In this document: positions 1 to 64,000 of the stretch, one piece after another
Position numbering within the stretch: position 1 is the first letter of the stretch
How the letters are laid out: every line of letters begins with the position of its first letter
Assembly (NCBI RefSeq): GCF_008727715.1
Contig: NZ_CP044218.1
Span: forward strand, 186,001 to 250,000
Reading direction: 5' to 3'
DNA: 64,000 bases
Source of the DNA: Mesorhizobium terrae
Lineage (GTDB): Bacteria > Pseudomonadota > Alphaproteobacteria > Rhizobiales > Rhizobiaceae
Translations under genes and position numbers: made by a program
Notes under the pieces: model-generated
Seen by the model: the letters and a program-made list of their open reading frames with translations, nothing else
Database searches by the model: none
What the model was told of the DNA's origin: nothing

Positions 1-114
1 ATCCGTTTCGGCATCACGCCGGAGATCAACGCGTTGGCCAGCATCGTCATGGCGGTAAGCGTGACGGCGCTCGCTTTGTCGCAACGCCTCAACCGCGGGG
101 TCATCGCATCATGA
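1..114 (+). CDS. ABC transporter permease, C-terminal fragment (spermidine/putrescine PotC type)
   Basis: Only the last 37 codons are in the window; the 5' part lies upstream. The fragment begins IRFGITPEINALAS and runs into a hydrophobic segment, which is the usual end of PotC/YdcV-type inner-membrane permeases (the conserved TPEINA stretch precedes the last membrane helix). Its TGA stop overlaps the ATG of the following ATPase gene (ATGA), so the two are translationally coupled. Seen: reading frame, helix, overlap. Inferred: polyamine-type substrate, from family resemblance only. Confidence 0.8.
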   Translation: MRFGITPEINALASIVMAVSVTALALSQRLNRGVIAS

Positions 115-1184
115 GCGCAAAGGCGACACTGCTCGGCATCGACCAGGTGAACAAGCGGTTCGGCGCGGTGACCGCGCTCGACGCCGTGTCGATCGACATC
201 CGCGAGAACGAGTTCTTCGCCCTGCTCGGTCCGTCAGGCTGCGGCAAGACCACCTTGTTGCGCATCCTCGCCGGTTTCGAAATGCCAAGCGAAGGGCGCA
301 TCCTGCTGGATGGCAACGATATCGCGCGGGTGCCGCCTAACCGGCGCCCGGTCAACCTGATGTTCCAGTCCTACGCGCTGTTTCCGCACATGACCGTGCG
401 CGCCAACATCTCCTATGGTCTGGAGATGGAAAGGCTGCCTGCGGCCGAAATCCGCTCGCGGGTCGACGCGATGCTGGAGACGACGCAGCTCGCAGGGCTA
501 GCCGACCGCAAGCCGGACCAATTGTCGGGCGGCCAGAAGCAGCGTGTGGCGCTAGCGCGCGCGCTGGTGAAGCGGCCGCGCCTGCTCCTGCTCGACGAGC
601 CGCTCGGCGCGCTGGACAAGAAGCTGCGCGGCGCCATGCAGCTGGAACTGAAGCGCCTGCAGCATGAGGTTGGCATCACCTTCGTGGTCGTCACTCACGA
701 CCAGGAAGAAGCGCTGGTGATGGCCGACCGCGTGGCGGTGCTGCGCAACGGCCGGCTGCTGCAATGCGACACGCCGCACGCCATTTACGAGCGGCCGGCC
801 GACCGGTTCGTCGCGGATTTCATCGGCGTCATGAATTTCCTGCCCGGCCGCGCCAATGGCGACGGGCTCGATCTGGCGAGCGGCGCCAAGGTTTCAGGCG
901 CCGTACCGGCCAATCTCGCAGCGGGTGCGGCCGCGGTGGCGGCGGTGCGGCCGGAGCGCATCGCGCTGTTTCCGACAGAGCCGACCGAGAACCGCGTGCG
1001 CGGGACGGTGGAGGCGCTCGCCTATCACGGGCTGGACCTGCAGGTGCACATCCGCACCGACGCCTGCCCGGCGCCATTCACGATCCGCCTTACCGCCGAT
1101 GCCGCCGACCGGCGCCCGCCGCGCGTTGGCGAGAGCGTCGAAGCCGGCTGGAGCGCGGCCGACACGCGCATTTTTCCCGAGTGA
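111..1184 (+). CDS. ABC transporter ATP-binding protein, PotA type
   Basis: 357-residue cytoplasmic ATPase that would power import by the preceding permease. Visible motifs: Walker A GPSGCGKT (residues 40-47), Q-loop FQSY (about 85-88), signature LSGGQ (138-142), Walker B LLLLDE (158-163) and switch histidine in THD (195-197). The last ~110 residues are the TOBE regulatory region typical of the spermidine/putrescine, iron(III) and molybdate subfamily. It starts inside the stop of the permease gene. The gene after it begins about 18 bases downstream, so transporter and glycosyltransferase appear to be one transcript. The solute is unproven; the binding protein must be upstream of the window. 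Confidence 0.9.
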   Translation: MSAKATLLGIDQVNKRFGAVTALDAVSIDIRENEFFALLGPSGCGKTTLLRILAGFEMPSEGRILLDGNDIARVPPNRRPVNLMFQSYALFPHMTVRANISYGLEMERLPAAEIRSRVDAMLETTQLAGLADRKPDQLSGGQKQRVALARALVKRPRLLLLDEPLGALDKKLRGAMQLELKRLQHEVGITFVVVTHDQEEALVMADRVAVLRNGRLLQCDTPHAIYERPADRFVADFIGVMNFLPGRANGDGLDLASGAKVSGAVPANLAAGAAAVAAVRPERIALFPTEPTENRVRGTVEALAYHGLDLQVHIRTDACPAPFTIRLTADAADRRPPRVGESVEAGWSAADTRIFPE

Positions 1185-1202
1185 TTTGAGGAGGAGGACA
1201 TG

Positions 1203-2489
1203 ATGCAAAAGACGGTGGCGTTTTTTCCGGAAGCGGCGTTCGGCCCGGCGCTGAATTCGGTCGGCATCGCCCAGGCGCTGGAGGCGCGCGGGCACAGGGC
1301 GGTCTTCCTCTCCGACCCCGGCTTTGTCGACGTCTACAAAGGTTACGGTTTCGAGGCCCATCCGGTGAACCTGTCCGAGCCGATGCCGGCCGAGCAGATG
1401 GCGAAATTCTGGGAAGACTTCATCAACGGCCACATCCCCAATTTCCGCAAATCGCCCTACGACCAGGTCGACAACTATGTGAAGGATTGCTGGACGGCGA
1501 TCGTCGACAGCGCCAAATGGGCGCAGAAGGATCTGCCAGGCATTCTCGCCAAAATCCGGCCTGACGTGATCTGCGTCGACAATGTCGTTCTGTTTCCGGC
1601 CATCAAGCAGTATGGCAAGCCGTGGGTGCGCATCATCTCGTGCTCCGAAAATGAGATCGAGGACGAGGATATCCCGCCGCATCTCTCCGGTTGCGGCGAA
1701 AACGATCATGCCGGGCATGCCGCCTATCGCGACCACTTCAACCAGGTGATCAGGCCGATCCATGATGACTTCAACGCCTTCCTCGCCGGTTCCGGCGAAG
1801 CGCCTTATCCGCTCGGCCAGTTCTTCGAGGCGTCGCCCTATCTCAACCTCCTGCTCTATCCGGAGGCGGCGAAGTTCAAACGTCGTCATCCGCTCGACCC
1901 CGGGCGGTTTCAGTACCTCGAAGGCTGCGTGCGCAAGGAGGTGCCATATGAGGTGCCGGCCTTCGCCGCCAACAAGGACGGGCCGCTGATCTACGTCTCC
2001 TTCGGCAGTCTTGGGGCCGGCGACACGGAGCTGCTCAAGCGCATCATCGCCGCGATCGGCAAAACCCGCTACCGCGCGCTCGTCAATGTCGGCGGCTACA
2101 AGGAGCAATACGGGGACGTGCCTGCCAATGTCATCATCGACGGCTGGTTCCCGCAGCCCTCGGTGATCCCGCAGGTCGACGCCGTCATCCACCACGGCGG
2201 CAACAACTCCTTCACCGAAAGCCTGTTCTTCGGCAAGCCGGCCATCATCATGCCCTATGTGTGGGACGGCCATGACAATGCGACGCGCGTGCAGGAAACC
2301 GGCCACGGCTTCAAGATGCCGCGCTATGACTGGACCGAGGCCGAGCTCGTCGCCAGACTGGAGGACTGCCTGACCAATCCACGCCTCAAGGCCCGCCTCA
2401 CCGCCACCTCGGCACATATGCAGGCGCAGGACGGCCCGGCCAAGGCGGCGCGCCTGCTGGAAGGCCTGCTGGCGGAGGCCGCGGCATGA
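1203..2489 (+). CDS. Glycosyltransferase, GT1/UGT-like (MGT family)
   Basis: 428-residue GT-B-fold glycosyltransferase. The C-terminal nucleotide-sugar site is clear: GWFPQPSVIPQVDAVIHHGG followed by NNSFTESLFFGKP and a P-Y-V-W-D-G-H-D-N-A stretch, matching the bacterial version of the UGT signature (HxGxxS/T-E, with DGHDNA where plant enzymes have E-Q-x-x-N-A). The N-terminal half is divergent, as expected for acceptor binding. Two ATGs are adjacent (1200 and 1203); GAGGAGG at about 1190 favours the second. No signal peptide. It ends ATGA into a cupin gene. UGT-like enzymes usually modify small lipophilic molecules; finding one inside a polyamine-type transporter operon is unusual. Acceptor and sugar donor unknown. 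Confidence 0.8.
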   Translation: MQKTVAFFPEAAFGPALNSVGIAQALEARGHRAVFLSDPGFVDVYKGYGFEAHPVNLSEPMPAEQMAKFWEDFINGHIPNFRKSPYDQVDNYVKDCWTAIVDSAKWAQKDLPGILAKIRPDVICVDNVVLFPAIKQYGKPWVRIISCSENEIEDEDIPPHLSGCGENDHAGHAAYRDHFNQVIRPIHDDFNAFLAGSGEAPYPLGQFFEASPYLNLLLYPEAAKFKRRHPLDPGRFQYLEGCVRKEVPYEVPAFAANKDGPLIYVSFGSLGAGDTELLKRIIAAIGKTRYRALVNVGGYKEQYGDVPANVIIDGWFPQPSVIPQVDAVIHHGGNNSFTESLFFGKPAIIMPYVWDGHDNATRVQETGHGFKMPRYDWTEAELVARLEDCLTNPRLKARLTATSAHMQAQDGPAKAARLLEGLLAEAAA

Positions 2490-2833
2490 GCTCGGCCCCG
2501 CATCTGACCCAAGCCTCGACCCGCACCGACCTTGTCGACTGGGGCGTGCAGCCCAACGCGATCGAGGGCGCTTCCCACTCCACCGGGCGGCTGGTGCACA
2601 AGGGGCCGAACACCCAGCCGGAGTCCGGCATCTGGGTGTGTACGCCTGGCCGCTGGCGGCTTGCCATTCCCCGCGACGAGTTCTGCCATTTCGTCGCCGG
2701 TCGCGCGACCTATCGCAGCGACGACGGCGAAGTCGTCGAGGTCACACCGAACACCGCCGCGATGTTCCCCGCCGGCTGGACCGGCGAATGCACGGTCCAT
2801 GAGACCATCCGCAACATCTACATGCTGGCCTGA
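2486..2833 (+). CDS. Cupin-domain protein, DUF861 family (copy 1)
   Basis: 115-residue single-domain cupin of the DUF861/Cupin_3 group. The core runs LVHKGPNTQPESGIWVCTPG, then RDEFCHFVAGRATY and a PNTAAMFPAGWTGECTVHE stretch. Members are small beta-barrels, some related to ureidoglycine aminohydrolase; most have no known reaction. Its ATG overlaps the glycosyltransferase stop (ATGA). It is clearly paralogous to the next gene: both share DLVDWGV, LHKGP/VHKGP, DEFCHF and TVHETI. Function is not assignable beyond a small-molecule binding or isomerising role in the operon's pathway. Confidence 0.8.
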   Translation: MSSAPHLTQASTRTDLVDWGVQPNAIEGASHSTGRLVHKGPNTQPESGIWVCTPGRWRLAIPRDEFCHFVAGRATYRSDDGEVVEVTPNTAAMFPAGWTGECTVHETIRNIYMLA

Positions 2834-2857
2834 AACCGGCCCAACCAAGGAACAAAC

Positions 2858-3202
2858 ATGCCGACACCTGTCTGGAAATCGCCGCTTGCCATGGCCGACC
2901 TGGTCGACTGGGGCGTCATCCCCACCATGATCGAGGGCCAGTCGCACACCTCGGGCAAGGTCCTGCACAAGGGCCCGGAGGGCCGTTCCGAATGCGGCCT
3001 GTGGATCTGCACGCCCGGCAAATGGGAATGCCACGTCACCCGCGACGAGTTCTGCCACTTCCTGGAAGGCCGCTGCACCTATGTGCACGAATCCGGCGAG
3101 GTCATCGAGATCGAGCCCGACACGGCGGCGTTCTTCCCGCAGGACTGGAAGGGCGTCTGCACGGTCCACGAGACGATCAAGAAGGTCTACATGATCCGCT
3201 GA
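2858..3202 (+). CDS. Cupin-domain protein, DUF861 family (copy 2)
   Basis: 114-residue paralogue of the preceding cupin, 24 bases downstream, with AAGGAAC ahead of the ATG. Shared landmarks are DLVDWGV, GLWICTPGKWECHVTRDEF, CHFLEGRCTY and CTVHETIKKVYM. The carboxylate after the glycine-rich turn and the conserved His in TVHE are retained in both copies, so neither looks decayed. Two copies side by side may form a heterodimer or act on successive intermediates (inference). Followed after 18 bases by an aldehyde dehydrogenase. Confidence 0.8.
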   Translation: MPTPVWKSPLAMADLVDWGVIPTMIEGQSHTSGKVLHKGPEGRSECGLWICTPGKWECHVTRDEFCHFLEGRCTYVHESGEVIEIEPDTAAFFPQDWKGVCTVHETIKKVYMIR

Positions 3203-3220
3203 GCGGATCGGGAGGTGCAT

Positions 3221-4729
3221 ATGGATTTCTCGGCCCATCAACCGGCCCTGTTCGTCAATCCCGGCTATCGGCCGATGATGGGCACGGCCAAGGCGGTGAT
3301 CGACCCCGCCACGCTGGAGACGGTGGGAGCCATCGCGGCGGCGACCGATGCGGAGATCGACGCGGTGCTTGCGGCGGCGACCAAAGCCCAGTTCGGCTGG
3401 AAGAGGCTCGATGCCAAGAGCCGCGCCAAGCAGCTGCACGCGGTGGCCAACGCCATCGAGGCGGCCGATTTCACGCATTGCGCCGAGCTGATGGTGCGCG
3501 AGATGGGCAAACCCTATCCGGAAGCGATCGGCGAGATCGCCAATTGCGCGCCGATCTTCCGCTACTATGCCGAAATGGCGCGCGACGACGCCGGCAAGGT
3601 GGCCGGGACCACCCAGGCCGGCTCGTTCCAATATGCACGCTACGAACCCTACGGGGTCTCGGTGCACATCATGCCCTACAACTTCCCGATCCTTTTGATG
3701 TGCTGGACGGTGGCCGCCTCGCTGGCCGCCGGCAACGGCTGCGTGATCAAGCCGGCCGAGGCGACGACGCTGTCGACGCTCGAATTCATGCGCGTGTTCG
3801 CCACGCTGCCGGAAGGGCTGGTCTCCTGCCTGCCGGGCGGAGCCGAGACGGGCAAGGCTTTGATTGCCTCGGAACGCACGCATGCGGTCGCCTTTACCGG
3901 GTCCGTTGCGGCCGGCCGCGCGGTGGCGGTGGCCTGCGCGGAACGCATGAAACCCTGCGTCATCGAGGCGGGCGGCAGCGATCCGATGATCGTGTCGGCG
4001 CATGCGCCGCTGGACGTCGCCGCCGCCGGCGCGGTGACCGCCGCATTCCATCTGACCGGACAGGTCTGCACCTCGGCCGAGCGCTTCTATGTGGTCGACA
4101 GCGTGCATGACCGTTTCGTCGAACTGTTCGCCGAGCGGACGCGGGCACTCAGGATCGGCAACGGGCTCGACAAGAGCGAGATCGGCCCGCTGGTCAGCGA
4201 AGCCGCCCGCGCCAAGGTGATGCGTCTGGTGGATGACGCCGTGCGCAACGGTGCGACCGCGGTGACGGGCGGACGCATTCCGCCGGCGCAGACGACCGGC
4301 TGGTTCTACGAGCCGACCATCCTGACCGGGGTGACGCCCGATATGGCGATCTGCCGCGAGGAGTGTTTCGGACCGGTGGCGGCGATCTGCCGGGTGAAGG
4401 ATTTCGACGAGGCGATCCGGCTGGCCAATGACAGCCCATTCGGGCTGGGTGCCTCGATCTTCACCAGCGATCTCGCCGAAGCGCATGAAGCGGCCGAACA
4501 ACTGGAAGCCGGCATGGTGTGGGTGAACAACCCGCTGATCGACAATGACGCATTGCCCTTCGGCGGCTGGAAGGCCTCGGGGCTCGGCCGCGAACTCGGC
4601 CGGCAAGGGCTGGATGCCTTTCGCCGCTCGAAGATGGTGATCATCGACCACAAGCCGACCATCCAGGACTGGTGGTATCCCTATCCGGACGAATGGTTCC
4701 GCGCCGCCGGCGGCCGCAAACACGTGTGA
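3221..4729 (+). CDS. NAD(P)-dependent aldehyde dehydrogenase, succinate-semialdehyde dehydrogenase-like
   Basis: 502-residue soluble aldehyde dehydrogenase. Cofactor loop MPYNFP (151-156), catalytic Glu249 in CVIEAGG and catalytic Cys283 in GQVCTSAERF are present. It oxidises an aldehyde to the acid, and the family includes succinate-semialdehyde and aminobutyraldehyde dehydrogenases, which would fit catabolism of an imported polyamine-like compound. The start is the ATG at 3221, five bases after GGAGG (3211-3215); an in-frame GTG at 3215 lies inside the ribosome-binding site. It is the last gene of the plus-strand operon and converges on the LacI gene. Exact substrate unproven. Confidence 0.88.
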   Translation: MDFSAHQPALFVNPGYRPMMGTAKAVIDPATLETVGAIAAATDAEIDAVLAAATKAQFGWKRLDAKSRAKQLHAVANAIEAADFTHCAELMVREMGKPYPEAIGEIANCAPIFRYYAEMARDDAGKVAGTTQAGSFQYARYEPYGVSVHIMPYNFPILLMCWTVAASLAAGNGCVIKPAEATTLSTLEFMRVFATLPEGLVSCLPGGAETGKALIASERTHAVAFTGSVAAGRAVAVACAERMKPCVIEAGGSDPMIVSAHAPLDVAAAGAVTAAFHLTGQVCTSAERFYVVDSVHDRFVELFAERTRALRIGNGLDKSEIGPLVSEAARAKVMRLVDDAVRNGATAVTGGRIPPAQTTGWFYEPTILTGVTPDMAICREECFGPVAAICRVKDFDEAIRLANDSPFGLGASIFTSDLAEAHEAAEQLEAGMVWVNNPLIDNDALPFGGWKASGLGRELGRQGLDAFRRSKMVIIDHKPTIQDWWYPYPDEWFRAAGGRKHV

Positions 4730-4758
4730 GCGGGAGAACTGGCTGACGTGAAGGGCGG

Positions 4759-5781
4759 CTAGTGCCGTTCGACCGGGCGGCCGGTCGACTGGCGCACGTG
4801 GAGTTCCGGCTTGATGAGCTCCTGCGAAGGGCGCACCGTCTGGCCGTTCAGCTTGTCGAGCAGCGCGCTGGCGGCGCGGCGGCCGACTTCGCGCTGGCCG
4901 TTCCACACAGTGGTCAGCGCCGGCGTCGCGATCTGCGCTTCCTCGAGATCGTCATAACCGGTCACCGAGATGTCGACGCCCGGCATCAGGCCGGCGCGGG
5001 CGATGCCGTTCATCAGGCCGATGGCGACGAGATCGTTCCAGCAGCAGGCTGCGGTCGGCTTGTCCTTCAACGCCAGGAACTGCGCGGCGGCTTCGAACCC
5101 GCCCTGCTTGGTGCGGGGTCCGGGAATGCGCCAGGACGGCATGATCTCAAGCCCTGCCGCCTCCATGGCGTTGACATAGCCCTGATAGCGGTCGCGCCCG
5201 GTCGAGGTCTGGTCGGTGCCGCCGACCATGGCGATGCGCTTGTGGCCAAGCGAGATCAGATGGTTGGTGGCGAGCGCCGTTCCATAGGCGTCGTCGCCGC
5301 GAAAAACGGGCACATGCGCGTCTTCGACATCGCGCGCGATCAGCACGGCGGGGAGGCCATTTTCCTCCGCCATGATGATGTCGGAGGCCGGCGTATCGAT
5401 GGCCGGCGACATGATGACGCCATCGGCGCCAAGCTGCAGCAGCGTGTCGATGAAGGTGCGCTGCTTGTCGAGCTGGTCGTAGTGGTTTGAGAGCAGGAAG
5501 GTCTGCCGGCTGCGGTCGAGCTCGTGCTCGATGGAGCGCAGGATCTCGGCATAGAACGGGTTCATGATGTCGTGCACGACGACGCCGACGATGCCGGAGC
5601 GCGATGTGCGCAGCGAAGCGGCGCGGCGGTTGTAGATGTAACCGATCTCGCGGGCGTGTTCCTTGATCTTCTCGCGGGTCGCGCCAGCCACCAGCGGGCT
5701 GTCGCGCAGCGCCAGCGAAACTGTGGCGGTTGAAACGCCGAGTGCGTCGGCAATGGTCGAAAGCTTGATCTTCTGTGCCAG
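4759..5781 (-). CDS. LacI-family transcriptional regulator (CTG start proposed)
   Basis: 340-residue repressor. The N-terminal helix-turn-helix reads KLSTIADALGVSTATVSLAL, then RDSPLVAGATREKIKEHAREIGY and the hinge, followed by a periplasmic-binding-protein-like effector domain (GIVGVVVHDIMNPFYAEIL onward). There is no ATG, GTG or TTG in frame between the stop at 5803-5805 and the GTG at 5691, which lies after the recognition helix. A start at GTG would remove the DNA-binding domain. CTG at 5781, nine bases after GGGAG, restores it; ATT at 5802 is the only other option. A perfect palindrome (5802-5816) lies just upstream, suggesting autoregulation. Probable regulator of the convergent transporter/glycosyltransferase operon (inference from position). 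Confidence 0.88.
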   Translation of the reverse strand: MAQKIKLSTIADALGVSTATVSLALRDSPLVAGATREKIKEHAREIGYIYNRRAASLRTSRSGIVGVVVHDIMNPFYAEILRSIEHELDRSRQTFLLSNHYDQLDKQRTFIDTLLQLGADGVIMSPAIDTPASDIIMAEENGLPAVLIARDVEDAHVPVFRGDDAYGTALATNHLISLGHKRIAMVGGTDQTSTGRDRYQGYVNAMEAAGLEIMPSWRIPGPRTKQGGFEAAAQFLALKDKPTAACCWNDLVAIGLMNGIARAGLMPGVDISVTGYDDLEEAQIATPALTTVWNGQREVGRRAASALLDKLNGQTVRPSQELIKPELHVRQSTGRPVERH

Positions 5782-5801
5782 CGCCCTTGGCTCCCGCTCA
5801 A

Positions 5802-5816
5802 TTTAAACTGTTTAAA
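5802..5816. promoter_or_regulatory. Perfect palindromic operator, LacI type
   Basis: TTTAAACTGTTTAAA is a perfect 15-nt palindrome around a single central base, centred at 5809. It is 21 bases upstream of the proposed CTG start of the LacI gene and contains the stop codon that closes that frame. LacI-family operators are commonly palindromes of this size, so autoregulation is the simplest reading. I did not find another copy near the neighbouring genes visible here; the operon promoter upstream of base 1 cannot be checked. Confidence 0.65.
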
Positions 5817-5845
5817 AGCGGCTTATGCCATCGAACGACGGCAAA

Positions 5846-6787
5846 TCAAAGCTTTTTTGCCAGCTCTCCGGTTTCGGCGTCGAGCGCGGCGCGGTTGCGA
5901 ACCCTCAGCCTGTGCTCACGGTGCAGGATGTAGAGGCCGCTGGCGACGATGATGGCGGCACCGCCGAGCGTCCATCCGTCCGGGAACTGGCCGAAGATGA
6001 AATAACCGAAGCCGATCATCCAGATCATCTGCGAATAAGGATAAGGCGCCAGCGCGGTGGCGGTGGCCAGCTTGTAGGCTCGGATCAGCAGCCAGTGGCC
6101 AAGACCTCCGAAAACGCCAAGCAGAAGCAGGATGAGCCAGTGCCAGCCATCCGGCGGCAGCGTCGCCGAGAAGGGCAAGGTCGGCAGGAGCAGCAAGGAT
6201 GGCACAAGCGCCGAATAGAGGATCAGGCTCTCAGGCGTCTCCTTGGCGGCCATGCGCCGCGTCATGATGACGTAGAAGGAATTGGACAGCATCGAGCCGA
6301 GCGCCAGGAGATGGCCGACACCGAAGACGCCGACGCCCGGCCGCGTGATGACCAGCACGCCGACAAAGCCGGCAAGGATCGCCAACCAGCGCCGCCAGCC
6401 GGCCCATTCGCCGAGCAACGGGCCGGCCAGTGCGGTGATGACCATCGGCCCGAAGAAATAGATCGACGTGGTTTCGGCAAGCTGCAGCGTGCGCAGCGCC
6501 AGGATGTTGAACAAGGTGGAGCCAAGCAGCAGCACGCCGCGCAGGATATGCGCCGGCAGGTTCGCAGCCCGAAAGCGCGCCAGCCCCTGCCAGGAGCGGA
6601 ACAGACCCATGACCAGCACGACATGCACGGTGAAGCGCATCCAGGCGATGAAGAGCGGGGCGATGCCTGCCAGCACCAGATATTTGGAAGAGGTGTCGAG
6701 AAAGGAGAACGAGACGTAGACAGACAGCATGTAGGCGATCGCCGCCGGTGGCGTCGCACTTTCTTCCTGTCTGTTGGGCTGGTTCAC
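5846..6787 (-). CDS. EamA/DMT-superfamily transporter
   Basis: 313-residue inner-membrane protein with about ten hydrophobic segments arranged as two EamA halves (roughly residues 18-150 and 165-295), as in RhaT/YdcZ-type drug/metabolite exporters. Conserved landmarks include FRAANLPAHILRGVLLL, an AETTSIYFFGPMVITALAGP segment and TALAPYPYSQMIW near the end. The start is GTG at 6787 with no strong ribosome-binding site, so the start is less certain than the rest. The substrate cannot be read from sequence. It is separated from the LacI gene by the operator region and transcribed the same way. Confidence 0.85.
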   Translation of the reverse strand: MNQPNRQEESATPPAAIAYMLSVYVSFSFLDTSSKYLVLAGIAPLFIAWMRFTVHVVLVMGLFRSWQGLARFRAANLPAHILRGVLLLGSTLFNILALRTLQLAETTSIYFFGPMVITALAGPLLGEWAGWRRWLAILAGFVGVLVITRPGVGVFGVGHLLALGSMLSNSFYVIMTRRMAAKETPESLILYSALVPSLLLLPTLPFSATLPPDGWHWLILLLLGVFGGLGHWLLIRAYKLATATALAPYPYSQMIWMIGFGYFIFGQFPDGWTLGGAAIIVASGLYILHREHRLRVRNRAALDAETGELAKKL

Positions 6788-6906
6788 GGCTGCAAGGCGT
6801 CACGAAGTTCGATCGTGACCAGCTTGTGCGGGAAACGGCGGCCGGCGGCAATATAAAAGATGCCGCTGGCGCGGGATTCCACGGTGCCGAGGCAGCAGCT
6901 CGGCAC

Positions 6907-7314
6907 TCAGGCCTGCATACGCGCGCCCTTGGTGATCTTGTCGACGATCTTCTTGTCGGCGCGCATGGCAATGCCGACCACTTTCGCGTCGTCCGGGGCG
7001 AATTTGGCAAAGGTCTCGCGGTTCAGCGAATCGAAGCCGGTCGAGAACATCTCTTCGACATAAAGCGAGATCGTCACACCCCGTTCCAGCGAACGGCGGT
7101 GGATGGTGGACAAGGTGGTCTGGTCGGCCGACAAAACAATAACCGGCTGGATCGACAAGGCGTTGTAGATGTTGCCGGCACGGTCGCGATAGGGCTCGCC
7201 GATCATCTGCGGAAACTGGGCGGCGACACCGGTGCTGAGGAAGGCGGCGACGTTGAGTTTCTGCCAGACGGCCAGATCTTCCCTCAGCACGATTGTAAAC
7301 TTGGTGTCGAACAT
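6907..7314 (-). CDS. DUF2000 family protein
   Basis: 135-residue soluble protein beginning MFDTKFTIVLREDLAVWQKLN and containing the DUF2000 landmarks (GEPYRDRAGNIYNALSIQP, then SADQTTLSTIHRRSLERG). The fold is related to peptidyl-tRNA hydrolase 2, but no activity is established. AGGAAG lies six bases before the ATG. It is divergent from an AraC regulator, with only 23 bases between start codons, so the two almost certainly share control elements and DUF2000 is the probable target of that regulator. Confidence 0.8.
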   Translation of the reverse strand: MFDTKFTIVLREDLAVWQKLNVAAFLSTGVAAQFPQMIGEPYRDRAGNIYNALSIQPVIVLSADQTTLSTIHRRSLERGVTISLYVEEMFSTGFDSLNRETFAKFAPDDAKVVGIAMRADKKIVDKITKGARMQA

Positions 7315-7337
7315 GGCAGCTTCCTATATCAGTTCCG

Positions 7338-8231
7338 ATGACCGAGATGATGCCGACCGATTTATCCAATGAGGCCTTCCAGGGTCTTGGACGTTTGTGC
7401 GCGCATGACGGCGGCGACCGCATCGTGCAGGCGCCTGATCTGAACGGCATAGAGCGCATGGAAGCCTGGTTTCATGGCCCCGTCTTCGACCCGCATCGAC
7501 ACGACACCTATGCGATCGGCGTGACATTGTCGGGCGTGCAGAGCTTTCACTACCGGGGCGCGGAACGCCACAGCCTGCCCGGCCAGCTGATGGTGCTACA
7601 CCCGGACGAGGTGCATGATGGCGGCGCCGGCACCGACACGGAACTGCGCTATCACATGCTCTATCTGGAACCGTCGCTGCTGGCCGACGCCATGGGTGGC
7701 GCGCCGCTGCCCTTCGTGCCCGAGGCAGTCGTCGACGACGCGGCGTTCCGTACAACGCTCGCCGGTGCGTTCGACGAACTCGACCGTGGGCTGGACCCGC
7801 TGTTTGTCGACGATTTCGTGGCCGAGCTTGCCGGCTTCCTGCTGCGGCACGCTAACCGCCCGGACAAGGTGTTGGGTAAAACGGCTTGGAGCGCGGCCAA
7901 TCGTGCGCGCGACTATCTCAGGGAAAATGCACTGGAACTGGTGCGGTCCGACGCGCTGGAAGCGGTCACCGGCCTCGACCGCTATGCGCTGTCACGCCAT
8001 TTCCGCGCCGCCTTCTCCACCAGCCCACATCGCTTCCTTCTGATGCGGCGGTTGGAACAGGCAAAACGGATGATGAGGGCAGACATGCCGCTGGCGGAAA
8101 TCGCGGCGGCGGCCGGCTTCAGCGACCAGAGCCATTTCAACCGGCAGTTCAAGAAGGCCTTTGGCCTGACACCGGGGCGCTGGTCGTCATTGATCCGTCG
8201 CAAAGCGCCGGGCCAGGCCCAAGCGGCGTAA
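7338..8231 (+). CDS. AraC-family transcriptional regulator with N-terminal cupin
   Basis: 297 residues. The N-terminal ~150 form a cupin-like effector domain (FDPHRHDTYAIGVTLSG, then LPGQLMVLHPDEVHDG). The C-terminal ~100 hold two helix-turn-helix motifs: DRYALSRHFRAAFSTSPHRF, then MPLAEIAAAAGFSDQSHFNR followed by FKKAFGLTPGRW, the classic AraC signature. Starts at 7338, 7347 or 7350 are possible; none has a clear ribosome-binding site. Its promoter must overlap the DUF2000 5' end because the intergenic space is 23 bases. Likely activates DUF2000 (inference). Confidence 0.87.
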   Translation: MTEMMPTDLSNEAFQGLGRLCAHDGGDRIVQAPDLNGIERMEAWFHGPVFDPHRHDTYAIGVTLSGVQSFHYRGAERHSLPGQLMVLHPDEVHDGGAGTDTELRYHMLYLEPSLLADAMGGAPLPFVPEAVVDDAAFRTTLAGAFDELDRGLDPLFVDDFVAELAGFLLRHANRPDKVLGKTAWSAANRARDYLRENALELVRSDALEAVTGLDRYALSRHFRAAFSTSPHRFLLMRRLEQAKRMMRADMPLAEIAAAAGFSDQSHFNRQFKKAFGLTPGRWSSLIRRKAPGQAQAA

Positions 8232-8245
8232 GCCGAAGCCGGGCG

Positions 8246-8719
8246 TCAGGCGTCCTGTTCTTCCTCTTCCTCGTCGGCGAGCACGATCTCTTCGTCCGAC
8301 AGGTTCGCCTCGATGCGGGCGAGCAGCTTGAACAGGGTCTTCTGGTCTTTCTTGTCGAGGCCGCGCAGCGCCTGTTTCTCGGTCTTCTTCACCGACTTCT
8401 CGATGGCGTGGATGGTCTCGCGGCCCGAATCGGTGAGGAAGATATGCGCCTGGCGGGCATCGGCATTGGAAGCGCGCTTGTCGAGGAAGCCCTGCGCCTG
8501 CAACCGGTTGATGGTCTTGGTGATGGTGGGCGGACGTACGCCCAGCCGGTCGGCCAGAGTGCCGGGGGTCTGGCCGTCCTCGCGGCTCAGCGCCAGCATG
8601 ATCTGGTCCTGCCCGGCATAAAACCCGTGCGCCAGCAATCTGGCAGCGAGCGCGGTTCGCGCCAGCCGGGCTGCGGAATGCAGCCGGCTCATCGTCGCAC
8701 TTTTATCAGCCTTGGCCAT
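8246..8719 (-). CDS. MarR-family transcriptional regulator
   Basis: 157-residue winged-helix regulator. The DNA-binding region is PGTLADRLGVRPPTITKTIN followed by RLQAQGFLDKRASNADARQ and a beta-wing, then dimer helices and a very acidic C-terminus (ADEEEEEQDA). The start at 8719 is set by GAGGAG six bases upstream; a longer frame reaching 8779 lacks such a site. It is divergent from the CobW-like gene across about 285 bases and convergent with the AraC gene. Target unknown. Confidence 0.85.
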   Translation of the reverse strand: MAKADKSATMSRLHSAARLARTALAARLLAHGFYAGQDQIMLALSREDGQTPGTLADRLGVRPPTITKTINRLQAQGFLDKRASNADARQAHIFLTDSGRETIHAIEKSVKKTEKQALRGLDKKDQKTLFKLLARIEANLSDEEIVLADEEEEEQDA

Positions 8720-9004
8720 GGTCAGTCTCCTCGACCGCGCCGGACCGGGCAACAATAGCCGTGGCGCTCGGATTGGCAATCATTGTTCAAAGAGGCCGGC
8801 CAAACGAAGCGCTTTGCCGGCAAGCCACGCAACAGTCGCCGTGGCTAATGACAGATCATTATTTCAGTTAGATGACAAAGGATTATCGCGCTGCGAAAAG
8901 GCAGTGCGATCGAGGCGGCAAACCATCCTGGATCAGCGGTTTGGCAGGTGCAAAAGCGCCAGCGGCGTCCTATATGGAGGCAAATTCCCTCTCGAGGCCC
9001 CGAT

Positions 9005-10081
9005 ATGAGCGAGACACAGACGCAGATCCCCGTAACCGTGCTGACCGGCTATCTCGGCGCCGGCAAGACGACGCTGCTCAACCGCATTCTCTCTGAAAAC
9101 CATGGCAAGCGTTATGCCGTGATCGTCAACGAATTCGGCGAGATCGGCATCGACAATGACCTGATTGTGGAATCCGACGAGGAAATCTACGAGATGAACA
9201 ACGGTTGCGTGTGCTGTACGGTGCGCGGCGACCTGATCCGCACCGTCGAAGGCCTGATGCGTCGGCCCGGCCGCTTCGACGCGATCCTGGTCGAGACCAC
9301 CGGTCTTGCCGACCCGGCACCGGTGGCCCAGACCTTCTTCATGGACGACGACGTGCGTTCCAAGACCAAGCTCGACGCGGTCGTCGCACTGGTCGACGCC
9401 AAGCACCTGCCGCTGCGCCTGAAGGATTCCAAGGAGGCCGAGGACCAGATCGCCTTCGCCGACGTGGTCGTGCTGAACAAGACCGACCTGGTGACGCCTG
9501 AAGAACTCGCCAGCGTCGAGGCGACGATCCGCGCCATCAACCCTTCGGCCCGCATCCACCGCACCCAACGTTCCGGCGTTGCGCTGTCGGAAGTGCTCGA
9601 CCGTGGCGCCTTCGACCTGAAGCGCGCGCTGGACAACGACCCGCATTTCCTCGACGCGCATGATCACGACCACGATCATGAATGCGGCCCGGACTGCGAC
9701 CACGACCATCACCACCATCATCATGATCATAATCACCACCACCACGATCATGACCATCATCACCACGCTTCGCCTATCCACGATGTGACGGTGCAGTCAG
9801 TGTCATTGCGCGGCGGCGAGATGGACCCGAAGAAGTTCTTCCCCTGGATCGAGAAGATCACCCAGATGGAAGGGCCGAACATCCTGCGCCTGAAGGGCAT
9901 CATCGCGCTCAAGGACGATCCGGACCGCTATGTGCTGCAGGGCGTGCACATGATCATCGAAGGCGACCATCAGCGCGCCTGGAAAGACGGCGAGAAGCAT
10001 GAAAGCCGGCTGGTATTCATCGGCCGCAAGCTGGACGCCGAACGGCTGAAGTCGAGCTTCGAGGCCTGCCAGGCGGCCTGA
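9005..10081 (+). CDS. COG0523/CobW-family zinc-type metallochaperone GTPase
   Basis: 358 residues. N-terminal G domain with Walker A GYLGAGKTTL (15-24), NEFGE (42-46), the metal-binding GCVCCTV (67-73), and NKTD (158-161). Between GTPase and C-terminal CobW_C domain is a His/Asp-rich loop (about 219-254) with roughly twenty histidines plus two cysteines, a plausible metal store or sensor. The C-terminal domain ends with the usual EGDHQRAW and ESRLVFIGR pattern. Proteins of this type deliver zinc or other metals to client enzymes. The start is ATG 9005 with GAGG upstream. A strong terminator follows. I looked for a Zur-like box upstream and did not find a convincing one. Confidence 0.9.
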   Translation: MSETQTQIPVTVLTGYLGAGKTTLLNRILSENHGKRYAVIVNEFGEIGIDNDLIVESDEEIYEMNNGCVCCTVRGDLIRTVEGLMRRPGRFDAILVETTGLADPAPVAQTFFMDDDVRSKTKLDAVVALVDAKHLPLRLKDSKEAEDQIAFADVVVLNKTDLVTPEELASVEATIRAINPSARIHRTQRSGVALSEVLDRGAFDLKRALDNDPHFLDAHDHDHDHECGPDCDHDHHHHHHDHNHHHHDHDHHHHASPIHDVTVQSVSLRGGEMDPKKFFPWIEKITQMEGPNILRLKGIIALKDDPDRYVLQGVHMIIEGDHQRAWKDGEKHESRLVFIGRKLDAERLKSSFEACQAA

Positions 10082-10124
10082 GTGTCGCGGCGCGCTTCCT
10101 TGCCTGGAGCGGAAAGGTCGAGTA

Positions 10125-10167
10125 AGCCCCTCACCGGCTACGAAAGCCGGTGAGGGGCTGAATTTTT
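10125..10167 (+). terminator. Rho-independent terminator of the CobW-like gene
   Basis: A perfect 15-bp stem (AGCCCCTCACCGGCT at 10125-10139 with its complement at 10145-10159), a 5-nt loop and a run of five T (10163-10167), 43 bases after the GTPase stop and about 40 before the WD40 gene. It is one of the strongest terminators in the window, so the WD40 gene probably has its own promoter or depends on read-through. Confidence 0.92.
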
Positions 10168-10206
10168 CGGCGCCGCCATTCGAATATTTGCACGGAATTC
10201 TGCCTG

Positions 10207-11181
10207 ATGCCGACAGTCGCCCCGCTTGATATCGATGGCCATTGCATCACCGCCGTCTTCCTTGACGACGTGCCGCATTTCGCCTTCGCCGACGGCGCCG
10301 TGCACAGGCTGGACCACGGTCACAAGACCGTTCAAGCCAATGACGGGCTGCTGACCGCTTTCCACGACACGGCCAATGACAGGCTGGTGACCGGCGGCGA
10401 GGACGGCAAGGTGTTTTCGGTCAAGGCCAATGGCGTGGTCGAGGAACTCGCGACGGCCGGCAGGAAATGGGTAACCAGTGTCGCCGCAGGTCCCCAGGGC
10501 GCCATCGCCTATGGCGTTGGCAAGAGCGCCTTCGTGCGCTTCGCCGACGGCAAGACCAAGGAATTCCAACACCCGCGCACGGTTGAAGGACTGGCTTTCG
10601 CACCGAAGGGCATGCGCTTCGGCGTTGCCCGCTACAATGGCGCGACGCTGCATTTCCCCGCCACTGAAGGCAAGCCGACGGAATTGGAATGGGCCGGCGC
10701 CCATACCGGCGTCGCCTTCTCGCCCGACGGCAATTTCCTCGTGACCACGATGCAGGAAAACGCCCTGCATGGCTGGAAGCTGGCCGACGGCAAGCACATG
10801 CGCATGTCAGGCTACCCCGCCAAGGTGAAGAGCCTGTCATGGAGCGCGCGCGGCAAATGGCTGGCCAGTTCCGGCGCGCCGGCGGCGATCGTATGGCCGT
10901 TCCAGGCCAAGGACGGACCGATGGGCAAGGCACCACTGGAACTCGGCACGCGCGGCAACACCATGGTCACCGCAGTGGCATGCCACCCGAGCGAAGACGT
11001 CGTGGCGATCGGTTATGAGGACGGCATGGTGATCGCCGCCCGCTTCGCCGATGCCAAGGAAGTGCTGTTGCGCCGCCCCGGCAAGGGCGCCATCACGGCG
11101 CTGGCATGGGACCGCGAGGAACGCCGCGTCGCCTTCGGCAGTGCCACCGGCGACTGCGGGATCATCGACATCACTGCTTAA
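10207..11181 (+). CDS. WD40-repeat protein
   Basis: 324 residues forming a beta-propeller by sequence pattern: repeated blade-like units with GGEDGKVFSV, PDGNFLVTTMQENALHGWKL, ARGKWLASSGAPAAIVWPF and SATGDCGIIDI. No signal peptide or membrane helix, so cytoplasmic. Beta-propellers usually scaffold protein complexes. It sits next to the metal GTPase gene on the same strand, and a functional link is an inference from neighbourhood, weakened by the terminator between them. The ATG at 10207 has only a weak ribosome-binding site. Confidence 0.82.
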   Translation: MPTVAPLDIDGHCITAVFLDDVPHFAFADGAVHRLDHGHKTVQANDGLLTAFHDTANDRLVTGGEDGKVFSVKANGVVEELATAGRKWVTSVAAGPQGAIAYGVGKSAFVRFADGKTKEFQHPRTVEGLAFAPKGMRFGVARYNGATLHFPATEGKPTELEWAGAHTGVAFSPDGNFLVTTMQENALHGWKLADGKHMRMSGYPAKVKSLSWSARGKWLASSGAPAAIVWPFQAKDGPMGKAPLELGTRGNTMVTAVACHPSEDVVAIGYEDGMVIAARFADAKEVLLRRPGKGAITALAWDREERRVAFGSATGDCGIIDITA

Positions 11182-11184
11182 GCA

Positions 11185-11637
11185 TCAGCCGGCGCGCACC
11201 ACCGCCGACGGTCTGCGCCGCAAAGCCAACCCGTCGCGCATATTCAGCGACAAGAGCACGATGTTGACGGCGCCGGCCGCCAGTTCCAGCGCCTGCACCA
11301 TCATGAATACCGCATCGAAGCGGCCCTGCCCCGCCCAGCCCGCGAGCAGATAGGCCGACGGCAAAAGGATGAGCATGCCGTTCGCGGCGATGACGCGCAT
11401 ACGACGCTTCTTGCGCGCCACGACCGGGCTCTTCCAGCCCTTGCCCAGCGAAAAGCCCGATGCACCGGCAATCGCCATGGCCGGAACCAGCACGACCATG
11501 CCGACGAGAATGCCCGATTTGACCGCCGCGACGGTATCGGCGTCGCCCGAGATTTCGGCGACCGCCGTCGACAGCCAGAAACAGACAACAGCAAGCAGCG
11601 CGACGGAACCGGCCGCCGCGTGGATCTTCGCTTTCAT
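11185..11637 (-). CDS. Small multi-spanning membrane protein, unknown function
   Basis: 150 residues with about four hydrophobic segments (SVALLAVVCFWLSTAVAEI, AVKSGILVGMVVLVPAMAIA, MLILLPSAYLLAGWA, AVFMMVQALELAAGAVNIVL) and a basic loop with RKKRRMR. The start at 11637 follows GGAGG by five bases. It ends three bases from the WD40 stop (convergent) and is divergent from a MarR gene with twin palindromes between them, so it is the probable target of that regulator. I do not recognise a characterised family. Confidence 0.75.
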   Translation of the reverse strand: MKAKIHAAAGSVALLAVVCFWLSTAVAEISGDADTVAAVKSGILVGMVVLVPAMAIAGASGFSLGKGWKSPVVARKKRRMRVIAANGMLILLPSAYLLAGWAGQGRFDAVFMMVQALELAAGAVNIVLLSLNMRDGLALRRRPSAVVRAG

Positions 11638-11657
11638 GCGATCCTCCACCAATTTGA

Positions 11658-11691
11658 ATAGCAAGCTATATATCATTGCATAGCATGCTAT
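11658..11691. promoter_or_regulatory. Twin palindromic operators between membrane protein and MarR gene
   Basis: ATAGCAAGCTAT (11658-11669) and ATAGCATGCTAT (11680-11691) are near-identical 12-nt palindromes whose centres are 22 bases apart, about two helical turns. The outer arms also pair as TTGAATAGCA and TGCTATTCAA, giving a larger inverted repeat. MarR proteins bind such sites as dimers on one face of the helix. The sites lie between the two divergent genes and would cover both promoters. Confidence 0.75.
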
Positions 11692-11711
11692 TCAACAGCT
11701 ATCTCTACACC

Positions 11712-12143
11712 ATGCCCTTTCAGAAAGAACGCTCCGCCGGTTTCCTCGCCAACCAGATGGCACGCCTGTTCGCCAAGGGGTTGCAACAACGCATCCGCCC
11801 GCTTGGACTGGCGCCGGCGCAGTTCATGACGCTGCTGGCGCTATGGGACGAGGACGGGCTGAGTCAGAGCGAACTGGTGCGCAGGCTCGACGTCGAACAG
11901 GCCACCATGGCCAATACACTCGCCCGGATGGAGCGCGACGGGCTGATCGTGCGGCGTTCCAACCCTAACGATGGCCGCTCACAATCCGTCCACCTGACGC
12001 GGATCGCAGCGGCGCTGCAAGGCCCGGCCACCGACGCCGCCCGCGCCCAAAACGGGGCGGCCCTGGCGAATTTCAGCGATGACGAGAAAGAACAGTTCCT
12101 CGCGCTGATGCGGCGGGCCATCGCCGCCATGCACGACGAATGA
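11712..12143 (+). CDS. MarR-family transcriptional regulator
   Basis: 143 residues; typical MarR pattern SAGFLANQMARLFAKGLQQR, SQSELVRRLDVEQATMANTL, then ARMERDGLIVRRSNPNDGRSQ with the DxRS/R-type wing. The start at 11712 (MPFQKERSAG) matches the usual beginning of this subgroup; ATG at 11685 lies inside an operator and TTG at 11676 is also in frame, and none has a good ribosome-binding site. Likely represses itself and the divergent membrane protein through the twin palindromes (inference). Confidence 0.85.
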   Translation: MPFQKERSAGFLANQMARLFAKGLQQRIRPLGLAPAQFMTLLALWDEDGLSQSELVRRLDVEQATMANTLARMERDGLIVRRSNPNDGRSQSVHLTRIAAALQGPATDAARAQNGAALANFSDDEKEQFLALMRRAIAAMHDE

Positions 12144-12258
12144 CGGCTGGATGCCGGGCCGTCACCCCTACCCCTGAACCAATGCTCCCTGGCGCGGCGG
12201 CCAATTGCGGTTTGTCGCCGCCTCTGGCTAGAGTGCCCCGCGCCAACAGGGGGAATGA

Positions 12259-13641
12259 ATGAGCGTAAGCACCAGGTCGAACAGTATCATCGGCGGCATC
12301 GATGCCCAACGTGTCGCAAAACTGCGCGCAACCGAAGCGGAAATTTTCCGAAAAGCCCGCCCGAAATCGCAGGCCCGCACCGGCAACGGCATCGCCGGCT
12401 ATTTCGACGGCGTGCCGATGCACTGGATGACCGACTGGCCAACGCCCTTCCCGATCCTGGTCGACAGCGCGACACGCGCCACGATCACCGACATCGATGG
12501 CAACCGGCTGGACGATTTCTGCCTCGGAGATACCGGCTCGATGTTCGGCCATTCGCCGGCGCCAGTCGCGCGTGCCATCCGCAAGCAGGCCGGACGCGGC
12601 CTGACCTACATGCTGCCGTCCGAGGACGCGCTGGCGGTCGGCACGCTGCTGCAGGAGCTTTTCGGCCTGCCCTACTGGCAGATCGCCACCACGGCCACCG
12701 ACGCCAACCGCTTCGCGCTGCGCGTGGCCCGCGCGGTGACCGGCCGCGACAAGATCCTCGTCTTCAACGGCTGCTATCACGGCTCGGTCGACGAGACGAT
12801 GGTGCGCATCAAGGACGGCAAGCCGATCAACCGGCCGGGACTGGCCGGCGAATTCCGCGACCTCACCCAGCGTGCCAAAATCGTCGAGTTCAATGACCTG
12901 CCGGCACTGGAAGCGGCGCTGAAGGCGAAGGATGTCGCCTGCGTTATCACCGAACCGGTGCTGACCAATTCCTGCATGGTGTTGCCTGAACCCGGTTTCC
13001 ATGAAGCGCTGCGGCGCCTGACCCGCGAGACCGGCACGCTACTGCTGATCGACGAGACGCACACGATCTCGACCGGCCGTGGCGGCTACACCGGAACCCG
13101 CGGTCTCGAACCGGACCTGTTCGTGCTCGGCAAGCCGGTGGCGGGCGGCGTGCCGGCCAGCATCTGGGGCATGAGCGAAGAAACGGCCTCGCGCTACGCC
13201 GCTTACAACCACGCCAAGGAGCCCGGCTATTCCGGCATGGGCACGACACTGTCGGCCAACCCACTGCAATTCGCCACCATGCGCGCAACGCTGGAACAGG
13301 TGATGACGGCGGAGAACTACGCGCATATGGAACGGCTGGCCGACAAACTGGCCAAGGGGCTTGCCGCCGCAATCGAGCGCAACCGGCTGCCCTGGCATGT
13401 GATGCGCGTCGGCGCCCGCGTCGAGTTCATCTGCGCGCCCGGCCCGCTCAGCAATGGCGCCGAGGCCGAAGGCGCGCACGTGCCGGAACTGGAAGCGGCC
13501 GTGCATGTCGCGCTGGTCAATCGCGGCGTGCTGATCGCGCCGTTCCACAACATGATGCTCGTCTCGCCCGTCACCACGGCAAGCCAGGTGAAACGGCTGA
13601 TCGCCGCCTTCGCCGATGTTGCCGCCAAGCTCGCGGCATGA
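12259..13641 (+). CDS. Class-III PLP aminotransferase (glutamate-1-semialdehyde aminomutase-like)
   Basis: 460 residues, fold-type I PLP enzyme. PLP-phosphate region GCYHGSVDET (171-180), Asp265 in LLIDETHT (pairs with the pyridine nitrogen) and Lys292 in VLGKPVAGG (Schiff base) are in place. The family includes glutamate-1-semialdehyde aminomutases and omega-transaminases; pairing with a glutamine-synthetase-like ligase rather than hem genes argues for amine or amino-acid catabolism. The ATG at 12259 follows AGGGGG. The next gene starts 34 bases after its stop, so probably co-transcribed. Substrate not assignable. Confidence 0.85.
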   Translation: MSVSTRSNSIIGGIDAQRVAKLRATEAEIFRKARPKSQARTGNGIAGYFDGVPMHWMTDWPTPFPILVDSATRATITDIDGNRLDDFCLGDTGSMFGHSPAPVARAIRKQAGRGLTYMLPSEDALAVGTLLQELFGLPYWQIATTATDANRFALRVARAVTGRDKILVFNGCYHGSVDETMVRIKDGKPINRPGLAGEFRDLTQRAKIVEFNDLPALEAALKAKDVACVITEPVLTNSCMVLPEPGFHEALRRLTRETGTLLLIDETHTISTGRGGYTGTRGLEPDLFVLGKPVAGGVPASIWGMSEETASRYAAYNHAKEPGYSGMGTTLSANPLQFATMRATLEQVMTAENYAHMERLADKLAKGLAAAIERNRLPWHVMRVGARVEFICAPGPLSNGAEAEGAHVPELEAAVHVALVNRGVLIAPFHNMMLVSPVTTASQVKRLIAAFADVAAKLAA

Positions 13642-13675
13642 GACAAGCCACACAATCACCCTTCAGAGTGCCATC

Positions 13676-15064
13676 ATGACCTCACCTTCCGGCTCGACGC
13701 TCGCCGAAGCCACTGCCTTCCTCGAAGCCCACCCCGAAATCGAAGCCTTTGACATCGTGCTGACCGACGCAAACGGCGTCGGGCGCGGTAAAATCCTGCG
13801 CAGACACGAACTCATGGGCGTGTATGAGAACGGCCGCCACATGCCGATCTCGATCCTCGGCCTCGACATCACCGGCGAGGACGTGCACGAGACAGGCCTG
13901 ATCTGGGATTCCGGCGACGGCGACCTGCGCGCCTGGCCGATCCCCGGTACGTTGGTGCCGCTGCACGGCACCAACCCGCCGCGCGGCCAGGTGCTGATGG
14001 CGATGTATCATCTCGACGGCCAAGCCATGACATCGGACCCGCGCCATGCGCTCGCCCGCCAGGTCGAGGCGCTGGCGGCCAAGGGCCTGCATCCTGCCGG
14101 CGCCTTTGAGCTGGAATTCTTCCTGCTGGCCAATGAGCGCGATGCCGACGGCAAGGTGCAGCCGGCGAATGCCGTGCTAGATGGACGCAGGAGCGGAAAG
14201 ACGGAGGTCTATTCGGTCGATCATCTGCACGGCATGGAACCGCTGTTCTCGGACATCTATGCGGCAGCCAAAGCGCAAGGCATTCCGGCCGAAACAGTGA
14301 TTTCGGAATATGCGCCCGGCCAGTACGAGCTGACGCTGAATTACCGCAAGGGCGTGATGCGTGCCGCTGACGATCTCGTCATGCTGAAGCGGCTGGTGCG
14401 CATGCAGGCACGCCGCCACGGCGTCACCGCCTGCTTCATGGCCAAGCCCATCGAAAAATATGCCGGCTCCGGCATGCATTTCCATGTCTCGTTGCTCGAC
14501 GGCGCCGGCAAGAACGTCTTCACCGAAACCATGCCCGGCACATGGTCACCACTGCTGCTCCATGCGCTGGGTGGGTTGGCCGAGACCATGGCCGAATCCA
14601 TGCTGGTGTTTGCACCGCACGCCAATTCATGGCGGCGCTTCGTGTCGCAGTCCTATGCACCAGTAGCGCCGACCTGGGGCGTCAACAACCGCTCGGTAGC
14701 ACTGCGCGTGCCGGCCGGCGAAGCCAGGAACCGCCGTATCGAGCACCGCCCTTCCGGCGTCGATGCCAATCCCTATCTGGTGGCGGCGACAATTCTGGCC
14801 GGCGTTGCGAAGGGGCTGGAGGAAAAGCTCAATCCGGGTGCGGAAGTGACCGGAAACGGCTATGAGGCGGCCGGCGAAGCCAAGAGCAAGATGCCGGTGG
14901 ACTGGCGCGCCGCCATCGACGCCGCGCGCGGTTCGTCCTTCCTCGCGACAGCGCTCGGCCCCGATCTACACAAGACCTTCGTCGAGATCAAATGGGCGGA
15001 ATATCTGCGAGTCGCCCGCACGGTGAGCGAGTTGGACTACCACCTCTATCTGCACGAGGTGTGA
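13676..15064 (+). CDS. Glutamine synthetase family protein (gamma-glutamyl-amine ligase type)
   Basis: 462 residues. The catalytic-domain signatures are visible: GAFELEFFLL, SEYAPGQYELTLNYRKG, GSGMHFHVSLLDG and NRSVALRVPAGEARNRRIEH. The N-terminal beta-grasp half is shortened and divergent relative to GlnA, and there is no adenylylation tyrosine loop typical of GlnA, which points to the PuuA/GlnA3-like ligases that join glutamate to an amine. The start at 13676 gives the normal length; ribosome-binding site weak. It follows an aminotransferase, so the pair may process an amine via gamma-glutamylation and transamination (inference). Confidence 0.85.
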   Translation: MTSPSGSTLAEATAFLEAHPEIEAFDIVLTDANGVGRGKILRRHELMGVYENGRHMPISILGLDITGEDVHETGLIWDSGDGDLRAWPIPGTLVPLHGTNPPRGQVLMAMYHLDGQAMTSDPRHALARQVEALAAKGLHPAGAFELEFFLLANERDADGKVQPANAVLDGRRSGKTEVYSVDHLHGMEPLFSDIYAAAKAQGIPAETVISEYAPGQYELTLNYRKGVMRAADDLVMLKRLVRMQARRHGVTACFMAKPIEKYAGSGMHFHVSLLDGAGKNVFTETMPGTWSPLLLHALGGLAETMAESMLVFAPHANSWRRFVSQSYAPVAPTWGVNNRSVALRVPAGEARNRRIEHRPSGVDANPYLVAATILAGVAKGLEEKLNPGAEVTGNGYEAAGEAKSKMPVDWRAAIDAARGSSFLATALGPDLHKTFVEIKWAEYLRVARTVSELDYHLYLHEV

Positions 15065-15073
15065 GGCAGCGCC

Positions 15074-15092
15074 GGGCTCGCCTGTAGAGCCC
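15074..15092. terminator. Weak hairpin between convergent genes
   Basis: GGGCTC (15074-15079) pairs with GAGCCC (15087-15092) across a 7-nt loop, in the 31-base space between the convergent ligase and glycerate kinase genes. There is no T tract on either strand, so it may be only a weak or factor-dependent end. Confidence 0.35.
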
Positions 15093-15095
15093 TAC

Positions 15096-16358
15096 CTACC
15101 GCACCAGAACAGCCCTGAGGTCGTTGACATTCGTGCCGGTCGGCCCCGGCACGAAGAGATCGTTGACTGCGTTGAACGCCGTCCAGGCATTGTTGCCGGC
15201 CAGCATGGCCTTGGCGTCGACGTTGGCGGCGCGCATGCGCGTGACGGTCGAGCCGGTGCAGAAGGCGCCGGCATTGTTTTCCGAACCGTCGATGCCGTCG
15301 GTGTCGGCGGCCATGGCATCGATGCCGGCGACGCCGTCGATACCGATGGCGAAAGCGAGCAGGAACTCCGAATTGCGGCCGCCCTTGCCCTTCGCGCGTA
15401 AGGTCACCGTGGTCTCGCCACCGGAGAGGATCAGCACCGGTTTCCTGAACGGCCGGTTGCGTGTCGCCACTTCGCGCGCGATCGCGGCATGGACGGAGCC
15501 CACCTCCCGCGCCTCGCCTTCCAGCGCGTCGGAAAGGATGACGGCTTCAATGCCTTGGCGCTTCGCCTCTTCTGCGGCCGCTTCCAGCGAGACGGCTGCC
15601 GAGGCGATGACATGCACCTCGTTGCGCACGAATTTCGGATCGTCCGGATGCGGTGCGTCGGCGGCTGGCGAATTGATGTGCGCCATGACTGCCTCTGGCA
15701 ACTTCATGCCGTAGGCAGCGATCGCGGCAAGCGCGTCGGCGCGGCTGCCAGTGTCCGGGACAGTGGGGCCGGAGGCGACAAGGGCCGGATTGTCGCCCGG
15801 AATGTCGGACACCACCAGCGACACAACCCTGGCCGGCCAGGCGGCGGCGGCAAGGCGCCCGCCCTTGATGGCGGAGACATGCTTGCGAATGGTGTTCATG
15901 GCCGAGATCGGCGCGCCCGAGGCGAGCAGCGCCTCGTTGACGGCGATCTCGTCCGTCAATGTGAGGTCGCCCGCCGGTGCGGGCAGCAGCGCGGAACCGC
16001 CGCCGCAGATCAGCGCGATTACGAGATCATCCTCGGAGAGGCCGGAAACGGCCTGTTGCAGCCGCTTGGCGGCGGCGAGGCCGGCGGCGTCGGGAACCGG
16101 ATGCGCGGCCTCCACCACCTCGAGATGTTTCGTCGGCGCGCCATAACCGTAGCGCGTGACGATCAGCCCTTCGACCGGCCCATCCCACACCTTTTCGAAG
16201 GCCGCCGCCATCTGTGCCGAGCCCTTGCCGGCGCCGATCACGACGGTGCGGCCCTTCGGCTTCGCCGGCAAATGCTGGCGAATGGTCAATTCGGGGTCAG
16301 CCGCGGCCACCGCAGCATCGAAGATCGAGGTGAGGAAGGTCTTCGGGTCGAGGGTCAT
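15096..16358 (-). CDS. Glycerate kinase (GckA/MOFRL type)
   Basis: 420 residues, two-domain MOFRL-family kinase that phosphorylates glycerate to 2-phosphoglycerate using ATP (family members were once mis-named TtuD hydroxypyruvate reductase). Landmarks are VIGAGKGSAQMAAAFE near the N-terminus, the glycine-rich ALICGGGSALLPAPAG, LVVSDIPGDNPALVASGPT, LILSGGETTVTLRAKGKGGR and the C-terminal ADTDGIDGSENNAGAF. The start ATG at 16358 gives MTLDPKTFLTSIFDAAV; an upstream GTG would add eight residues. In context it could finish assimilation of glyoxylate released by the purine pathway downstream (inference; glyoxylate carboligase is not here). Confidence 0.9.
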   Translation of the reverse strand: MTLDPKTFLTSIFDAAVAAADPELTIRQHLPAKPKGRTVVIGAGKGSAQMAAAFEKVWDGPVEGLIVTRYGYGAPTKHLEVVEAAHPVPDAAGLAAAKRLQQAVSGLSEDDLVIALICGGGSALLPAPAGDLTLTDEIAVNEALLASGAPISAMNTIRKHVSAIKGGRLAAAAWPARVVSLVVSDIPGDNPALVASGPTVPDTGSRADALAAIAAYGMKLPEAVMAHINSPAADAPHPDDPKFVRNEVHVIASAAVSLEAAAEEAKRQGIEAVILSDALEGEAREVGSVHAAIAREVATRNRPFRKPVLILSGGETTVTLRAKGKGGRNSEFLLAFAIGIDGVAGIDAMAADTDGIDGSENNAGAFCTGSTVTRMRAANVDAKAMLAGNNAWTAFNAVNDLFVPGPTGTNVNDLRAVLVR

Positions 16359-16400
16359 CTGCGGGCCTTGTGCGGCTGTCACGTCAATGCGGCCGAAGGA

Positions 16401-16904
16401 TCATGCTTCGGCGGCGGGAAGGGTAAGGCTGGCGCGATCGGCGCGGAGATGATCGCAGAGCGCGTCGACGACGACGTTGTGGTCCTCGCGCTCCGGCAGG
16501 CCGGATACGGCGATGACACCGATAACACCAGCGCCCTTCACCGTCACGGGGAAGCCACCGCCGGCCAGCACGTATTCAGCAATGTCCAGTCCCTCGCCCA
16601 CCTTGAAGGTGCGATCCGGGCGCTGCTGTTCCAGCACCAGACGATAGGTGCTGCGCAGATAGCGTTTCACCACATTGATCTTGCGCCGCGCCCAATCCGG
16701 ATTGGAGGCATTGGAGCCTGGCATCGCGGCATAGAACAGCGGCCGGTCGAATGTGCGGATATCAACGATGATCGGCAGGTTCTCCCGGAGAGCCCGTGTC
16801 CGGATCGCGCTGCCGATTTCGAAGGCAACGGCCTCGTCGAACCTTTCGAAGACGAGCGCCGCCTCCTGGCGCTTGATCGCCTCGATATCGTCGCTCGCGG
16901 CCAT
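16401..16904 (-). CDS. UPF0303/DUF336-type heme-degrading domain protein
   Basis: 167 residues of the GlcG/HbpS-like fold, UPF0303 branch. The segments RRKINVVKRYLRSTYRLVLE and EYVLAGGGFPVTVKGAGVIG, then VSGLPEREDHNVVVDAL, are characteristic. Members bind small ligands or heme in some species; function in most bacteria is unknown. It lies 42 bases upstream of glycerate kinase on the same strand, possibly one transcript. Followed upstream by guanine deaminase after about 70 bases. Confidence 0.78.
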   Translation of the reverse strand: MAASDDIEAIKRQEAALVFERFDEAVAFEIGSAIRTRALRENLPIIVDIRTFDRPLFYAAMPGSNASNPDWARRKINVVKRYLRSTYRLVLEQQRPDRTFKVGEGLDIAEYVLAGGGFPVTVKGAGVIGVIAVSGLPEREDHNVVVDALCDHLRADRASLTLPAAEA

Positions 16905-16973
16905 GTTTCCTCCCAGAACGGCTTGGACCAGCCTTTCGCGTTTACGGTAATCGGCCCTTAGGTCAAGTGCCGA

Positions 16974-18296
16974 TCAGGAATTGCTCACCACGAGATCGCT
17001 CTTGGCCGGCTTGCCAGCGACATAGACCTCCTTGACCGTGCGGTCGTCGCCAAGCGTCTGCATGAGGAAAAGCTCCTCGGCCAGCGTCTTGATACGCTCT
17101 GAACGCAGCCGCATCGATGGCGTCGAGGCAGAATCGAGCACGACGATGTCGGCGTCCGTTCCGGCTTCCAGCGTGCCGACACGGTCGACCACCGACAGGG
17201 CCTCGGCATTGCCGCGTGTGATCTGCCAGAAGGACTGGAACGGATTGAGCTTCTCGCCCTGCAGGGCGATCACCTTGTAGGCTTCGTCCATCGTGCGCAG
17301 CATGGAATAGTTGGTGCCGCCGCCGACATCGGTCGCGGTGGAGATACGCAGCGGCTTCTCCCGGCGCCGGAAGCGCTGATAATCGAACAGGCCGGAGCCG
17401 AGGAACAGATTGGACGTCGGGCAGAACACCGCCACCGAGCCAGTGTCCGACAAGACATCGGCCTCGCGCTCGGACAGATGGATGCAGTGGCCGAGGAGCG
17501 TCTTCGAACCCATCAGGCCGTAGTGCTCATACACATGGGTGTAGTCCTTCGCCCAAGGATAGAGCTGCTGGGTAAAGGCGATCTCGGCATGGTTTTCCGA
17601 CAGATGCGTCTGCACATGCAGGTCGGGATGCTCACGCGCCAGCGCCTGTGCCATTTCCATCTGCTCGGGCGTCGAGGTGATGGCGAAGCGCGGCGTGATC
17701 GCATAAAGGCCACGGCCCTTGCCGTGCCAGGCGGCAATCAGCGCCTTGGTATCGTCATAGCTCGACTGTGGCGTATCGTGCACGGCTTCGAGCGCGTTGC
17801 GGTCCATCATGACCTTGCCGGCGATCACCAGCATGTCACGATCATAGGCCTCGGCGAAGAATGCCTCGGCCGACTGCTTGTGCACGGAGCAGTAGGCGGC
17901 GACCGTGGTGGTGCCGTGGCGGATCATCTCATCAAGGAACAGGCGCGAGATGCGGCGACCATGCTGGGCGTTCTCGAAGGTCGATTCTTCAGGGAAAGTG
18001 TAGGTGTTGAGCCAGTCGAGCAGTTCGGCGCCGTAGCTGGCTATGATCTGCATCTGCGGCACGTGTACATGCGCGTCGATGAAGCCCGGCATGAGCAGAT
18101 GCGGGCGGTGGTCGATCACCCGGGCGCTGGAACCGGCGCGAGCGGCGACCTGAGCATAAGGACCGGAGGCGACGATCTTGCCATTGGCTACCAGAATGGC
18201 GCCGTCCTCCTCATAGGCATAGGCGGCATGATCGTCGACGCTTTCCGGCCAACGCAGGAAAGAGAGGGTGCGGCCGCGCAGGAGGGTAGTGGTCAT
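16974..18296 (-). CDS. guaD: Guanine deaminase
   Basis: 440-residue amidohydrolase that converts guanine to xanthine and ammonia. Zinc ligands are visible: HVH in PGFIDAHVHVPQ (His76, His78), His in VQTHLSENHAE, His in LLGHCIHLSE, and Asp in TATDVGGGT. The motif order and the NTYTFPEESTFEN stretch match GuaD rather than adenosine or cytosine deaminases. It heads the minus-strand side of the purine island, feeding xanthine dehydrogenase. A 15-nt palindrome sits 28 bases upstream. Confidence 0.92.
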   Translation of the reverse strand: MTTTLLRGRTLSFLRWPESVDDHAAYAYEEDGAILVANGKIVASGPYAQVAARAGSSARVIDHRPHLLMPGFIDAHVHVPQMQIIASYGAELLDWLNTYTFPEESTFENAQHGRRISRLFLDEMIRHGTTTVAAYCSVHKQSAEAFFAEAYDRDMLVIAGKVMMDRNALEAVHDTPQSSYDDTKALIAAWHGKGRGLYAITPRFAITSTPEQMEMAQALAREHPDLHVQTHLSENHAEIAFTQQLYPWAKDYTHVYEHYGLMGSKTLLGHCIHLSEREADVLSDTGSVAVFCPTSNLFLGSGLFDYQRFRRREKPLRISTATDVGGGTNYSMLRTMDEAYKVIALQGEKLNPFQSFWQITRGNAEALSVVDRVGTLEAGTDADIVVLDSASTPSMRLRSERIKTLAEELFLMQTLGDDRTVKEVYVAGKPAKSDLVVSNS

Positions 18297-18323
18297 ATCG
18301 CTCCAACTTCCATGTCAAAATAC

Positions 18324-18338
18324 GCGAACATCGTTCGC
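18324..18338. promoter_or_regulatory. Palindrome upstream of guaD
   Basis: GCGAACATCGTTCGC is a perfect inverted repeat with 6-base arms and a 3-base centre, 28 bases ahead of the guaD ATG. Position fits an operator or a 5' UTR hairpin; no bound protein can be named. Confidence 0.4.
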
Positions 18339-18467
18339 TCTTGAGGCCGCCATCCTCCGACAAGCGGGGAGGATTTAGCCCTTGCCGCGGCAGCCGCCGT
18401 GCCCCGCTAAACGAGCGAGGGCGGTCAGAAACGAAACGCGAAGGCGCCCGATAAGGACATCGCTGGT

Positions 18468-19694
18468 CTAGTTCTGCTTTTTCCCGGACTCTTCAAACCA
18501 GGTGACCAGAAGCGCGCGCTCCTTGTCGGTGATCTGGGTAACGTTGCCCGGGGGCATCGCATGACTGCGGCCGGCCTGCAGATAAATCTCCTTGGCGTGT
18601 TCGGCAATGGCAGCATCATTGTCCAGCACGACGCCCTTCGGCGCATGGTAGATGCCTTCATAGGCCGGCTCCGGCGTGTGGCACATCGAGCAGCGGCCGA
18701 GCACGGTGTCGCGCACGGCAGGGAAATGTGCCGAGGCGGTGTAGATCCCGGCGGCCGAGGAGACCTTCTGCTCGCCGGTTAGCACCTTGGGCACGGTCGA
18801 CAGCCACATGATGATCACGAACAGGATGGCAGCGGCCAGCCAGGTCCAGGTCGGGTTGCCCTTCCTGGCGTGCTGGGAGTTGAAATAATGGCGGATGAGC
18901 ACGCCGATCAGGAACACCAGCGAAGCGATGATCCAGTTGAACTGCGTGCCAAACGCCAGCGGATAATGGTTCGACAGCATCAGGAACAACACCGGCAGCG
19001 TCAGGTAGTTGTTGTGCGTCGAACGGGTCTTGGCGATCTTGCCGTATTTCGGGTCCGGCTTGCGGCCGGCGATCAGGTCGGCGACGACGATCTTCTGGTT
19101 CGGAATGATGACCATGAACACGTTGGCTGACATGATCGTGGCAGTGATGGCGCCGAGGTGCAGGAAAGCGGCGCGACCGGTGAACAGATGCGTCAGGCCC
19201 CAGGCCATGAAGACCAGCACGCAGTAGAGCACCAGCATCAGCAGCGTGTCGTGGTTCTTGAGCGGCGAGCGGCAGAGCAGGTCGTAGACGATCCACCCCG
19301 ACGCCAGACAGGCCAGCGAGATGAGGATGGCGACGGGTGCCGAAACGTCGAGCACGTTGCGGTCGACCAGGAACAGGTCCGCGCCGGCGTAATAGACGAT
19401 GGCCAGCATGGCGAAACCCGAGAGCCAGGTGGCGTAGGATTCCCATTTGAACCAGGTCAGATGCTCCGGCATTTCGGCCGGCGCCACCAGGTACTTCTGG
19501 ATATGGTAGAAGCCGCCGCCATGGACCTGCCATTCCTCGCCATGGGCGCCGGCAGGCAGGCCGGGCCGCTGACGCAGGCCAAGGTCGAGCGCGACGAAAT
19601 AGAAGGACGAGCCGATCCATGCGATACCGGTGATGACGTGCAGCCACCGCACCGCGAATGCCAGCCAATCCCAGATGATCACATAGTCCAGCAT
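18468..19694 (-). CDS. puuD: Membrane urate oxidase/hydroxylase with cytochrome c domain
   Basis: 408 residues. The N-terminal ~320 hold eight or nine membrane helices including HVITGIAWIGSSFYFVALD and the RSTHNNYLTLPVLFLMLSNH signature of PuuD. The C-terminal domain is periplasmic cytochrome c: heme motif CSMCH at 335-339 and axial Met379 in AMPPGN. The family oxidises urate to 5-hydroxyisourate and passes electrons to the respiratory chain instead of making H2O2. GGGTGGAG precedes the ATG. It is divergent from a LysR gene, its probable regulator. Confidence 0.92.
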   Translation of the reverse strand: MLDYVIIWDWLAFAVRWLHVITGIAWIGSSFYFVALDLGLRQRPGLPAGAHGEEWQVHGGGFYHIQKYLVAPAEMPEHLTWFKWESYATWLSGFAMLAIVYYAGADLFLVDRNVLDVSAPVAILISLACLASGWIVYDLLCRSPLKNHDTLLMLVLYCVLVFMAWGLTHLFTGRAAFLHLGAITATIMSANVFMVIIPNQKIVVADLIAGRKPDPKYGKIAKTRSTHNNYLTLPVLFLMLSNHYPLAFGTQFNWIIASLVFLIGVLIRHYFNSQHARKGNPTWTWLAAAILFVIIMWLSTVPKVLTGEQKVSSAAGIYTASAHFPAVRDTVLGRCSMCHTPEPAYEGIYHAPKGVVLDNDAAIAEHAKEIYLQAGRSHAMPPGNVTQITDKERALLVTWFEESGKKQN

Positions 19695-19834
19695 GCTCCA
19701 CCCTTTCGTGCCGATGAGGCGACATTACGGGCTGCCGCGCAAACGGAAAGAGGTAGACAACACGATGACTTTCAAAAAAAATTGGAAAATAGTAGCGTTA
19801 TCTTAAATCAGGCGCAGAGGGGGACGCCGACACA
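19695..19834. promoter_or_regulatory. Divergent puuD / LysR control region
   Basis: 140 bases shared by both start codons. An A-rich tract with TTTCAAAAA (19770-19778) followed by TTGGAAAA resembles the AT-rich T-N11-A sites used by LysR proteins. The same 9-mer recurs in the divergent region at 26673-26681 of the same island. No other clear element seen. Confidence 0.5.
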
Positions 19835-20755
19835 ATGGCTTATCTCGATAACATCGCCGTCTTCGTCCGCGTCGTCGAATTGGGCAACCTGTCGGCGGCG
19901 GGTCGCGATATGCGCATTTCGCCGGCCGTCGCCTCGAACCGCATCAAGGAACTGGAAAAACACCTCGGCGTGCGGCTGTTCAACCGCACGACGAGACAGT
20001 TGATGCCGACCGAGCACGGCACGGTGTTCTATAGCGGTGCCAAGCAGGTTCTGGACGCCATCACCGAGGCCGAGGCGGCGGTTTCGGCGCTGTCCGGCCA
20101 GCCGCGCGGCACCATCCGCGTCACCGCGCCGCTCGGCCTCGGGCGCCGACTGATCGCCTCCGGCATTCCGGATTTCCACGACAAATATCCCGACATCGAA
20201 GTGCGCCTGCGGCTCTCCGATCACAATGTCGACATCCTCAAGGAAGGCATCGATGTAGCCTTCCGGCTGGGTGTGATCGAGGATTCCTCGCTGAGGATGC
20301 GCGGCATCATGGAATGCGAGCGCGTGCTGGTCGCCTCGCCCAAATATCTGGAGGCGCGCGGCGAACCGAGCGATGCCAGCGAGATGATGGGCAAGAAGCA
20401 CGATTGCCTGATGCTGCGCTATCCCGGTTCGCGCGAATTCTTCTGGATGCTGCAGATGCCGGAAGGCCCGGTGAAGTTCGAAGTGCACGGCCCCTTCGAC
20501 AGCGACGACGGCGACGTGCTGACCGAATGGGCGCTGGCGGGACGCGGCATCATCAACAAGCCACGCTTCGAGGTCGAACCGTTCATCCGCGAGCAGCGGC
20601 TGAAGGTCATCCTGACCAAGACGCCACCGACGCCGGTGCAATTCGCCGCCGTCTATCCGCACAAGAAGCTGCAGGACCCGAAGGTGCGGCTGCTGCTCGA
20701 CTTCATGGCGGATCGTTGCCAGAAATTGATCAAGGACATCCTGGCCGGAAAATAG
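19835..20755 (+). CDS. LysR-family transcriptional regulator
   Basis: 306 residues. N-terminal winged helix (YLDNIAVFVRVVELGNLSAA, then RDMRISPAVASNRIKELEKH and LGVRLFNRTTRQLMPTEHG), then a periplasmic-binding-like effector domain. It belongs to the CrgA/DhcR-like branch by the FNRTTRQ motif. Divergent from puuD, so likely the controller of urate oxidation and perhaps of the wider purine genes (inference). Effector unknown. A Dps gene follows on the same strand after about 115 bases. Confidence 0.88.
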   Translation: MAYLDNIAVFVRVVELGNLSAAGRDMRISPAVASNRIKELEKHLGVRLFNRTTRQLMPTEHGTVFYSGAKQVLDAITEAEAAVSALSGQPRGTIRVTAPLGLGRRLIASGIPDFHDKYPDIEVRLRLSDHNVDILKEGIDVAFRLGVIEDSSLRMRGIMECERVLVASPKYLEARGEPSDASEMMGKKHDCLMLRYPGSREFFWMLQMPEGPVKFEVHGPFDSDDGDVLTEWALAGRGIINKPRFEVEPFIREQRLKVILTKTPPTPVQFAAVYPHKKLQDPKVRLLLDFMADRCQKLIKDILAGK

Positions 20756-20869
20756 GCGGAACGAGTCGCAGGGTCGATGATTGCGGCTTGCGGGAACCGC
20801 ACGGGGACGCCAATCTTGGTCCGCCATTCCCCCATCCTGCAAATCCGCAGCGAAACCAGGAGACCCCCA

Positions 20870-21358
20870 ATGGCTTCCATCCACACCAAGAACGACCTGA
20901 AATCCAACACCAGGGCGACCTCGATCGCCATTCTCAACGCGCGGCTGGCAGAAGCCATCGACCTCGCGCTCATCACCAAGCAGGCGCACTGGAATGTGAA
21001 GGGACCGCAGTTCATCGCGATCCACGAAATGCTGGACGGTTTCAGGACCGAACTGGACGACCATGTCGACACCATCGCCGAGCGCGCGGTGCAGCTGGGC
21101 GGTACGGCCATCGGCACGTCGCAGGAAGTGGCAAAGGCCAGCCCACTGAAGCCCTACCCGACTGACATCCACAAGACCAAGGATCATCTCGCCGCGCTGA
21201 TCAGCCACTATGCGGCGGTGGCGAAGTCCGCCCGCACGGCGATCGACGAGGCCAGCGAAGCCGGCGACGCGGACACCGCCGACATCTTCACCGCCTATTC
21301 GCGTGCGCTCGACAAATCGCTGTGGTTCCTGGAAGCCCACACTCAGGAGAAGGAGTGA
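20870..21358 (+). CDS. dps: Dps-family ferritin-like DNA-protection protein
   Basis: 162-residue four-helix-bundle protein. The ferroxidase signature is present: KQAHWNVKGPQFIAIHEMLD and FRTELDDHVDTIAERAVQLG provide the His, His, Asp and Glu ligands at the dimer interface. Dps dodecamers oxidise Fe(II) with H2O2 and cover DNA. AGGAGA seven bases upstream fixes the ATG at 20870. It sits between the LysR and xdhC genes; no obvious OxyR or Fur box is visible in the 114 bases upstream. The C-terminus is normal, not extended. Confidence 0.9.
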   Translation: MASIHTKNDLKSNTRATSIAILNARLAEAIDLALITKQAHWNVKGPQFIAIHEMLDGFRTELDDHVDTIAERAVQLGGTAIGTSQEVAKASPLKPYPTDIHKTKDHLAALISHYAAVAKSARTAIDEASEAGDADTADIFTAYSRALDKSLWFLEAHTQEKE

Positions 21359-21403
21359 AGGGGCGGCGGTGCTTAGCGTCAATTAGGGCGGCAACGCGAA
21401 GGC

Positions 21404-22288
21404 TTAAGCGACTTCCGCGCCTGCCCGTGCCTGGTGCAACGAGAGCGCCGTCATCATCTCGGCGGCGGCCAGAGCCGCGATCACGGGCGGGCGCTTGTCC
21501 TTGACGGCATCGCCGCCGATCGGCGAGACAAGCCGTTCGAATTCGGCCTCGGTGCCGCCCGCGGTCTTTAGGAACCAGTTCCTGAACGTCGCCTTCTTGG
21601 TCTTGGAGCCGATCATGCCGACATAGGCCGTGTCGGTGCGCTTCAGCGCCTCGGCGGCGATCAGGAAATCCAGCGCGTGGTCATGCGTGAGCACGGCGAA
21701 GGCCGAGCCCGACGGCGCCTCGCGCACCATTTCCTCCGGCATCGCCGTCAACCTTGTCTCGACCGCGTCGGTGATGCCGTCCAGTTCTTCTGCGCGGCTC
21801 TCGACGACGACGACATGCACCGGCAAGAGCGACATGGAGGCGGCCAGCGCCTTGCCGACATGGCCACCGCCGAAGATGTAGAGATGCGGCAGGTGATCCT
21901 CCTCGGCTTCCGCCGCCGCGACCAACTCGGCTGCACGCGTCTCGTCCACCAATCGGATCAGCACCTCGACGCGGCCGCCGCAGCATTGGCCGATCTCCGG
22001 CCCGAGCGGAACATCCAGCGTCGCACAGACCTCGCGGACATCGATGCGCTGCGCAGCAACCTGCTTGCCGCCGCGTTTCAGCGGAACGCCCAGCATCTGA
22101 CGGGCCTTGTCGATCGCCATGTATTCAAGCTGACCGCCGCCGATCGTGCCGTAAATGGCTTCCGGCGAGACGAGCATATACGCGCCCTTCTCTCGCGGGG
22201 TGGAGCCACGCGTGCCGGCAACCTCAACCAGTGCAATCGCGCCAGCACTGCCGAGAAATTCTTTCAGATCCTGGACTTTCGAGGTCAT
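21404..22288 (-). CDS. xdhC: Xanthine dehydrogenase accessory protein
   Basis: 294 residues. XdhC binds molybdenum cofactor, sulfurates it with a partner and loads it into XdhB. Visible: AGTRGSTPREKGAYMLVS, the GTIGGGQLEY motif, EIGQCCGGRVEVLIR with two adjacent cysteines, and a C-terminal Rossmann domain (LYIFGGGHVGKALA, AYVGMIGSKTKKATF). The ATG at 22288 gives the usual MTSKVQDLKEF start; a longer frame to 22330 lacks support. It ends the minus-strand xdhA-xdhB-xdhC run, 60 bases after xdhB. Confidence 0.92.
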   Translation of the reverse strand: MTSKVQDLKEFLGSAGAIALVEVAGTRGSTPREKGAYMLVSPEAIYGTIGGGQLEYMAIDKARQMLGVPLKRGGKQVAAQRIDVREVCATLDVPLGPEIGQCCGGRVEVLIRLVDETRAAELVAAAEAEEDHLPHLYIFGGGHVGKALAASMSLLPVHVVVVESRAEELDGITDAVETRLTAMPEEMVREAPSGSAFAVLTHDHALDFLIAAEALKRTDTAYVGMIGSKTKKATFRNWFLKTAGGTEAEFERLVSPIGGDAVKDKRPPVIAALAAAEMMTALSLHQARAGAEVA

Positions 22289-22348
22289 GATCGCATTCCC
22301 GCCCTGGGAATATAGCATTTTTCGCTTCAAATTGCCCGCGCGGCGGCT

Positions 22349-24709
22349 TCAGACCCTGCCGCGCGCTTCCTTCTTCAGTCGTTCGACCGCCATCAGCACC
22401 CGCTCCGGCGTCGCCGGCGCGTCGAGGCGCGGACAGATCTTGTGGTCGGCAACACTCGCCACCGCGTCGGAGAGAGCCTGCAAAACCGAGATGCCCAGAG
22501 GCAGCGGCGGCTCGCCAACGGCCTTGGAGCGATGGATGGTCGGCTCATAGGCCTGCGACCAGTCGGTCAGCGCCACGTTGAAGATCTTCGGCCGGTCTGA
22601 CGCCAGCGGGATCTTGTAGGTGGACGGCGCATGCGTGCGCAGCCGGCCCTTGCCGTCCCACCACAATTCCTCGGTGGTGAGCCAGCCCATGCCCTGGACG
22701 AAACCGCCCTCGACCTGGCCGATGTCGATCGCCCGGTTCAGCGAGCGGCCGGTGTCGTGCAGGATGTCGGTGCGTTCGACCATGTATTCGCCGGTCAGCG
22801 TGTCGATGGTGACTTCGGAGCAGGCCGCGCCATAGGCATAATAGTAGAAGGCGTGACCACGCCCCTTGGCACGATCCCAGTGGATTTTCGGCGTCTTGTA
22901 GTGACCGGCCGCCGAAAGCTGGATGCGGTTGAGATAGGCCTGTTTGACCAGATCGTTGAAGGAAATCTCCTGGTTGCCGACACGCACCCGGTTGGGCAGG
23001 AACACCACCTGGTCGGCCGGTACGGAATATTTCTCGGCGGCGAAGTCGATCAGCCGCTGCTTGATCTGGCGCGCCGCGTTCTGGGCGGCCATGCCGTTGA
23101 GATCGGCGCCGGAAGACGCCGCCGTGGGCGCGGTGTTGGGCACCTTGGCGGTGGTGGTGGCGGTGATCTTGACGCGCTCGAGGTCGATCTGGAATTCCTC
23201 GGCCACCACCTGCGCCACCTTGAGGTGCAGACCCTGGCCCATTTCGGTGCCGCCATGGTTCATGTGCACCGAACCGTCGTTATAGACATGCACCAGCGCG
23301 CCGGCCTGGTTGGACTCGGTCTTGGTGAAGGAGATGCCGAACTTCACCGGTGTGAGCGCGATGCCGCGCTTGACGAAGCGGCTGTTGGCGTTGAACGCCG
23401 CGATCTCGCGGCGGCGCCGTGCATAGTCCGCGCTCTGCTCGAGCTCGGCGACGATGCGGTGGATGATGTTGTCCTCGACCTTCTGGTGATAGGGCGTGAC
23501 GTTGCGTTCGCCCTTCGCGCCCATCGCATCGTAGAAATTGAGCTTGCGGATTTCGAGCGGGTCCTTGCCGACGGCGAAGGCCACTTCCTCGATGATACGC
23601 TCGGCACCGACCATGCCTTGCGGGCCGCCGAAGCCGCGGAAGGCGGTGTTGGAGACCGTGTTGGTGTAGAGCGGCGCCGACTTGGCATGCACGTGCGGGT
23701 AGAAATAGGCGTTGTCGCAGTGGAACAGCGCGCGATCGCCGACCGGGCCGGAGAGGTCGGCCGAGAAGCCGGCATTGAGCGCGAACATGAAGTCGACGCC
23801 CAGAATATTGCCCTCGTCGTCGAAACCGACGTCGTAGTCGATGACGAAATCATGCCGCTTGCCGGTGGCCGTCATGTCTTCGTCGCGGTCAAGGCGAACC
23901 TTCACCGCGCGCTTGTGTTTCTTGGCGGCGATGGCGGCGATGGCCGCGCACTGGTTGGCCTGCGTTTCCTTACCGCCGAAGCCGCCGCCCATGCGGCGCA
24001 CTTCCACCGTCACCGAGTGGCTGGGCACGCCGAGTGCGTGGGCAACCAAATGCTGCGTTTCGCTCGGCCCCTGCGTGGAGCAATGGACGGTAACCTCGTC
24101 GTCTTCCCCCGGCACGGCCAGCGATACCTGGCCTTCGAGATAAAAATGGTCCTGGCCGCCGAGCCGCATGCTGCTCTTGATGCGGCGGGGCGCGGCAGCG
24201 ATCGCCGCATCGGGATCGCCGCGCTTCAGGGTCAGCGGTGTCACCACCTGCCGATCCTTGTTCGGGTCGAGGCCCCAGATGTTGAGGATCGCCGGCAATT
24301 CCTCATATTCGATCTTGGCCAGCCGCGCGGCGCTGCGTGCCGCCTCGCGCGTCTCGGCGATGACCGCGAAGACCGGCTGGCCGTGGAACTGAACCTTGCC
24401 CTCGGCAAAGATTGGATCATCATGCATGCCGCTCGGCGACACGTCGTTCTCACCGGGGACGTCCCGGTAGGTCAAAACGTCGACCACGCCGGGCGCGGTA
24501 CGCACCGCCGACAGATCGACGGTCTTCAGCTTGCCATGCGCGACGGCGGCGAGCCCCAACCCGACATGCAACGTGCCGGCCGGCTCCGGCAGGTCGTCGA
24601 TATAGACCGCGGTGCCGGCGACATGCTTGTGCGCGGAATCGTGGCGCTGGTCGGTGTGGACACCGCCGACGATCTTTTGCGCCTTGAGGTTGGGAGTGTG
24701 CTTGGTCAT
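22349..24709 (-). CDS. xdhB: Xanthine dehydrogenase, molybdopterin-binding subunit
   Basis: 786-residue large subunit of heterotetrameric XDH; with XdhA it oxidises hypoxanthine and xanthine to urate with NAD. Landmarks: VAGTAVYIDDLPEPAG start, GQDHFYLEGQVSLAVPGEDD, the molybdopterin loop RRMGGGFGGKETQ, TAFRGFGGPQGM, and the catalytic-Glu region KAVGEPPLPLGISVLQAL near the C-terminus. The ATG at 24709 follows the xdhA stop region by one base, so the subunits are coupled. Full length for the family. Confidence 0.94.
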   Translation of the reverse strand: MTKHTPNLKAQKIVGGVHTDQRHDSAHKHVAGTAVYIDDLPEPAGTLHVGLGLAAVAHGKLKTVDLSAVRTAPGVVDVLTYRDVPGENDVSPSGMHDDPIFAEGKVQFHGQPVFAVIAETREAARSAARLAKIEYEELPAILNIWGLDPNKDRQVVTPLTLKRGDPDAAIAAAPRRIKSSMRLGGQDHFYLEGQVSLAVPGEDDEVTVHCSTQGPSETQHLVAHALGVPSHSVTVEVRRMGGGFGGKETQANQCAAIAAIAAKKHKRAVKVRLDRDEDMTATGKRHDFVIDYDVGFDDEGNILGVDFMFALNAGFSADLSGPVGDRALFHCDNAYFYPHVHAKSAPLYTNTVSNTAFRGFGGPQGMVGAERIIEEVAFAVGKDPLEIRKLNFYDAMGAKGERNVTPYHQKVEDNIIHRIVAELEQSADYARRRREIAAFNANSRFVKRGIALTPVKFGISFTKTESNQAGALVHVYNDGSVHMNHGGTEMGQGLHLKVAQVVAEEFQIDLERVKITATTTAKVPNTAPTAASSGADLNGMAAQNAARQIKQRLIDFAAEKYSVPADQVVFLPNRVRVGNQEISFNDLVKQAYLNRIQLSAAGHYKTPKIHWDRAKGRGHAFYYYAYGAACSEVTIDTLTGEYMVERTDILHDTGRSLNRAIDIGQVEGGFVQGMGWLTTEELWWDGKGRLRTHAPSTYKIPLASDRPKIFNVALTDWSQAYEPTIHRSKAVGEPPLPLGISVLQALSDAVASVADHKICPRLDAPATPERVLMAVERLKKEARGRV

Positions 24710-24710
24710 C

Positions 24711-26192
24711 TCACGCCGCCTCGTAACGCGACACCTGGAACGGTGCCTTGGTGCCGGTGGTCTCCGCATAGAAGCGCAGCAGAAGGTTCTTCGCCGCCAG
24801 TGCACGATATTCGGCGGTAGCGCGCATATCGGTCAGCGGCGCGAAATCCTCCGCGTATTTCTCCATCGCCGCTTCCACCGCCGCCTCGGTCCACGACTTG
24901 CCGAGCAGCGCGGTTTCAACGGCAGTGGCGCGTTTCGGCGTTGCCGCCATGCCGCCATAGGCGATGCGGATCGCGGCCACCGTGCCATCCTTGGCCAGTT
25001 TCAGGCTGAAGGCACCGAGCGTGGCGGTGATGTCCTCGTCGCGCCGCTTGGTGATCTTGTAGACGGCGAATTTTTCGTCGGCGGCCGGCGCTGGAACCTG
25101 CACGGATTCGACGAATTCGCCGGGCTCGCGGTCCTGCTTGCCATAAGCGATGAAGAATTTCTCAAGCGAGATGGTGCGGCGCTTGCTGCCCTTGCGCAGA
25201 GTCAGCGTTGCACCGAGCGCGATCAGCGGCGGTGGCGTGTCGCCGATGGGCGAGCCATTGGCGATGTTGCCGCCGATCGTGCCCATGTTGCGAACCTGCT
25301 GGCCACCAATACGGTCGATAAGCGGGCCGAGTGCCGGAATGCGCTTGGCGAGCAGTGCGAAGGCTTCCGTGTAGGTGACGCCGGCGCCGATGACGATGAC
25401 GCCCTTGTCTTCCGAGATGGTGCGCAGGCCTTCCAGACCGCAGATAAACACCGCCGGCGAAATGTCGCGCATATGCTTGGTCACCCACAGGCCGACATCG
25501 GTCGAACCGGCAACGATGGTGGCCTTGGGTTCGGCTTCCAGCAGGTTGGCGAAATCGTCGACATCGGCCGGGACGATGAAGCGGTGCTTGCCAGTGCCGA
25601 CCTCGACGCGGGCGCCGTCCCGCAGCTCCGTCAAACGCGCGATCACGGCCTTTCGTTCGACCTGCAGCGGGTCCTTTGCCGCCTTGCCGTAGCTGGAGAT
25701 GGCGCGCGCCGCCCGCATGATCGCCTCATAGCCGGTGCAGCGGCAGAGATTGCCCTGCAGCGCCTTTTCGATTTCGGCGTCGGACGGTTCGGGCGACCTC
25801 ATCCACAACGCATAGAGCGACATGACAAAGCCCGGCGTACAGAAACCGCATTGCGAGCCGTGGAAATCGACCATCGCCCGCTGCACGGGGTGCAGCTTGT
25901 CGGCCTCGCCGGCCAGATGCTCGATGGTGACGACGTGGCTGGCGTCGAGCGAGCCCATGAAGCGGATGCAGGCATTCACGCTCTCATAGACCAGCTTGCC
26001 GGCGACAAGCTTGCCAACCAGAACCGTACAGGCGCCGCAATCCCCTTCGGCGCAGCCTTCCTTCGAGCCTTTCAGCGAACGCGACAGGCGCAGCCAGTCG
26101 AGCAGCGTCTGGTCGGACGCGACATCGGTCAGCGCGACATCGCGGCCGTTGAGGATGAAGCGCAACTCGGCGCGGGTTTTCAGCTTGGCCAT
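24711..26192 (-). CDS. xdhA: Xanthine dehydrogenase small subunit (2Fe-2S and FAD)
   Basis: 493 residues. The first [2Fe-2S] domain has Cys47, Cys52 and Cys55 in [17 protein letters not shown] plus a fourth Cys near 75; the second cluster uses [17 protein letters not shown] and [13 protein letters not shown]. The FAD domain follows ([36 protein letters not shown]). It passes electrons from the Mo centre in XdhB to NAD. The ATG at 26192 lies four bases after the uraH stop, making uraH-xdhA-xdhB-xdhC a single run. Confidence 0.94.
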
Positions 26193-26196
26193 GCGC

Positions 26197-26571
26197 TCAG
26201 CTTCCCCTGTAGGTCGAGTAGCTGTAGGGCGAGACCAGCAGCGGCACGTGATAATGTTTGGTTTCGGCCATGCCAAAACGGATCGGGATGATGTCGAGAA
26301 AGGCAGGCTCGAGCAGTTTGGTGCCCTGGCGGCGCAGGTAATCGCCGGCCGAGAACACCAGCTCGTATTCGCCCGGCCTGAATTCGTCGCCGGCCAGCAG
26401 TGGCGCGTCGCAACGGCCATCGCTGTTGGTGGTCACGGATTTGAGGTGGACGCGCTTGCCGTCGTCGAGACGGAACAGATCGACGAGCAGCCCGGCCGCC
26501 GGTTTGCCTGTCGCCGTATCAAGCACGTGCGTCGTCAGACGCCCGCCATTGGTGTGCGAGGTTTCTGCCAA
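26197..26571 (-). CDS. uraH: 5-Hydroxyisourate hydrolase (transthyretin-like), TTG start
   Basis: 124 residues. Hydrolyses 5-hydroxyisourate, the product of PuuD, to OHCU. Signature ends are clear: [18 protein letters not shown] at the N-terminus (His and the first strand) and the [19 protein letters not shown]-terminal tetrapeptide region typical of HIU hydrolases. No ATG suits the family length; TTG at 26571, six bases after GGGAGG, gives the normal beginning. Longer frames upstream encode unrelated sequence. First gene of the xdh run. Confidence 0.9.
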
Positions 26572-26750
26572 CTGCCGCCTCCCATCTCGGTACAATCGAA
26601 CATAGTGATGAATTGTGCGCCAATTAAAGGCGATGCATAAGCCCCGGTCGAGCGGACGAAGCCAAAAAGCAGTTTCAAAAATTTCGTGGTAATGGCCGTT
26701 CAACGCTTTGGATATCTTGGCATTACTTCCGGAGCAACCGGCAGGGAGGA
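26572..26750. promoter_or_regulatory. Divergent uraH / puuE-uraD control region
   Basis: About 180 bases between the two halves of the purine island. It is AT-richer than its surroundings. TTTCAAAAA at 26673-26681 followed by TTTCGT matches the motif in the puuD/LysR region, consistent with one LysR regulator acting at both (inference). GGGAGG sites at each end are ribosome-binding sites. Confidence 0.5.
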
Positions 26751-26753
26751 ATG

Positions 26754-28187
26754 ATGCGTTACGTACGGGATATGTGCGGCTACGGAGCCAATCCGCCAGA
26801 CCCGAAATGGCCCGGTGGAGCCCGCGTTGCCGTACAGTTCGTCGTCAACTACGAGGAAGGCGGCGAGAACTGCATCCTGCATGGTGACGCCGCCTCGGAA
26901 GCCTTCCTGTCCGAAGTGGTGGGCGCGGCGCCCTGGCCAGGCAAGCGCCACTGGAACATGGAATCCATCTATGAATACGGCGCCCGCGCCGGCTTCTGGC
27001 GGCTGCACCGCATGTTCACGGAGGCCGGCGTGCCCGTGACGGTCTATGGCGTTGCCTCCGCACTCGCCCGCTCGCCCGACCAGGTCGCGGCGATGGCCGA
27101 TGCCGGCTGGGAGATCGCTTCGCATGGCCTGAAGTGGATCGACTACCGCGATCACGCCGAAGAGGTCGAGCGCGCTGACCTGGTGGAAGCGATCCGTCTG
27201 CACAAGGAAGTGGTGGGTGAGCGTCCGGCCGGGCTTTATGTCGGCCGCACCTCGGTGAACTCGGTGAAGCTCGCGGCCGCCGAGGGCGGTTTCGCCTGGA
27301 TTTCCGACACCTATGACGATGACCTGCCCTACTGGCTCGACCATGACGGCCACGGCAATGCCATCCCGCCGCAACTGGTCATCCCCTACACGCTCGACGC
27401 CAACGACATGCGTTTCGCCACGCCGCAGGGTTTCAATTCTGGCGACCAGTTCTTTGCCTATCTGAAGGACGCCTTCGACACGCTCTATGCCGAAGGCAAG
27501 GAAGGGCGCGGCGGCATGATGAGCATCGGCCTGCATTGCCGCCTGATCGGCCGGCCCGGCCGCGCAGCCGCGCTCCAGCGTTTCGTCGACTACGTGAAAA
27601 ACCACGACAAGGTATGGTTGCCGCGCCGGATCGACATTGCCAACCACTGGCGCGAACATCACCCCTACGAGCCGGCGGCGCTGCGCCCCTCGCGCATGGA
27701 CAAGAGCGAGTTCGTGCAGCGCTTCGGCGGCATCTTCGAGCATTCGCCCTGGATCGCCGAGCGCGCTTATGAACTGGAACTCGGCCCGGCGCATGACAGC
27801 GCCGGCGGCCTGCACAACGCGCTCTGCCGCGCCTTCCGCTCGGCCAACGAGACCGAGCGCCTCGGCGTGTTGACCGCGCACCCGGACCTTGCCGGCAAGC
27901 TGGCGCAAGCCAAGCGACTGACCGAGGAATCGACGAGGGAACAGGCCTCCGCCGGTCTCGACGCGCTGACCGATCAGGAGCGCGAGTTGTTCTCGAAGCT
28001 CAATGCCGCCTATGTCACCACTTTCGGCTTCCCCTTCATCATCGCGGTGAAGGGCAAGTCCAAACAAGAGATCATGGCAGCCTTCGAAACCCGCATCGGC
28101 AACAGCCGTAGCGAGGAATTCGAGACCGCCTGCAAGCAGGTGGAACGCATCGCGTTGCTGCGCCTGAAAGATATCTTGCCTGCTTAG
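26754..28187 (+). CDS. puuE: Bifunctional allantoinase (PuuE) - OHCU decarboxylase (UraD) fusion
   Basis: 477 residues, two enzymes in one chain. Residues ~1-305 are PuuE, a metal-free allantoinase of the polysaccharide-deacetylase fold ([58 protein letters not shown]). Residues ~312-477 are UraD ([20 protein letters not shown] with the catalytic His, [12 protein letters not shown], and the C-terminal [18 protein letters not shown]). UraD decarboxylates OHCU to S-allantoin, which PuuE then opens to allantoate, so consecutive steps are joined. ATG 26754 is better spaced from GGGAGG than ATG 26751. Leads the plus-strand half of the island. Confidence 0.92.
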
Positions 28188-28197
28188 GTCTGAACCG

Positions 28198-29052
28198 ATG
28201 GATATGATGAAGATGACCGACCGCACCTATTACGCGCCCAAGGGCGGCCTGCCGCCGCAGACCGACCTGATCACCGACCGCGCAGTTTTCACCGAAGCCT
28301 ATGCGGTGATCCCCAGGCGCGAATTCAGCGATATCGTAGCGAGTTTCCTGCCCTTCTGGGACAAGACCCGGCTTTGGGTCATCGCCCGGCCGCTGTCGGG
28401 TTTTGCCGAGACCTTCTCGCAATACATCATGGAAGTTCAACCGGGCGGCGGCAGCGACAAACCCGAGCCGGACACCGGCGCGGAGGGCGTGCTGTTCGTG
28501 GTCGAGGGCGAGATCACCGTACGCCTCGACGGCAAGAGCCATGTAATGAAGCCGGGTGGCTACGCCTTCCTGCCGCCGGCGGCCAAATGGAGCCTACGCA
28601 ACGAAAGCAGCGGTACCGCCCGCTTCCATTGGGTTCGCAAGGCCTATGAATTCGTCGACGGCATCGAGGCGCCCACGCCGATCTTCACCAATGAGAACGA
28701 CATCGCGCCGATCGCAATGCCCGACACGGAAGGCAAATGGGCGACCACCCGCTTCGTCGATCCGACGGACCTGCGCCACGACATGCACGTCACCATCGTC
28801 ACCATCGGCCCGGGCGGCGTCATCCCCTTCCCCGAGACACATGTGATGGAGCACGGGCTCTACGTTCTGGAGGGCAAGGCGGTGTATCGCCTAAACCAGG
28901 ACTGGGTGGAGGTGCAGGCCGGCGACTATATGTGGCTGCGCGCCTTCTGCCCGCAGGCCTGTTATGCCGGTGGTCCCGGCAACTTCCGCTACCTCCTCTA
29001 CAAGGACGTCAACCGACACATGAAACTCGGCACGCCGTTCACCAGGGGCTAG
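28198..29052 (+). CDS. (S)-Ureidoglycine aminohydrolase, bicupin
   Basis: 284 residues with two cupin barrels (about 55-150 and 180-275). The second carries the manganese site: PFPETHVMEHGLYVLEG provides Glu and His ligands, and the C-terminal AGDYMWLRAFCPQACYAGG matches UGHY/AllE. The enzyme releases ammonia from ureidoglycine to give ureidoglycolate. It starts 10 bases after the allantoinase fusion and is followed by ureidoglycolate lyase. The gene that should precede it in the pathway, allantoate amidohydrolase, is not in the window. Confidence 0.9.
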   Translation: MDMMKMTDRTYYAPKGGLPPQTDLITDRAVFTEAYAVIPRREFSDIVASFLPFWDKTRLWVIARPLSGFAETFSQYIMEVQPGGGSDKPEPDTGAEGVLFVVEGEITVRLDGKSHVMKPGGYAFLPPAAKWSLRNESSGTARFHWVRKAYEFVDGIEAPTPIFTNENDIAPIAMPDTEGKWATTRFVDPTDLRHDMHVTIVTIGPGGVIPFPETHVMEHGLYVLEGKAVYRLNQDWVEVQAGDYMWLRAFCPQACYAGGPGNFRYLLYKDVNRHMKLGTPFTRG

Positions 29053-29060
29053 CCGGCAGG

Positions 29061-29578
29061 ATGGATTTGCGCATGGACCGGATCGTCAAGACGCAACCGC
29101 TCACCCGCGAAGCCTTCGCCCGGTTCGGCGAGGTCATCGAGACCGAGGGCGCCCACCACTATCCGATCAACGATGGCAAGTGCGAACGCTACCATGCGCT
29201 GGCCACGGCCGAGGCCGGCGGACCGAACGGCCGCGTCATCATCAACATCTTCAAATGCGCGCCCTACGCGTTTCCACTGAAGCTGGCGATGGTGGAGCGC
29301 CACCCGCTGGGCAGCCAGGCCTTCATACCGCTGTCGCCGCGGCCATTCCTGGTGGTGGTGTGCGACGATGACGGCTCGGGGCCCGGTGAGCCGCATGCCT
29401 TCCTGACCAAGCCTGGCCAGGGCGTGAACTACAAGCGCAACCTGTGGCACTGGGTACTGACGCCGATCGGCCAGCCGCAGGATTTCCTGGTGGTGGACCG
29501 CGGTGGCGACGGCACCAACCTCGAGGAATTCTATTTCTCGCATCCCTACGAAATCCATTTGCCCGAGGACTTCCAGGC

Positions 29579-29582
<4 letters not shown>
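29061..29582 (+). CDS. allA: Ureidoglycolate lyase
   Basis: 173 residues, cupin-like AllA fold. Splits ureidoglycolate to glyoxylate and urea. Landmarks: PLTREAFARFGEVIETEG, INDGKCERYHALA, MVERHPLGSQAFIPLSPRPF, and the metal/catalytic region GQGVNYKRNLWHWVLTPI. ATG 29061 or 29073 may be used; both keep the family core. Ends ATGA into the next gene. Confidence 0.9.
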
Positions 29583-30172
<590 letters not shown>

Positions 30173-30576
30173 AGGCTCTCGGCATCCGGTACCGCCTTTG
30201 ATGTCGAGGGTACGGGGTTACGCGCGGCCCACCCGCGCGTTACAGGAACATCGACACGGCCTCGCTCGCACCGCGTCGCAAACAGGATACTCTTCCAGCG
30301 ATGGCGCAGAAGGCGCCCGTCATTAGGCCAGGAATCCGCGTTCGACCCGCTGAATCCACGATTTTTGCCCGCAACAGCCGAGGATCAGCGGCAACTGAGC
30401 CGCCAATTCCGAAAAGGCGAAAAACCGCACGCGCACGACCTGCTCAAAAACGACACGCCATATGCGGCACTGCATGTCGCATCCTGCCTTGCGCCTAAGT
30501 TTCCCTTACGTCCATTATCCTCCTCACAAGAATAAGAAATCGACCAAAACGGTCGAACCAAAAGAGTGAGGAACCA
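30173..30576. other. Intergenic region between purine operon and ABC transporter operon
   Basis: 404 bases without a convincing gene. It contains a hairpin at 30220-30240 (ACGCGCGG / CCGCGCGT, 5-nt loop), 48 bases past the deaminase stop, with no T tract; and an inverted repeat TCGACC-AAAAC-GGTCGA at 30540-30556, 20 bases ahead of the transporter start. A short plus frame at 30301-30498 has no ribosome-binding site or recognisable content. Confidence 0.6.
30540..30556. promoter_or_regulatory. Inverted repeat upstream of ABC binding-protein gene
   Basis: TCGACC (30540-30545) and GGTCGA (30551-30556) are exact inverted arms with a 5-base A-rich centre, just before the ribosome-binding site of the transporter operon. 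It could be a repressor site for the operon or a 5' UTR hairpin. No regulator gene is adjacent. Confidence 0.4.
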
Positions 30577-32166
30577 ATGTCGAATGAACTCGAATATCTG
30601 AGCCGTCGTGTGGCTGCCGGCAAGCTGAACCGTCGCGACTTTCTCGGTCGCGCGGCGGCGCTCGGAGTTAGCGCAGCGTTTGCCAATACGCTGCTTTCCG
30701 ACGCGGCGAAGGCCGAAGGCCCGGTCAAGGGCGGCACGCTGAAGGCAGGCATGCAGGGCGGCGCCGCCACCGACAGCCTCGATCCCGCACTCTGGGCCAG
30801 CCAGGTTCCCTACACGTTCGGTCGCTGCTGGGGCGAGCAGATGGTGGAAGTGACGCCGACCGGCGGCATCGAACCCAAGCTTGCCGAAAGCTACGAAGCT
30901 TCAGACGACGCCAAGACCTGGACCTTCAAGATCCGCAAGGGCGTGACCTTCCACAACGGCAAGGAGCTGACGCCGCAGGACATCGTGGCGACGTTGGAGC
31001 GCCATGGCGACAAGAACTCGAAATCGGCGGCGCTGGCCTTCATCTCCGAGTTCGATACCGTCAAGGCTGATGGCGGCAACGTCGTCATCAAGCTGAAGGA
31101 ACCGAATGCCGACCTGCCCTATGTGGTGGCCGACTATCACCTGATGATCCAGCCGAATGGCGGCAAGGACAACCCGACCGCCGGCATCGGCACCGGCCCG
31201 TACAAGGTTGTGACCAACGAGCCGGGCGTGCGCCACGCAGGCGCCCGCCACGAGGGCCATTGGGACCAGGCCAAGCGCGGCCACGCCGACCAGATCGAGA
31301 TCATCGTCATCAATGACGCTACCGCGCGCACCTCTGCATTGCAGGGTGGCCAGGTCCACATGATCAACCGCGTCGAACCGAAGATCGTGTCGCTGGTCAA
31401 GCGCGTGCCGGGCGTGACCATCCGCAACGTCGCCGGCAAGGGCCACTATGTCTTCATCGCCCATTGCAACACCGCGCCGTTCGACAACAACGACCTGAGG
31501 CTTGCGCTGAAATACGCCGTCGACCGCGACGAGATGGTGCAGAAGATTCTCGGCGGCTACGGCACGGTCGGCAACGATATGCCGGTGAGCAAGGCCTACG
31601 CGCTGTACTCCGACGATATCGAGCAGCGCAAATACGATCCCGACAAGGCGAAGTTCCATTTCAAGAAGTCGGGGCATTCCGGCCCGGTGCTGCTGCGCAC
31701 CTCGGACGTCGCCTTCCCGGGCGCGGTCGACGCCGCCCAGCTCTACCAGCAGAGCGCCGCGAAAGCCGGCATCCAGATCGACGTCAAGCGCGAGCCGGGC
31801 GACGGGTACTGGTCGGAAGTGTGGAACAAGCAGCCCTTCTCGATGTCTTACTGGACCGGCCGCCCGACGCAGGATCAGGTCTATTCGGTCGCCTATCTCA
31901 AGAATGCCGAATGGAACGATACCCGCTTCTTCCGCGACGATTTCGACAAGCTGATCCTGCAGGCGCGCTCGGAACTCGATGCGGCCAAGCGCAAGACGCT
32001 CTACCGCCAGGCCGGCGTGATGCTGCGCGATGAAGGCGGTGTCATCGTTCCGATGTTCAACGACTATATCGATGCAACCAGCGCCAAGGTCGGCGGCTGG
32101 GTGGACGACGTGAACAGCGAATTGATGAATGGTCACGCCCTGACCAAATGCTGGCTGCAGGCGTGA
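30577..32166 (+). CDS. ABC transporter substrate-binding protein, family 5, Tat-exported (copy 1)
   Basis: 529 residues, SBP_bac_5 (peptide/nickel/opine class). The N-terminus has a twin-arginine signal, LNRRDFLGRAAALGVSAAF, so it is exported folded to the periplasm. Typical landmarks include DPALWASQVPYTFGR, WTFKIRKGVTFHNGKELTPQD, and GTGPYKVV. GTGAGGA precedes the ATG. First gene of an operon with two permeases, a double ATPase, and a second binding protein of equal length with long identical stretches (FDNNDLR, EPGDGYWSEVWNK). Ligand unknown. Confidence 0.9.
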   Translation: MSNELEYLSRRVAAGKLNRRDFLGRAAALGVSAAFANTLLSDAAKAEGPVKGGTLKAGMQGGAATDSLDPALWASQVPYTFGRCWGEQMVEVTPTGGIEPKLAESYEASDDAKTWTFKIRKGVTFHNGKELTPQDIVATLERHGDKNSKSAALAFISEFDTVKADGGNVVIKLKEPNADLPYVVADYHLMIQPNGGKDNPTAGIGTGPYKVVTNEPGVRHAGARHEGHWDQAKRGHADQIEIIVINDATARTSALQGGQVHMINRVEPKIVSLVKRVPGVTIRNVAGKGHYVFIAHCNTAPFDNNDLRLALKYAVDRDEMVQKILGGYGTVGNDMPVSKAYALYSDDIEQRKYDPDKAKFHFKKSGHSGPVLLRTSDVAFPGAVDAAQLYQQSAAKAGIQIDVKREPGDGYWSEVWNKQPFSMSYWTGRPTQDQVYSVAYLKNAEWNDTRFFRDDFDKLILQARSELDAAKRKTLYRQAGVMLRDEGGVIVPMFNDYIDATSAKVGGWVDDVNSELMNGHALTKCWLQA

Positions 32167-32188
32167 ACCGGGCCCGGTGTCCGTGGGC

Positions 32189-33148
32189 ATGAGTTCGCCG
32201 ATCCTGAAACTGATTGCCCAGCGCATCGCGCTGGGCATTCTGCTCCTCTTCGCCGTCTCCGTGTTGATCTTCGTCGGCACGCAGATCCTGCCGGGCGACG
32301 TCGCCCAGTCCATCCTCGGCCAGTCGGCGACGGCTGAATCTCTGGCCAACCTGCGCGAGGCACTCGGCCTCAACGACCCCGCCTACATCCGCTATTTCAA
32401 ATGGCTGGGCGGTGTTTTGACCGGCAATCTCGGCACCGCGCTTTCGTCGGGCCAGGACATCGCCTCCTCCATCAAAGGACGGCTGTGGAACACGCTGTTC
32501 CTCGCCTTTTGGGCCGCAGCGGTTTCAGTGCCGCTGGCCATCGGGCTCGGCCTGCTCGCCGTGCGCTACCGCAACGGTTTCGTCGACAAGCTGATTTCAG
32601 GCCTGGCGCTGGCCTCGACTTCGCTGCCGGAATTCTTCATCGGCTACCTGCTCGTCTATTTCTTCGCGGTGCAGTGGCAGATCTTCCCGGGCATCTCGAC
32701 CGTCTATGACGGTATGCCCTTCCTAGAACGCATGAAGGCCATCGCGCTACCGGCGACCGCGCTGACACTTGTGGTGCTTGCTCACATGATGCGCATGACG
32801 CGTGCGGCGATCCTCAACGTCATGCAGTCGGCCTATATCGAGACGGCCGAACTGAAGGGCTTGTCGCCTTTCGAGATCATCCGCAAACACGCCTTCCCCA
32901 ACGCGATCGCGCCGGTGGTGAACGTGGTGATGCTGAACCTCGCTTATCTGGTGGTCGGCGTCGTCGTAGTGGAAGTGATCTTCGTCTATCCCGGCATGGG
33001 GCAATATCTGGTCGATCATGTCGCCAAGCGCGATGTGCCGGTGGTGCAGGCCGTCGGGCTGATCTTCGCGGCCGTCTACATCACGCTCAACATCATCGCC
33101 GACATCGCCGCCATCCTTGCCAATCCCCGGCTCAGGCATCCGAAATGA
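32189..33148 (+). CDS. ABC transporter permease, DppB type
   Basis: 319 residues with about six membrane helices. LIFVGTQILPGDVAQSILGQ in the first periplasmic loop, and the coupling region YIETAELKGLSPFEIIRKHA with NAIAPVVNV, are the DppB/OppB signature. Start taken at ATG 32189; GTG 32177 is in frame, and neither has a strong ribosome-binding site. Forms the channel with the next permease. Confidence 0.9.
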   Translation: MSSPILKLIAQRIALGILLLFAVSVLIFVGTQILPGDVAQSILGQSATAESLANLREALGLNDPAYIRYFKWLGGVLTGNLGTALSSGQDIASSIKGRLWNTLFLAFWAAAVSVPLAIGLGLLAVRYRNGFVDKLISGLALASTSLPEFFIGYLLVYFFAVQWQIFPGISTVYDGMPFLERMKAIALPATALTLVVLAHMMRMTRAAILNVMQSAYIETAELKGLSPFEIIRKHAFPNAIAPVVNVVMLNLAYLVVGVVVVEVIFVYPGMGQYLVDHVAKRDVPVVQAVGLIFAAVYITLNIIADIAAILANPRLRHPK

Positions 33149-33155
33149 GGGCCGC

Positions 33156-33986
33156 GTGACTGGTTTGAGACATATCCCCATCACCGCCTGGATCGGCCTG
33201 ATCCTCACCGCATTGTTCCTGATCTGCGCCATCTTCGCGCCCTGGATTGCCCCCTTCGGCAATGGCGAGATCGTCGGCGATGTCTGGGCGCCGATGTCGT
33301 CGGACCATCTGCTGGGCACCGACAATCTCGGCCGCGATCTGCTCTCGCGCATGATCTACGGCGCCCGCATCACCATCTTCATCGCGGTACTGGCGACCGC
33401 GCTGTCCTTCTGCCTCGGCTCCATTCTCGGCTTCACGGCAGCGACAGTCGGCGGCAAGTTCGACATGCTGATGTCGCGCTTCGTCGATCTCCTGATGGCG
33501 ATCCCGACACTGATCTTCGCACTTGTGGTGCTGTCGGTGCTTCCGACAACGGTTGTCACGCTGATCCTGGTGATGGGCATTCTGGATTCCACCCGCGTCT
33601 ACCGGCTGTCGCGCGCGGTGGCGGTCGACATCAACGTCATGGATTTCGTCGAGGCCGCCAAATTGCGCGGCGAAGGCATGGGCTGGATCATCTTCCGCGA
33701 AATCCTGCCCAACGCGCTGTCGCCGCTGGTGTCGGAACTCGGCCTGCGCTTCATCTATGCGGTGCTGTTCTTGTCGGCGCTGTCCTTCCTCGGTCTCGGC
33801 GTGCAACCGCCGGACGCCGACTGGGGCGGTATGGTCAAGGAAAACAAGGACGGCATTGTCTTCGGCATTCCCGCGGCCCTAATCCCGGCTGCCGCGATTG
33901 CCGTGCTCGCCATTTCCGTCAACCTCGTCGCCGACTGGGTGCTGAACCGCACCTCGGACCTGAAGGGAGGGCGCGGCAATGGCTAA
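33156..33986 (+). CDS. ABC transporter permease, DppC type (GTG start)
   Basis: 276 residues, about six helices. LLGTDNLGRDLLSRMIYGAR and the coupling loop FVEAAKLRGEGMGWIIFREI, then LPNALSPLVSELGLR, are diagnostic of DppC/OppC. GTG at 33156, after AGGG, gives the expected N-terminus; a TTG further upstream would overlap the previous gene. The stop overlaps the ATPase start by eight bases. Confidence 0.9.
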   Translation: MTGLRHIPITAWIGLILTALFLICAIFAPWIAPFGNGEIVGDVWAPMSSDHLLGTDNLGRDLLSRMIYGARITIFIAVLATALSFCLGSILGFTAATVGGKFDMLMSRFVDLLMAIPTLIFALVVLSVLPTTVVTLILVMGILDSTRVYRLSRAVAVDINVMDFVEAAKLRGEGMGWIIFREILPNALSPLVSELGLRFIYAVLFLSALSFLGLGVQPPDADWGGMVKENKDGIVFGIPAALIPAAAIAVLAISVNLVADWVLNRTSDLKGGRGNG

Positions 33987-35643
33987 GGCGCAGGCGACCA
34001 CACCCAAACCCGACATGCTGCTCGATATCCGCAACCTCAGGATCGAAGCCAGGGTGTTTCCGCCCGGCGAAGCGCCGAAGAAGGTGACGTTGGTGCACGA
34101 TGTTTCGCTGACGCTGAAACCTGGCAAGGTGCTTGGCCTGATCGGGGAATCCGGCGCTGGAAAATCGACCATTGGCCTCTCCTCCATGGCCTATGGTCGC
34201 GGCGGCGTGAAGATCACCGGCGGCGAGGTGGTATTCAACGGGCGTGATATCCTGAAGCTCGGCACCAAGGGGGTACGCAAGCTGCGCGGACGCGAAGTCT
34301 GCTATGTGGCACAGTCGGCGGCAGCCGCCTTCAACCCCGCGCACAAGTTGATGGACCAGGTGGTGGAAGCCGCGCTGCTGCACGGCGTTGCCACGCGTGC
34401 CGAGGCGGAAAAGCGCGCAATCGCGCTGTTCAAGAAACTCAGCCTGCCCAATCCCGAAACCATCGGCAACCGCTACCCGCACCAGGTTTCCGGCGGCCAG
34501 CTGCAACGCGTGATGACGGCGATGGCGCTGTGTTCCGAGCCAGACCTGATCGTCTTCGACGAGCCGACGACGGCACTGGACGTGACGACGCAGATCGACG
34601 TTCTGGCGGCGATCAAGGACGCGATCCGCGACACGCACGTCGCGGCCCTCTACATCAGCCACGACCTTGCGGTGGTGGCGCAGGTGGCCGACGACATCAT
34701 GGTGCTGAGGCACGGCCGGCTGGTCGAACGCGGCGACACCCACCAGATCATCAAGGAGCCGCACGAAGACTACACCCGCGCGCTGGTTTCGGTACACGAG
34801 ATAGACCACACCGAAAAGCCGGCAAGCCCCGCGCCCGTCCTCTCGGTCAAGAACGTCACGGCCGCCTATGGCGGCGGCACGGTCAAGGTGCTCAAGGATG
34901 TTTCGGTCGACCTCCATCCCGGCCAGACGCTGGCGGTGGTGGGCGAATCCGGCTCCGGCAAGTCGACGCTGGCGCGCGCCATCACCGGGCTGCTGCCGCC
35001 GCTGGAGGGATCGATCAGCTTCGACGGGCGCACACTGTCGAAACGGCTGGCCGAACGGCCAAAGGAAGACCTCAGACAATTGCAGATGATCTACCAGATG
35101 GCGGACGTCGCGATGAACCCGCGCCAGACCGTCGGCACCATCATCGGCCGGCCGCTCGAGTTCTATTTCGGCATGCGGGGCAAGGAACGCGACCAGCGCG
35201 TCGCCGAACTGCTCGACAAGATCGAGATGGGCAAGGGTTTCCTCGACCGCTATCCGGCCGAACTTTCCGGTGGCCAGAAGCAGCGCGTCTGCATTGCGCG
35301 CGCGCTTGCCGCCAAGCCGAAGCTGATCATCTGCGACGAGGTGACTTCGGCGCTCGACCCGCTGGTGGCGAACGGCATTCTGAAACTGCTGCTCGAGCTC
35401 CAGCAGGAAGAGAAGGTAGCCTATCTGTTCATCACCCACGACATCGCCACGGTGAAGTCGATCGCCGACGCGATCGCCGTCATGTATCGCGGCGAGGTGG
35501 TTCGCTACGGGCCGAAGAGCCAGGTTCTGGCGCCGCCCTTCGATGCCTATACCGACCTTTTGCTCTCTTCCGTGCCGGAGATGGAACAGGGTTGGCTGGA
35601 AGGCGCAATCAAGGGCCGGCGCATGGAGAGCGCCGGCAACTAA
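33979..35643 (+). CDS. ABC transporter ATPase, DppD-DppF fused
   Basis: 554 residues containing two complete ABC domains. The first has [17 protein letters not shown] and [12 protein letters not shown]; the second [18 protein letters not shown] and [12 protein letters not shown]. Peptide transporters usually use two separate ATPase genes; here they are one chain, a common variant in rhizobia. An oligopeptide C-terminal extension follows each core in reduced form. It powers the two preceding permeases. Confidence 0.92.
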
Positions 35644-35724
35644 CTGTCATCGGCCCGCAACGAGCGGCCGCCACTGTGACCATCTTGAGGCCAGACTGGC
35701 CCGAAACAGGGAAGGAAGCAGACC

Positions 35725-37314
35725 ATGACAACCGAACTCGACCATCTCGCCAAACTGGCCGGCAAGGGCGGCATCAGCCGCCGCGATTTTCTCGGCCGCG
35801 CCGCGGCACTCGGCGTGACCGCAGCCATGGCGGGTACGCTTGCCGATCGCGCCTTCGCGCAGACCCCGAAGAAGGGCGGTATCCTCAAGGCAGGCCTGCA
35901 GGGTGGTGAGTCGACCAACAGCCTCGATCCCGCGTTGAACCTCAGCCAGGTCACCTTCAATTTCTGCAAGCAGTGGGGCGAGTTCCTCAACCGGCTGAAG
36001 CCGGACGGCAGTCTCGAGAACATGATCGCCGAGGAGATCGGCTCGTCCGACGATGCCAAGGTCTGGACCATCAAGGTCCGTGACGGCATTGAATTCCACA
36101 ACGGCAAGACCGTTGGCGCCGAGGATGTGGCCGCCACGCTGGAACGCCATGCCGACGAGAAGTCCAAATCGGGCGCGCTCGGCGTGCTCAAGAACATCAA
36201 GACGATGAAGGCTGCCGGCAAGGAAGTGATCGTCACGCTGGCCGAACCGGATGCCGACTTCCCCTACCTGATGGCCGACTATCACCTGGTCATCCAGCCG
36301 AACGGCGGCAAGGACAATCCGAATGCCGGCATCAGCGCCGGGCCTTACAAGGTCAAAGTCAACGAACCGGGCGTGCGCCATGGCGGCGAACGTTTCGCCA
36401 ATTACTGGGGCGGCGACAAGCTCGGCCATGCCGACCAGATCGAGATCGTGGTCATCAACGACGCGACGGCGCGGCTGGCCGCGCTGCAGGGCGGCCAGGT
36501 GCATTTCATCAACCGCGTCGAGCCGAAGGTGGTGAACCTCGTCAAGCGCGTTGCCGGCGTCACCGTGGAGGCAACTTCAGGCCGCGGCTTCTATCCCTTC
36601 AACATGTTCTGTGACACCGCGCCCTTCGACAACAACGACCTCAGGATGGCGCTCAAGCTTGCGATGGACCGCGAGGAGCTACTGACCAAGATCCTGTTCG
36701 GATACGGGTCCGTCGGCAATGACTTCCCGATCAACCAGGCCTATCCGCTTTTCCCGGCCGACATCGAACAGCGCAAGTTCGATCCGGAAAAGGCCGCCGA
36801 GCATTACAAGAAGTCGGGCCACAGCGGCTCGATCCTGCTGCGCACCTCCGATGTCGCGTTCCCCGGCGCGGTCGATGCCGCCCAGCTCTACCAGCAGAGC
36901 TGCGCCAAGGCGGGCATCAAGATCGAGATCAAGCGCGAGCCGGGCGACGGCTACTGGTCGGAAGTGTGGAACAAGAAGCCGTTCTCGCTTTCCTATTGGG
37001 GCGGGCGCGCCACCCAGGCACAGATGTACGCGACGGCGCTTGTCTCGACGGCAGACTGGAACGACACGCGTTTCAAACGGCCCGAATTCGACCAGTTGCT
37101 GATGAAGGCACGCGGCGAACTCGACCAGGACAAGCGCAAGGTGCTGTTCCATGACATGGCGATGCTGGTGCGCGACCAGGGCGGCATGGTCGTGCCGTTC
37201 TTCAACCAGTTCATCGATGCGGCGGCCACCAGCAAGGTGGATGGCTGGGTCGCCAATCCGCAAGGCGAGATGATGGACGGTTATGCCCTGGCCTCGTGCT
37301 GGCTGAAGGCCTGA
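35725..37314 (+). CDS. ABC transporter substrate-binding protein, family 5, Tat-exported (copy 2)
   Basis: 529 residues, paralogue of the protein at 30577-32166 with the same length and colinear landmarks (RRDFLGRAAALGV Tat signal, SLDPALNLSQVTFNF, HNGKTVGAEDVAATLERHAD, RVEPKVVNLVKRVAGV). Ligand-pocket stretches differ between copies (for example WGGRATQAQ versus WTGRPTQDQ), so the transporter may accept two related solutes. GGAAGGAAG precedes the ATG. Nothing suggests decay. Confidence 0.9.
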   Translation: MTTELDHLAKLAGKGGISRRDFLGRAAALGVTAAMAGTLADRAFAQTPKKGGILKAGLQGGESTNSLDPALNLSQVTFNFCKQWGEFLNRLKPDGSLENMIAEEIGSSDDAKVWTIKVRDGIEFHNGKTVGAEDVAATLERHADEKSKSGALGVLKNIKTMKAAGKEVIVTLAEPDADFPYLMADYHLVIQPNGGKDNPNAGISAGPYKVKVNEPGVRHGGERFANYWGGDKLGHADQIEIVVINDATARLAALQGGQVHFINRVEPKVVNLVKRVAGVTVEATSGRGFYPFNMFCDTAPFDNNDLRMALKLAMDREELLTKILFGYGSVGNDFPINQAYPLFPADIEQRKFDPEKAAEHYKKSGHSGSILLRTSDVAFPGAVDAAQLYQQSCAKAGIKIEIKREPGDGYWSEVWNKKPFSLSYWGGRATQAQMYATALVSTADWNDTRFKRPEFDQLLMKARGELDQDKRKVLFHDMAMLVRDQGGMVVPFFNQFIDAAATSKVDGWVANPQGEMMDGYALASCWLKA

Positions 37315-37357
37315 GAAATGCAATGCCGCGCCATGCGGCGGAGAAGGAAACTGCCGC

Positions 37358-38197
37358 ATGGCGCTCAAATCCAAGCTTCTGCTCATCATTCTCGACGGCG
37401 TGCCGTACCGCAACTGGCGGCGGCTGTTCGGCAACCTTGAGGGATGGGTGCAATCGGGCGCGGCACGGGTGTGGAAGATGCGCTCGGTGCTGCCGTCCAC
37501 CTCAGCCTGTTGCTACGCCTCGATCCATACCGGGGTGCCGCCGCAGCAGCACGGAATCCTTTCCAACGAGAACCGCTTCCGCGTCACCCAGCCGGACCTG
37601 TTCTCCGAAATATCGAAGGCCGGCGGCAAGACCGGCGCCGTGACCCATTCCTACTGGTCCGAGTTCTTCCGGCGCTATCCCTTCGATCTCGTCGAGGACA
37701 TGGAATATGACGAACCGGGCGGACCGATCACGCATGGCCGGTTCCACACCATGACCGGCTACAACCACAAGAACCAGATGACGCCGAGCGACGTCGACCT
37801 GTTTGCCACGCTGACCATGCTGACCCGGCGTTTTTCGATCGACTATGGCATCCTGCATACCTGCACGCTGGACTCGATGGGACACCGCTTCGGTCACGAC
37901 TGCATCGAAATGGACCATGCCTGCTACGCCATGGACGGCATGCTAGCGGCCTTCCTGCCGCAATGGCTGGACGCAGACTATGAGGTGGTCGTCACCGCCG
38001 ACCACGGCCAGACCGACCGCGGCCACCATGGCGGGCGCGAGGACGAACAGCAGGATTTCGCGCTCTATTATTTCGGCGCCGCGGAAGGCCCCGACCCGGG
38101 CGCGCTGCTCGACCAGTTGCAACTGGCGCCGAGCATATTGGAACGTCTCGGCGTGGCGGTACCGGCGACGATGCAGGCCGGACCGTTTCTGCGCTGA
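37358..38197 (+). CDS. Alkaline-phosphatase-superfamily phosphodiesterase / nucleotide pyrophosphatase-like
   Basis: 279 residues. Metal and catalytic motifs are in order: LLIILDGVPYRNW (first Asp), LPSTSACCYASIHTGVPPQQ with the Ser/Thr nucleophile, TCTLDSMGHRFGHD (Asp and His) and VTADHGQTDRGHHGG (Asp-His, His). No signal peptide, so cytoplasmic. It follows the second binding protein by 43 bases, so the operon may import a phosphodiester or phosphonate and cleave it inside (inference). Shorter than typical nucleotide pyrophosphatases (~400), close to the minimal core. Confidence 0.82.
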   Translation: MALKSKLLLIILDGVPYRNWRRLFGNLEGWVQSGAARVWKMRSVLPSTSACCYASIHTGVPPQQHGILSNENRFRVTQPDLFSEISKAGGKTGAVTHSYWSEFFRRYPFDLVEDMEYDEPGGPITHGRFHTMTGYNHKNQMTPSDVDLFATLTMLTRRFSIDYGILHTCTLDSMGHRFGHDCIEMDHACYAMDGMLAAFLPQWLDADYEVVVTADHGQTDRGHHGGREDEQQDFALYYFGAAEGPDPGALLDQLQLAPSILERLGVAVPATMQAGPFLR

Positions 38198-38267
38198 GCT
38201 GTTCGGCATATGGCGGCGGGAGAAACCCAGGCCGTCGATCAGCGCCTCATCGTCGTAGGGTGTAGGC

Positions 38268-39209
38268 TCACCACACCCATTCGCCAGCACCCAGCCGGCC
38301 GACTGCCTCGACGATCCGCGTAAAACTTTCGCGGGCGCGCTTCACCGTATGGCGGGCGCGCAAATAGCCATGCACCAACCCTTGTTCTTCATGCCAGAAA
38401 GCCTTGCCGCGGGTGGTGAGGATACGGTCCCTATAGGCCTCCCCATCCGAAGACAGTGGATCGCATTCGGCGGTGATGACGATGGTGGGCGGCAGGTCGG
38501 AAAAATCGCGATCGAGCAGCGGCGCGAGAGTAGCATCGCCGATCCTGCCCTCACCGCCGGTGCGGATATCCTTGTAGAAGATCAGATCCCGCATGGTCAG
38601 CATCGGCGCTTCAGCGTGGGTGATGTAAGAACCCTTGGTCTGATCGCCACCGAGACCGGGATAGATTAGCACCTGGCCGACTGCGCGGCGCGGGTGGGCA
38701 CGCGTGGCGTGCGCAACCGCCGAGGCCAGATTGCCCCCCGCGCTGTCGCCGACCAGCAGGATCGGCAAGGCAGTGCTCGAGACAGCCCAATGGAACGCTG
38801 CCACCGCGTCGTCGAAGGCGGCCGGGTGGCGATGCTCCGGCGCCAACCGATAGTCGACGGAGACGACCTCATAACCGGTTCGGGCACACAATTCTGCGCA
38901 GACATCGTCATGGCTTTCGAGACCGCCGACAACGAAGCCGCCGCCGTGGAAATAAAGCACAAATGCCTTCGCTGCCTCGTCCCGATGGCGATAGATGCGG
39001 ATGGGAATGGCGCGATCAGGCGTCTCGATCGCGGTCGTTTCCACCGTAACGCCCTCGGGATAACCGGCGAAGAACTCGCGGCACATGCGGTCATAGACGA
39101 CGCGCTGCTGCTCGATCGTGTAGTCGATGGTGTCGGGCGGATAATAGGAATTGGTCTTCTCGATGAAGGCCCAGGTCTCGGCGTCGATCAGCTTCGCATA
39201 GTCGGTCAT
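38268..39209 (-). CDS. Alpha/beta hydrolase, hormone-sensitive-lipase family
   Basis: 313 residues. Oxyanion motif HGGGFVVGG, nucleophile GDSAGGN, acid in TAECDPLSSDGEAYRD and His in EQGLVHGYL are all present. Such enzymes hydrolyse short-chain esters. Last gene of the eight-gene minus-strand operon, 13 bases after the hydratase. In this setting it could serve as esterase or thioesterase for acyl-carnitine or betainyl-CoA (inference only). Confidence 0.85.
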   Translation of the reverse strand: MTDYAKLIDAETWAFIEKTNSYYPPDTIDYTIEQQRVVYDRMCREFFAGYPEGVTVETTAIETPDRAIPIRIYRHRDEAAKAFVLYFHGGGFVVGGLESHDDVCAELCARTGYEVVSVDYRLAPEHRHPAAFDDAVAAFHWAVSSTALPILLVGDSAGGNLASAVAHATRAHPRRAVGQVLIYPGLGGDQTKGSYITHAEAPMLTMRDLIFYKDIRTGGEGRIGDATLAPLLDRDFSDLPPTIVITAECDPLSSDGEAYRDRILTTRGKAFWHEEQGLVHGYLRARHTVKRARESFTRIVEAVGRLGAGEWVW

Positions 39210-39222
39210 GGCAGTTGGCCGC

Positions 39223-40005
39223 TCACCTTCCCTTCCACACCGGGTCGCGCTTTTCGGCGAAAGCCTTGAAGCCTTCGAGATTGTCTTCGGAGGCGTAGAG
39301 CTCGTCGACGGTGCGGAACTGGCGCTTGGTGATCCAGTTCATGGCATCCTGGAAAGTCATGGCCTCGGCCGCGCGCGCGACCTCCTTGATGGCGGAGAAG
39401 ACAAGCGGCGGGCCGCCTGCCAGCAGGCGCGCAATCTCCCATACGCGATCTTCAAGTTTGTCGGCCGGCAGCACCTCGTTTACAAGGCCCCAGCGGTGCG
39501 CCTCCTGTACGTCCATCCAGCGGCCGGTGAGCAAAAGGTCCATGGCGACGTGATAGGGAATGCGCTTCGGCAGCTTGATGGTGGCGGCATCGGCCAGCGT
39601 GCCGGCGCGGATCTCCGGCAGCGCGAAGCTCGAATGGTCGGAGGCGTAGATCAGGTCGCAAGAGAGCGCCAGTTCGAAGCCGCCGCCCACCGCCATGCCG
39701 TTGACGCAGGCGATGACCGGCTTATTGAGGTCGCGCAATTCCTGCAGGCCGGCAAAGCCGCCAACGCCATAGTCGCCATCCACCGCGTCACCGGCGGCTG
39801 CCGCCTTCAGGTCCCAGCCGGCCGAGAAGAACTTGTCGCCGGCGGTCTTGACGATGGCGACGCGCAGTTCCGGATCGTCGCGGAAAGCCTTGAAGGTTTC
39901 GCCCAGCAGGCGCGATGTCTTCAGGTCGATGGCATTGGCTTTCGGCCGATCGAGCGTGACTTCGAGGATGACACCCTCGCGGCGGGTTGTTACGACGTCA
40001 GACAT
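39223..40005 (-). CDS. caiD: Enoyl-CoA hydratase family, carnitinyl-CoA dehydratase-like
   Basis: 260 residues, crotonase fold. LDRPKANAIDLKTSRLLG, the oxyanion pair FFSAGWDLKAA and VNGMAVGGGFELALSCD, and the SSFALPEIRAGTLADAAT segment with Glu follow CaiD more than FadB. CaiD interconverts crotonobetainyl-CoA and L-carnitinyl-CoA. AAGGAG seven bases upstream supports ATG 40005, 16 bases inside the end of the ligase gene. Context with carnitine dehydrogenase strengthens the call. Confidence 0.85.
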   Translation of the reverse strand: MSDVVTTRREGVILEVTLDRPKANAIDLKTSRLLGETFKAFRDDPELRVAIVKTAGDKFFSAGWDLKAAAAGDAVDGDYGVGGFAGLQELRDLNKPVIACVNGMAVGGGFELALSCDLIYASDHSSFALPEIRAGTLADAATIKLPKRIPYHVAMDLLLTGRWMDVQEAHRWGLVNEVLPADKLEDRVWEIARLLAGGPPLVFSAIKEVARAAEAMTFQDAMNWITKRQFRTVDELYASEDNLEGFKAFAEKRDPVWKGR

Positions 40006-42137
40006 TCTTCTTCTCCTTCGGCGAAAGCGCCTGCCATCTTTTCCGTGGCCGTGTGGGCGGTGGTAACCATCAATGCATCGGCGATCCATGCGCCCTTGCC
40101 TTCGGCGCAGACGATCAGCGGGTTGATGTCCAGTTCCTCGATCTCGTCGGCATGGGCGATGGCGAAACCGGCGATCTTCTCGATGGCCGCGATGGCCGCG
40201 CCAAGGTCGGCTTTTGCCCGGCCGCGATAGCCGTCGAGCAGCGGAAACAGTCTAAGGCTGCGCAGCGCCGTCTCGATCTCGGGTCGCGTGGCAGGCAGGA
40301 GCAGCGTGGCGCTGTCCTTCAGAAGTTCGACCAGCACGCCGCCAGTTCCCACCGTCATCACCGGGCCGAAGATCGGATCGCGGGTCAGGCCGACGATCAG
40401 CTCCGCGATGCCGCCCGCCACCATGGCCTCGACATAGAGACCGCGACCGAGCGGAAGCAGTGCCGTGGCGGCATCGCGCACATCCTCGATGCTCTTGAGG
40501 TTGAGGCGCACAGCACCAAGCTCGCTTTTGTGGGCGACGCCAAGTGCCTTGAGCGCCACCGGAAAACCGAGTGCAGCTGCCGCATCGACGGCTTCGGCGA
40601 CGCTTGCCGCGCGACGACCGCGCGGCACCGGCAGCCCGGCTGCCGCCAGCATGGCCTTTGCAGCGGCTTCATCGGGCGTATTGCGGCCTTGCCCGAACGC
40701 GCCGGATTGACCTCCGAGCAACGCGGGAACGGCAGGCTTGCGCCAAGCTTCACCGACAAAGACCGCTGCTTCGGCGGCATCAAAAGCTTCGGCTATACCA
40801 TGGATCGGCACGATGCCGCGCCGGAGCAGTTCAGTGGAATGATCTTCCGACAGGTTTTCGCCCATCGAGGCAACGATGGCGCCACGCGCGCCGTTGGTCT
40901 TCAACGCTTCCTCGAAAGCATTGACCGTCGGCCACCAGTCGGCGTCCGAGCAGCGATCGGTGCGCGGGAAATCCAGCACCAGCATGTTCAGGCCAAAACC
41001 GCCCGAGACCATCGCAGAGAAAGTCGCCGTCAGCGCCTCCTGCTTGCCCCAGATATAGGTGTTGTAGTCAAGTGGATTGGCCACAGCGACGAGCGGGCCG
41101 AGCGTCTCCTGCACGCGCGCGCCATGCGCCTCAGTCAAAGCCGGGAAATGCACGAGCCGGCCCTCGGCTGTATCGGCCATGACGGATGCCTCTCCGCCGG
41201 AACAACTCATGGAGGACAAGGTCGGCTTCTCCAGCGGCCCTACCGCGTGCAGGAGCTTCAGCGTCTCCAGGAAAGACGGAATGGTGTCGACGCGCGGAAT
41301 GCCGAGCCGCTTGAGGAAAGCATCCGACGCAGCGTCTGAACCCGCAAGCGAGGCAGTGTGCGAGATGGTGGCGGCACGCGCCTGTTCGGAGCGGCCGACC
41401 TTCATGGCGACGATCGGTTTCTTCAATTCGCGCGCCCGCGCCGCCAACCGCTCGAAACCGTCGACCTTGTCGAACCCCTCGATATGCAGGCCGAGGCTGG
41501 AAACGCGGTCGTCCTCGATGAGGCCAAGCGCCATTTCGGAGAGACCGGTCTGCGCCTGATTGCCCGCCGTCATCAGGAAAGCAACCGGCAGGCCGCGCAT
41601 CTGCATGGTGAGGTTGCATGCGATGTTGGAGGATTGCGTGATGATGGCGGTGCCCTTCTCGCCTTCCACCAAACGGCGACCGCCATGCTGGTCGGGCCAC
41701 AACAGCGCGCCGTCGGCATAGTTGATCAACCCGTAGCAGTTCGGGCCGATGATCGGCATGTCGCCGGCAGCTTCGATCAGCGCCTGCTGCAAATCCTGCC
41801 CTTCAGCCTCGTAATGCGCGGTCTCGCGAAAACCGGCCGCGAAGCAGATGGCGCCGCCGGCACCGGCCGCGCTCAATTCGCGCACCACGTCGATGGTGAG
41901 GTGGCGATTGACGCCGATGAAGGTAGCATCCGGCGCGTGCGGCAGCTCCGCGAGCGAACGATAGGCCTTGACCCCGGCGACCTCGTCCTTTGTCGGGTGG
42001 ACCGGCCAGATTTCGCCGGCAAAGCCCATCTTCAGCGATTGCTTGACGACGTTGGGCGCAAAGAAGCCGCCGCCGACAACCGCGATGGATTTCGGACGCA
42101 GCAAACGGGAAAGGTCGCGGATACGAGGCAATGTCAT
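39990..42137 (-). CDS. Acyl-CoA synthetase, NDP-forming (acetate-CoA ligase family)
   Basis: 715 residues. N-terminal CoA-binding Rossmann domain (LRPKSIAVVGGGFFAPNVVK), succinyl-CoA-ligase-like middle (IGPNCYGLINY, TQSSNIACNLTMQMRG, and SHTASLAGSD for the usual phospho-His loop) and C-terminal ATP-grasp (PVALKALGVAHKSELGAVRL, VGTGGVLVELLKD). Forms an acyl-CoA from acid, CoA and ATP. In this operon, gamma-butyrobetaine, crotonobetaine or carnitine is the likely acid (inference). Overlaps neighbours on both sides (4 and 16 bases). Confidence 0.88.
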   Translation of the reverse strand: MTLPRIRDLSRLLRPKSIAVVGGGFFAPNVVKQSLKMGFAGEIWPVHPTKDEVAGVKAYRSLAELPHAPDATFIGVNRHLTIDVVRELSAAGAGGAICFAAGFRETAHYEAEGQDLQQALIEAAGDMPIIGPNCYGLINYADGALLWPDQHGGRRLVEGEKGTAIITQSSNIACNLTMQMRGLPVAFLMTAGNQAQTGLSEMALGLIEDDRVSSLGLHIEGFDKVDGFERLAARARELKKPIVAMKVGRSEQARAATISHTASLAGSDAASDAFLKRLGIPRVDTIPSFLETLKLLHAVGPLEKPTLSSMSCSGGEASVMADTAEGRLVHFPALTEAHGARVQETLGPLVAVANPLDYNTYIWGKQEALTATFSAMVSGGFGLNMLVLDFPRTDRCSDADWWPTVNAFEEALKTNGARGAIVASMGENLSEDHSTELLRRGIVPIHGIAEAFDAAEAAVFVGEAWRKPAVPALLGGQSGAFGQGRNTPDEAAAKAMLAAAGLPVPRGRRAASVAEAVDAAAALGFPVALKALGVAHKSELGAVRLNLKSIEDVRDAATALLPLGRGLYVEAMVAGGIAELIVGLTRDPIFGPVMTVGTGGVLVELLKDSATLLLPATRPEIETALRSLRLFPLLDGYRGRAKADLGAAIAAIEKIAGFAIAHADEIEELDINPLIVCAEGKGAWIADALMVTTAHTATEKMAGAFAEGEEECLTS

Positions 42138-42868
42138 GGCTTTGCAATCACAGAAATGTTGTCGGCGCCGGATGCCGCCGCGCGGAGATTTTCAAGTTCG
42201 GACAGATATTCCGACGTTGCCGTCACACCTTTCGGGCTCAGCGCGTAGATGCCGGCGCTGACGCGCTCGAACCAGCCATAGTGGTTGTCGGTCATCAGGC
42301 GGCGGGCATGCGCGACATTCGTCTGGCGAGCGACTTCGGCCGCTTTTGTCGGGCCCTGTTCGTCAAGCAGTTTCAGGCAGCGCAGTGCTTCCTGGCGGTA
42401 GCCGGTCACCAGGTTGCGGCGGGTCGCGCCGCCGAGGTTCGGATCGCCGACCAATCTTTCGAATTCGCGCAGCAGCCGCGTTTTGCGTGGCTTCGACTGC
42501 CGCGGCTTGTACGGCGCGGGATCGCAATGGATTTCCGTGAAACCATCCGCAAGTCGGACCGTAATCAGGCCAAGACCAAGCCGCCGGCACAGCTTCCTGT
42601 TGTCGACCAGCGCCTTCAGCGAAGCCCGGCCTGTTCCACGCGGCACGGCGATGTAGACCGCGTCGCTGATTGTCTGACGCTGGATGGCCTGATGAAACAG
42701 GGAAAGCGAGAAGCCGGCCTTCAGTTCGACAATGACCGGATCGTCGCCATCGCGCACCGCCACGATGTCGGCGGCGCCAACCTCGCCCTTGACCATGTAG
42801 CCCTGCGTTTCGAGCAGGCGCTTCACAGGCAGATATAGGTCGGTTTCCCTGATGCCGGTCTTCGCCAT
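42134..42868 (-). CDS. DUF2161 protein, PD-(D/E)XK nuclease-like
   Basis: 244 residues. N-terminal half carries a PD-(D/E)XK-type core: KGEVGAADIVAV (Asp) then DPVIVELKAGFSLSLFHQA (Glu-x-Lys) with an R/Q-rich helix after it. The C-terminal part resembles a winged helix (GPTKAAEVARQTNVAHARRL). No activity is established for DUF2161. It starts nine bases after the acyl-CoA dehydrogenase and overlaps the ligase by four bases, so it is embedded in a metabolic operon where a nuclease is not expected. Confidence 0.75.
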   Translation of the reverse strand: MAKTGIRETDLYLPVKRLLETQGYMVKGEVGAADIVAVRDGDDPVIVELKAGFSLSLFHQAIQRQTISDAVYIAVPRGTGRASLKALVDNRKLCRRLGLGLITVRLADGFTEIHCDPAPYKPRQSKPRKTRLLREFERLVGDPNLGGATRRNLVTGYRQEALRCLKLLDEQGPTKAAEVARQTNVAHARRLMTDNHYGWFERVSAGIYALSPKGVTATSEYLSELENLRAAASGADNISVIAKP

Positions 42869-42877
42869 TTCGCTGGA

Positions 42878-44041
42878 TTATCCCCCAACCGCCCTCAACA
42901 GGGCGCGGGAAATGATGTGGCGCTGGATTTCGGACGTGCCTTCCCAGATACGCTCGACACGGGCGTCGCGCCAGATGCGCTCCAGCGGCAGATCGTCCAT
43001 CAGGCCCATGCCGCCATGGATCTGGATCGCCTCATCGGCGATGAAGGCGAGCACCTCGGTGGCCTTCAGCTTGGCCATCGCCATGTCTTGGTCGGTCACG
43101 GTGCCCTGGTCGTACTTCCAGCCGGCTTCGCGGGTCAGGAGTTCGGCCGCCTTCAATTCCATCGCCATATCGGCCAGCTTGAAAGAGACGCCCTGGAACT
43201 TGCCGATCTGCTGGCCGAACTGCTCGCGCTGCGCGGCATAGTCGATGGCGTGCTGAAGCGCGCGCTCGGCGCGGCCGAGACAGGTCGAAGCGACCTGCAA
43301 GCGGGTGGCGCCGAGCCAGCTGTTGGCAACTTCGAAGCCCTTGTGGACTTCGCCCAGTATCTGCTCCTTGGGGATACGGCAGTCGTCGAATTCCAGGACC
43401 GCATTGGTGTAACCGCGGTGCGAGACATTGCGATAGCCGTCGCGCACGGTGAAACCGGGCGTGCCCTTGTCGACGAAGAAAGCGGTGATCTTCTTGCGCT
43501 TGCCGCGCGAGCTGTCCTCTTCGCCCGACGCCATGAAACAGATGGCGAAATCGGCTATGTCGGCATGCGAGATGAAATGCTTGGTGCCGTTCAGCACCCA
43601 GTCGCCGCCCTTCTCCACCGCGCTCGCCTTCATGCCGCGCAGGTCGGAGCCGGCACCGGGCTCGGTCATGGCCAGGCAATCCCACTTTTCACCGCGGATG
43701 CAGGGGAAGAGATATTTCTCCCGCTGCTCCGGCGTACCGGCGAGCAGGATGTTCGAGGGCCTGGCGACACAGGTCCAGTGCAGTGCATAGTTGGCGCGGC
43801 CGAGTTCCTTCTCGTAGAGCAGCCAGGTCAGCGTATCGAGGCCGGCGCCGCCGACTTCGGCCGGCATGTTCGCCGCGTAAAGACCAGCGGTGATCGCCTT
43901 GGCCTGCAGCTCCTTGACGAGGTCCATGCGCAGATGGCCAGTGCGCTCAACCTCCTGTTCATGCGGGTAGAGCTCGTTCTCGACAAAGGCACGCGTGGTG
44001 TCGACGATGAGCTGCTGTTCTTCGGTCAGGCCGAAATCCAT
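42878..44041 (-). CDS. Acyl-CoA dehydrogenase (crotonobetainyl-/butyrobetainyl-CoA type)
   Basis: 387 residues, FAD-dependent. MDFGLTEEQQLIVDTTRAFV start, LAMTEPGAGSDLRGMKASAV, KHFISHADIADFAICF, and C-terminal YGGMG-like IQIHGGMGLMDDLPLERIWRD and RIWEGTSEIQRHII are standard. CaiA/Bco-type members act on gamma-butyrobetainyl-CoA, making crotonobetainyl-CoA, the substrate of the CaiD homologue in the same operon. Substrate inferred from context. Three bases from carnitine dehydrogenase. Confidence 0.88.
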   Translation of the reverse strand: MDFGLTEEQQLIVDTTRAFVENELYPHEQEVERTGHLRMDLVKELQAKAITAGLYAANMPAEVGGAGLDTLTWLLYEKELGRANYALHWTCVARPSNILLAGTPEQREKYLFPCIRGEKWDCLAMTEPGAGSDLRGMKASAVEKGGDWVLNGTKHFISHADIADFAICFMASGEEDSSRGKRKKITAFFVDKGTPGFTVRDGYRNVSHRGYTNAVLEFDDCRIPKEQILGEVHKGFEVANSWLGATRLQVASTCLGRAERALQHAIDYAAQREQFGQQIGKFQGVSFKLADMAMELKAAELLTREAGWKYDQGTVTDQDMAMAKLKATEVLAFIADEAIQIHGGMGLMDDLPLERIWRDARVERIWEGTSEIQRHIISRALLRAVGG

Positions 44042-44044
44042 GGC

Positions 44045-45139
44045 TCAGCCCTTCTTTCCGGCGGTCTTTTTGACTGCCTTCTTCACCGGCTTGGACGCCT
44101 TGGCTTTCGCTGCGGCGGCCGAAGTCTTCGTCTTCATCGAAGCCAGGTCGGCGAGCTGCTTGGTATAGCTCTTGTGCAGCGCGCCGGCGCCCCAGCCCTT
44201 GCCCTTGTTCTGTTTGGACAGGGCATCCATGATCGCGACGAGATTGTCGTCACGGATCTTTTCCAGCTCGCGGATCGACCATTTTTGCGACTGGTCGTCG
44301 GACTGGCCGGCGATCAGGTCAACCAGCTCGTCGTTGAATTCCGGCACGTTGGTCAGCTTCGTCCATGGCCATTGCAGGCAGGGGCCGAACTGCGCCATGA
44401 AGTGGCGCATGCCAGCCTCGCCGCCGGCGATGCGGTAGACCTGGAACATGCCCATCTGCGCCCAGCGCAGGCCGAAGCCGTAGCGCATGATGTCGTCGAG
44501 TTCCTCGACGGTGCAGATGCCGTCCTTGATCAGCCACAGCGCCTCGCGCCAGGCCGCCTCCAGAAGGCGGTCACCCACAAAAGCCTCGATCTCCTTGCGG
44601 ATGACGACAGGTTTCATACCGATGGACGCGTAGATCTCCTTGGCGACCTCGATCGCTTCCGGGAAGGTCTGCGCGCCGCCGACGATCTCGACGATCGGCA
44701 GCAAATAGACCGGATTGAACGGATGGCCGACCACCAGCCGCTCGGGGTGTTTCTTCATCGCCACCTGCATATCGGACGGCTTGATGCCGGAGGTGGACGA
44801 GCCAACAATCGCGTTGGCGGGAGCATGCAGGTCGATCTCGGCCAGCACCTTGTGCTTGAGGTCGAGCCGCTCGGGCACGCTTTCCTGGATGAAATCGGCG
44901 TCGGCGACCGCCTCGGCAATGGTCTTGGCGAAGGTCAGCTTGCCTTCCTTGGGCAGGCCGCCGGGAACCATCTGCTTGTAGGCGCGACGCGCGCCCTTCA
45001 TCACCTCGGCGACCTTGCGCGAGGCCTCAGGATCGGGGTCGAAGATCGAAACGTCGATGCCGTTGAGCAAGAGGCGCGCGACCCAGCCCGCGCCGATGAC
45101 ACCGCCTCCGATGGCAGCTGCTTTGACGATTGTGCTCAT
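44045..45139 (-). CDS. L-Carnitine 3-dehydrogenase, with Lys/Ala-rich C-terminal tail
   Basis: 364 residues of the 3-hydroxyacyl-CoA dehydrogenase family. NAD Rossmann motif GGGVIGAGWVARLLLNG, SSTSGIKPSDMQ, VVGHPFNPVYLLPIVEIVGG and FVGDRLLEAAWREALWLI match LcdH/CdhA, which oxidises L-carnitine to 3-dehydrocarnitine. The core ends near residue 330; the last 30 residues contain 11 Lys with Ala, Pro, Thr (KASKPVKKAVKKTAGKKG), unlike the ~320-residue Pseudomonas enzyme and unlike rhizobial versions with a thioesterase tail. Overlaps the HD gene by four bases. Call supported by the adjacent cleavage enzyme and GlxA regulator. Confidence 0.88.
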   Translation of the reverse strand: MSTIVKAAAIGGGVIGAGWVARLLLNGIDVSIFDPDPEASRKVAEVMKGARRAYKQMVPGGLPKEGKLTFAKTIAEAVADADFIQESVPERLDLKHKVLAEIDLHAPANAIVGSSTSGIKPSDMQVAMKKHPERLVVGHPFNPVYLLPIVEIVGGAQTFPEAIEVAKEIYASIGMKPVVIRKEIEAFVGDRLLEAAWREALWLIKDGICTVEELDDIMRYGFGLRWAQMGMFQVYRIAGGEAGMRHFMAQFGPCLQWPWTKLTNVPEFNDELVDLIAGQSDDQSQKWSIRELEKIRDDNLVAIMDALSKQNKGKGWGAGALHKSYTKQLADLASMKTKTSAAAAKAKASKPVKKAVKKTAGKKG

Positions 45140-45765
45140 GCGGGCGCTCCGCTTCTTTCCTTGGCGATTTCGGGGTTGACCAGTGCGACGCGTTCGCCGG
45201 CACGGATGACGGAAGGATCGTATGCCTTGCGGGCGAAGACCTCGATGACGAAGGGCCGGAAGAACTCGATCGGAAGGGTTTCGTAGTCGGGATCGAAACT
45301 CGACTGGTCCCAGCGTTCGCAGAACTGGTCGCAGTCGTCGTAGTAGGCATGGCCGGTGAACTTATCGCGCGCATGGCGATTACCGCCGAGATGATGGGCG
45401 TAATAGAGGCGCTGGAAGTCGCCGTGCTTTTCCACCACCCAGGTGCACTGTTCGCGCACGAACGGTTTCAGGATCGTGGCCGCGTATTCGTCGTGATTGT
45501 AGGGCGCGTATATGTCGCCAATATCGTGCAGGAGCGCGCAGGCGATCCAGTCGGTATCGGCGCCGTCACGCCAGGCGCGTGTGGCTGCCTGCAGCGAATG
45601 GCCGAGACGGCTGATCTTGTAACCCGACAATCCCTCGTCGAGTTGGACGAGCGCGTCGAGCAGGCGGTCGCCTGTCTTGGCGGCATAGTCGATCTCATGG
45701 GCGGTCAGGAACGCATAGTCGTCCTTGTCGCCATCCTTCATCGCGGTGAATTTGACCGTGGTCAT
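45136..45765 (-). CDS. HD-domain protein, putative mixed-valent diiron oxygenase (PhnZ/TmpB/MIOX-like)
   Basis: 209 residues. Candidate metal ligands by pattern: His56 (RLGHSLQAATRAW), His80-Asp81 (ACALLHDIGD), His91 (YNHDEYAA), His114 (VVEKHGDF) and Asp153 (CERWDQSSF). The H-x23-HD ... H ... H ... D order and the GHSLQ / ALLHDIG wording resemble the HD oxygenases PhnZ, TmpB and MIOX more than phosphohydrolases. The Tyr and Glu of the PhnZ Y-x-G-E loop are replaced: that stretch reads LSGYKISRLGH. It lies between the 3-dehydrocarnitine cleavage enzyme and carnitine dehydrogenase, overlapping the latter by four bases, so a quaternary-ammonium substrate is plausible. Function inferred; not known. 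Confidence 0.7.
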   Translation of the reverse strand: MTTVKFTAMKDGDKDDYAFLTAHEIDYAAKTGDRLLDALVQLDEGLSGYKISRLGHSLQAATRAWRDGADTDWIACALLHDIGDIYAPYNHDEYAATILKPFVREQCTWVVEKHGDFQRLYYAHHLGGNRHARDKFTGHAYYDDCDQFCERWDQSSFDPDYETLPIEFFRPFVIEVFARKAYDPSVIRAGERVALVNPEIAKERSGAPA

Positions 45766-45798
45766 GCCGAACTCCTCTCCGTGATCGACACTTTCCGA

Positions 45799-46716
45799 TC
45801 ACGCCGCGATCGGCGCACGCTTCACGAGGTTGAGCTTCTTGCGCACCTCTTCCGGCCCGATGACCCGGGCGCCCAGATTTTCGACGACAGAAACCGCGCG
45901 CTCTACCAGTTGCGCGTTGGTGGCGAGCACGCCCTTGTCCAGCCACAGATTGTCTTCGAGACCGACGCGCACGTTACCGCCGGCAAGCACCGCCGCAGCG
46001 GCATAAGCCATCTGGTTGCGGCCGAGCGCGAAGGCCGAGAAGGTCCATTCCTTCGGCACATTGTTGACCATGGCCATGAAGGTGTTGAGGTCGTCCGGCG
46101 CACCCCACGGCACGCCCATGCACAACTGCACCAGCGCGTCGGGAGCCAGGATCTTCTCCTCGACCAGTTGCTTGGCGAACCAGAGATGGCCGGTGTCGAA
46201 GGCCTCGATCTCCGGCTTGACGCCCATCGCCGTCATCATGCCGCCCATGGCACGCAACATGCCCGGCGTGTTGGTCATGACGTAGTCGGCTTCGTTGAAA
46301 TTCATCGTGCCGCAGTCGAGCGTGCAGATTTCGGGCAGGCACTGGCGCACATGTTCGACGCGGTTGGAGGCGCCGCCCATGTCGGTGCCCTGCTCCTTCA
46401 ATGGCAGCGGGCTTTCAACCGGGCCGAACACCATGTCGCCGCCCATGCCGGCGGTGAGGTTCAAGACCACATCGACATTGGCATCGCGGATGCGCTCGGT
46501 CACCTCACGGTAGAGATGCACGTCGCGGCGCGGCTTGCCTGTCTCGGGATCGCGGACATGGCAATGGACGATCGCCGCACCCGCCTTGGCCGCCTCGATA
46601 GCCGAATCGGCGATCTGCTTGGGCGAGCGCGGCACATGCGGGCTGCGGTCCTGCGTGCCACCGGAACCGGTCACGGCACAGGTAATGAAGACCTCGCGGT
46701 TCATCGCAAGCGGCAT
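45799..46716 (-). CDS. Beta-keto acid cleavage enzyme (BKACE), 3-dehydrocarnitine:acetyl-CoA type
   Basis: 305 residues, DUF849 TIM barrel. Zinc motif IVHCHVRDPETGK (HxH), NLTAGMGGDM, LDCGTMNFNEADYV, and the C-terminal GGNVRVGLEDNLWLDKG with Glu are typical. CdhC-type members exchange acetyl-CoA with 3-dehydrocarnitine to give betainyl-CoA and acetoacetate. GGGAGG six bases before ATG 46716. First gene of the minus-strand operon, divergent from the GlxA-type regulator. Confidence 0.9.
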   Translation of the reverse strand: MPLAMNREVFITCAVTGSGGTQDRSPHVPRSPKQIADSAIEAAKAGAAIVHCHVRDPETGKPRRDVHLYREVTERIRDANVDVVLNLTAGMGGDMVFGPVESPLPLKEQGTDMGGASNRVEHVRQCLPEICTLDCGTMNFNEADYVMTNTPGMLRAMGGMMTAMGVKPEIEAFDTGHLWFAKQLVEEKILAPDALVQLCMGVPWGAPDDLNTFMAMVNNVPKEWTFSAFALGRNQMAYAAAAVLAGGNVRVGLEDNLWLDKGVLATNAQLVERAVSVVENLGARVIGPEEVRKKLNLVKRAPIAA

Positions 46717-46792
46717 AGCTTTCCTCCCGAAATGCTTTTCACCGATCATTGCGCCGCTTGCCGAAGTCTGCTTTGCGCTTTACGAAACAAAC

Positions 46793-47773
46793 ATGGCCAA
46801 ATCCGAAAGGCAGACAATCTTTTTTGCCGAGCGCGCGCCGCTCAAGGTGACGCTGCTAGTGTTCTCCGGCTCGTCGATCATGTGCGTGGCCTCCGCCGTC
46901 GATCCGCTGCGCGCGGCAAACCGCATCACCGGCGAGACGCTGTTCGACTACCGGCTGGTGTCGATGACGGGCGATGCACCGGTGACGACATGTGGCCTGC
47001 CGGTGGCTGTGTCCGGACGCTTCGACCCCGCCGAGGCCGCCGACATGCTGGTGGTGATCGCTGGCTTCGGCACGCAGAACTACGCGACTTCGGCGCTGCT
47101 TTCCGGCTTGCGGCGCGCGGCGCGCACGGCACGCGCGGTCGGTGGCGTCGAAGCCGGAACATGGCTGGTTGCGCGTGCGGGACTGCTCGAAGGGCGCAGC
47201 GCGACCACGCACTGGGAAGACATGGAGGATTTCACCGCAGCCTTTCCCGGCACCGACGTTCGCCCCGACCGCTATGTCATCGACGGTCCGGTCTTCACCT
47301 CGGGCGGCGCCTCGCCAACCTTTGACCTGATGCTACACCTGGTGCGCTCGCGGCTTGGCATGGCTGTGGCGCTCGATGTCGCCTCGGTCTTTATCTACGA
47401 TCAGGCGCGCGCCGCCACCGACGCGCAACCCCTGGTCTCGCTCGGCCGCCTCGATGGCTACGATCCGCGCCTGGCGCAGGCGATCCGGCTGATGGAAGCG
47501 CATGTCGACCAACCGCTGACGATCGCGGCCATCGCCCGACGTGCGGGCATCACTGCCCGCACGCTGGAGAGCATCTTTCGAGCCTCGATCGGCGAAACAC
47601 CCGGGGCCTACTACCTCAGGCTCAGGCTCGGTGCCGCCAGACGACTGGTGGTGGACACACGCATCGCCATGGCTGACATCGCCGGGCGAACGGGCTTTTC
47701 GTCCGCTGCGGCATTCTCAAGAGCGTTTTCAAGAGCTTTCGGCGAGGCGCCGGTCAGGTTGAGACGCGGCTGA
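46793..47773 (+). CDS. GlxA-family transcriptional regulator (CdhR-like)
   Basis: 326 residues. N-terminal DJ-1/PfpI-like effector domain (KVTLLVFSGSSIMCVASAVD, VIAGFGTQNYATS, VGGVEAGTWLVARAGLL) and C-terminal AraC helix-turn-helix pair (DQPLTIAAIARRAGITARTL, ADIAGRTGFSSAAAFSRAF). In Pseudomonas, CdhR of this architecture activates carnitine catabolism. Start at 46793; 76 bases separate it from the BKACE gene it probably controls. Well-preserved domains, no oddity. Confidence 0.88.
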   Translation: MAKSERQTIFFAERAPLKVTLLVFSGSSIMCVASAVDPLRAANRITGETLFDYRLVSMTGDAPVTTCGLPVAVSGRFDPAEAADMLVVIAGFGTQNYATSALLSGLRRAARTARAVGGVEAGTWLVARAGLLEGRSATTHWEDMEDFTAAFPGTDVRPDRYVIDGPVFTSGGASPTFDLMLHLVRSRLGMAVALDVASVFIYDQARAATDAQPLVSLGRLDGYDPRLAQAIRLMEAHVDQPLTIAAIARRAGITARTLESIFRASIGETPGAYYLRLRLGAARRLVVDTRIAMADIAGRTGFSSAAAFSRAFSRAFGEAPVRLRRG

Positions 47774-47784
47774 CGCCGCGCCGA

Positions 47785-47991
47785 TCAGGCAGCGCGGCGG
47801 TTGTCTCCACCGTCGATCAGGTCGCGCATCTGCTTGGCCAGGTGTATCTCGAAACGGCCGGCCACGGCGCGATCCCATTCGTTCGATACCTTGGCGTCGT
47901 CGTTGGGACGCGGCATCGACATCAACCGGTCGATGATCGAACCGGCATGCTCACGCGACAGAAGGGCGTCGATTTCGTGTTCGATCTGCAT
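47785..47991 (-). CDS. Small conserved-looking protein, unknown function
   Basis: 68 residues, begins MQIEHEIDALLSREHAGSII and ends QMRDLIDGGDNRRAA. AAGGAGG six bases before the ATG and a good promoter upstream (CTATAT at 48029-48034) make it a real gene despite its size. No membrane helix, no cysteine pair; predicted mostly helical and acidic. It converges on the GlxA regulator, 11 bases apart. I do not recognise a family. Confidence 0.7.
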   Translation of the reverse strand: MQIEHEIDALLSREHAGSIIDRLMSMPRPNDDAKVSNEWDRAVAGRFEIHLAKQMRDLIDGGDNRRAA

Positions 47992-48028
47992 TCTTCGCCT
48001 CCTTTCGATTCGTGTTGGCGAGGCCTGT

Positions 48029-48058
48029 ATATAGGAAACCTGTGACGGCTTCTTGAAG
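48029..48058 (-). promoter_or_regulatory. Sigma-70-type promoter for the 68-residue gene
   Basis: On the minus strand, CTTCAA (48053-48058) and CTATAT (48029-48034) are 18 bases apart. CTATAT matches the usual rhizobial -10; the -35 is a partial match to CTTGAC. Distance to the ATG at 47991 leaves a ~30-base leader holding the ribosome-binding site. Confidence 0.55.
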
Positions 48059-48160
48059 GCAAGCTCAAGGCGATTGAAAGGCAGATTGAGAAAATTGAGT
48101 CACGAAATCGTGCTGGAACGGTGATTTCATTCCGCCAACGACTTATCCGGCTAACCGTTC

Positions 48161-48655
48161 CTAGAATTTCTTTTCGAACAACACCGTTGTCAATCCGCTC
48201 TCCCATTCAAGGTCGGGATAGCGGTCTTTTTCCTCGTAGCCCAGCGCTTTGTAGAAGGCCTGGCTTTGTTGGTTGAAGCTGTCGGTCTCCAGCCGAACCT
48301 GGATGTAGCCGGACGCCTCGATGGCTTTCTCGGCCTCCACCATCAGGGCGCGACCGACGCCGAGACGCTGGTGACGCGAACCGACATGCAAGGCATCGAT
48401 GAAATCGTCCCGCCAGTTGACGAGCCCGGCAACCTCGCCACCGACCAGCGCGACGAGGAAATTACGGCCCTGTTCGTCCACGAAACGGTGGCCGACATTG
48501 CCTTCGACATAGTTGCGCGCGGCAGCCGGGGTGATTTCCGGCAGCCAGGTGCTCTCGAAGGTTTCCTGCAGCACACGCTTCAGGCCCGGGAAATCGGCTT
48601 CGATCCCGCGCCTGATGGTGATCCCGCCGCGCTTTATGCCAGCGCTGTCAGACAT
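48161..48655 (-). CDS. GNAT-family N-acetyltransferase
   Basis: 164 residues. Acetyl-CoA loop [16 protein letters not shown], followed by [20 protein letters not shown], is the classic GNAT motif A/B. Acceptor unknown. The ATG at 48655 lies inside the last codons of xylA (8-base overlap); ATG 48670 would overlap more. Same strand as xylA, so probably co-transcribed although no metabolic link to xylose is evident. Confidence 0.85.
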
Positions 48656-49958
48656 ACCGGTTGACGACATTCTCCAGATATTCCTGCCGGCCGGAGCGGG
48701 GTTCAGGCTCGATCCCGTCCTTGAGCACCTTCGCCGATAGATCCTCCAGCGTGACGCTGCCCGCAAGAACCTTGCTGGCTTGCGGATTGGCCCAGCCCGC
48801 GTAACGCGCCTCGAGCGGAGCCGACAGCGCCTTGTCCTCGATCATGCGCGCGGCGGCCTTGAGCCCACGCGCGCAGCAGTCCATGCCCCCGATATGAGCG
48901 ATCAGCAGGTCCTGCGGGTCGAGCGACTGACGGCGCAGCTTGGCGTCGAAATTGGTGCCACCGGTGGTGAAGCCGCCGGCCTGAAGCACCTGATAGTAGG
49001 CGAGCGCCATTTCCGGCACGTTGTTCGGGAACTGGTCGGTATCCCAGCCCGACTGGTAGTCGTTGCGGTTCATGTCGATGGAACCGAAGATGCCGAGCGC
49101 ATCGGCCAGCGCCAGCTCATGCTCGAACGAGTGTCCGGCCAGGATGGCGTGACCCTGCTCGATATTGACCTTGACCTCCTTCTCCAGCCCGAAATCCTTG
49201 AGGAAACCGTAGACCGTGGCGACGTCGTAATCGTACTGGTGCTTGGTCGGCTCCTGTGGCTTCGGCTCAATCAGGATGGTGCCCTTGAAGCCGATCCTGT
49301 GCTTGTAGTCGACCACCATGGACAGGAAGCGGCCGGCCTGCTCGCGCTCGCGCTTGAGATCGGTGTTGAGCAGGGTCTCGTAGCCCTCGCGGCCGCCCCA
49401 CAGCACATAGTTTTCGCCGCCGAGGCGTTTGGTGACATCGATGCATTTCTTGACCGTGGCAGCTGCGTAATAAAACACTTCCGGGTCGGGATTGGTGGCG
49501 GCACCGGCCATGTAGCGGCGGTGAGAGAACAGGTTGGCGGTGCCCCACAGAAGCTTGACGCCGGTCTCGCTCTGCCTGGCTTCGAAGACATCGGCGATCT
49601 CGTCGAGCCGCGTAGCGCTTTCGGCGAAGGTTGCGCCCTCCGGCCGAACGTCGGCGTCGTGGAAGCAATAATAAGGCACGCCGAGCAACGACAGCATTTC
49701 GAAGGCGACGTCGGCTTTCAGCTTAGCCGCCTGCATCGTGTCGCCGAACCATGGCCGCTCGAAGGTCTGTCCACCGAACGGATCGCCACCCGGCCACGCA
49801 AAGGAATGCCAGTAGGCGACGGCGAAGCGCAGATGGTCTTCCAGCCGCTTGCCGAGCACCACCTCGTCCTTGTTGTAGAAACGATAGGCGAGCGGATTGG
49901 TCGAATCCGGCCCTTCATAGCCGATCTTGCCAACATCGCCGAAGAAACCGGTGCTCAT
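48648..49958 (-). CDS. xylA: Xylose isomerase
   Basis: 436 residues, class II length. Converts D-xylose to D-xylulose. [28 protein letters not shown] (catalytic His), [29 protein letters not shown] (metal Glu) and [17 protein letters not shown] are all in place. GAGGAG seven bases before ATG. The SnoaL gene is divergent from it across 155 bases, and xylB lies beyond that gene on the same strand as xylA. Confidence 0.95.
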
Positions 49959-50113
49959 GCTCTTTCTCCTCTGGAATGCTTTGGACGGGCCCTGCCCGCT
50001 ATCCGGGACAACGGCCCCATCGACATCGTGCCGATTACCTGCCGCGTAATTGGTTCCGTTTGCGGGACGGGCGAAAAGGCTCGTGTCGAAACCCGAAACA
50101 AAGGAAACGGACC

Positions 50114-50476
50114 ATGACCGACCTCGCCGCCATCACCCACAACTACATCGCCGCCTGGAACGAAACCGATGCGGCGCGTCGGGTCGGCCTGCTCGACGCG
50201 GCCTTCACCAACGATGTCAGCTACCGCGACCCGATCATGCAGGGCGACGGCCATGCCGGCCTCACCGCGCTGATCGAAGGTGTGCAGCAGCGCTTCCCCG
50301 GCTTCCGCTTCTCGCTGCGCGGCACGCCGGACGGTTTCGGCGAGTTCATCCGCTTTTCCTGGAACCTCGGACCGGAGGGCGTGGATTCGGTCATCGAAGG
50401 CACCGACATCGGCTTTGTCGAGAACGGCCGGCTGAAGACAGTCACCGGCTTCCTCGACAAAATTCCCGCCCAATAA
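50114..50476 (+). CDS. SnoaL-like / NTF2-fold protein
   Basis: 120 residues of the NTF2-like fold: [40 protein letters not shown], and a C-terminal strand [14 protein letters not shown]. Such proteins are small-molecule isomerases/hydrolases or binders; the substrate is unknown. AAGGA precedes the ATG. It is on the plus strand between xylA and xylB, both minus, so it interrupts what is usually a xylA-xylB operon. Confidence 0.8.
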
Positions 50477-50526
50477 AGCGAAAGGCGACGGGCACGGGCC
50501 CGTCGGCGCAGGCGCAGTCCGGCCGG

Positions 50527-51978
50527 TCACATCGTCCCCCTGATCGCCGGATAGAGGGCGCCGTACCGCCGATAGGCGTCCTCGAAAGCCGCGGCCAGGG
50601 CCTTTTCGGGCTCGACGGTCGCGGCAACGGCCGGGGCCGTGCAGACGGCAAGCGGATCGGCCCCGGTCGCGGCGATCAGCCCGAGCCGCGCCGCGCCAAA
50701 GGCAGCGCCGAAATCGCCATCGGCCGGCACATCGACTGGAATACCCAGCGCCGTGGCGATTGCCTTCAGCCAGTAGCGCGAACGCGAGCCACCACCGATT
50801 GCCGTGACCCGCTCCAGCGTCGTTCCGGCCTTGCGCAAGGCCTCGAGGCTGTCGCGGAAGGCAAAGGCTACGCCTTCCAGCACTGCTTGGGTGAGCGCCG
50901 AACGGCTCGATTCATGCGCCAGGCCGACAAAGGCGCCACGAATGGCGGCATCGTTGTGCGGCGTGCGCTCGCCGGACAGGTAGGGCAGGAAGGAAACGCC
51001 GCTCGGCGTTTTCAGCGTATCGCCAAGCTCGGCCGTCAGTTCGCCGGCGCCCTTGCCGGTGATCTCCGACAGCCAGTTGAGCGAATCCGTGGCGGACAGG
51101 ATCACGCCCATCTGGTGCCATGTCTGCGGCAGAGCGTGGCAGAAGGTGTGCACCGCGCTTTCGGGATTGGGCAGATAGGCGGCATTGGCCGCAAACAGCA
51201 CGCCCGACGTGCCCAGCGAAACGAAGGCATGACCGGCACCGACCGTACCCATGCCGCAGGCGGAGGCGGCATTGTCTCCCGCGCCGCCGGCGACCGGAAT
51301 GCCCGGGGTCAAACCCCACTCGGCGGCCAGTTCGGCACGCAACCCGCCCGCCCTGTCGGTGCCCTCGACGAGCGTAGGCATATGGCTTTCATCGAGCTCG
51401 GTGGCGGCAAGTAGCTCCGGTGACCAGCGCCGCTTTTCGACATCGAGCCAGGAGGTGCCGGCCGCGTCCGACATTTCCGAAATATGCTCGCCGGTCAGCC
51501 AGAGCCTGAGATAGTCCTTCGGCAAAAGCACCTTCGCCACCCGGGCGAAGACGGCCGGCTCATTGGCTTTCACCCAGGCCAGTTTCGGCGCGGTAAAGCC
51601 CGGGAAAACGATGTTGCCGGTGAGCTTGCGGAAACGCGGATCGGCGTCCAGCTTGGCCGCTTCGGCAAAGCTGCGCGTATCGTTCCACAAAATGCAGGGG
51701 CGCAGCACCGCGTCGCCGGCATCGAGCAGCGTCGCGCCATGCATCTGACCGGACAGGCCGATGCCCTTGATGGCCGCGAATTCGCGAGAATGAGCGGCCT
51801 TCAGTTCGGCGATCGCCTGGCGGCAGGCACGGACCCATTCGGCGGGATCCTGTTCCGACCAGCCATGATGCGGACGCGACACGTCCAGCGAGGCATGACC
51901 GGAGCCGATGACAGCCTGCCGCCCGTCGATGAGCAGCGCCTTGACGCCGGACGTGCCGAGATCGAGCCCGAGATACAT
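50527..51978 (-). CDS. xylB: Xylulokinase
   Basis: 483 residues, FGGY kinase. Phosphorylates D-xylulose. MYLGLDLGTSGVKALLID (phosphate loop), GLSGQMHGATLLD, GGAGDNAASACGMGTVGAG, and RVTAIGGGSRSRYWLKAIA in the C-terminal domain. GGAGGAG precedes ATG 51978. Two palindromes sit 86-133 bases upstream and are probably operators. Confidence 0.94.
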   Translation of the reverse strand: MYLGLDLGTSGVKALLIDGRQAVIGSGHASLDVSRPHHGWSEQDPAEWVRACRQAIAELKAAHSREFAAIKGIGLSGQMHGATLLDAGDAVLRPCILWNDTRSFAEAAKLDADPRFRKLTGNIVFPGFTAPKLAWVKANEPAVFARVAKVLLPKDYLRLWLTGEHISEMSDAAGTSWLDVEKRRWSPELLAATELDESHMPTLVEGTDRAGGLRAELAAEWGLTPGIPVAGGAGDNAASACGMGTVGAGHAFVSLGTSGVLFAANAAYLPNPESAVHTFCHALPQTWHQMGVILSATDSLNWLSEITGKGAGELTAELGDTLKTPSGVSFLPYLSGERTPHNDAAIRGAFVGLAHESSRSALTQAVLEGVAFAFRDSLEALRKAGTTLERVTAIGGGSRSRYWLKAIATALGIPVDVPADGDFGAAFGAARLGLIAATGADPLAVCTAPAVAATVEPEKALAAAFEDAYRRYGALYPAIRGTM

Positions 51979-52063
51979 GCCTTCTCCTCCCGTTCGGTCC
52001 GCCTGCCTGCGGACCGGCACCAGCTTACCGAGACCCGAAAACCTCCCCAAGACACTTCGAGGC

Positions 52064-52078
52064 CTGAAAGCCTTTCAG
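52064..52078. promoter_or_regulatory. Palindrome 1 upstream of xylB
   Basis: CTGAAAGCCTTTCAG, a perfect 15-nt palindrome with a single central base, about 86 bases ahead of the xylB ATG. Candidate operator or sigma-spacing element. Part of a cluster with the next palindrome. Confidence 0.5.
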
Positions 52079-52092
52079 CACTTGCTCATCTT

Positions 52093-52111
52093 TTTTTCGA
52101 GTCTCGAAAAA
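52093..52111. promoter_or_regulatory. Palindrome 2 upstream of xylB
   Basis: TTTTTCGAGTCTCGAAAAA is a perfect 19-nt palindrome, 115 bases upstream of xylB and 39 from the TPR gene stop. Half-site variants (CGAGACCCGAAAA at 52029-52041, GTCGAAACCCGAAAC near 50085) occur in the xylB and xylA leaders, consistent with a common sugar-responsive repressor. No xylR gene is in the window. Confidence 0.6.
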
Positions 52112-52149
52112 TATAGTCAGGCAGGTTTTACTGTAAGGCTGGCGTCGCG

Positions 52150-53475
52150 TCAATTCATGTCGAGAGCGGTGGCGCGGCGCGTGAACAAGGCGGACAGCGG
52201 GCTCTCCGGGCGGGCGAGCGCGCGTTCGGCGCTCAGCGCCCTTGCCAGCGGCACATCGCCGTCGCGCAGGGCGGCCTCGATCAGCGTCAGATCGATTACG
52301 TCGCGCTGCGCATGGCTACCACCGAATGCGGGCGCGACGGCGCGGATCGGCCGCAGCAACCGCACCGTCTCGGCGTAATTGCCATCGCCGAAGGCCTTTA
52401 CGGCCAGCGTGACCGGATGACCGACATCGCGGGTGAAGGCGGCATTGTCGTCGCTGGCTGACATCGCCTCGCGCTGGGCTTCCAGCAGGGTTTGGGCCGG
52501 TGTCTCCAACCCGGCTCCGACAAAGGCCATCATCGCGTGTGCGTCGTTGAAGGCATAGTTGCCGGCCGCCGCCTTTGGCGTCCAGTTGGCGGCGAGCGCC
52601 ACCCAGCGGTCGCCGACATCGACGCCGCCGAGATGCAGGCGCCACAGGATCGCCGAGGCATCGACCATGTTGAGCGCGAGTGTCGATCGCTTGCCGTAGA
52701 TCGGCCCGTCGAACAGCGACAGCACCTCGTCCGTCTCGCCGAGATCATAGTGGAACAGCGCGAGGTGCCACCAATTGTGCACCTGGAGAAAGCTCTCCTT
52801 CGTCCAGCCGTCTCTATTCGACCGCATCCAGGCGATGCCATCGCGCTGCCGGCTCTGCATCTCCATGACGTGAGCCACCGCGTGCTGAGCCCAGCCATCA
52901 CGCGGTTCGAGTTCGATCGCTTGGCGGCCGAACCGTTCGGCGCGCTGATAATCGCCCATCTCCTCAAGCCCGAACGCCTGCATGCCGAGAATGGCGTGAT
53001 AGCCTGGCAAGGCCTTGTTCCAGACCGGCAGTGCACGGCTGATACGGTCCCGCAGCATGCGGGCGTTGCCGGTGAAGAAATCGATCTGGTGGCCGGCCTG
53101 CAGGGCAAGCGCATCGAGCGGAAACTCGATGGCGATATCCTCAAGGATACGCGCCGCCTCGTGCCAGCGCCCGGCCGCCAAATGCCCGAGCGCGGCGACA
53201 TGGCCCTGCTCGCGGGCGCTGGCGGCTAGCGGCAGCGCCGCCTGATGACAGGAGCGGGCAACCGCCATTGCCTCGCGCTCGGTCGACAGGCCGAACAGAT
53301 ACCCCTTCAATACATGCGCCATGACGAAACCAGGCGCTTCGGCGATCGCGGCGTCGGCCGAACCAACGGGATCGCCGACGAAGCGCTGCAACTCGCCAAC
53401 CCCGCGCAGATAGTGCTGCAGGGCCGTTTCCGAGGTGCCCGAAAGCGCGAGGCCGGTTGTGTCTGTCGTCTTCAT
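52150..53475 (-). CDS. Tetratricopeptide-repeat protein, TTC38-like
   Basis: 441 residues, all-helical. Similar in pattern to TTC38-family proteins: ALQHYLRGVGELQRFVGDPV, FVMAHVLKGYLFGLSTERE, then a run of TPR-like helices (HEAARILEDIAIEFPLDALA, GYHAILGMQAFGLEEMGDYQRAE) and the conserved WAQHAVAHVMEMQ and VHNWWHLALFHYDLGETDEV. No signal peptide. Start taken at ATG 53475 after AGGA. Role unknown; TPRs bind proteins, but the His/Trp-rich conserved centre suggests more than a scaffold. Confidence 0.78.
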   Translation of the reverse strand: MKTTDTTGLALSGTSETALQHYLRGVGELQRFVGDPVGSADAAIAEAPGFVMAHVLKGYLFGLSTEREAMAVARSCHQAALPLAASAREQGHVAALGHLAAGRWHEAARILEDIAIEFPLDALALQAGHQIDFFTGNARMLRDRISRALPVWNKALPGYHAILGMQAFGLEEMGDYQRAERFGRQAIELEPRDGWAQHAVAHVMEMQSRQRDGIAWMRSNRDGWTKESFLQVHNWWHLALFHYDLGETDEVLSLFDGPIYGKRSTLALNMVDASAILWRLHLGGVDVGDRWVALAANWTPKAAAGNYAFNDAHAMMAFVGAGLETPAQTLLEAQREAMSASDDNAAFTRDVGHPVTLAVKAFGDGNYAETVRLLRPIRAVAPAFGGSHAQRDVIDLTLIEAALRDGDVPLARALSAERALARPESPLSALFTRRATALDMN

Positions 53476-53660
53476 CTTGGTTATTCCTAATATTCGCAAA
53501 TTATAAACCATGGAAACGAACTGTGTTTGGAGGCGCAGGGCAAATCATGGCTTCTTTGTGGCAATCGGCCAGGCGGGGTGACCGGGACGGTCATGGGGTT
53601 TCAAGAGTGGAAGGTCGGCGAGCAAGCGTCATTTAAGCGATTTTCGAGGGGAACATATTG

Positions 53661-56468
53661 ATGCAGCAATGTATTTCGGCCGCGGCCAAGCGGGCTAGAA
53701 CTTCTGCCGCCCGAAAACTGACTTTGCTGGCTTCGACATCACTCCTGCTCGGTATTGCACCGCTCTCGCCGGCGTCAGCCGCCTGCATCCTCTCCTCTTC
53801 TCCAGGCAACGACACCGTCATCTGCGACAGCGGCACAACCGTTGGAAACCTCGTCGACACGAGTGGCAACAACACGCTGATTTTTCCGGCCGGCGGCACC
53901 GGCCAGATCACCGGCAACGTCACCTATGGCGCCGGCGCCGACCGCATCGAGATGCATTCCGGCACCATCACCGGCACGGTAGATGAGGGCGACGGCCCCG
54001 ATTCTTTCATCATCAGCGCCGGAACGGTGATCGGCAATGTCCAGCAAGGCGGAGGCATCGACGATTTCCAGATGACCGGCGGCCAAATCGGCTCGCTCAA
54101 TCAAGGCGACGCACGCGACACTTTCTTCATGTCAGGTGGGCGCATCGTCGATTTCTTCGACGATGGCGACTACGCGATCATGACCGGCGGCCGCATCGGC
54201 CGCGTCAACATGAAACTCGACAAGAACTATTTCAACATGTCGGGCGGCATCATCGACCGCAATCTCGTGACCGGCTTCGACGACGACATCATCATCGTTT
54301 CGGGCGGCACGATCGGCGGCAACATCAGCACCAGTGGCGGCAATGACAGCGTCACCGTCACCGGCGGCTCGATCGGCGGCGACGTGCTGATGAGCGTCGG
54401 CCAGGACACGTTCACCTGGAACAATGGCGGCATCATCTACGGCACGATCGACCTCGGCGGCGACAACGACACCGCCACGCTGAGCAATCTTAACAATGGC
54501 AATCTGGGCGCCACCAAAGCGATCAGCGGCGGACTCGGCGTCGATACGCTCACCCTTTCCAATGTCAGCATGACCGGCATCGCCAGGCTGCAGAACTGGG
54601 AAACGATCAGCGCCACGAACGACACGCAGCTTGTCTTCGACGGCACGTTGACGCTCGGCGATCCCGGCACGGGAACCGGGACGCTGACGGTCGACGTGGC
54701 CAGCACGCTCTACGGTGGCGGCGCCAATGGCGGGGTCTCGGCCTTCACCGCCGGGCAAATGGCCAATGTCATCAATGCCGGGCGCATTGATCTCACCAAT
54801 GGCGGCAACAGCCTGACCGACACCTTCACCATCGCCGGCAACTACACCGGCAACAACGGTCTGCTCCTGCTGCAAACGGCGCTTGGCGACGATAGTTCCG
54901 CCTCCGACAAGCTGGTGGTTTCCGGCGGCAAGGCGAGCGGCGAAACCAGCATCAGCGTCATCAATGTCGGCGGCGCGGGAGCCGCCACCACGCAGAACGG
55001 CATCATGGTGGTGCAGGCGGTCAATGGCGGCACCACGGCAAGCAACGCCTTTGCGTTGAACGGGCCGGTAGCGGCCGGCGCCTACGAGTACTTCCTGTTC
55101 AGAGGCGGCGTCACCGCCGGCAGCGCGGAGAACTGGTATTTGCGCTCCACCCTCGTGAACACGCCCTCTACCGAACCACCGCCGACAGTAGCGCCCGGTC
55201 CAGGCGTGCTGGAGCCTGCACCGCCGCCACCGCAACCGGTGGCGCCCGCGCCGGAGCCGCCGGCTCCGCCACCTGTAACCCCGCCGCCGCCGGTGCCGCC
55301 GGAATCGACACCAGCCAATCCGAACCCCGTCGATCCCGCTCCGCCGGTCCAGCCGACCGACGCCGCACCGGTCGCCCCGCCTCCGCCACCGGCAGTTCCG
55401 CCAGCTGAACCGCCACCGCCGCCGCCGGAAGTGTCAACGGAGGTTACGCCGCTTCCATCGCCAGGCGTCGCACCGCCCTCACCCGGCGCCACTCCGGTGA
55501 TCGGCGATGTCGTTCCGCTCTATCGCGTCGAAGTGCCGACCTACGCGGCACTGCCCCCCGCCGGTTACCATCTGATGAGCGCTACGCTCGGCACGTTCCA
55601 CGAACGGCGCGGCGAGCAATCCCTGCTCGGTGGCGTCGGCATGGTGCCCGCCAGCTGGGGGCGCCTCTTTGGCCAGAACGCGGAAGTCAGTTGGGGCGGC
55701 ACCGTCTCGCCGACTTTCGACGGACATCTTTTCGGCTTCCAGGCGGGCACCGACCTGATCGGCTGGGAAGGCCCCTCCGGTCACGAGAACCGGGCCGGTC
55801 TGTTCATCGGCCATACCCGCATGGATGGCGACATCCGCGGCCAGGCGCTTGGCTGGAACAATCTCAGCGTCGGAAAACTGGACATGGGTGGCACGTCGTT
55901 CGGTGCCTACTGGACCCATATCGGCCCCGGCGGCTGGTATCTGGACGGCGTCGCCATGGGCACCTGGTTCAACGGCAAGGCGACGTCGAACCGCGATATC
56001 GGCATCAATGTCGACGGTACGGGCGTCACGCTTTCACTCGAGGGCGGCTATCCAATTCCGCTGGACGCCGACTGGTCGCTGGAACCGCAGGCGCAGCTGA
56101 TCTGGCAGCACCTGTCGCTCGACGGTAAGGCCGACCGCTTCTCGTCCGTCTCCTTCGACAATGACAACAGCCTCACCGGTCGTCTCGGCCTGCGCCTGCA
56201 AGGAACCATGCCAGCCGGCAGCGCCGTCGTGCAGCCCTACCTCAAGGCCAATCTCTGGCATGACTTCGGCGGCACCGACCAACTGGACTTCGGCGCGGAC
56301 CCGATCTCGGCCGAACGCGGCGGCACCTCGCTGGAACTGGGTGGCGGCGTGGTGGCGAAACTGTCGGACACGCTGAGCGTCTTCGCCACCGCCGATTACA
56401 CCACCAATCTCGGCGGCGACAAACGGCGCGTGTGGGAAGGCAATCTCGGTCTCAGCGTCAAATGGTGA
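53661..56468 (+). CDS. Autotransporter adhesin-like protein with repeat passenger and proline linker
   Basis: 935 residues. Signal peptide ~1-41 (extended, basic start, cut after PASA). Passenger ~42-500: about ten repeats of ~20 residues with pattern D-x-h-x-h-S/T-G-G-x-I-x-G-x-V (for example FQMTGGQIGSL, FFMSGGRIVDF, IIVSGGTIGGN, VTVTGGSIGGD), one turn of beta-helix each, then a non-repeat region. Proline-rich linker ~500-612. Beta-barrel ~620-935 ending in an aromatic residue (LGLSVKW), as for autotransporters (type Va). GAGGGG precedes the start; TTG 53658 is also possible. Surface-exposed, likely adhesive (inference). Confidence 0.88.
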   Translation: MQQCISAAAKRARTSAARKLTLLASTSLLLGIAPLSPASAACILSSSPGNDTVICDSGTTVGNLVDTSGNNTLIFPAGGTGQITGNVTYGAGADRIEMHSGTITGTVDEGDGPDSFIISAGTVIGNVQQGGGIDDFQMTGGQIGSLNQGDARDTFFMSGGRIVDFFDDGDYAIMTGGRIGRVNMKLDKNYFNMSGGIIDRNLVTGFDDDIIIVSGGTIGGNISTSGGNDSVTVTGGSIGGDVLMSVGQDTFTWNNGGIIYGTIDLGGDNDTATLSNLNNGNLGATKAISGGLGVDTLTLSNVSMTGIARLQNWETISATNDTQLVFDGTLTLGDPGTGTGTLTVDVASTLYGGGANGGVSAFTAGQMANVINAGRIDLTNGGNSLTDTFTIAGNYTGNNGLLLLQTALGDDSSASDKLVVSGGKASGETSISVINVGGAGAATTQNGIMVVQAVNGGTTASNAFALNGPVAAGAYEYFLFRGGVTAGSAENWYLRSTLVNTPSTEPPPTVAPGPGVLEPAPPPPQPVAPAPEPPAPPPVTPPPPVPPESTPANPNPVDPAPPVQPTDAAPVAPPPPPAVPPAEPPPPPPEVSTEVTPLPSPGVAPPSPGATPVIGDVVPLYRVEVPTYAALPPAGYHLMSATLGTFHERRGEQSLLGGVGMVPASWGRLFGQNAEVSWGGTVSPTFDGHLFGFQAGTDLIGWEGPSGHENRAGLFIGHTRMDGDIRGQALGWNNLSVGKLDMGGTSFGAYWTHIGPGGWYLDGVAMGTWFNGKATSNRDIGINVDGTGVTLSLEGGYPIPLDADWSLEPQAQLIWQHLSLDGKADRFSSVSFDNDNSLTGRLGLRLQGTMPAGSAVVQPYLKANLWHDFGGTDQLDFGADPISAERGGTSLELGGGVVAKLSDTLSVFATADYTTNLGGDKRRVWEGNLGLSVKW

Positions 56469-56476
56469 GTGCGGTT

Positions 56477-56499
56477 GCGGGGCCGGATCTCGGCCCCGC
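56477..56499. terminator. Hairpin between convergent autotransporter and LysE genes
   Basis: GCGGGGCCG (56477-56485) pairs perfectly with CGGCCCCGC (56491-56499) across a 5-nt loop, nine bases past the autotransporter stop and eight before the LysE stop. No T tract, but position and 9-bp GC stem make it a likely bidirectional end. Confidence 0.55.
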
Positions 56500-56507
56500 C
56501 CGCGGCA

Positions 56508-57131
56508 TCAGTTGCCCGACCGCATCGCCACGGTGGCGATGCCAGCGCCGACCAGCAGCGTGCCGCCGGTGCGGTTGAAAATGCGGATGGCTTTCGGATT
56601 GCGCACGATGTTGCGGGCTCGCGAGGCGACCAGCGCGTAACCAAAGGCATTGGCGAAGGCGAGCGTCAGGAAGGTCGCCTCGAAGATCATCATCTGCGTC
56701 CAGAAATTGCCGTGCCGGTCAAGGAACTGCGGCAGGAAGGCGACAAAGAAGGTGATGCTCTTGGGATTGAGCGCGGTGACCAGCCAGGCATGGCCCATCA
56801 TCCTGGCCGCCGAAACGGCGTCGTGGCGCGGCGTGGCTTCCAGCGCACCGCCGGCCCGGAACAGCTTGATGCCGAGATAGACGAGATAGGCGGCGCCGAT
56901 CACCTTGAGCACGGTGAACACCGTGGCCGAGGCGGCCAACAGAGCGCCGATGCCGAGCATCGACAGCGTCATGGCGGTGAAATCACCCAGCGCCACGCCG
57001 ACCGCCATGGGCAGCGCCGTGCGCCAGCCTTGTCCCAGCGCGTAGGAAACGACGAGCAGGATGGTTGGCCCGGGAATGAGAAGCAGGATGGAGGACGCGG
57101 CGGCGAAGGCCGCCCAATTCTCGAAAGACAT
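56508..57131 (-). CDS. LysE/RhtB-family amino-acid exporter
   Basis: 207-residue inner-membrane protein with about six helices. WAAFAAASSILLLIPGPTIL and VSYALGQGWRTALPMAVGVA, then AYLVYLGIKLFRAGGALEA and GHAWLVTALNPKSITFFVAF, are the RhtB family signature. Exports amino acids or homoserine lactone-like solutes; substrate unknown. Complete, with an upstream AGGAGA. Confidence 0.88.
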   Translation of the reverse strand: MSFENWAAFAAASSILLLIPGPTILLVVSYALGQGWRTALPMAVGVALGDFTAMTLSMLGIGALLAASATVFTVLKVIGAAYLVYLGIKLFRAGGALEATPRHDAVSAARMMGHAWLVTALNPKSITFFVAFLPQFLDRHGNFWTQMMIFEATFLTLAFANAFGYALVASRARNIVRNPKAIRIFNRTGGTLLVGAGIATVAMRSGN

Positions 57132-57590
57132 GGATCTCTCCTGTTAAAGAAGAGGATAAATCCCTGCCTTCAGGCCGATGTAAAGAGGTTTTTCCAGCAA
57201 TTTCGAGAAGCGCAGACGGGCGTCAATTCGCGCCGGTCGGCACGCTCGTTGCAGCGATGGCGGCAACGCACGCGATGGCCATGATGGCCGCTGAAAGCAG
57301 TGCCATATCGGTCGTTGCGGTCCGCCATGCGAAGGCCCGTTCCAGGTTCGAAATCAACTCTTTAGGATCGGGGAAACGGATAGCCGGGAGCCGTGCCGGC
57401 ATTGTGACGGAACCGAGGTCTTTTGATGCCTGGCACCTTTCCAAGCGTCCAAAATCACCGGCCACGCTGGCTTGTCTGAAGCGCAAATCCAAGCCACCCA
57501 AGGCTTTCACGCTTTTTAAACCATGAATCCTGAAAATGCGCTCTATCGCCGGGCATGTGATCCCGGCTGTTCGTTTGGGGTAAAGAGTGC
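57132..57590. other. Intergenic region upstream of L,D-transpeptidase
   Basis: 459 bases. I see no convincing gene. A minus-strand frame at 57223-57402 could encode 59 residues ending in a hydrophobic helix (TDMALLSAAIMAIACVAAIA), but it lacks a ribosome-binding site and is not supported. The promoter of the transpeptidase should be in the last ~100 bases; no strong -35/-10 pair was found. Confidence 0.5.
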
Positions 57591-58388
57591 ATGCGTAAAC
57601 CGCAAGACCTGACGCATTCATCCGGCGTCGCCAGCCCGGAATCCGACCACCTCATCTCGCGCCGCGCCGTGCTTTCAGGCCTCGGCGTGATGACCCTGCT
57701 TGGCGCCTCCGGCTGCTCGCAGACCCTCGATATCCCCTCGCTCGGTCCGGTCGGACCGTCGGGCGGCATGCCCCAGCTCGACGACATGTCGACCGGCTCG
57801 ATCCGCCCGATCCCGCCGATCAGCGTCGACAAGAACATCACCGACAACGGCACCATGTACGCCTCGCTGACCGACAACGGCTTCGTCGTGCCGGCCATTC
57901 CCTTCCAGAAGGTCAAGCAGGAGTTTCGCCGCCAGATCGTCGTCGACCCGACCGGCGAGGCACCCGGTACCATCGTCGTGCGGCTTAACGAGCGGCATCT
58001 CTACTGGGTGCAGGAAGGTGGCGAGGCCGTGCGCTACGGCGTCGGCATCGGCAAGGCCGGCTTCGAATGGAGCGGCCGCGCCGTGATCCAGTACACCAAG
58101 GAATGGCCGACCTGGACGCCGCCCAGGGAAATGATCGCGCGCAAGCCGGAGCTGGTGAAATGGGCGAGCGGCCAGCCGGGCGGCCTCGACAACCCGCTCG
58201 GCGCCCGCGCGCACTACATCTACAAGGACGGCCAGGATACCGGCTATCGCGTGCACGGCTCGCCCGAGTGGTGGACCATCGGCACCCAGGCCTCGTCCGG
58301 TTGCGTGCGCATGATCAACCAGGACGTCATCGACCTCTATAACCGCGTCCGTGCCTCGCCGACCAAGGTGCCGATTGTGGTTGCATGA
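57591..58388 (+). CDS. L,D-Transpeptidase (YkuD), lipoprotein-like
   Basis: 265 residues. N-terminus has a twin-arginine-like [17 protein letters not shown] followed by a lipobox ending at Cys42 (LGASGC), so it is probably a lipid-anchored periplasmic protein. The YkuD domain (~130-265) contains [30 protein letters not shown] and the catalytic [13 protein letters not shown]. It makes 3-3 peptidoglycan cross-links or attaches proteins to the wall. The heptamer repeat array begins two bases after its stop. Confidence 0.9.
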
Positions 58389-58390
58389 GG

Positions 58391-58495
58391 CAGTCGGCAG
58401 TCGGCAGTCGGCAGTCGGCAGTCGGCAGTCGGCAGTCGGCAGTCGGCAGTCGGCAGTCGGCAGTCGGCAGTCGGCAGTCGGCAGTCGGCAGTCGG
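58391..58495. repeat. Tandem array, 15 exact copies of CAGTCGG
   Basis: The heptamer CAGTCGG is repeated 15 times without a mismatch (105 bases), beginning two bases after the transpeptidase TGA. Seven-base units are not a multiple of three, and the array gives VGSRQSA-type peptides in one frame, so it is not coding. Perfect copy identity suggests recent slippage. Confidence 0.95.
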
Positions 58496-58577
58496 AGACT
58501 GCTCCGTTGCCTTCCCGTCGAGCGCAAGTCGTAAATTCATTGGCAAGTTGCCCAATACAGCTGCAGATCGCCCATTC

Positions 58578-58605
58578 CCGACTGCCGACTGCCCACCCCC
58601 GACTG
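58578..58605. repeat. Inverted copies of the same heptamer
   Basis: Three CCGACTG units (58578-58584, 58585-58591, 58599-58605) are the reverse complement of the array at 58391-58495. They could pair with any array copy to make a stem of up to ~16 bp. Sits between the array and the phosphofructokinase gene. Confidence 0.85.
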
Positions 58606-58692
58606 CCTCCTCCTAATCGATTAAATCTCCCGTTGCGTCACGCCTGAATACAGGCGAAAGTTCTGGCTGAGACGGATCGGGAGGATCGCAGG

Positions 58693-59859
58693 ATGGCCGG
58701 AACTTTCATCATCGCCCAGGGCGGCGGCCCTACCGCGGTCATCAACCAGACGGTGGTCGGCGCGGTCCTCGAAATCCGCAAGAACCATCCCGGCGCGCGT
58801 GTGCTCGGCTCCCGCCATGGCGTTCGCGGCGTTCGCGACGGCGACTATGTCGACCTCACCGACATGCGCGAGGACCAGCTGCGGCTGATCGGTCGCACGC
58901 CGTCGGCGGCACTCGGCTCCACCCGCGACAAGCCGGACGCCGCCTATTGCGAACTGGTGCTGAAGGGGCTGCAGAAGATCGGCGCCGACGCCTTCATCTA
59001 TATCGGCGGCAACGACACCTCCGGCACGCAGCAGATCCTCACCGACGCGGCGGGCGGCAAGATCGCCTTCGTGCATGCGCCGAAGACCATCGACAACGAC
59101 CTGGTCGAGAACGACCACACGCCGGGTTTCATCTCGGCGGCGGAGTTCGTCGCCGGCGCCTTCCTGTCGGTGGACCTCGACTTCCGCGCCCTGCCCGGCA
59201 TCTATGTCGGCATCGTCATGGGCCGCCATGCCGGTTTCCTCACCGCCGCGTCCGCCGCCTGGCGGCTGGACGGGGATAGCGGGCCGCATCTCGTCTATGT
59301 GCCCGAGCGCGCCTTTTCGGTGGACCGCTTCATCGACGACGTGAAGGCGACCATGGCCAAGCACAAGCGCTGCATCGTCGCCGTTTCCGAAGGTGTTTCC
59401 ACCGCGGACGGGCGTTCGCTGGTCGAGACCATTGTCGGTTCCGACAAGGTCGAGCGCGATGCCCACGGCAACGTCAAGCTTTCGGGCAGCGACCTGAACC
59501 GCGCCTTCGAACAGGCGCTGGCCGAGAGGCTGCCCGGCAAACGCGCCCGCGTCGACGCGCTGGGCTACATGCCGCGCGGCTATATCGGCGCGGTGAGCCC
59601 GGTGGATGCGCAGGAGGCTTTCGATGCCGGCGCCTTCGCGGCGGGCGTCGCCGCCGAGGGCGGCGGCTCGGTGGCTCTGCAATATGATGGCAAGAAGACC
59701 GTGTTCAGGAAGGTGCCGCTGAGCAGCGTCGCCGCCAAGACCCGGCACATGCCCGACGATTACCTGCGTAAGGACACCAACGACCTGTCCGATGCCGGCC
59801 TTGCCTATCTGCACCGGCTGGTGCCGGCCAAATACCAGGTCGGCAAACCTTTCGTGTGA
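58693..59859 (+). CDS. pfp: Phosphofructokinase, PPi-dependent type
   Basis: 388 residues. Diagnostic positions: GGNDTSGT with Asp108 and PKTIDND with Lys131, where ATP enzymes carry Gly at both; this pair indicates pyrophosphate as phosphoryl donor. GGGPTAVIN at the start and MGRHAGFLTAASAAW also fit. Reversible fructose-6-phosphate to fructose-1,6-bisphosphate. GGGAGG precedes the ATG. Followed 9 bases later by an MBL hydrolase. Confidence 0.88.
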   Translation: MAGTFIIAQGGGPTAVINQTVVGAVLEIRKNHPGARVLGSRHGVRGVRDGDYVDLTDMREDQLRLIGRTPSAALGSTRDKPDAAYCELVLKGLQKIGADAFIYIGGNDTSGTQQILTDAAGGKIAFVHAPKTIDNDLVENDHTPGFISAAEFVAGAFLSVDLDFRALPGIYVGIVMGRHAGFLTAASAAWRLDGDSGPHLVYVPERAFSVDRFIDDVKATMAKHKRCIVAVSEGVSTADGRSLVETIVGSDKVERDAHGNVKLSGSDLNRAFEQALAERLPGKRARVDALGYMPRGYIGAVSPVDAQEAFDAGAFAAGVAAEGGGSVALQYDGKKTVFRKVPLSSVAAKTRHMPDDYLRKDTNDLSDAGLAYLHRLVPAKYQVGKPFV

Positions 59860-59867
59860 GGGCGACG

Positions 59868-60581
59868 ATGACCGGCTGGTTCGGCAAACAGGCACTCGAC
59901 CCGGCGCTGACGCTGATCGCCGAGCCCTTCGTGCATCCTTATATGAGCGCCAATATCTGGCACCTCAAAGGGCGCGACGTCGATCTTCTGGTCGACACCG
60001 GCATGGGTATCTGCCCGCTGGCGCCTGAGATCGACACGCCGGCCGGCAAGCCGCTGCTGGTCGTTGCCACCCACATCCATCTCGACCACGTCGGCTCGCT
60101 GCACGAATTCGCCGACCGCGCCGGCCCGGCGCAAAGTGCCGCCGAATTCGCCCGCATGGGCGATGCCGCCACCTACGCGCATGAATTCCGCGAACTGGAG
60201 GGTGCCGTTTCGCGCCTGCCGCATCCCGGCTGGAGGGCTGAAAGCTACCGCATCGAGCCGGCGCCGCTGACCCGGATTCTTGCCGAAGGCGACAGCGTCG
60301 ACCTTGGCGACCGGCGCTTCACCGTCCTGCATCTGCCTGGCCACTCGCCGGATTCGATCGCGCTGTTCGACGAACATGACGGGCTCTTCTTCAGCGGCGA
60401 CGCCATCTATGACGACACGCTGCTCGACGATCTTCCCGATTCCGACCGCGCTGCCTATCGCCACACCATGCGGCGGCTGCTCGAATTGCCGATCAGCACC
60501 GGCCATGGCGGCCACGGCCCGAGCTTCGACCGCGACAGGATGCGGGCGATCGCGCAAGCCTATCTTGCGACTGGTAGTTGA
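59868..60581 (+). CDS. Metallo-beta-lactamase-fold hydrolase
   Basis: 237 residues. Zinc motif THIHLDHVG (His69, His71, Asp73, His74), then HLPGHSPDSI (His) and FFSGDAIYDD (Asp), then GHGGHGPS. Standard MBL order, glyoxalase-II-like size. GAGGG five bases before ATG 59868; a GTG 12 bases upstream overlaps the phosphofructokinase. Substrate unknown; it is probably co-transcribed with that gene. Confidence 0.85.
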   Translation: MTGWFGKQALDPALTLIAEPFVHPYMSANIWHLKGRDVDLLVDTGMGICPLAPEIDTPAGKPLLVVATHIHLDHVGSLHEFADRAGPAQSAAEFARMGDAATYAHEFRELEGAVSRLPHPGWRAESYRIEPAPLTRILAEGDSVDLGDRRFTVLHLPGHSPDSIALFDEHDGLFFSGDAIYDDTLLDDLPDSDRAAYRHTMRRLLELPISTGHGGHGPSFDRDRMRAIAQAYLATGS

Positions 60582-60679
60582 GCCTGCAAGCCGACCTGAA
60601 ATACGAGGCTTCGGTTCTGGCCAGGACGAGGACCGGGCCATGCTCTCGAAGAATGTGACGTGGCGGCATCCTACTCCTT

Positions 60680-60882
60680 CGTCATTCCGGGCCAGCGAGG
60701 CGAAGCCGAGCGCCGACCCGGAACCCATAAAGCAGCACGGCCGGGAATGAGGGTCGCGTTGACGGGAATGAAACACGCGGCGTCGGTTCGGCTGCATGAA
60801 CGGTCCAGGACGAGGACCGGGCCGGGCTCGACGATGGGCGGCCAATGGGTTCCGGCTCTCGCTGCGCTCGGCCGGAATGACG
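60680..60882. repeat. Intergenic repeat element, unit 1
   Basis: 203 bases starting CGTCATTCCGG and ending in its inverted form CCGGAATGACG; the ~45 bases at each end are imperfect inverted repeats of one another. A second copy starts 274 bases downstream. Resembles rhizobial intergenic mosaic elements; no coding content. Confidence 0.82.
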
Positions 60883-60953
60883 GCGGTGGAGTTGTCGCCT
60901 TCATTCTGTTTCTTGCCATCGGAGGGATGTGACGGAGCGGCATCCCAAGCACT

Positions 60954-61157
60954 CGTCATTCCGGGCCAGCGAGGCGGAGCCGAGCGCCGACCCGGAACCC
61001 ATTGAGCAGCACGGCCGGGAACGAAGGTCGCGTCAACGGGAATGAAGCACGCGGCGCCGGTCCGGCTGCGTGAACTGTTCAGAACGAGGACCGGGCCGGG
61101 CTCGACGATGGTGCGGCCAATGGGTTCCGGCTCTCGCTGCGCTCGGCCGGAATGACG
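60954..61157. repeat. Intergenic repeat element, unit 2
   Basis: 204 bases, second copy of the element at 60680-60882 in the same orientation, diverged by scattered substitutions. Similarity extends about 35 bases to the left of the ends, so the duplication is of a ~274-base block rather than transposition of the element alone. Confidence 0.82.
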
Positions 61158-61391
61158 GAGGCGGTGCAGTCGCGCCGACGCGCGGTTGCGTTGATACACT
61201 TCTTCATCGCCACGCTGCGGAAATCCGCCCTGGCCATTGTCAAAAAACACTCCCTTGCGGGAGGTGGGAAGCGGGGCGCCGGGTCGGTGCCTCATGCTAT
61301 TCTGATACTGGCGCCTTCCGGGCGCCCCGCCGGTGTTCTTGCCCCGGACCGACCTCGCCGTCCTTCGCGACGGCAGACTTCGGACCTCGAA

Positions 61392-61418
61392 GCCGCCATT
61401 TTCGGCGGCCGGGTTTTT
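61392..61418 (+). terminator. Terminator-like hairpin without an upstream gene
   Basis: GCCGCC (61392-61397) pairs with GGCGGC (61404-61409), 6-nt loop, followed after four bases by five T (61414-61418). Nearest plus-strand gene ends 810 bases upstream, so it either ends a small RNA or is fortuitous. Confidence 0.35.
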
Positions 61419-61686
61419 CCAGGGCCCGGACTTAGGGCTCGTCACCAGACAGCGCCACCGTTAGCGCTGCCAGTCCGGCACCGGCGCCCTCCCTGATACC
61501 CGGTGCGCACCAGGTTCCCGTGAGGGCGATGGGCCGATTGTCGTGCAAACCCCGAACGTGTGGGCAAATCTAGACGTGGTTTCTTGCGCAGTTTTCGGCA
61601 AGCGACTGAACAGGCGAGGTTCTTTCTTTGGACTTGCGCGCACCGCCGCGCATTCAATCCACATCCTGCACCGCTCCGGCGCATCG

Positions 61687-61987
61687 GCGTTCCGGCATGG
61701 ATTCCCGACACGCTCCGCTCCCTGCGGTCGCTCACGCGGTCGGGAATGACGAATGTTCTGAAACGCTTTCGTCAATCGCCAACGGCTTTGAGAGTAGCTG
61801 TCGTTCGCGTCGGTTTCGATGACCGCCGTTGTTCACACCAACGGTTTTAGGGATCGCTGTTGTTCGCAGCGCCCCTGATGCAAAGCCGGGCATGGACAAT
61901 CGGCGAGACCATCCACGCGTCTCGTCATTCCCGACCGCGTGAGCGACCGCAGGGAGCGGAGCGTGTCGGGAATCCATGCCGGAACGC
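61687..61987. repeat. MITE-like element with perfect 66-bp terminal inverted repeats
   Basis: The 66 bases at 61687-61752 are the exact reverse complement of 61922-61987. The 169-base interior has no transposase but holds two imperfect direct copies of a ~34-base sequence (61778-61811 and 61837-61870, 59 apart). The termini carry a CGTCATTCCCG motif close to that of the neighbouring elements, so they are one family. No clear target-site duplication seen. Confidence 0.85.
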
Positions 61988-62210
61988 TGGAGAAACCGCC
62001 AGCGACGCAGAACCACATATCGGCCGCGCGGAAACAGCTGCCGACGGCTCAGAACAAACAAAAAGGCGGAACGCGGGCCCGAAGCCGGCGGAACGGTGAC
62101 GAAGATAGCGGCGGTTCGAGGCCGGCGGGGATACGCAACACGCAGGTCGACGGCGGCTGAGCGCGCGGCTCGACGGCGGCGTGCGGCAACGCGGAGCCCG
62201 CCGAAAAGAA

Positions 62211-62237
62211 AAAGGCGTCGCACCGGGCGACGCCTTT
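62211..62237 (-). terminator. Terminator of the aldehyde dehydrogenase gene
   Basis: 11-bp perfect stem (62211-62221 with 62227-62237, core AAAGGCGTCGC), 5-nt loop; read on the minus strand it is followed by TTTTTCTTTTC. It is 39 bases past the aldehyde dehydrogenase stop. Confidence 0.9.
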
Positions 62238-62275
62238 CTTGTTTCGCAGACCTTCGGTCCGCCGTGCGGACGGAC

Positions 62276-63724
62276 TTAACCGACCTGCTCGTCCCAGCCG
62301 GAGATGGCCTTGACCTCGAGGAAATCCTCAAGACCCCATTTGCCGCCCTCGCGACCGAGGCCGGACGCCTTGTAGCCGCCGAAGGGGCTGCCATAAGGAC
62401 GGTCGGCGCCGTTGATCTGCACCATGCCAGCGCGGATGCGGCGTGCAACACGCTGCGCCTTGACCTTGTCCTGGGTCTGCACATAGCCGGAAAGGCCGTA
62501 GGGCGTATCGTTGGCGATGGCGATGGCATCGTCTTCGGAATCGAACGGGATCATCGCCAGCACCGGCCCGAAAATCTCCTCGCGGGCGATGGTCATGTCG
62601 TTGTTAACGTCGGCGAAGACGGTCGGGCGGACATAATAGCCGCGGTTGAAGCCTTCCGGACGGCCGAGGCCACCGGCGACGACACGCGCGCCTTCCTTGA
62701 TGCCGGCCTCGATCAGGCTCTGCACCTTGTTGAACTGCACTTCCGAGGAAAGCGGCCCGATATGGTCGCCATCCTCCGCCGGATTGCCGACCTTGACGGT
62801 GGCGGCATAGTCGGCGGCGAGGCTGACGGCGCGGTCATAGACCGGGCGCTCGACCAGCATGCGTGTCGGCGCGTTGCAGGACTGGCCGGTGTTCTCGAAG
62901 CAATGGGCAAGGCCGCGCGCGATCGCGTCGGGAAGGTCGCTATCGGCGAAGACGATATTGGGCGACTTGCCGCCGAGTTCCAGCGCGACGCGCTTGATGC
63001 TTTCCGAGGCCGATTTGGCAACCGCGATGCCGGCGCGCGTCGAGCCGGTGAAGGACATCATGTCGATGCCCGGATGACGCGACATCGCCTCGCCAACCCC
63101 GGGGCCGTCGCCATTGACCATGTTGAACACACCGGCCGGGAAGCCGGCGTCCTCCATCATCTCGGCAAAGACGATGGACGAGATCGGCGCGATTTCCGAC
63201 GGCTTCAGCACCACCGTGCAGCCGGCGGCGATGGCCGGCACCACCTTCAGCGTGACCTGGTTCATCGGCCAGTTCCACGGCGTGATCAGGCCGCAGACGC
63301 CGATCGGCTCGTAGACGATGTGCTCCTGCTTGTCGCGCTCGGAGAGCGGCGTCTCGAAATGGAAATCCTTCAGGGTGCGGATGAAGGCCTTGATGTGGCC
63401 GGCACCGCAGGCGGCCTGCGATTCCAGCGCCAGCTTGATCGGCGCGCCCATCTCGTCGGAGATGGCCTTGGCCATGTCGTTCATGCGCTTGTTATAGGAA
63501 ACGAGCAGGCGCTCAAGCGCTGCCAGGCGTTCCTCGCGGCTGGTGCGGCTCCAGCCGTCGAAGGCGCGCCGCGCGGCCGCGACGGCCTTGTCGACATCGG
63601 CGGCCGAACCCAGCGAGATGACCGCGAAGGGTTGCTCGTCGGCCGGATTGGTCACCTCCAGCTCCCGCGGCGCCGCCGGCGCGACCCATTTGCCGTCGAT
63701 GAAGAAATCCGTCTTGCGCAGCAT
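62276..63724 (-). CDS. NAD-dependent aldehyde dehydrogenase
   Basis: 482 residues. ITPWNWPMNQVTLKV, FTGSTRAGIAVAKSA, catalytic Glu in ALELGGKSPNIVF and catalytic Cys in ENTGQSCNAPTRM are intact; EEIFGPVLAMIPFDSE near the C-terminus. AGGGAG precedes ATG 63724. Stands alone between the repeat region and the window end; no neighbouring pathway gene indicates its aldehyde. Confidence 0.9.
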   Translation of the reverse strand: MLRKTDFFIDGKWVAPAAPRELEVTNPADEQPFAVISLGSAADVDKAVAAARRAFDGWSRTSREERLAALERLLVSYNKRMNDMAKAISDEMGAPIKLALESQAACGAGHIKAFIRTLKDFHFETPLSERDKQEHIVYEPIGVCGLITPWNWPMNQVTLKVVPAIAAGCTVVLKPSEIAPISSIVFAEMMEDAGFPAGVFNMVNGDGPGVGEAMSRHPGIDMMSFTGSTRAGIAVAKSASESIKRVALELGGKSPNIVFADSDLPDAIARGLAHCFENTGQSCNAPTRMLVERPVYDRAVSLAADYAATVKVGNPAEDGDHIGPLSSEVQFNKVQSLIEAGIKEGARVVAGGLGRPEGFNRGYYVRPTVFADVNNDMTIAREEIFGPVLAMIPFDSEDDAIAIANDTPYGLSGYVQTQDKVKAQRVARRIRAGMVQINGADRPYGSPFGGYKASGLGREGGKWGLEDFLEVKAISGWDEQVG

Positions 63725-64000
63725 GATGTTCTCCCTGTTGGCGGCCGTTGTAACAGCCGGCCCGCCGGTGGCGGGCGATGAAACCGACCCGTTTTTTAGA
63801 GCCTATCGACAAAGTTCTAGCCTTGCCAGACGGGCCTGCTCAAGCCTCAGCGGCGGGAGGCGCGTGAGGCCAGAGGCGGGTAAGGAATGGCCCTTCAAGC
63901 CCCGTACAGACGCCTTTTGGGGCACCGGGCGTTGACGATGCGTCTACCAGGCTATGAACGCCGGCTTAGTATTTTTTTCCATATCGCCCAGGCGTGAATT
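63725..64000. other. Terminal intergenic stretch
   Basis: 276 bases at the window edge. No gene recognised; any plus-strand gene would begin beyond it. TTGACG at 63931 has no good -10 at normal distance. Confidence 0.4.

Follow-up and report, generated by a model that had tools for sequence, protein, structure and literature searches.

A predicted HD-domain diiron oxygenase of an unnamed subfamily in a carnitine-type operon of Mesorhizobium terrae

The window analyzed here, a 64,000-nt stretch of the Mesorhizobium terrae genome, encodes a 209-aa HD-domain protein between the genes of a BKACE and a carnitine 3-dehydrogenase (CDH). The protein carries a set of six metal-ligand residues, and its pocket has lost residues found in phosphonate-type enzymes. 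With slightly better than even confidence, we read it as an HD-domain diiron oxygenase of the PhnZ, TmpB and MIOX kind, belonging to an unnamed subfamily that would be adapted to a non-phosphonate substrate. Judged from its sequences, the family is large and uncharacterized and resembles oxygen-using enzymes for inositol and phosphonates. The genes surrounding the HD gene are as follows.

46793..47773, plus strand: divergent GlxA/CdhR-like AraC-family regulator (open reading frame; start chosen and family named by eye)
45799..46749 (start may be 46704), minus strand: BKACE (Pfam PF05853, 324.7 bits)
45136..45765, minus strand: predicted diiron oxygenase with an HD domain, 209 aa (open reading frame with ATG start)
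44045..45139, minus strand: CDH, unfused, 364 aa (best models PRK07531 and PRK07066)
42878..44041, minus strand: acyl-CoA dehydrogenase (ACDH), from its operon probably a gamma-butyrobetainyl-CoA dehydrogenase (Pfam Acyl-CoA_dh)
42134..42868, minus strand: DUF2161 protein, PD-(D/E)XK-like (Pfam; unmatched in the 80 nearest loci)
39990..42137, minus strand: NDP-forming acyl-CoA synthetase (Pfam ATP-grasp_5, Succ_CoA_lig and CoA_binding_2)
39223..40089 (start perhaps 40005), minus strand: crotonobetainyl-CoA hydratase-like enoyl-CoA hydratase (NCBIfam PRK03580)
38268..39209, minus strand: alpha/beta hydrolase, final gene of the run (open reading frame; family named by eye)

The minus-strand genes from BKACE to the alpha/beta hydrolase are closely spaced and form one run, for which gene families and operon context suggest a gamma-butyrobetaine/carnitine pathway leading to betainyl-CoA; the NCBIfam models match best but below their cut-offs. 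The best NCBIfam models of CDH are PRK07531 (588.5 bits, just under the cut-off of 592) and PRK07066 (363.6 bits, well under 414), and the hydratase-like gene scores 319.8 bits against PRK03580 (cut-off 500), the best listed of 72 matching models. The position of the HD gene between BKACE and CDH, already described in the first-pass annotation, is confirmed: 33 nt separate the end of BKACE from the HD start, and the last 4 nt of the HD gene (45136–45139) are shared with the start of CDH. Its place in the carnitine operon is supported among close relatives, with the order BKACE-HD-CDH-ACDH held in all 80 nearest loci (the best 80 of 359; 77 are labelled Mesorhizobium, the labels of L009, L049 and L050 being vaguer). 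The regulator is divergent in 79 of these loci and the alpha/beta hydrolase is retained beside the operon in 77. The DUF2161 gene looks like an insertion, with a tblastn match in none of the 80. In L001, L017 and L044, the acyl-CoA synthetase, at 73%, also falls behind most of the remaining operon genes in conservation.

Relatives of the HD protein at E ≤ 1e-3 number 7,879 among the 8,000 candidates scored. Family matches, a few of them weak, were found in 34/150 genomes sampled from the order, 62/398 from the phylum and 120/385 from the class, samples that overlap. Beyond the nearest loci, 120 regions and four plasmid regions were surveyed with home-made gene calls, and the HD gene was found by the gene caller in 123 of these 124 (for L207, where it was missed, the annotation was used instead). 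The 123 other loci are a non-random set: they comprise nearly all strong places in the order and phylum samples, 40 class-sample places selected because identity was higher or the genome small, together with plasmid records; the copies that lie in carnitine operons of the window's genus were left out, as were G285, G336 and G400. Because some genomes contribute two loci and many loci share a genus, the counts below do not represent independent events. L155 comes from the window's genus and is the second HD copy of its genome. Two family copies stand side by side in four genomes (L265, at G831:C68; G627:C30; G720:C64; G873:C14), perhaps forming heteromers or having diverged in substrate.

The ligand residues of the HD protein are H56, H80, D81, H91, H114 and D153. 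In the translated reading frame, these residues, the spacing of 24 from H56 to H80 and the motifs LSGYKISRLGH (residues 46–56) and ALLHDIG (77–83) lie exactly where the first-pass annotation had placed them. All six ligands are invariant in 121/121 aligned sequences (the window protein and 120 of the 123 other loci, three having been dropped by a length filter), and the presence of H91 and H114 throughout differs from the simple H...HD...D site of a mononuclear HD phosphohydrolase. A profile of 79 sequences (69 from the 80 nearest loci and 10 from a set of 121 proteins) retrieved PhnZ (E 2.8e-13) and TmpB (4.1e-11) from the PDB, with the next match at 0.044. Together with the ligand conservation, these matches indicate that the ligand pattern is more than chance. 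The predicted structure, a comparison that had been suggested at the outset, is nearest to the MIOX/PhnZ/TmpB class of HD-domain diiron oxygenases, so that profile, predicted fold and ligands point to the diiron-oxygenase type proposed earlier and away from a mononuclear phosphohydrolase. The protein probably binds iron.

The general HD domain is recognized (PF01966, 24.4 bits; gathering score 22), while the scores against the TmpB model NF049941 (20.8 bits), the Phn-HD model TIGR03276 (33.8 bits) and the PhnZ1 model NF052439 (26 bits) fall below the respective cut-offs of 300, 214.6 and 300. Membership in the MIOX family was rejected, as PF05153 scores 20.1 bits under a gathering score of 25. 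A PF05153 search across 60 genomes gave no match and is uninformative, since none was obtained in 14 controls either.

The six ligands may also serve hydrolysis, and HD sequence alone is described as unable to tell cofactor or substrate in passages of PMC8177086. This review also presents YqeK as an Ap4A hydrolase with a six-ligand dinuclear HD motif, and its ligand set is that of the window family. A dinuclear phosphohydrolase or phosphodiesterase, acting for example on a CoA- or nucleotide-linked metabolite, is thus a candidate that we regard as fairly unlikely. The family also conserves R53, three residues before the first His, in 120/121 sequences, similar in placement to R164 before H167 in SAMHD1 and a possible phosphatase trait. 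Many relatives bear the source name “predicted HD phosphohydrolase.”

The pocket of the family was compared between the 121 sequences and 12 phosphonate-type enzymes (six TmpB above cut-off and six further PhnZ-like proteins). In the Y-x-x-E loop before the first His, all 12 carry Tyr and Glu, whereas the window protein has L46 and Y49. The replacement noticed in the first-pass annotation is borne out by the register counted from the profile alignment, with Y24-I-G-E27...H34 in PhnZ aligned to L46-S-G-Y49...H56 (Tyr to Leu, Glu to Tyr). Across the family, position 49 is Tyr in 84, Phe in 36 and Leu in one of the 121 sequences. Four basic positions present in 12/12 phosphonate-type enzymes are lost as well: His at position 84 is Asp in 119/121, Lys at 118 is Gln in all, Arg at 150 is Glu in 79, His in 19 and Ala in 12, and Lys at 157 is Phe in all. 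The SLQGG insert of the phosphonate-type enzymes is missing. Conversely, F117, Q118 and F157 are invariant in the family and R133 is present in 120/121. The loss of the basic residues argues against a phosphonate substrate, and a different kind of molecule is probably cut. In addition, a true TmpB coexists with the new-family gene in 5/6 genomes.

A recurrent partner of the family is a 2-oxoglutarate (2OG) dioxygenase. A same-strand gene lies within 150 nt upstream of the HD gene in 65/123 loci. By Pfam, 12 of these 65 neighbors are TauD and nine are PhyH, counting L140, whose 21.2 bits fall under the cut-off of 22; these tallies are independent of our own models but cover 25 of 63, 61 and 108 families, and a single TauD or PhyH match downstream or in the control is possible. 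HMMs built from the neighbors assign 12 to TauD, eight to PhyH and one to a third 2OG-like type (21/65), with 0/121 downstream and 3/1,829 elsewhere; since they were built from the neighbors themselves, the p-value of 1e-29 is inflated and is not relied on. Two cases stand outside these counts, namely L143 (a similar gene 198 nt upstream that lacks a Pfam match) and L234 (a TauD gene on the opposite strand). With −8 to 97 nt between partner and HD gene, the pairs look like operons. On a tree made with FastTree only and containing many weak forks, the pairs of the various 2OG types fall in scattered places, and the hydroxylase accordingly seems swappable. In 102/123 loci, the HD gene has no 2OG dioxygenase as its next same-strand neighbor within 150 nt upstream, and neither a 2OG dioxygenase nor any other hydroxylase adjoins the window gene.

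The nine partners tested among the 12 TauD genes match TmpA best (317.7–423 bits; cut-off 400). The L208 partner retrieves TmpA from the PDB at 3e-54, followed by gamma-butyrobetaine dioxygenase at 1.5e-31. Conserved positions, among them 181, 300 and 336 of L208, distinguish ten partners from seven genes beside TmpB-type genes. Another candidate activity is oxidative C–P cleavage after all, by a divergent TmpB isoenzyme acting on another phosphonate. The fold and profile are close to TmpB and PhnZ, some relatives have the TmpA-like partner, which in L196 alone exceeds the TmpA cut-off (423 vs 400), and a phosphate-binding-protein (SBP)-like gene, recognized by eye, lies downstream of the TauD-HD pair in L226 and L229 as a hint of phosphorus. 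Set against this are the exchanged basic positions (even with His at position 150 in some sequences), the coexisting TmpB, the carnitine operon around the window gene and neighbor lists in which no phosphonate gene was recognized by eye, so that we hold C–P cleavage to be very improbable.

Genes of carnitine metabolism accompany the family in few places. BKACE and CDH occur together near the HD gene in only 2/123 other loci. In L196, a TmpA-like gene, the HD gene, an SBP with 31% identity to choline SBPs, a divergent CdhR-like regulator, BKACE and a thioesterase are joined by an L-carnitine-dehydrogenase-type gene (413.7 bits, cut-off 414). In L249, the HD gene is accompanied by a thioesterase, BKACE and a carnitine-dehydrogenase-type gene (343.8 bits, same cut-off). 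The expectation that relatives would be found near carnitine genes thus stands for these two clusters but does not extend to the family, and carnitine as a family-wide substrate was rejected as stated. Other loci have related genes. In L129 and L130, a carnitine-dehydrogenase-like gene is directly upstream of the HD gene (L129, 321.9 bits, cut-off 414). Plasmid pF045_1 is annotated with TauD, HD, choline SBP, choline dehydrogenase and aldehyde dehydrogenase (ALDH) genes, while the Rhizobium plasmid L210 has the HD gene with a choline SBP (466.9, over the cut-off of 379.05), an ALDH-like gene and a choline-dehydrogenase-type gene scoring 728.9 with a subfamily model (cut-off 605) and 644.4 with the BetA model (under 732.1). 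A few more loci have MttB-like, sarcosine-oxidase-like and UroD-like genes in the neighborhood of the HD gene. A tie of the family to quaternary-ammonium metabolism is suggestive; it is not general, given the two loci above and the 94/123 loci with none of the 19 markers tried from carnitine, choline, betaine and methylamine metabolism.

Further neighbors were observed. In L227, L228 and L232, the HD gene immediately precedes a urate-oxidase-type gene and a gene for a PuuE-like allantoinase (the latter by eye); allantoin-type genes also occur in the window at about 26.7–30 kb (by eye), outside the HD operon. A class II aldolase-type gene directly adjoins the HD gene in L178, L200, L204 and L205.

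That the HD protein is a passenger of some other function, placed in the carnitine operon by an accident in Mesorhizobium, would suit the mutually unrelated look of most loci elsewhere. The constant gene order in the nearest loci, the 4-nt overlap with CDH and the two further carnitine-type clusters speak against it, and we consider it distinctly unlikely.

The same two clusters bear on the betainyl-CoA thioesterase, whose absence from the operon had been noted in the first-pass annotation. The absence holds among the seven operon proteins scanned, a set without the alpha/beta hydrolase. The window CDH matches positions 1–339 of the 495-aa carnitine 3-dehydrogenase model, and positions 345–494 are matched by the thioesterases that L196 and L249 encode as separate genes, which indicates that the window CDH lacks the thioesterase part. 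A thioesterase role for the HD protein was nevertheless rejected, because L196 and L249 carry both genes and a hotdog thioesterase-like gene exists elsewhere in the window's genome (L266, G000:C2:3672246-3672680), sharing 41% identity with the L196 thioesterase. No carnitine gene was recognized in its surroundings; it is a possible betainyl-CoA thioesterase of this genome.

On the preferred reading as a diiron oxygenase, the mechanism may be sketched by analogy with the known enzymes. Fe1 would chelate the substrate hydroxyl and a neighboring oxygen, O2 would bind Fe2 in the Fe(II)/Fe(III) state, and the resulting superoxo species would abstract hydrogen from the carbinol carbon; the adjacent bond would then be cleaved in a four-electron oxidation that needs no external reductant. 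In relatives directly behind a TauD/TmpA-like or PhyH-like 2OG dioxygenase, the hydroxylase might introduce the hydroxyl group, next to which the HD enzyme would cut the C–C bond. The reaction R-CH(OH)-COO- + O2 -> R-COO- + HCO3- would be the carboxylate analogue of that of TmpB, converting for example 2-hydroxy-3-trimethylammoniopropionate to glycine betaine. With beta-alanine betaine and its 2-hydroxylated form as carboxylate isosteres of the TmpA and TmpB substrates, the pF045_1 gene set could be explained stepwise, from dehydrogenase through ALDH, hydroxylase and HD enzyme to glycine betaine.

In Mesorhizobium, the substrate may be already hydroxylated, either carnitine or some by-product of the carnitine pathway. 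In the window's genome, the TmpA model found no match, a weak result as it matched in no genome searched, and the L168-type PhyH found none in a search that included no genome known to match, which is likewise weak; as far as they go, these results make it more likely that the substrate there, for instance carnitine, comes with its hydroxyl in place. A special case of the preferred reading would be direct cleavage of carnitine with O2 to glycine betaine and glycolate, an aerobic shortcut beside CDH and BKACE. The operon position with its coupling to CDH, the hydroxyl of carnitine in a genome with no hydroxylase match (weak, as above) and the clusters of L196 and L249 agree with it; yet beta-hydroxy acids are not among the established substrate shapes of this enzyme class, the task is already covered by CDH and BKACE, and most relatives lie away from carnitine genes. 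We judge it quite improbable.

More broadly, and only tentatively, a widespread HD diiron subfamily might be a carbon counterpart of TmpB, acting on hydroxylated carboxylates (in many cases trimethylammonium acids) by cutting their C–C bonds. The hydroxyl would come from an exchangeable 2OG hydroxylase (TauD/TmpA-like, PhyH-like or of the third type) and the HD enzyme would shorten the acid with O2, often to glycine betaine, with carnitine or a shunt product derived from it used in Mesorhizobium independently of a hydroxylase. The conserved R53, the YqeK-type ligand set, the many loci that lack an upstream 2OG gene or any marker, and the SBP-like gene of L226 and L229 count against the preferred reading. 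If it is true, a family of this size would be a large addition to the HD oxygenases, C–C cleavage by a diiron cofactor would be wider in bacteria, and an oxygen-dependent step in carnitine, choline or betaine breakdown would be possible. The substituted pocket positions and the small size of the protein make the hypothesis directly testable.

Passages of PMC8177086 name MIOX, PhnZ and TmpB as HD oxygenases, to which portions of PMC10574752 add a G. maris PhnZ variant/pair and the fused PhoF. An Arctic SAR11 island combines CDH, BKACE, BBOX, CHDH and ALDH, in an account whose main text makes no mention of an HD protein (PMC12421898). A search of the open-licence literature found no paper on the present family. 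MIOX, the myo-inositol oxygenase (2huo, 2ibn), shares 16% identity with the window protein across the structural match. TmpB, the (R)-1-hydroxy-2-trimethylaminoethylphosphonate oxygenase (6npa), has basic residues and the insert that the window protein lacks. PhnZ, the 2-amino-1-hydroxyethylphosphonate oxygenase (4n71, 4mln, 4mlm, 4n6w), differs in its Y24/E27 loop and at H62, K108 and R158, which we take to be phosphonate contacts and which by sequence match correspond to family positions 84, 118 and 150, occupied in the window protein by D84, Q118 and E150.
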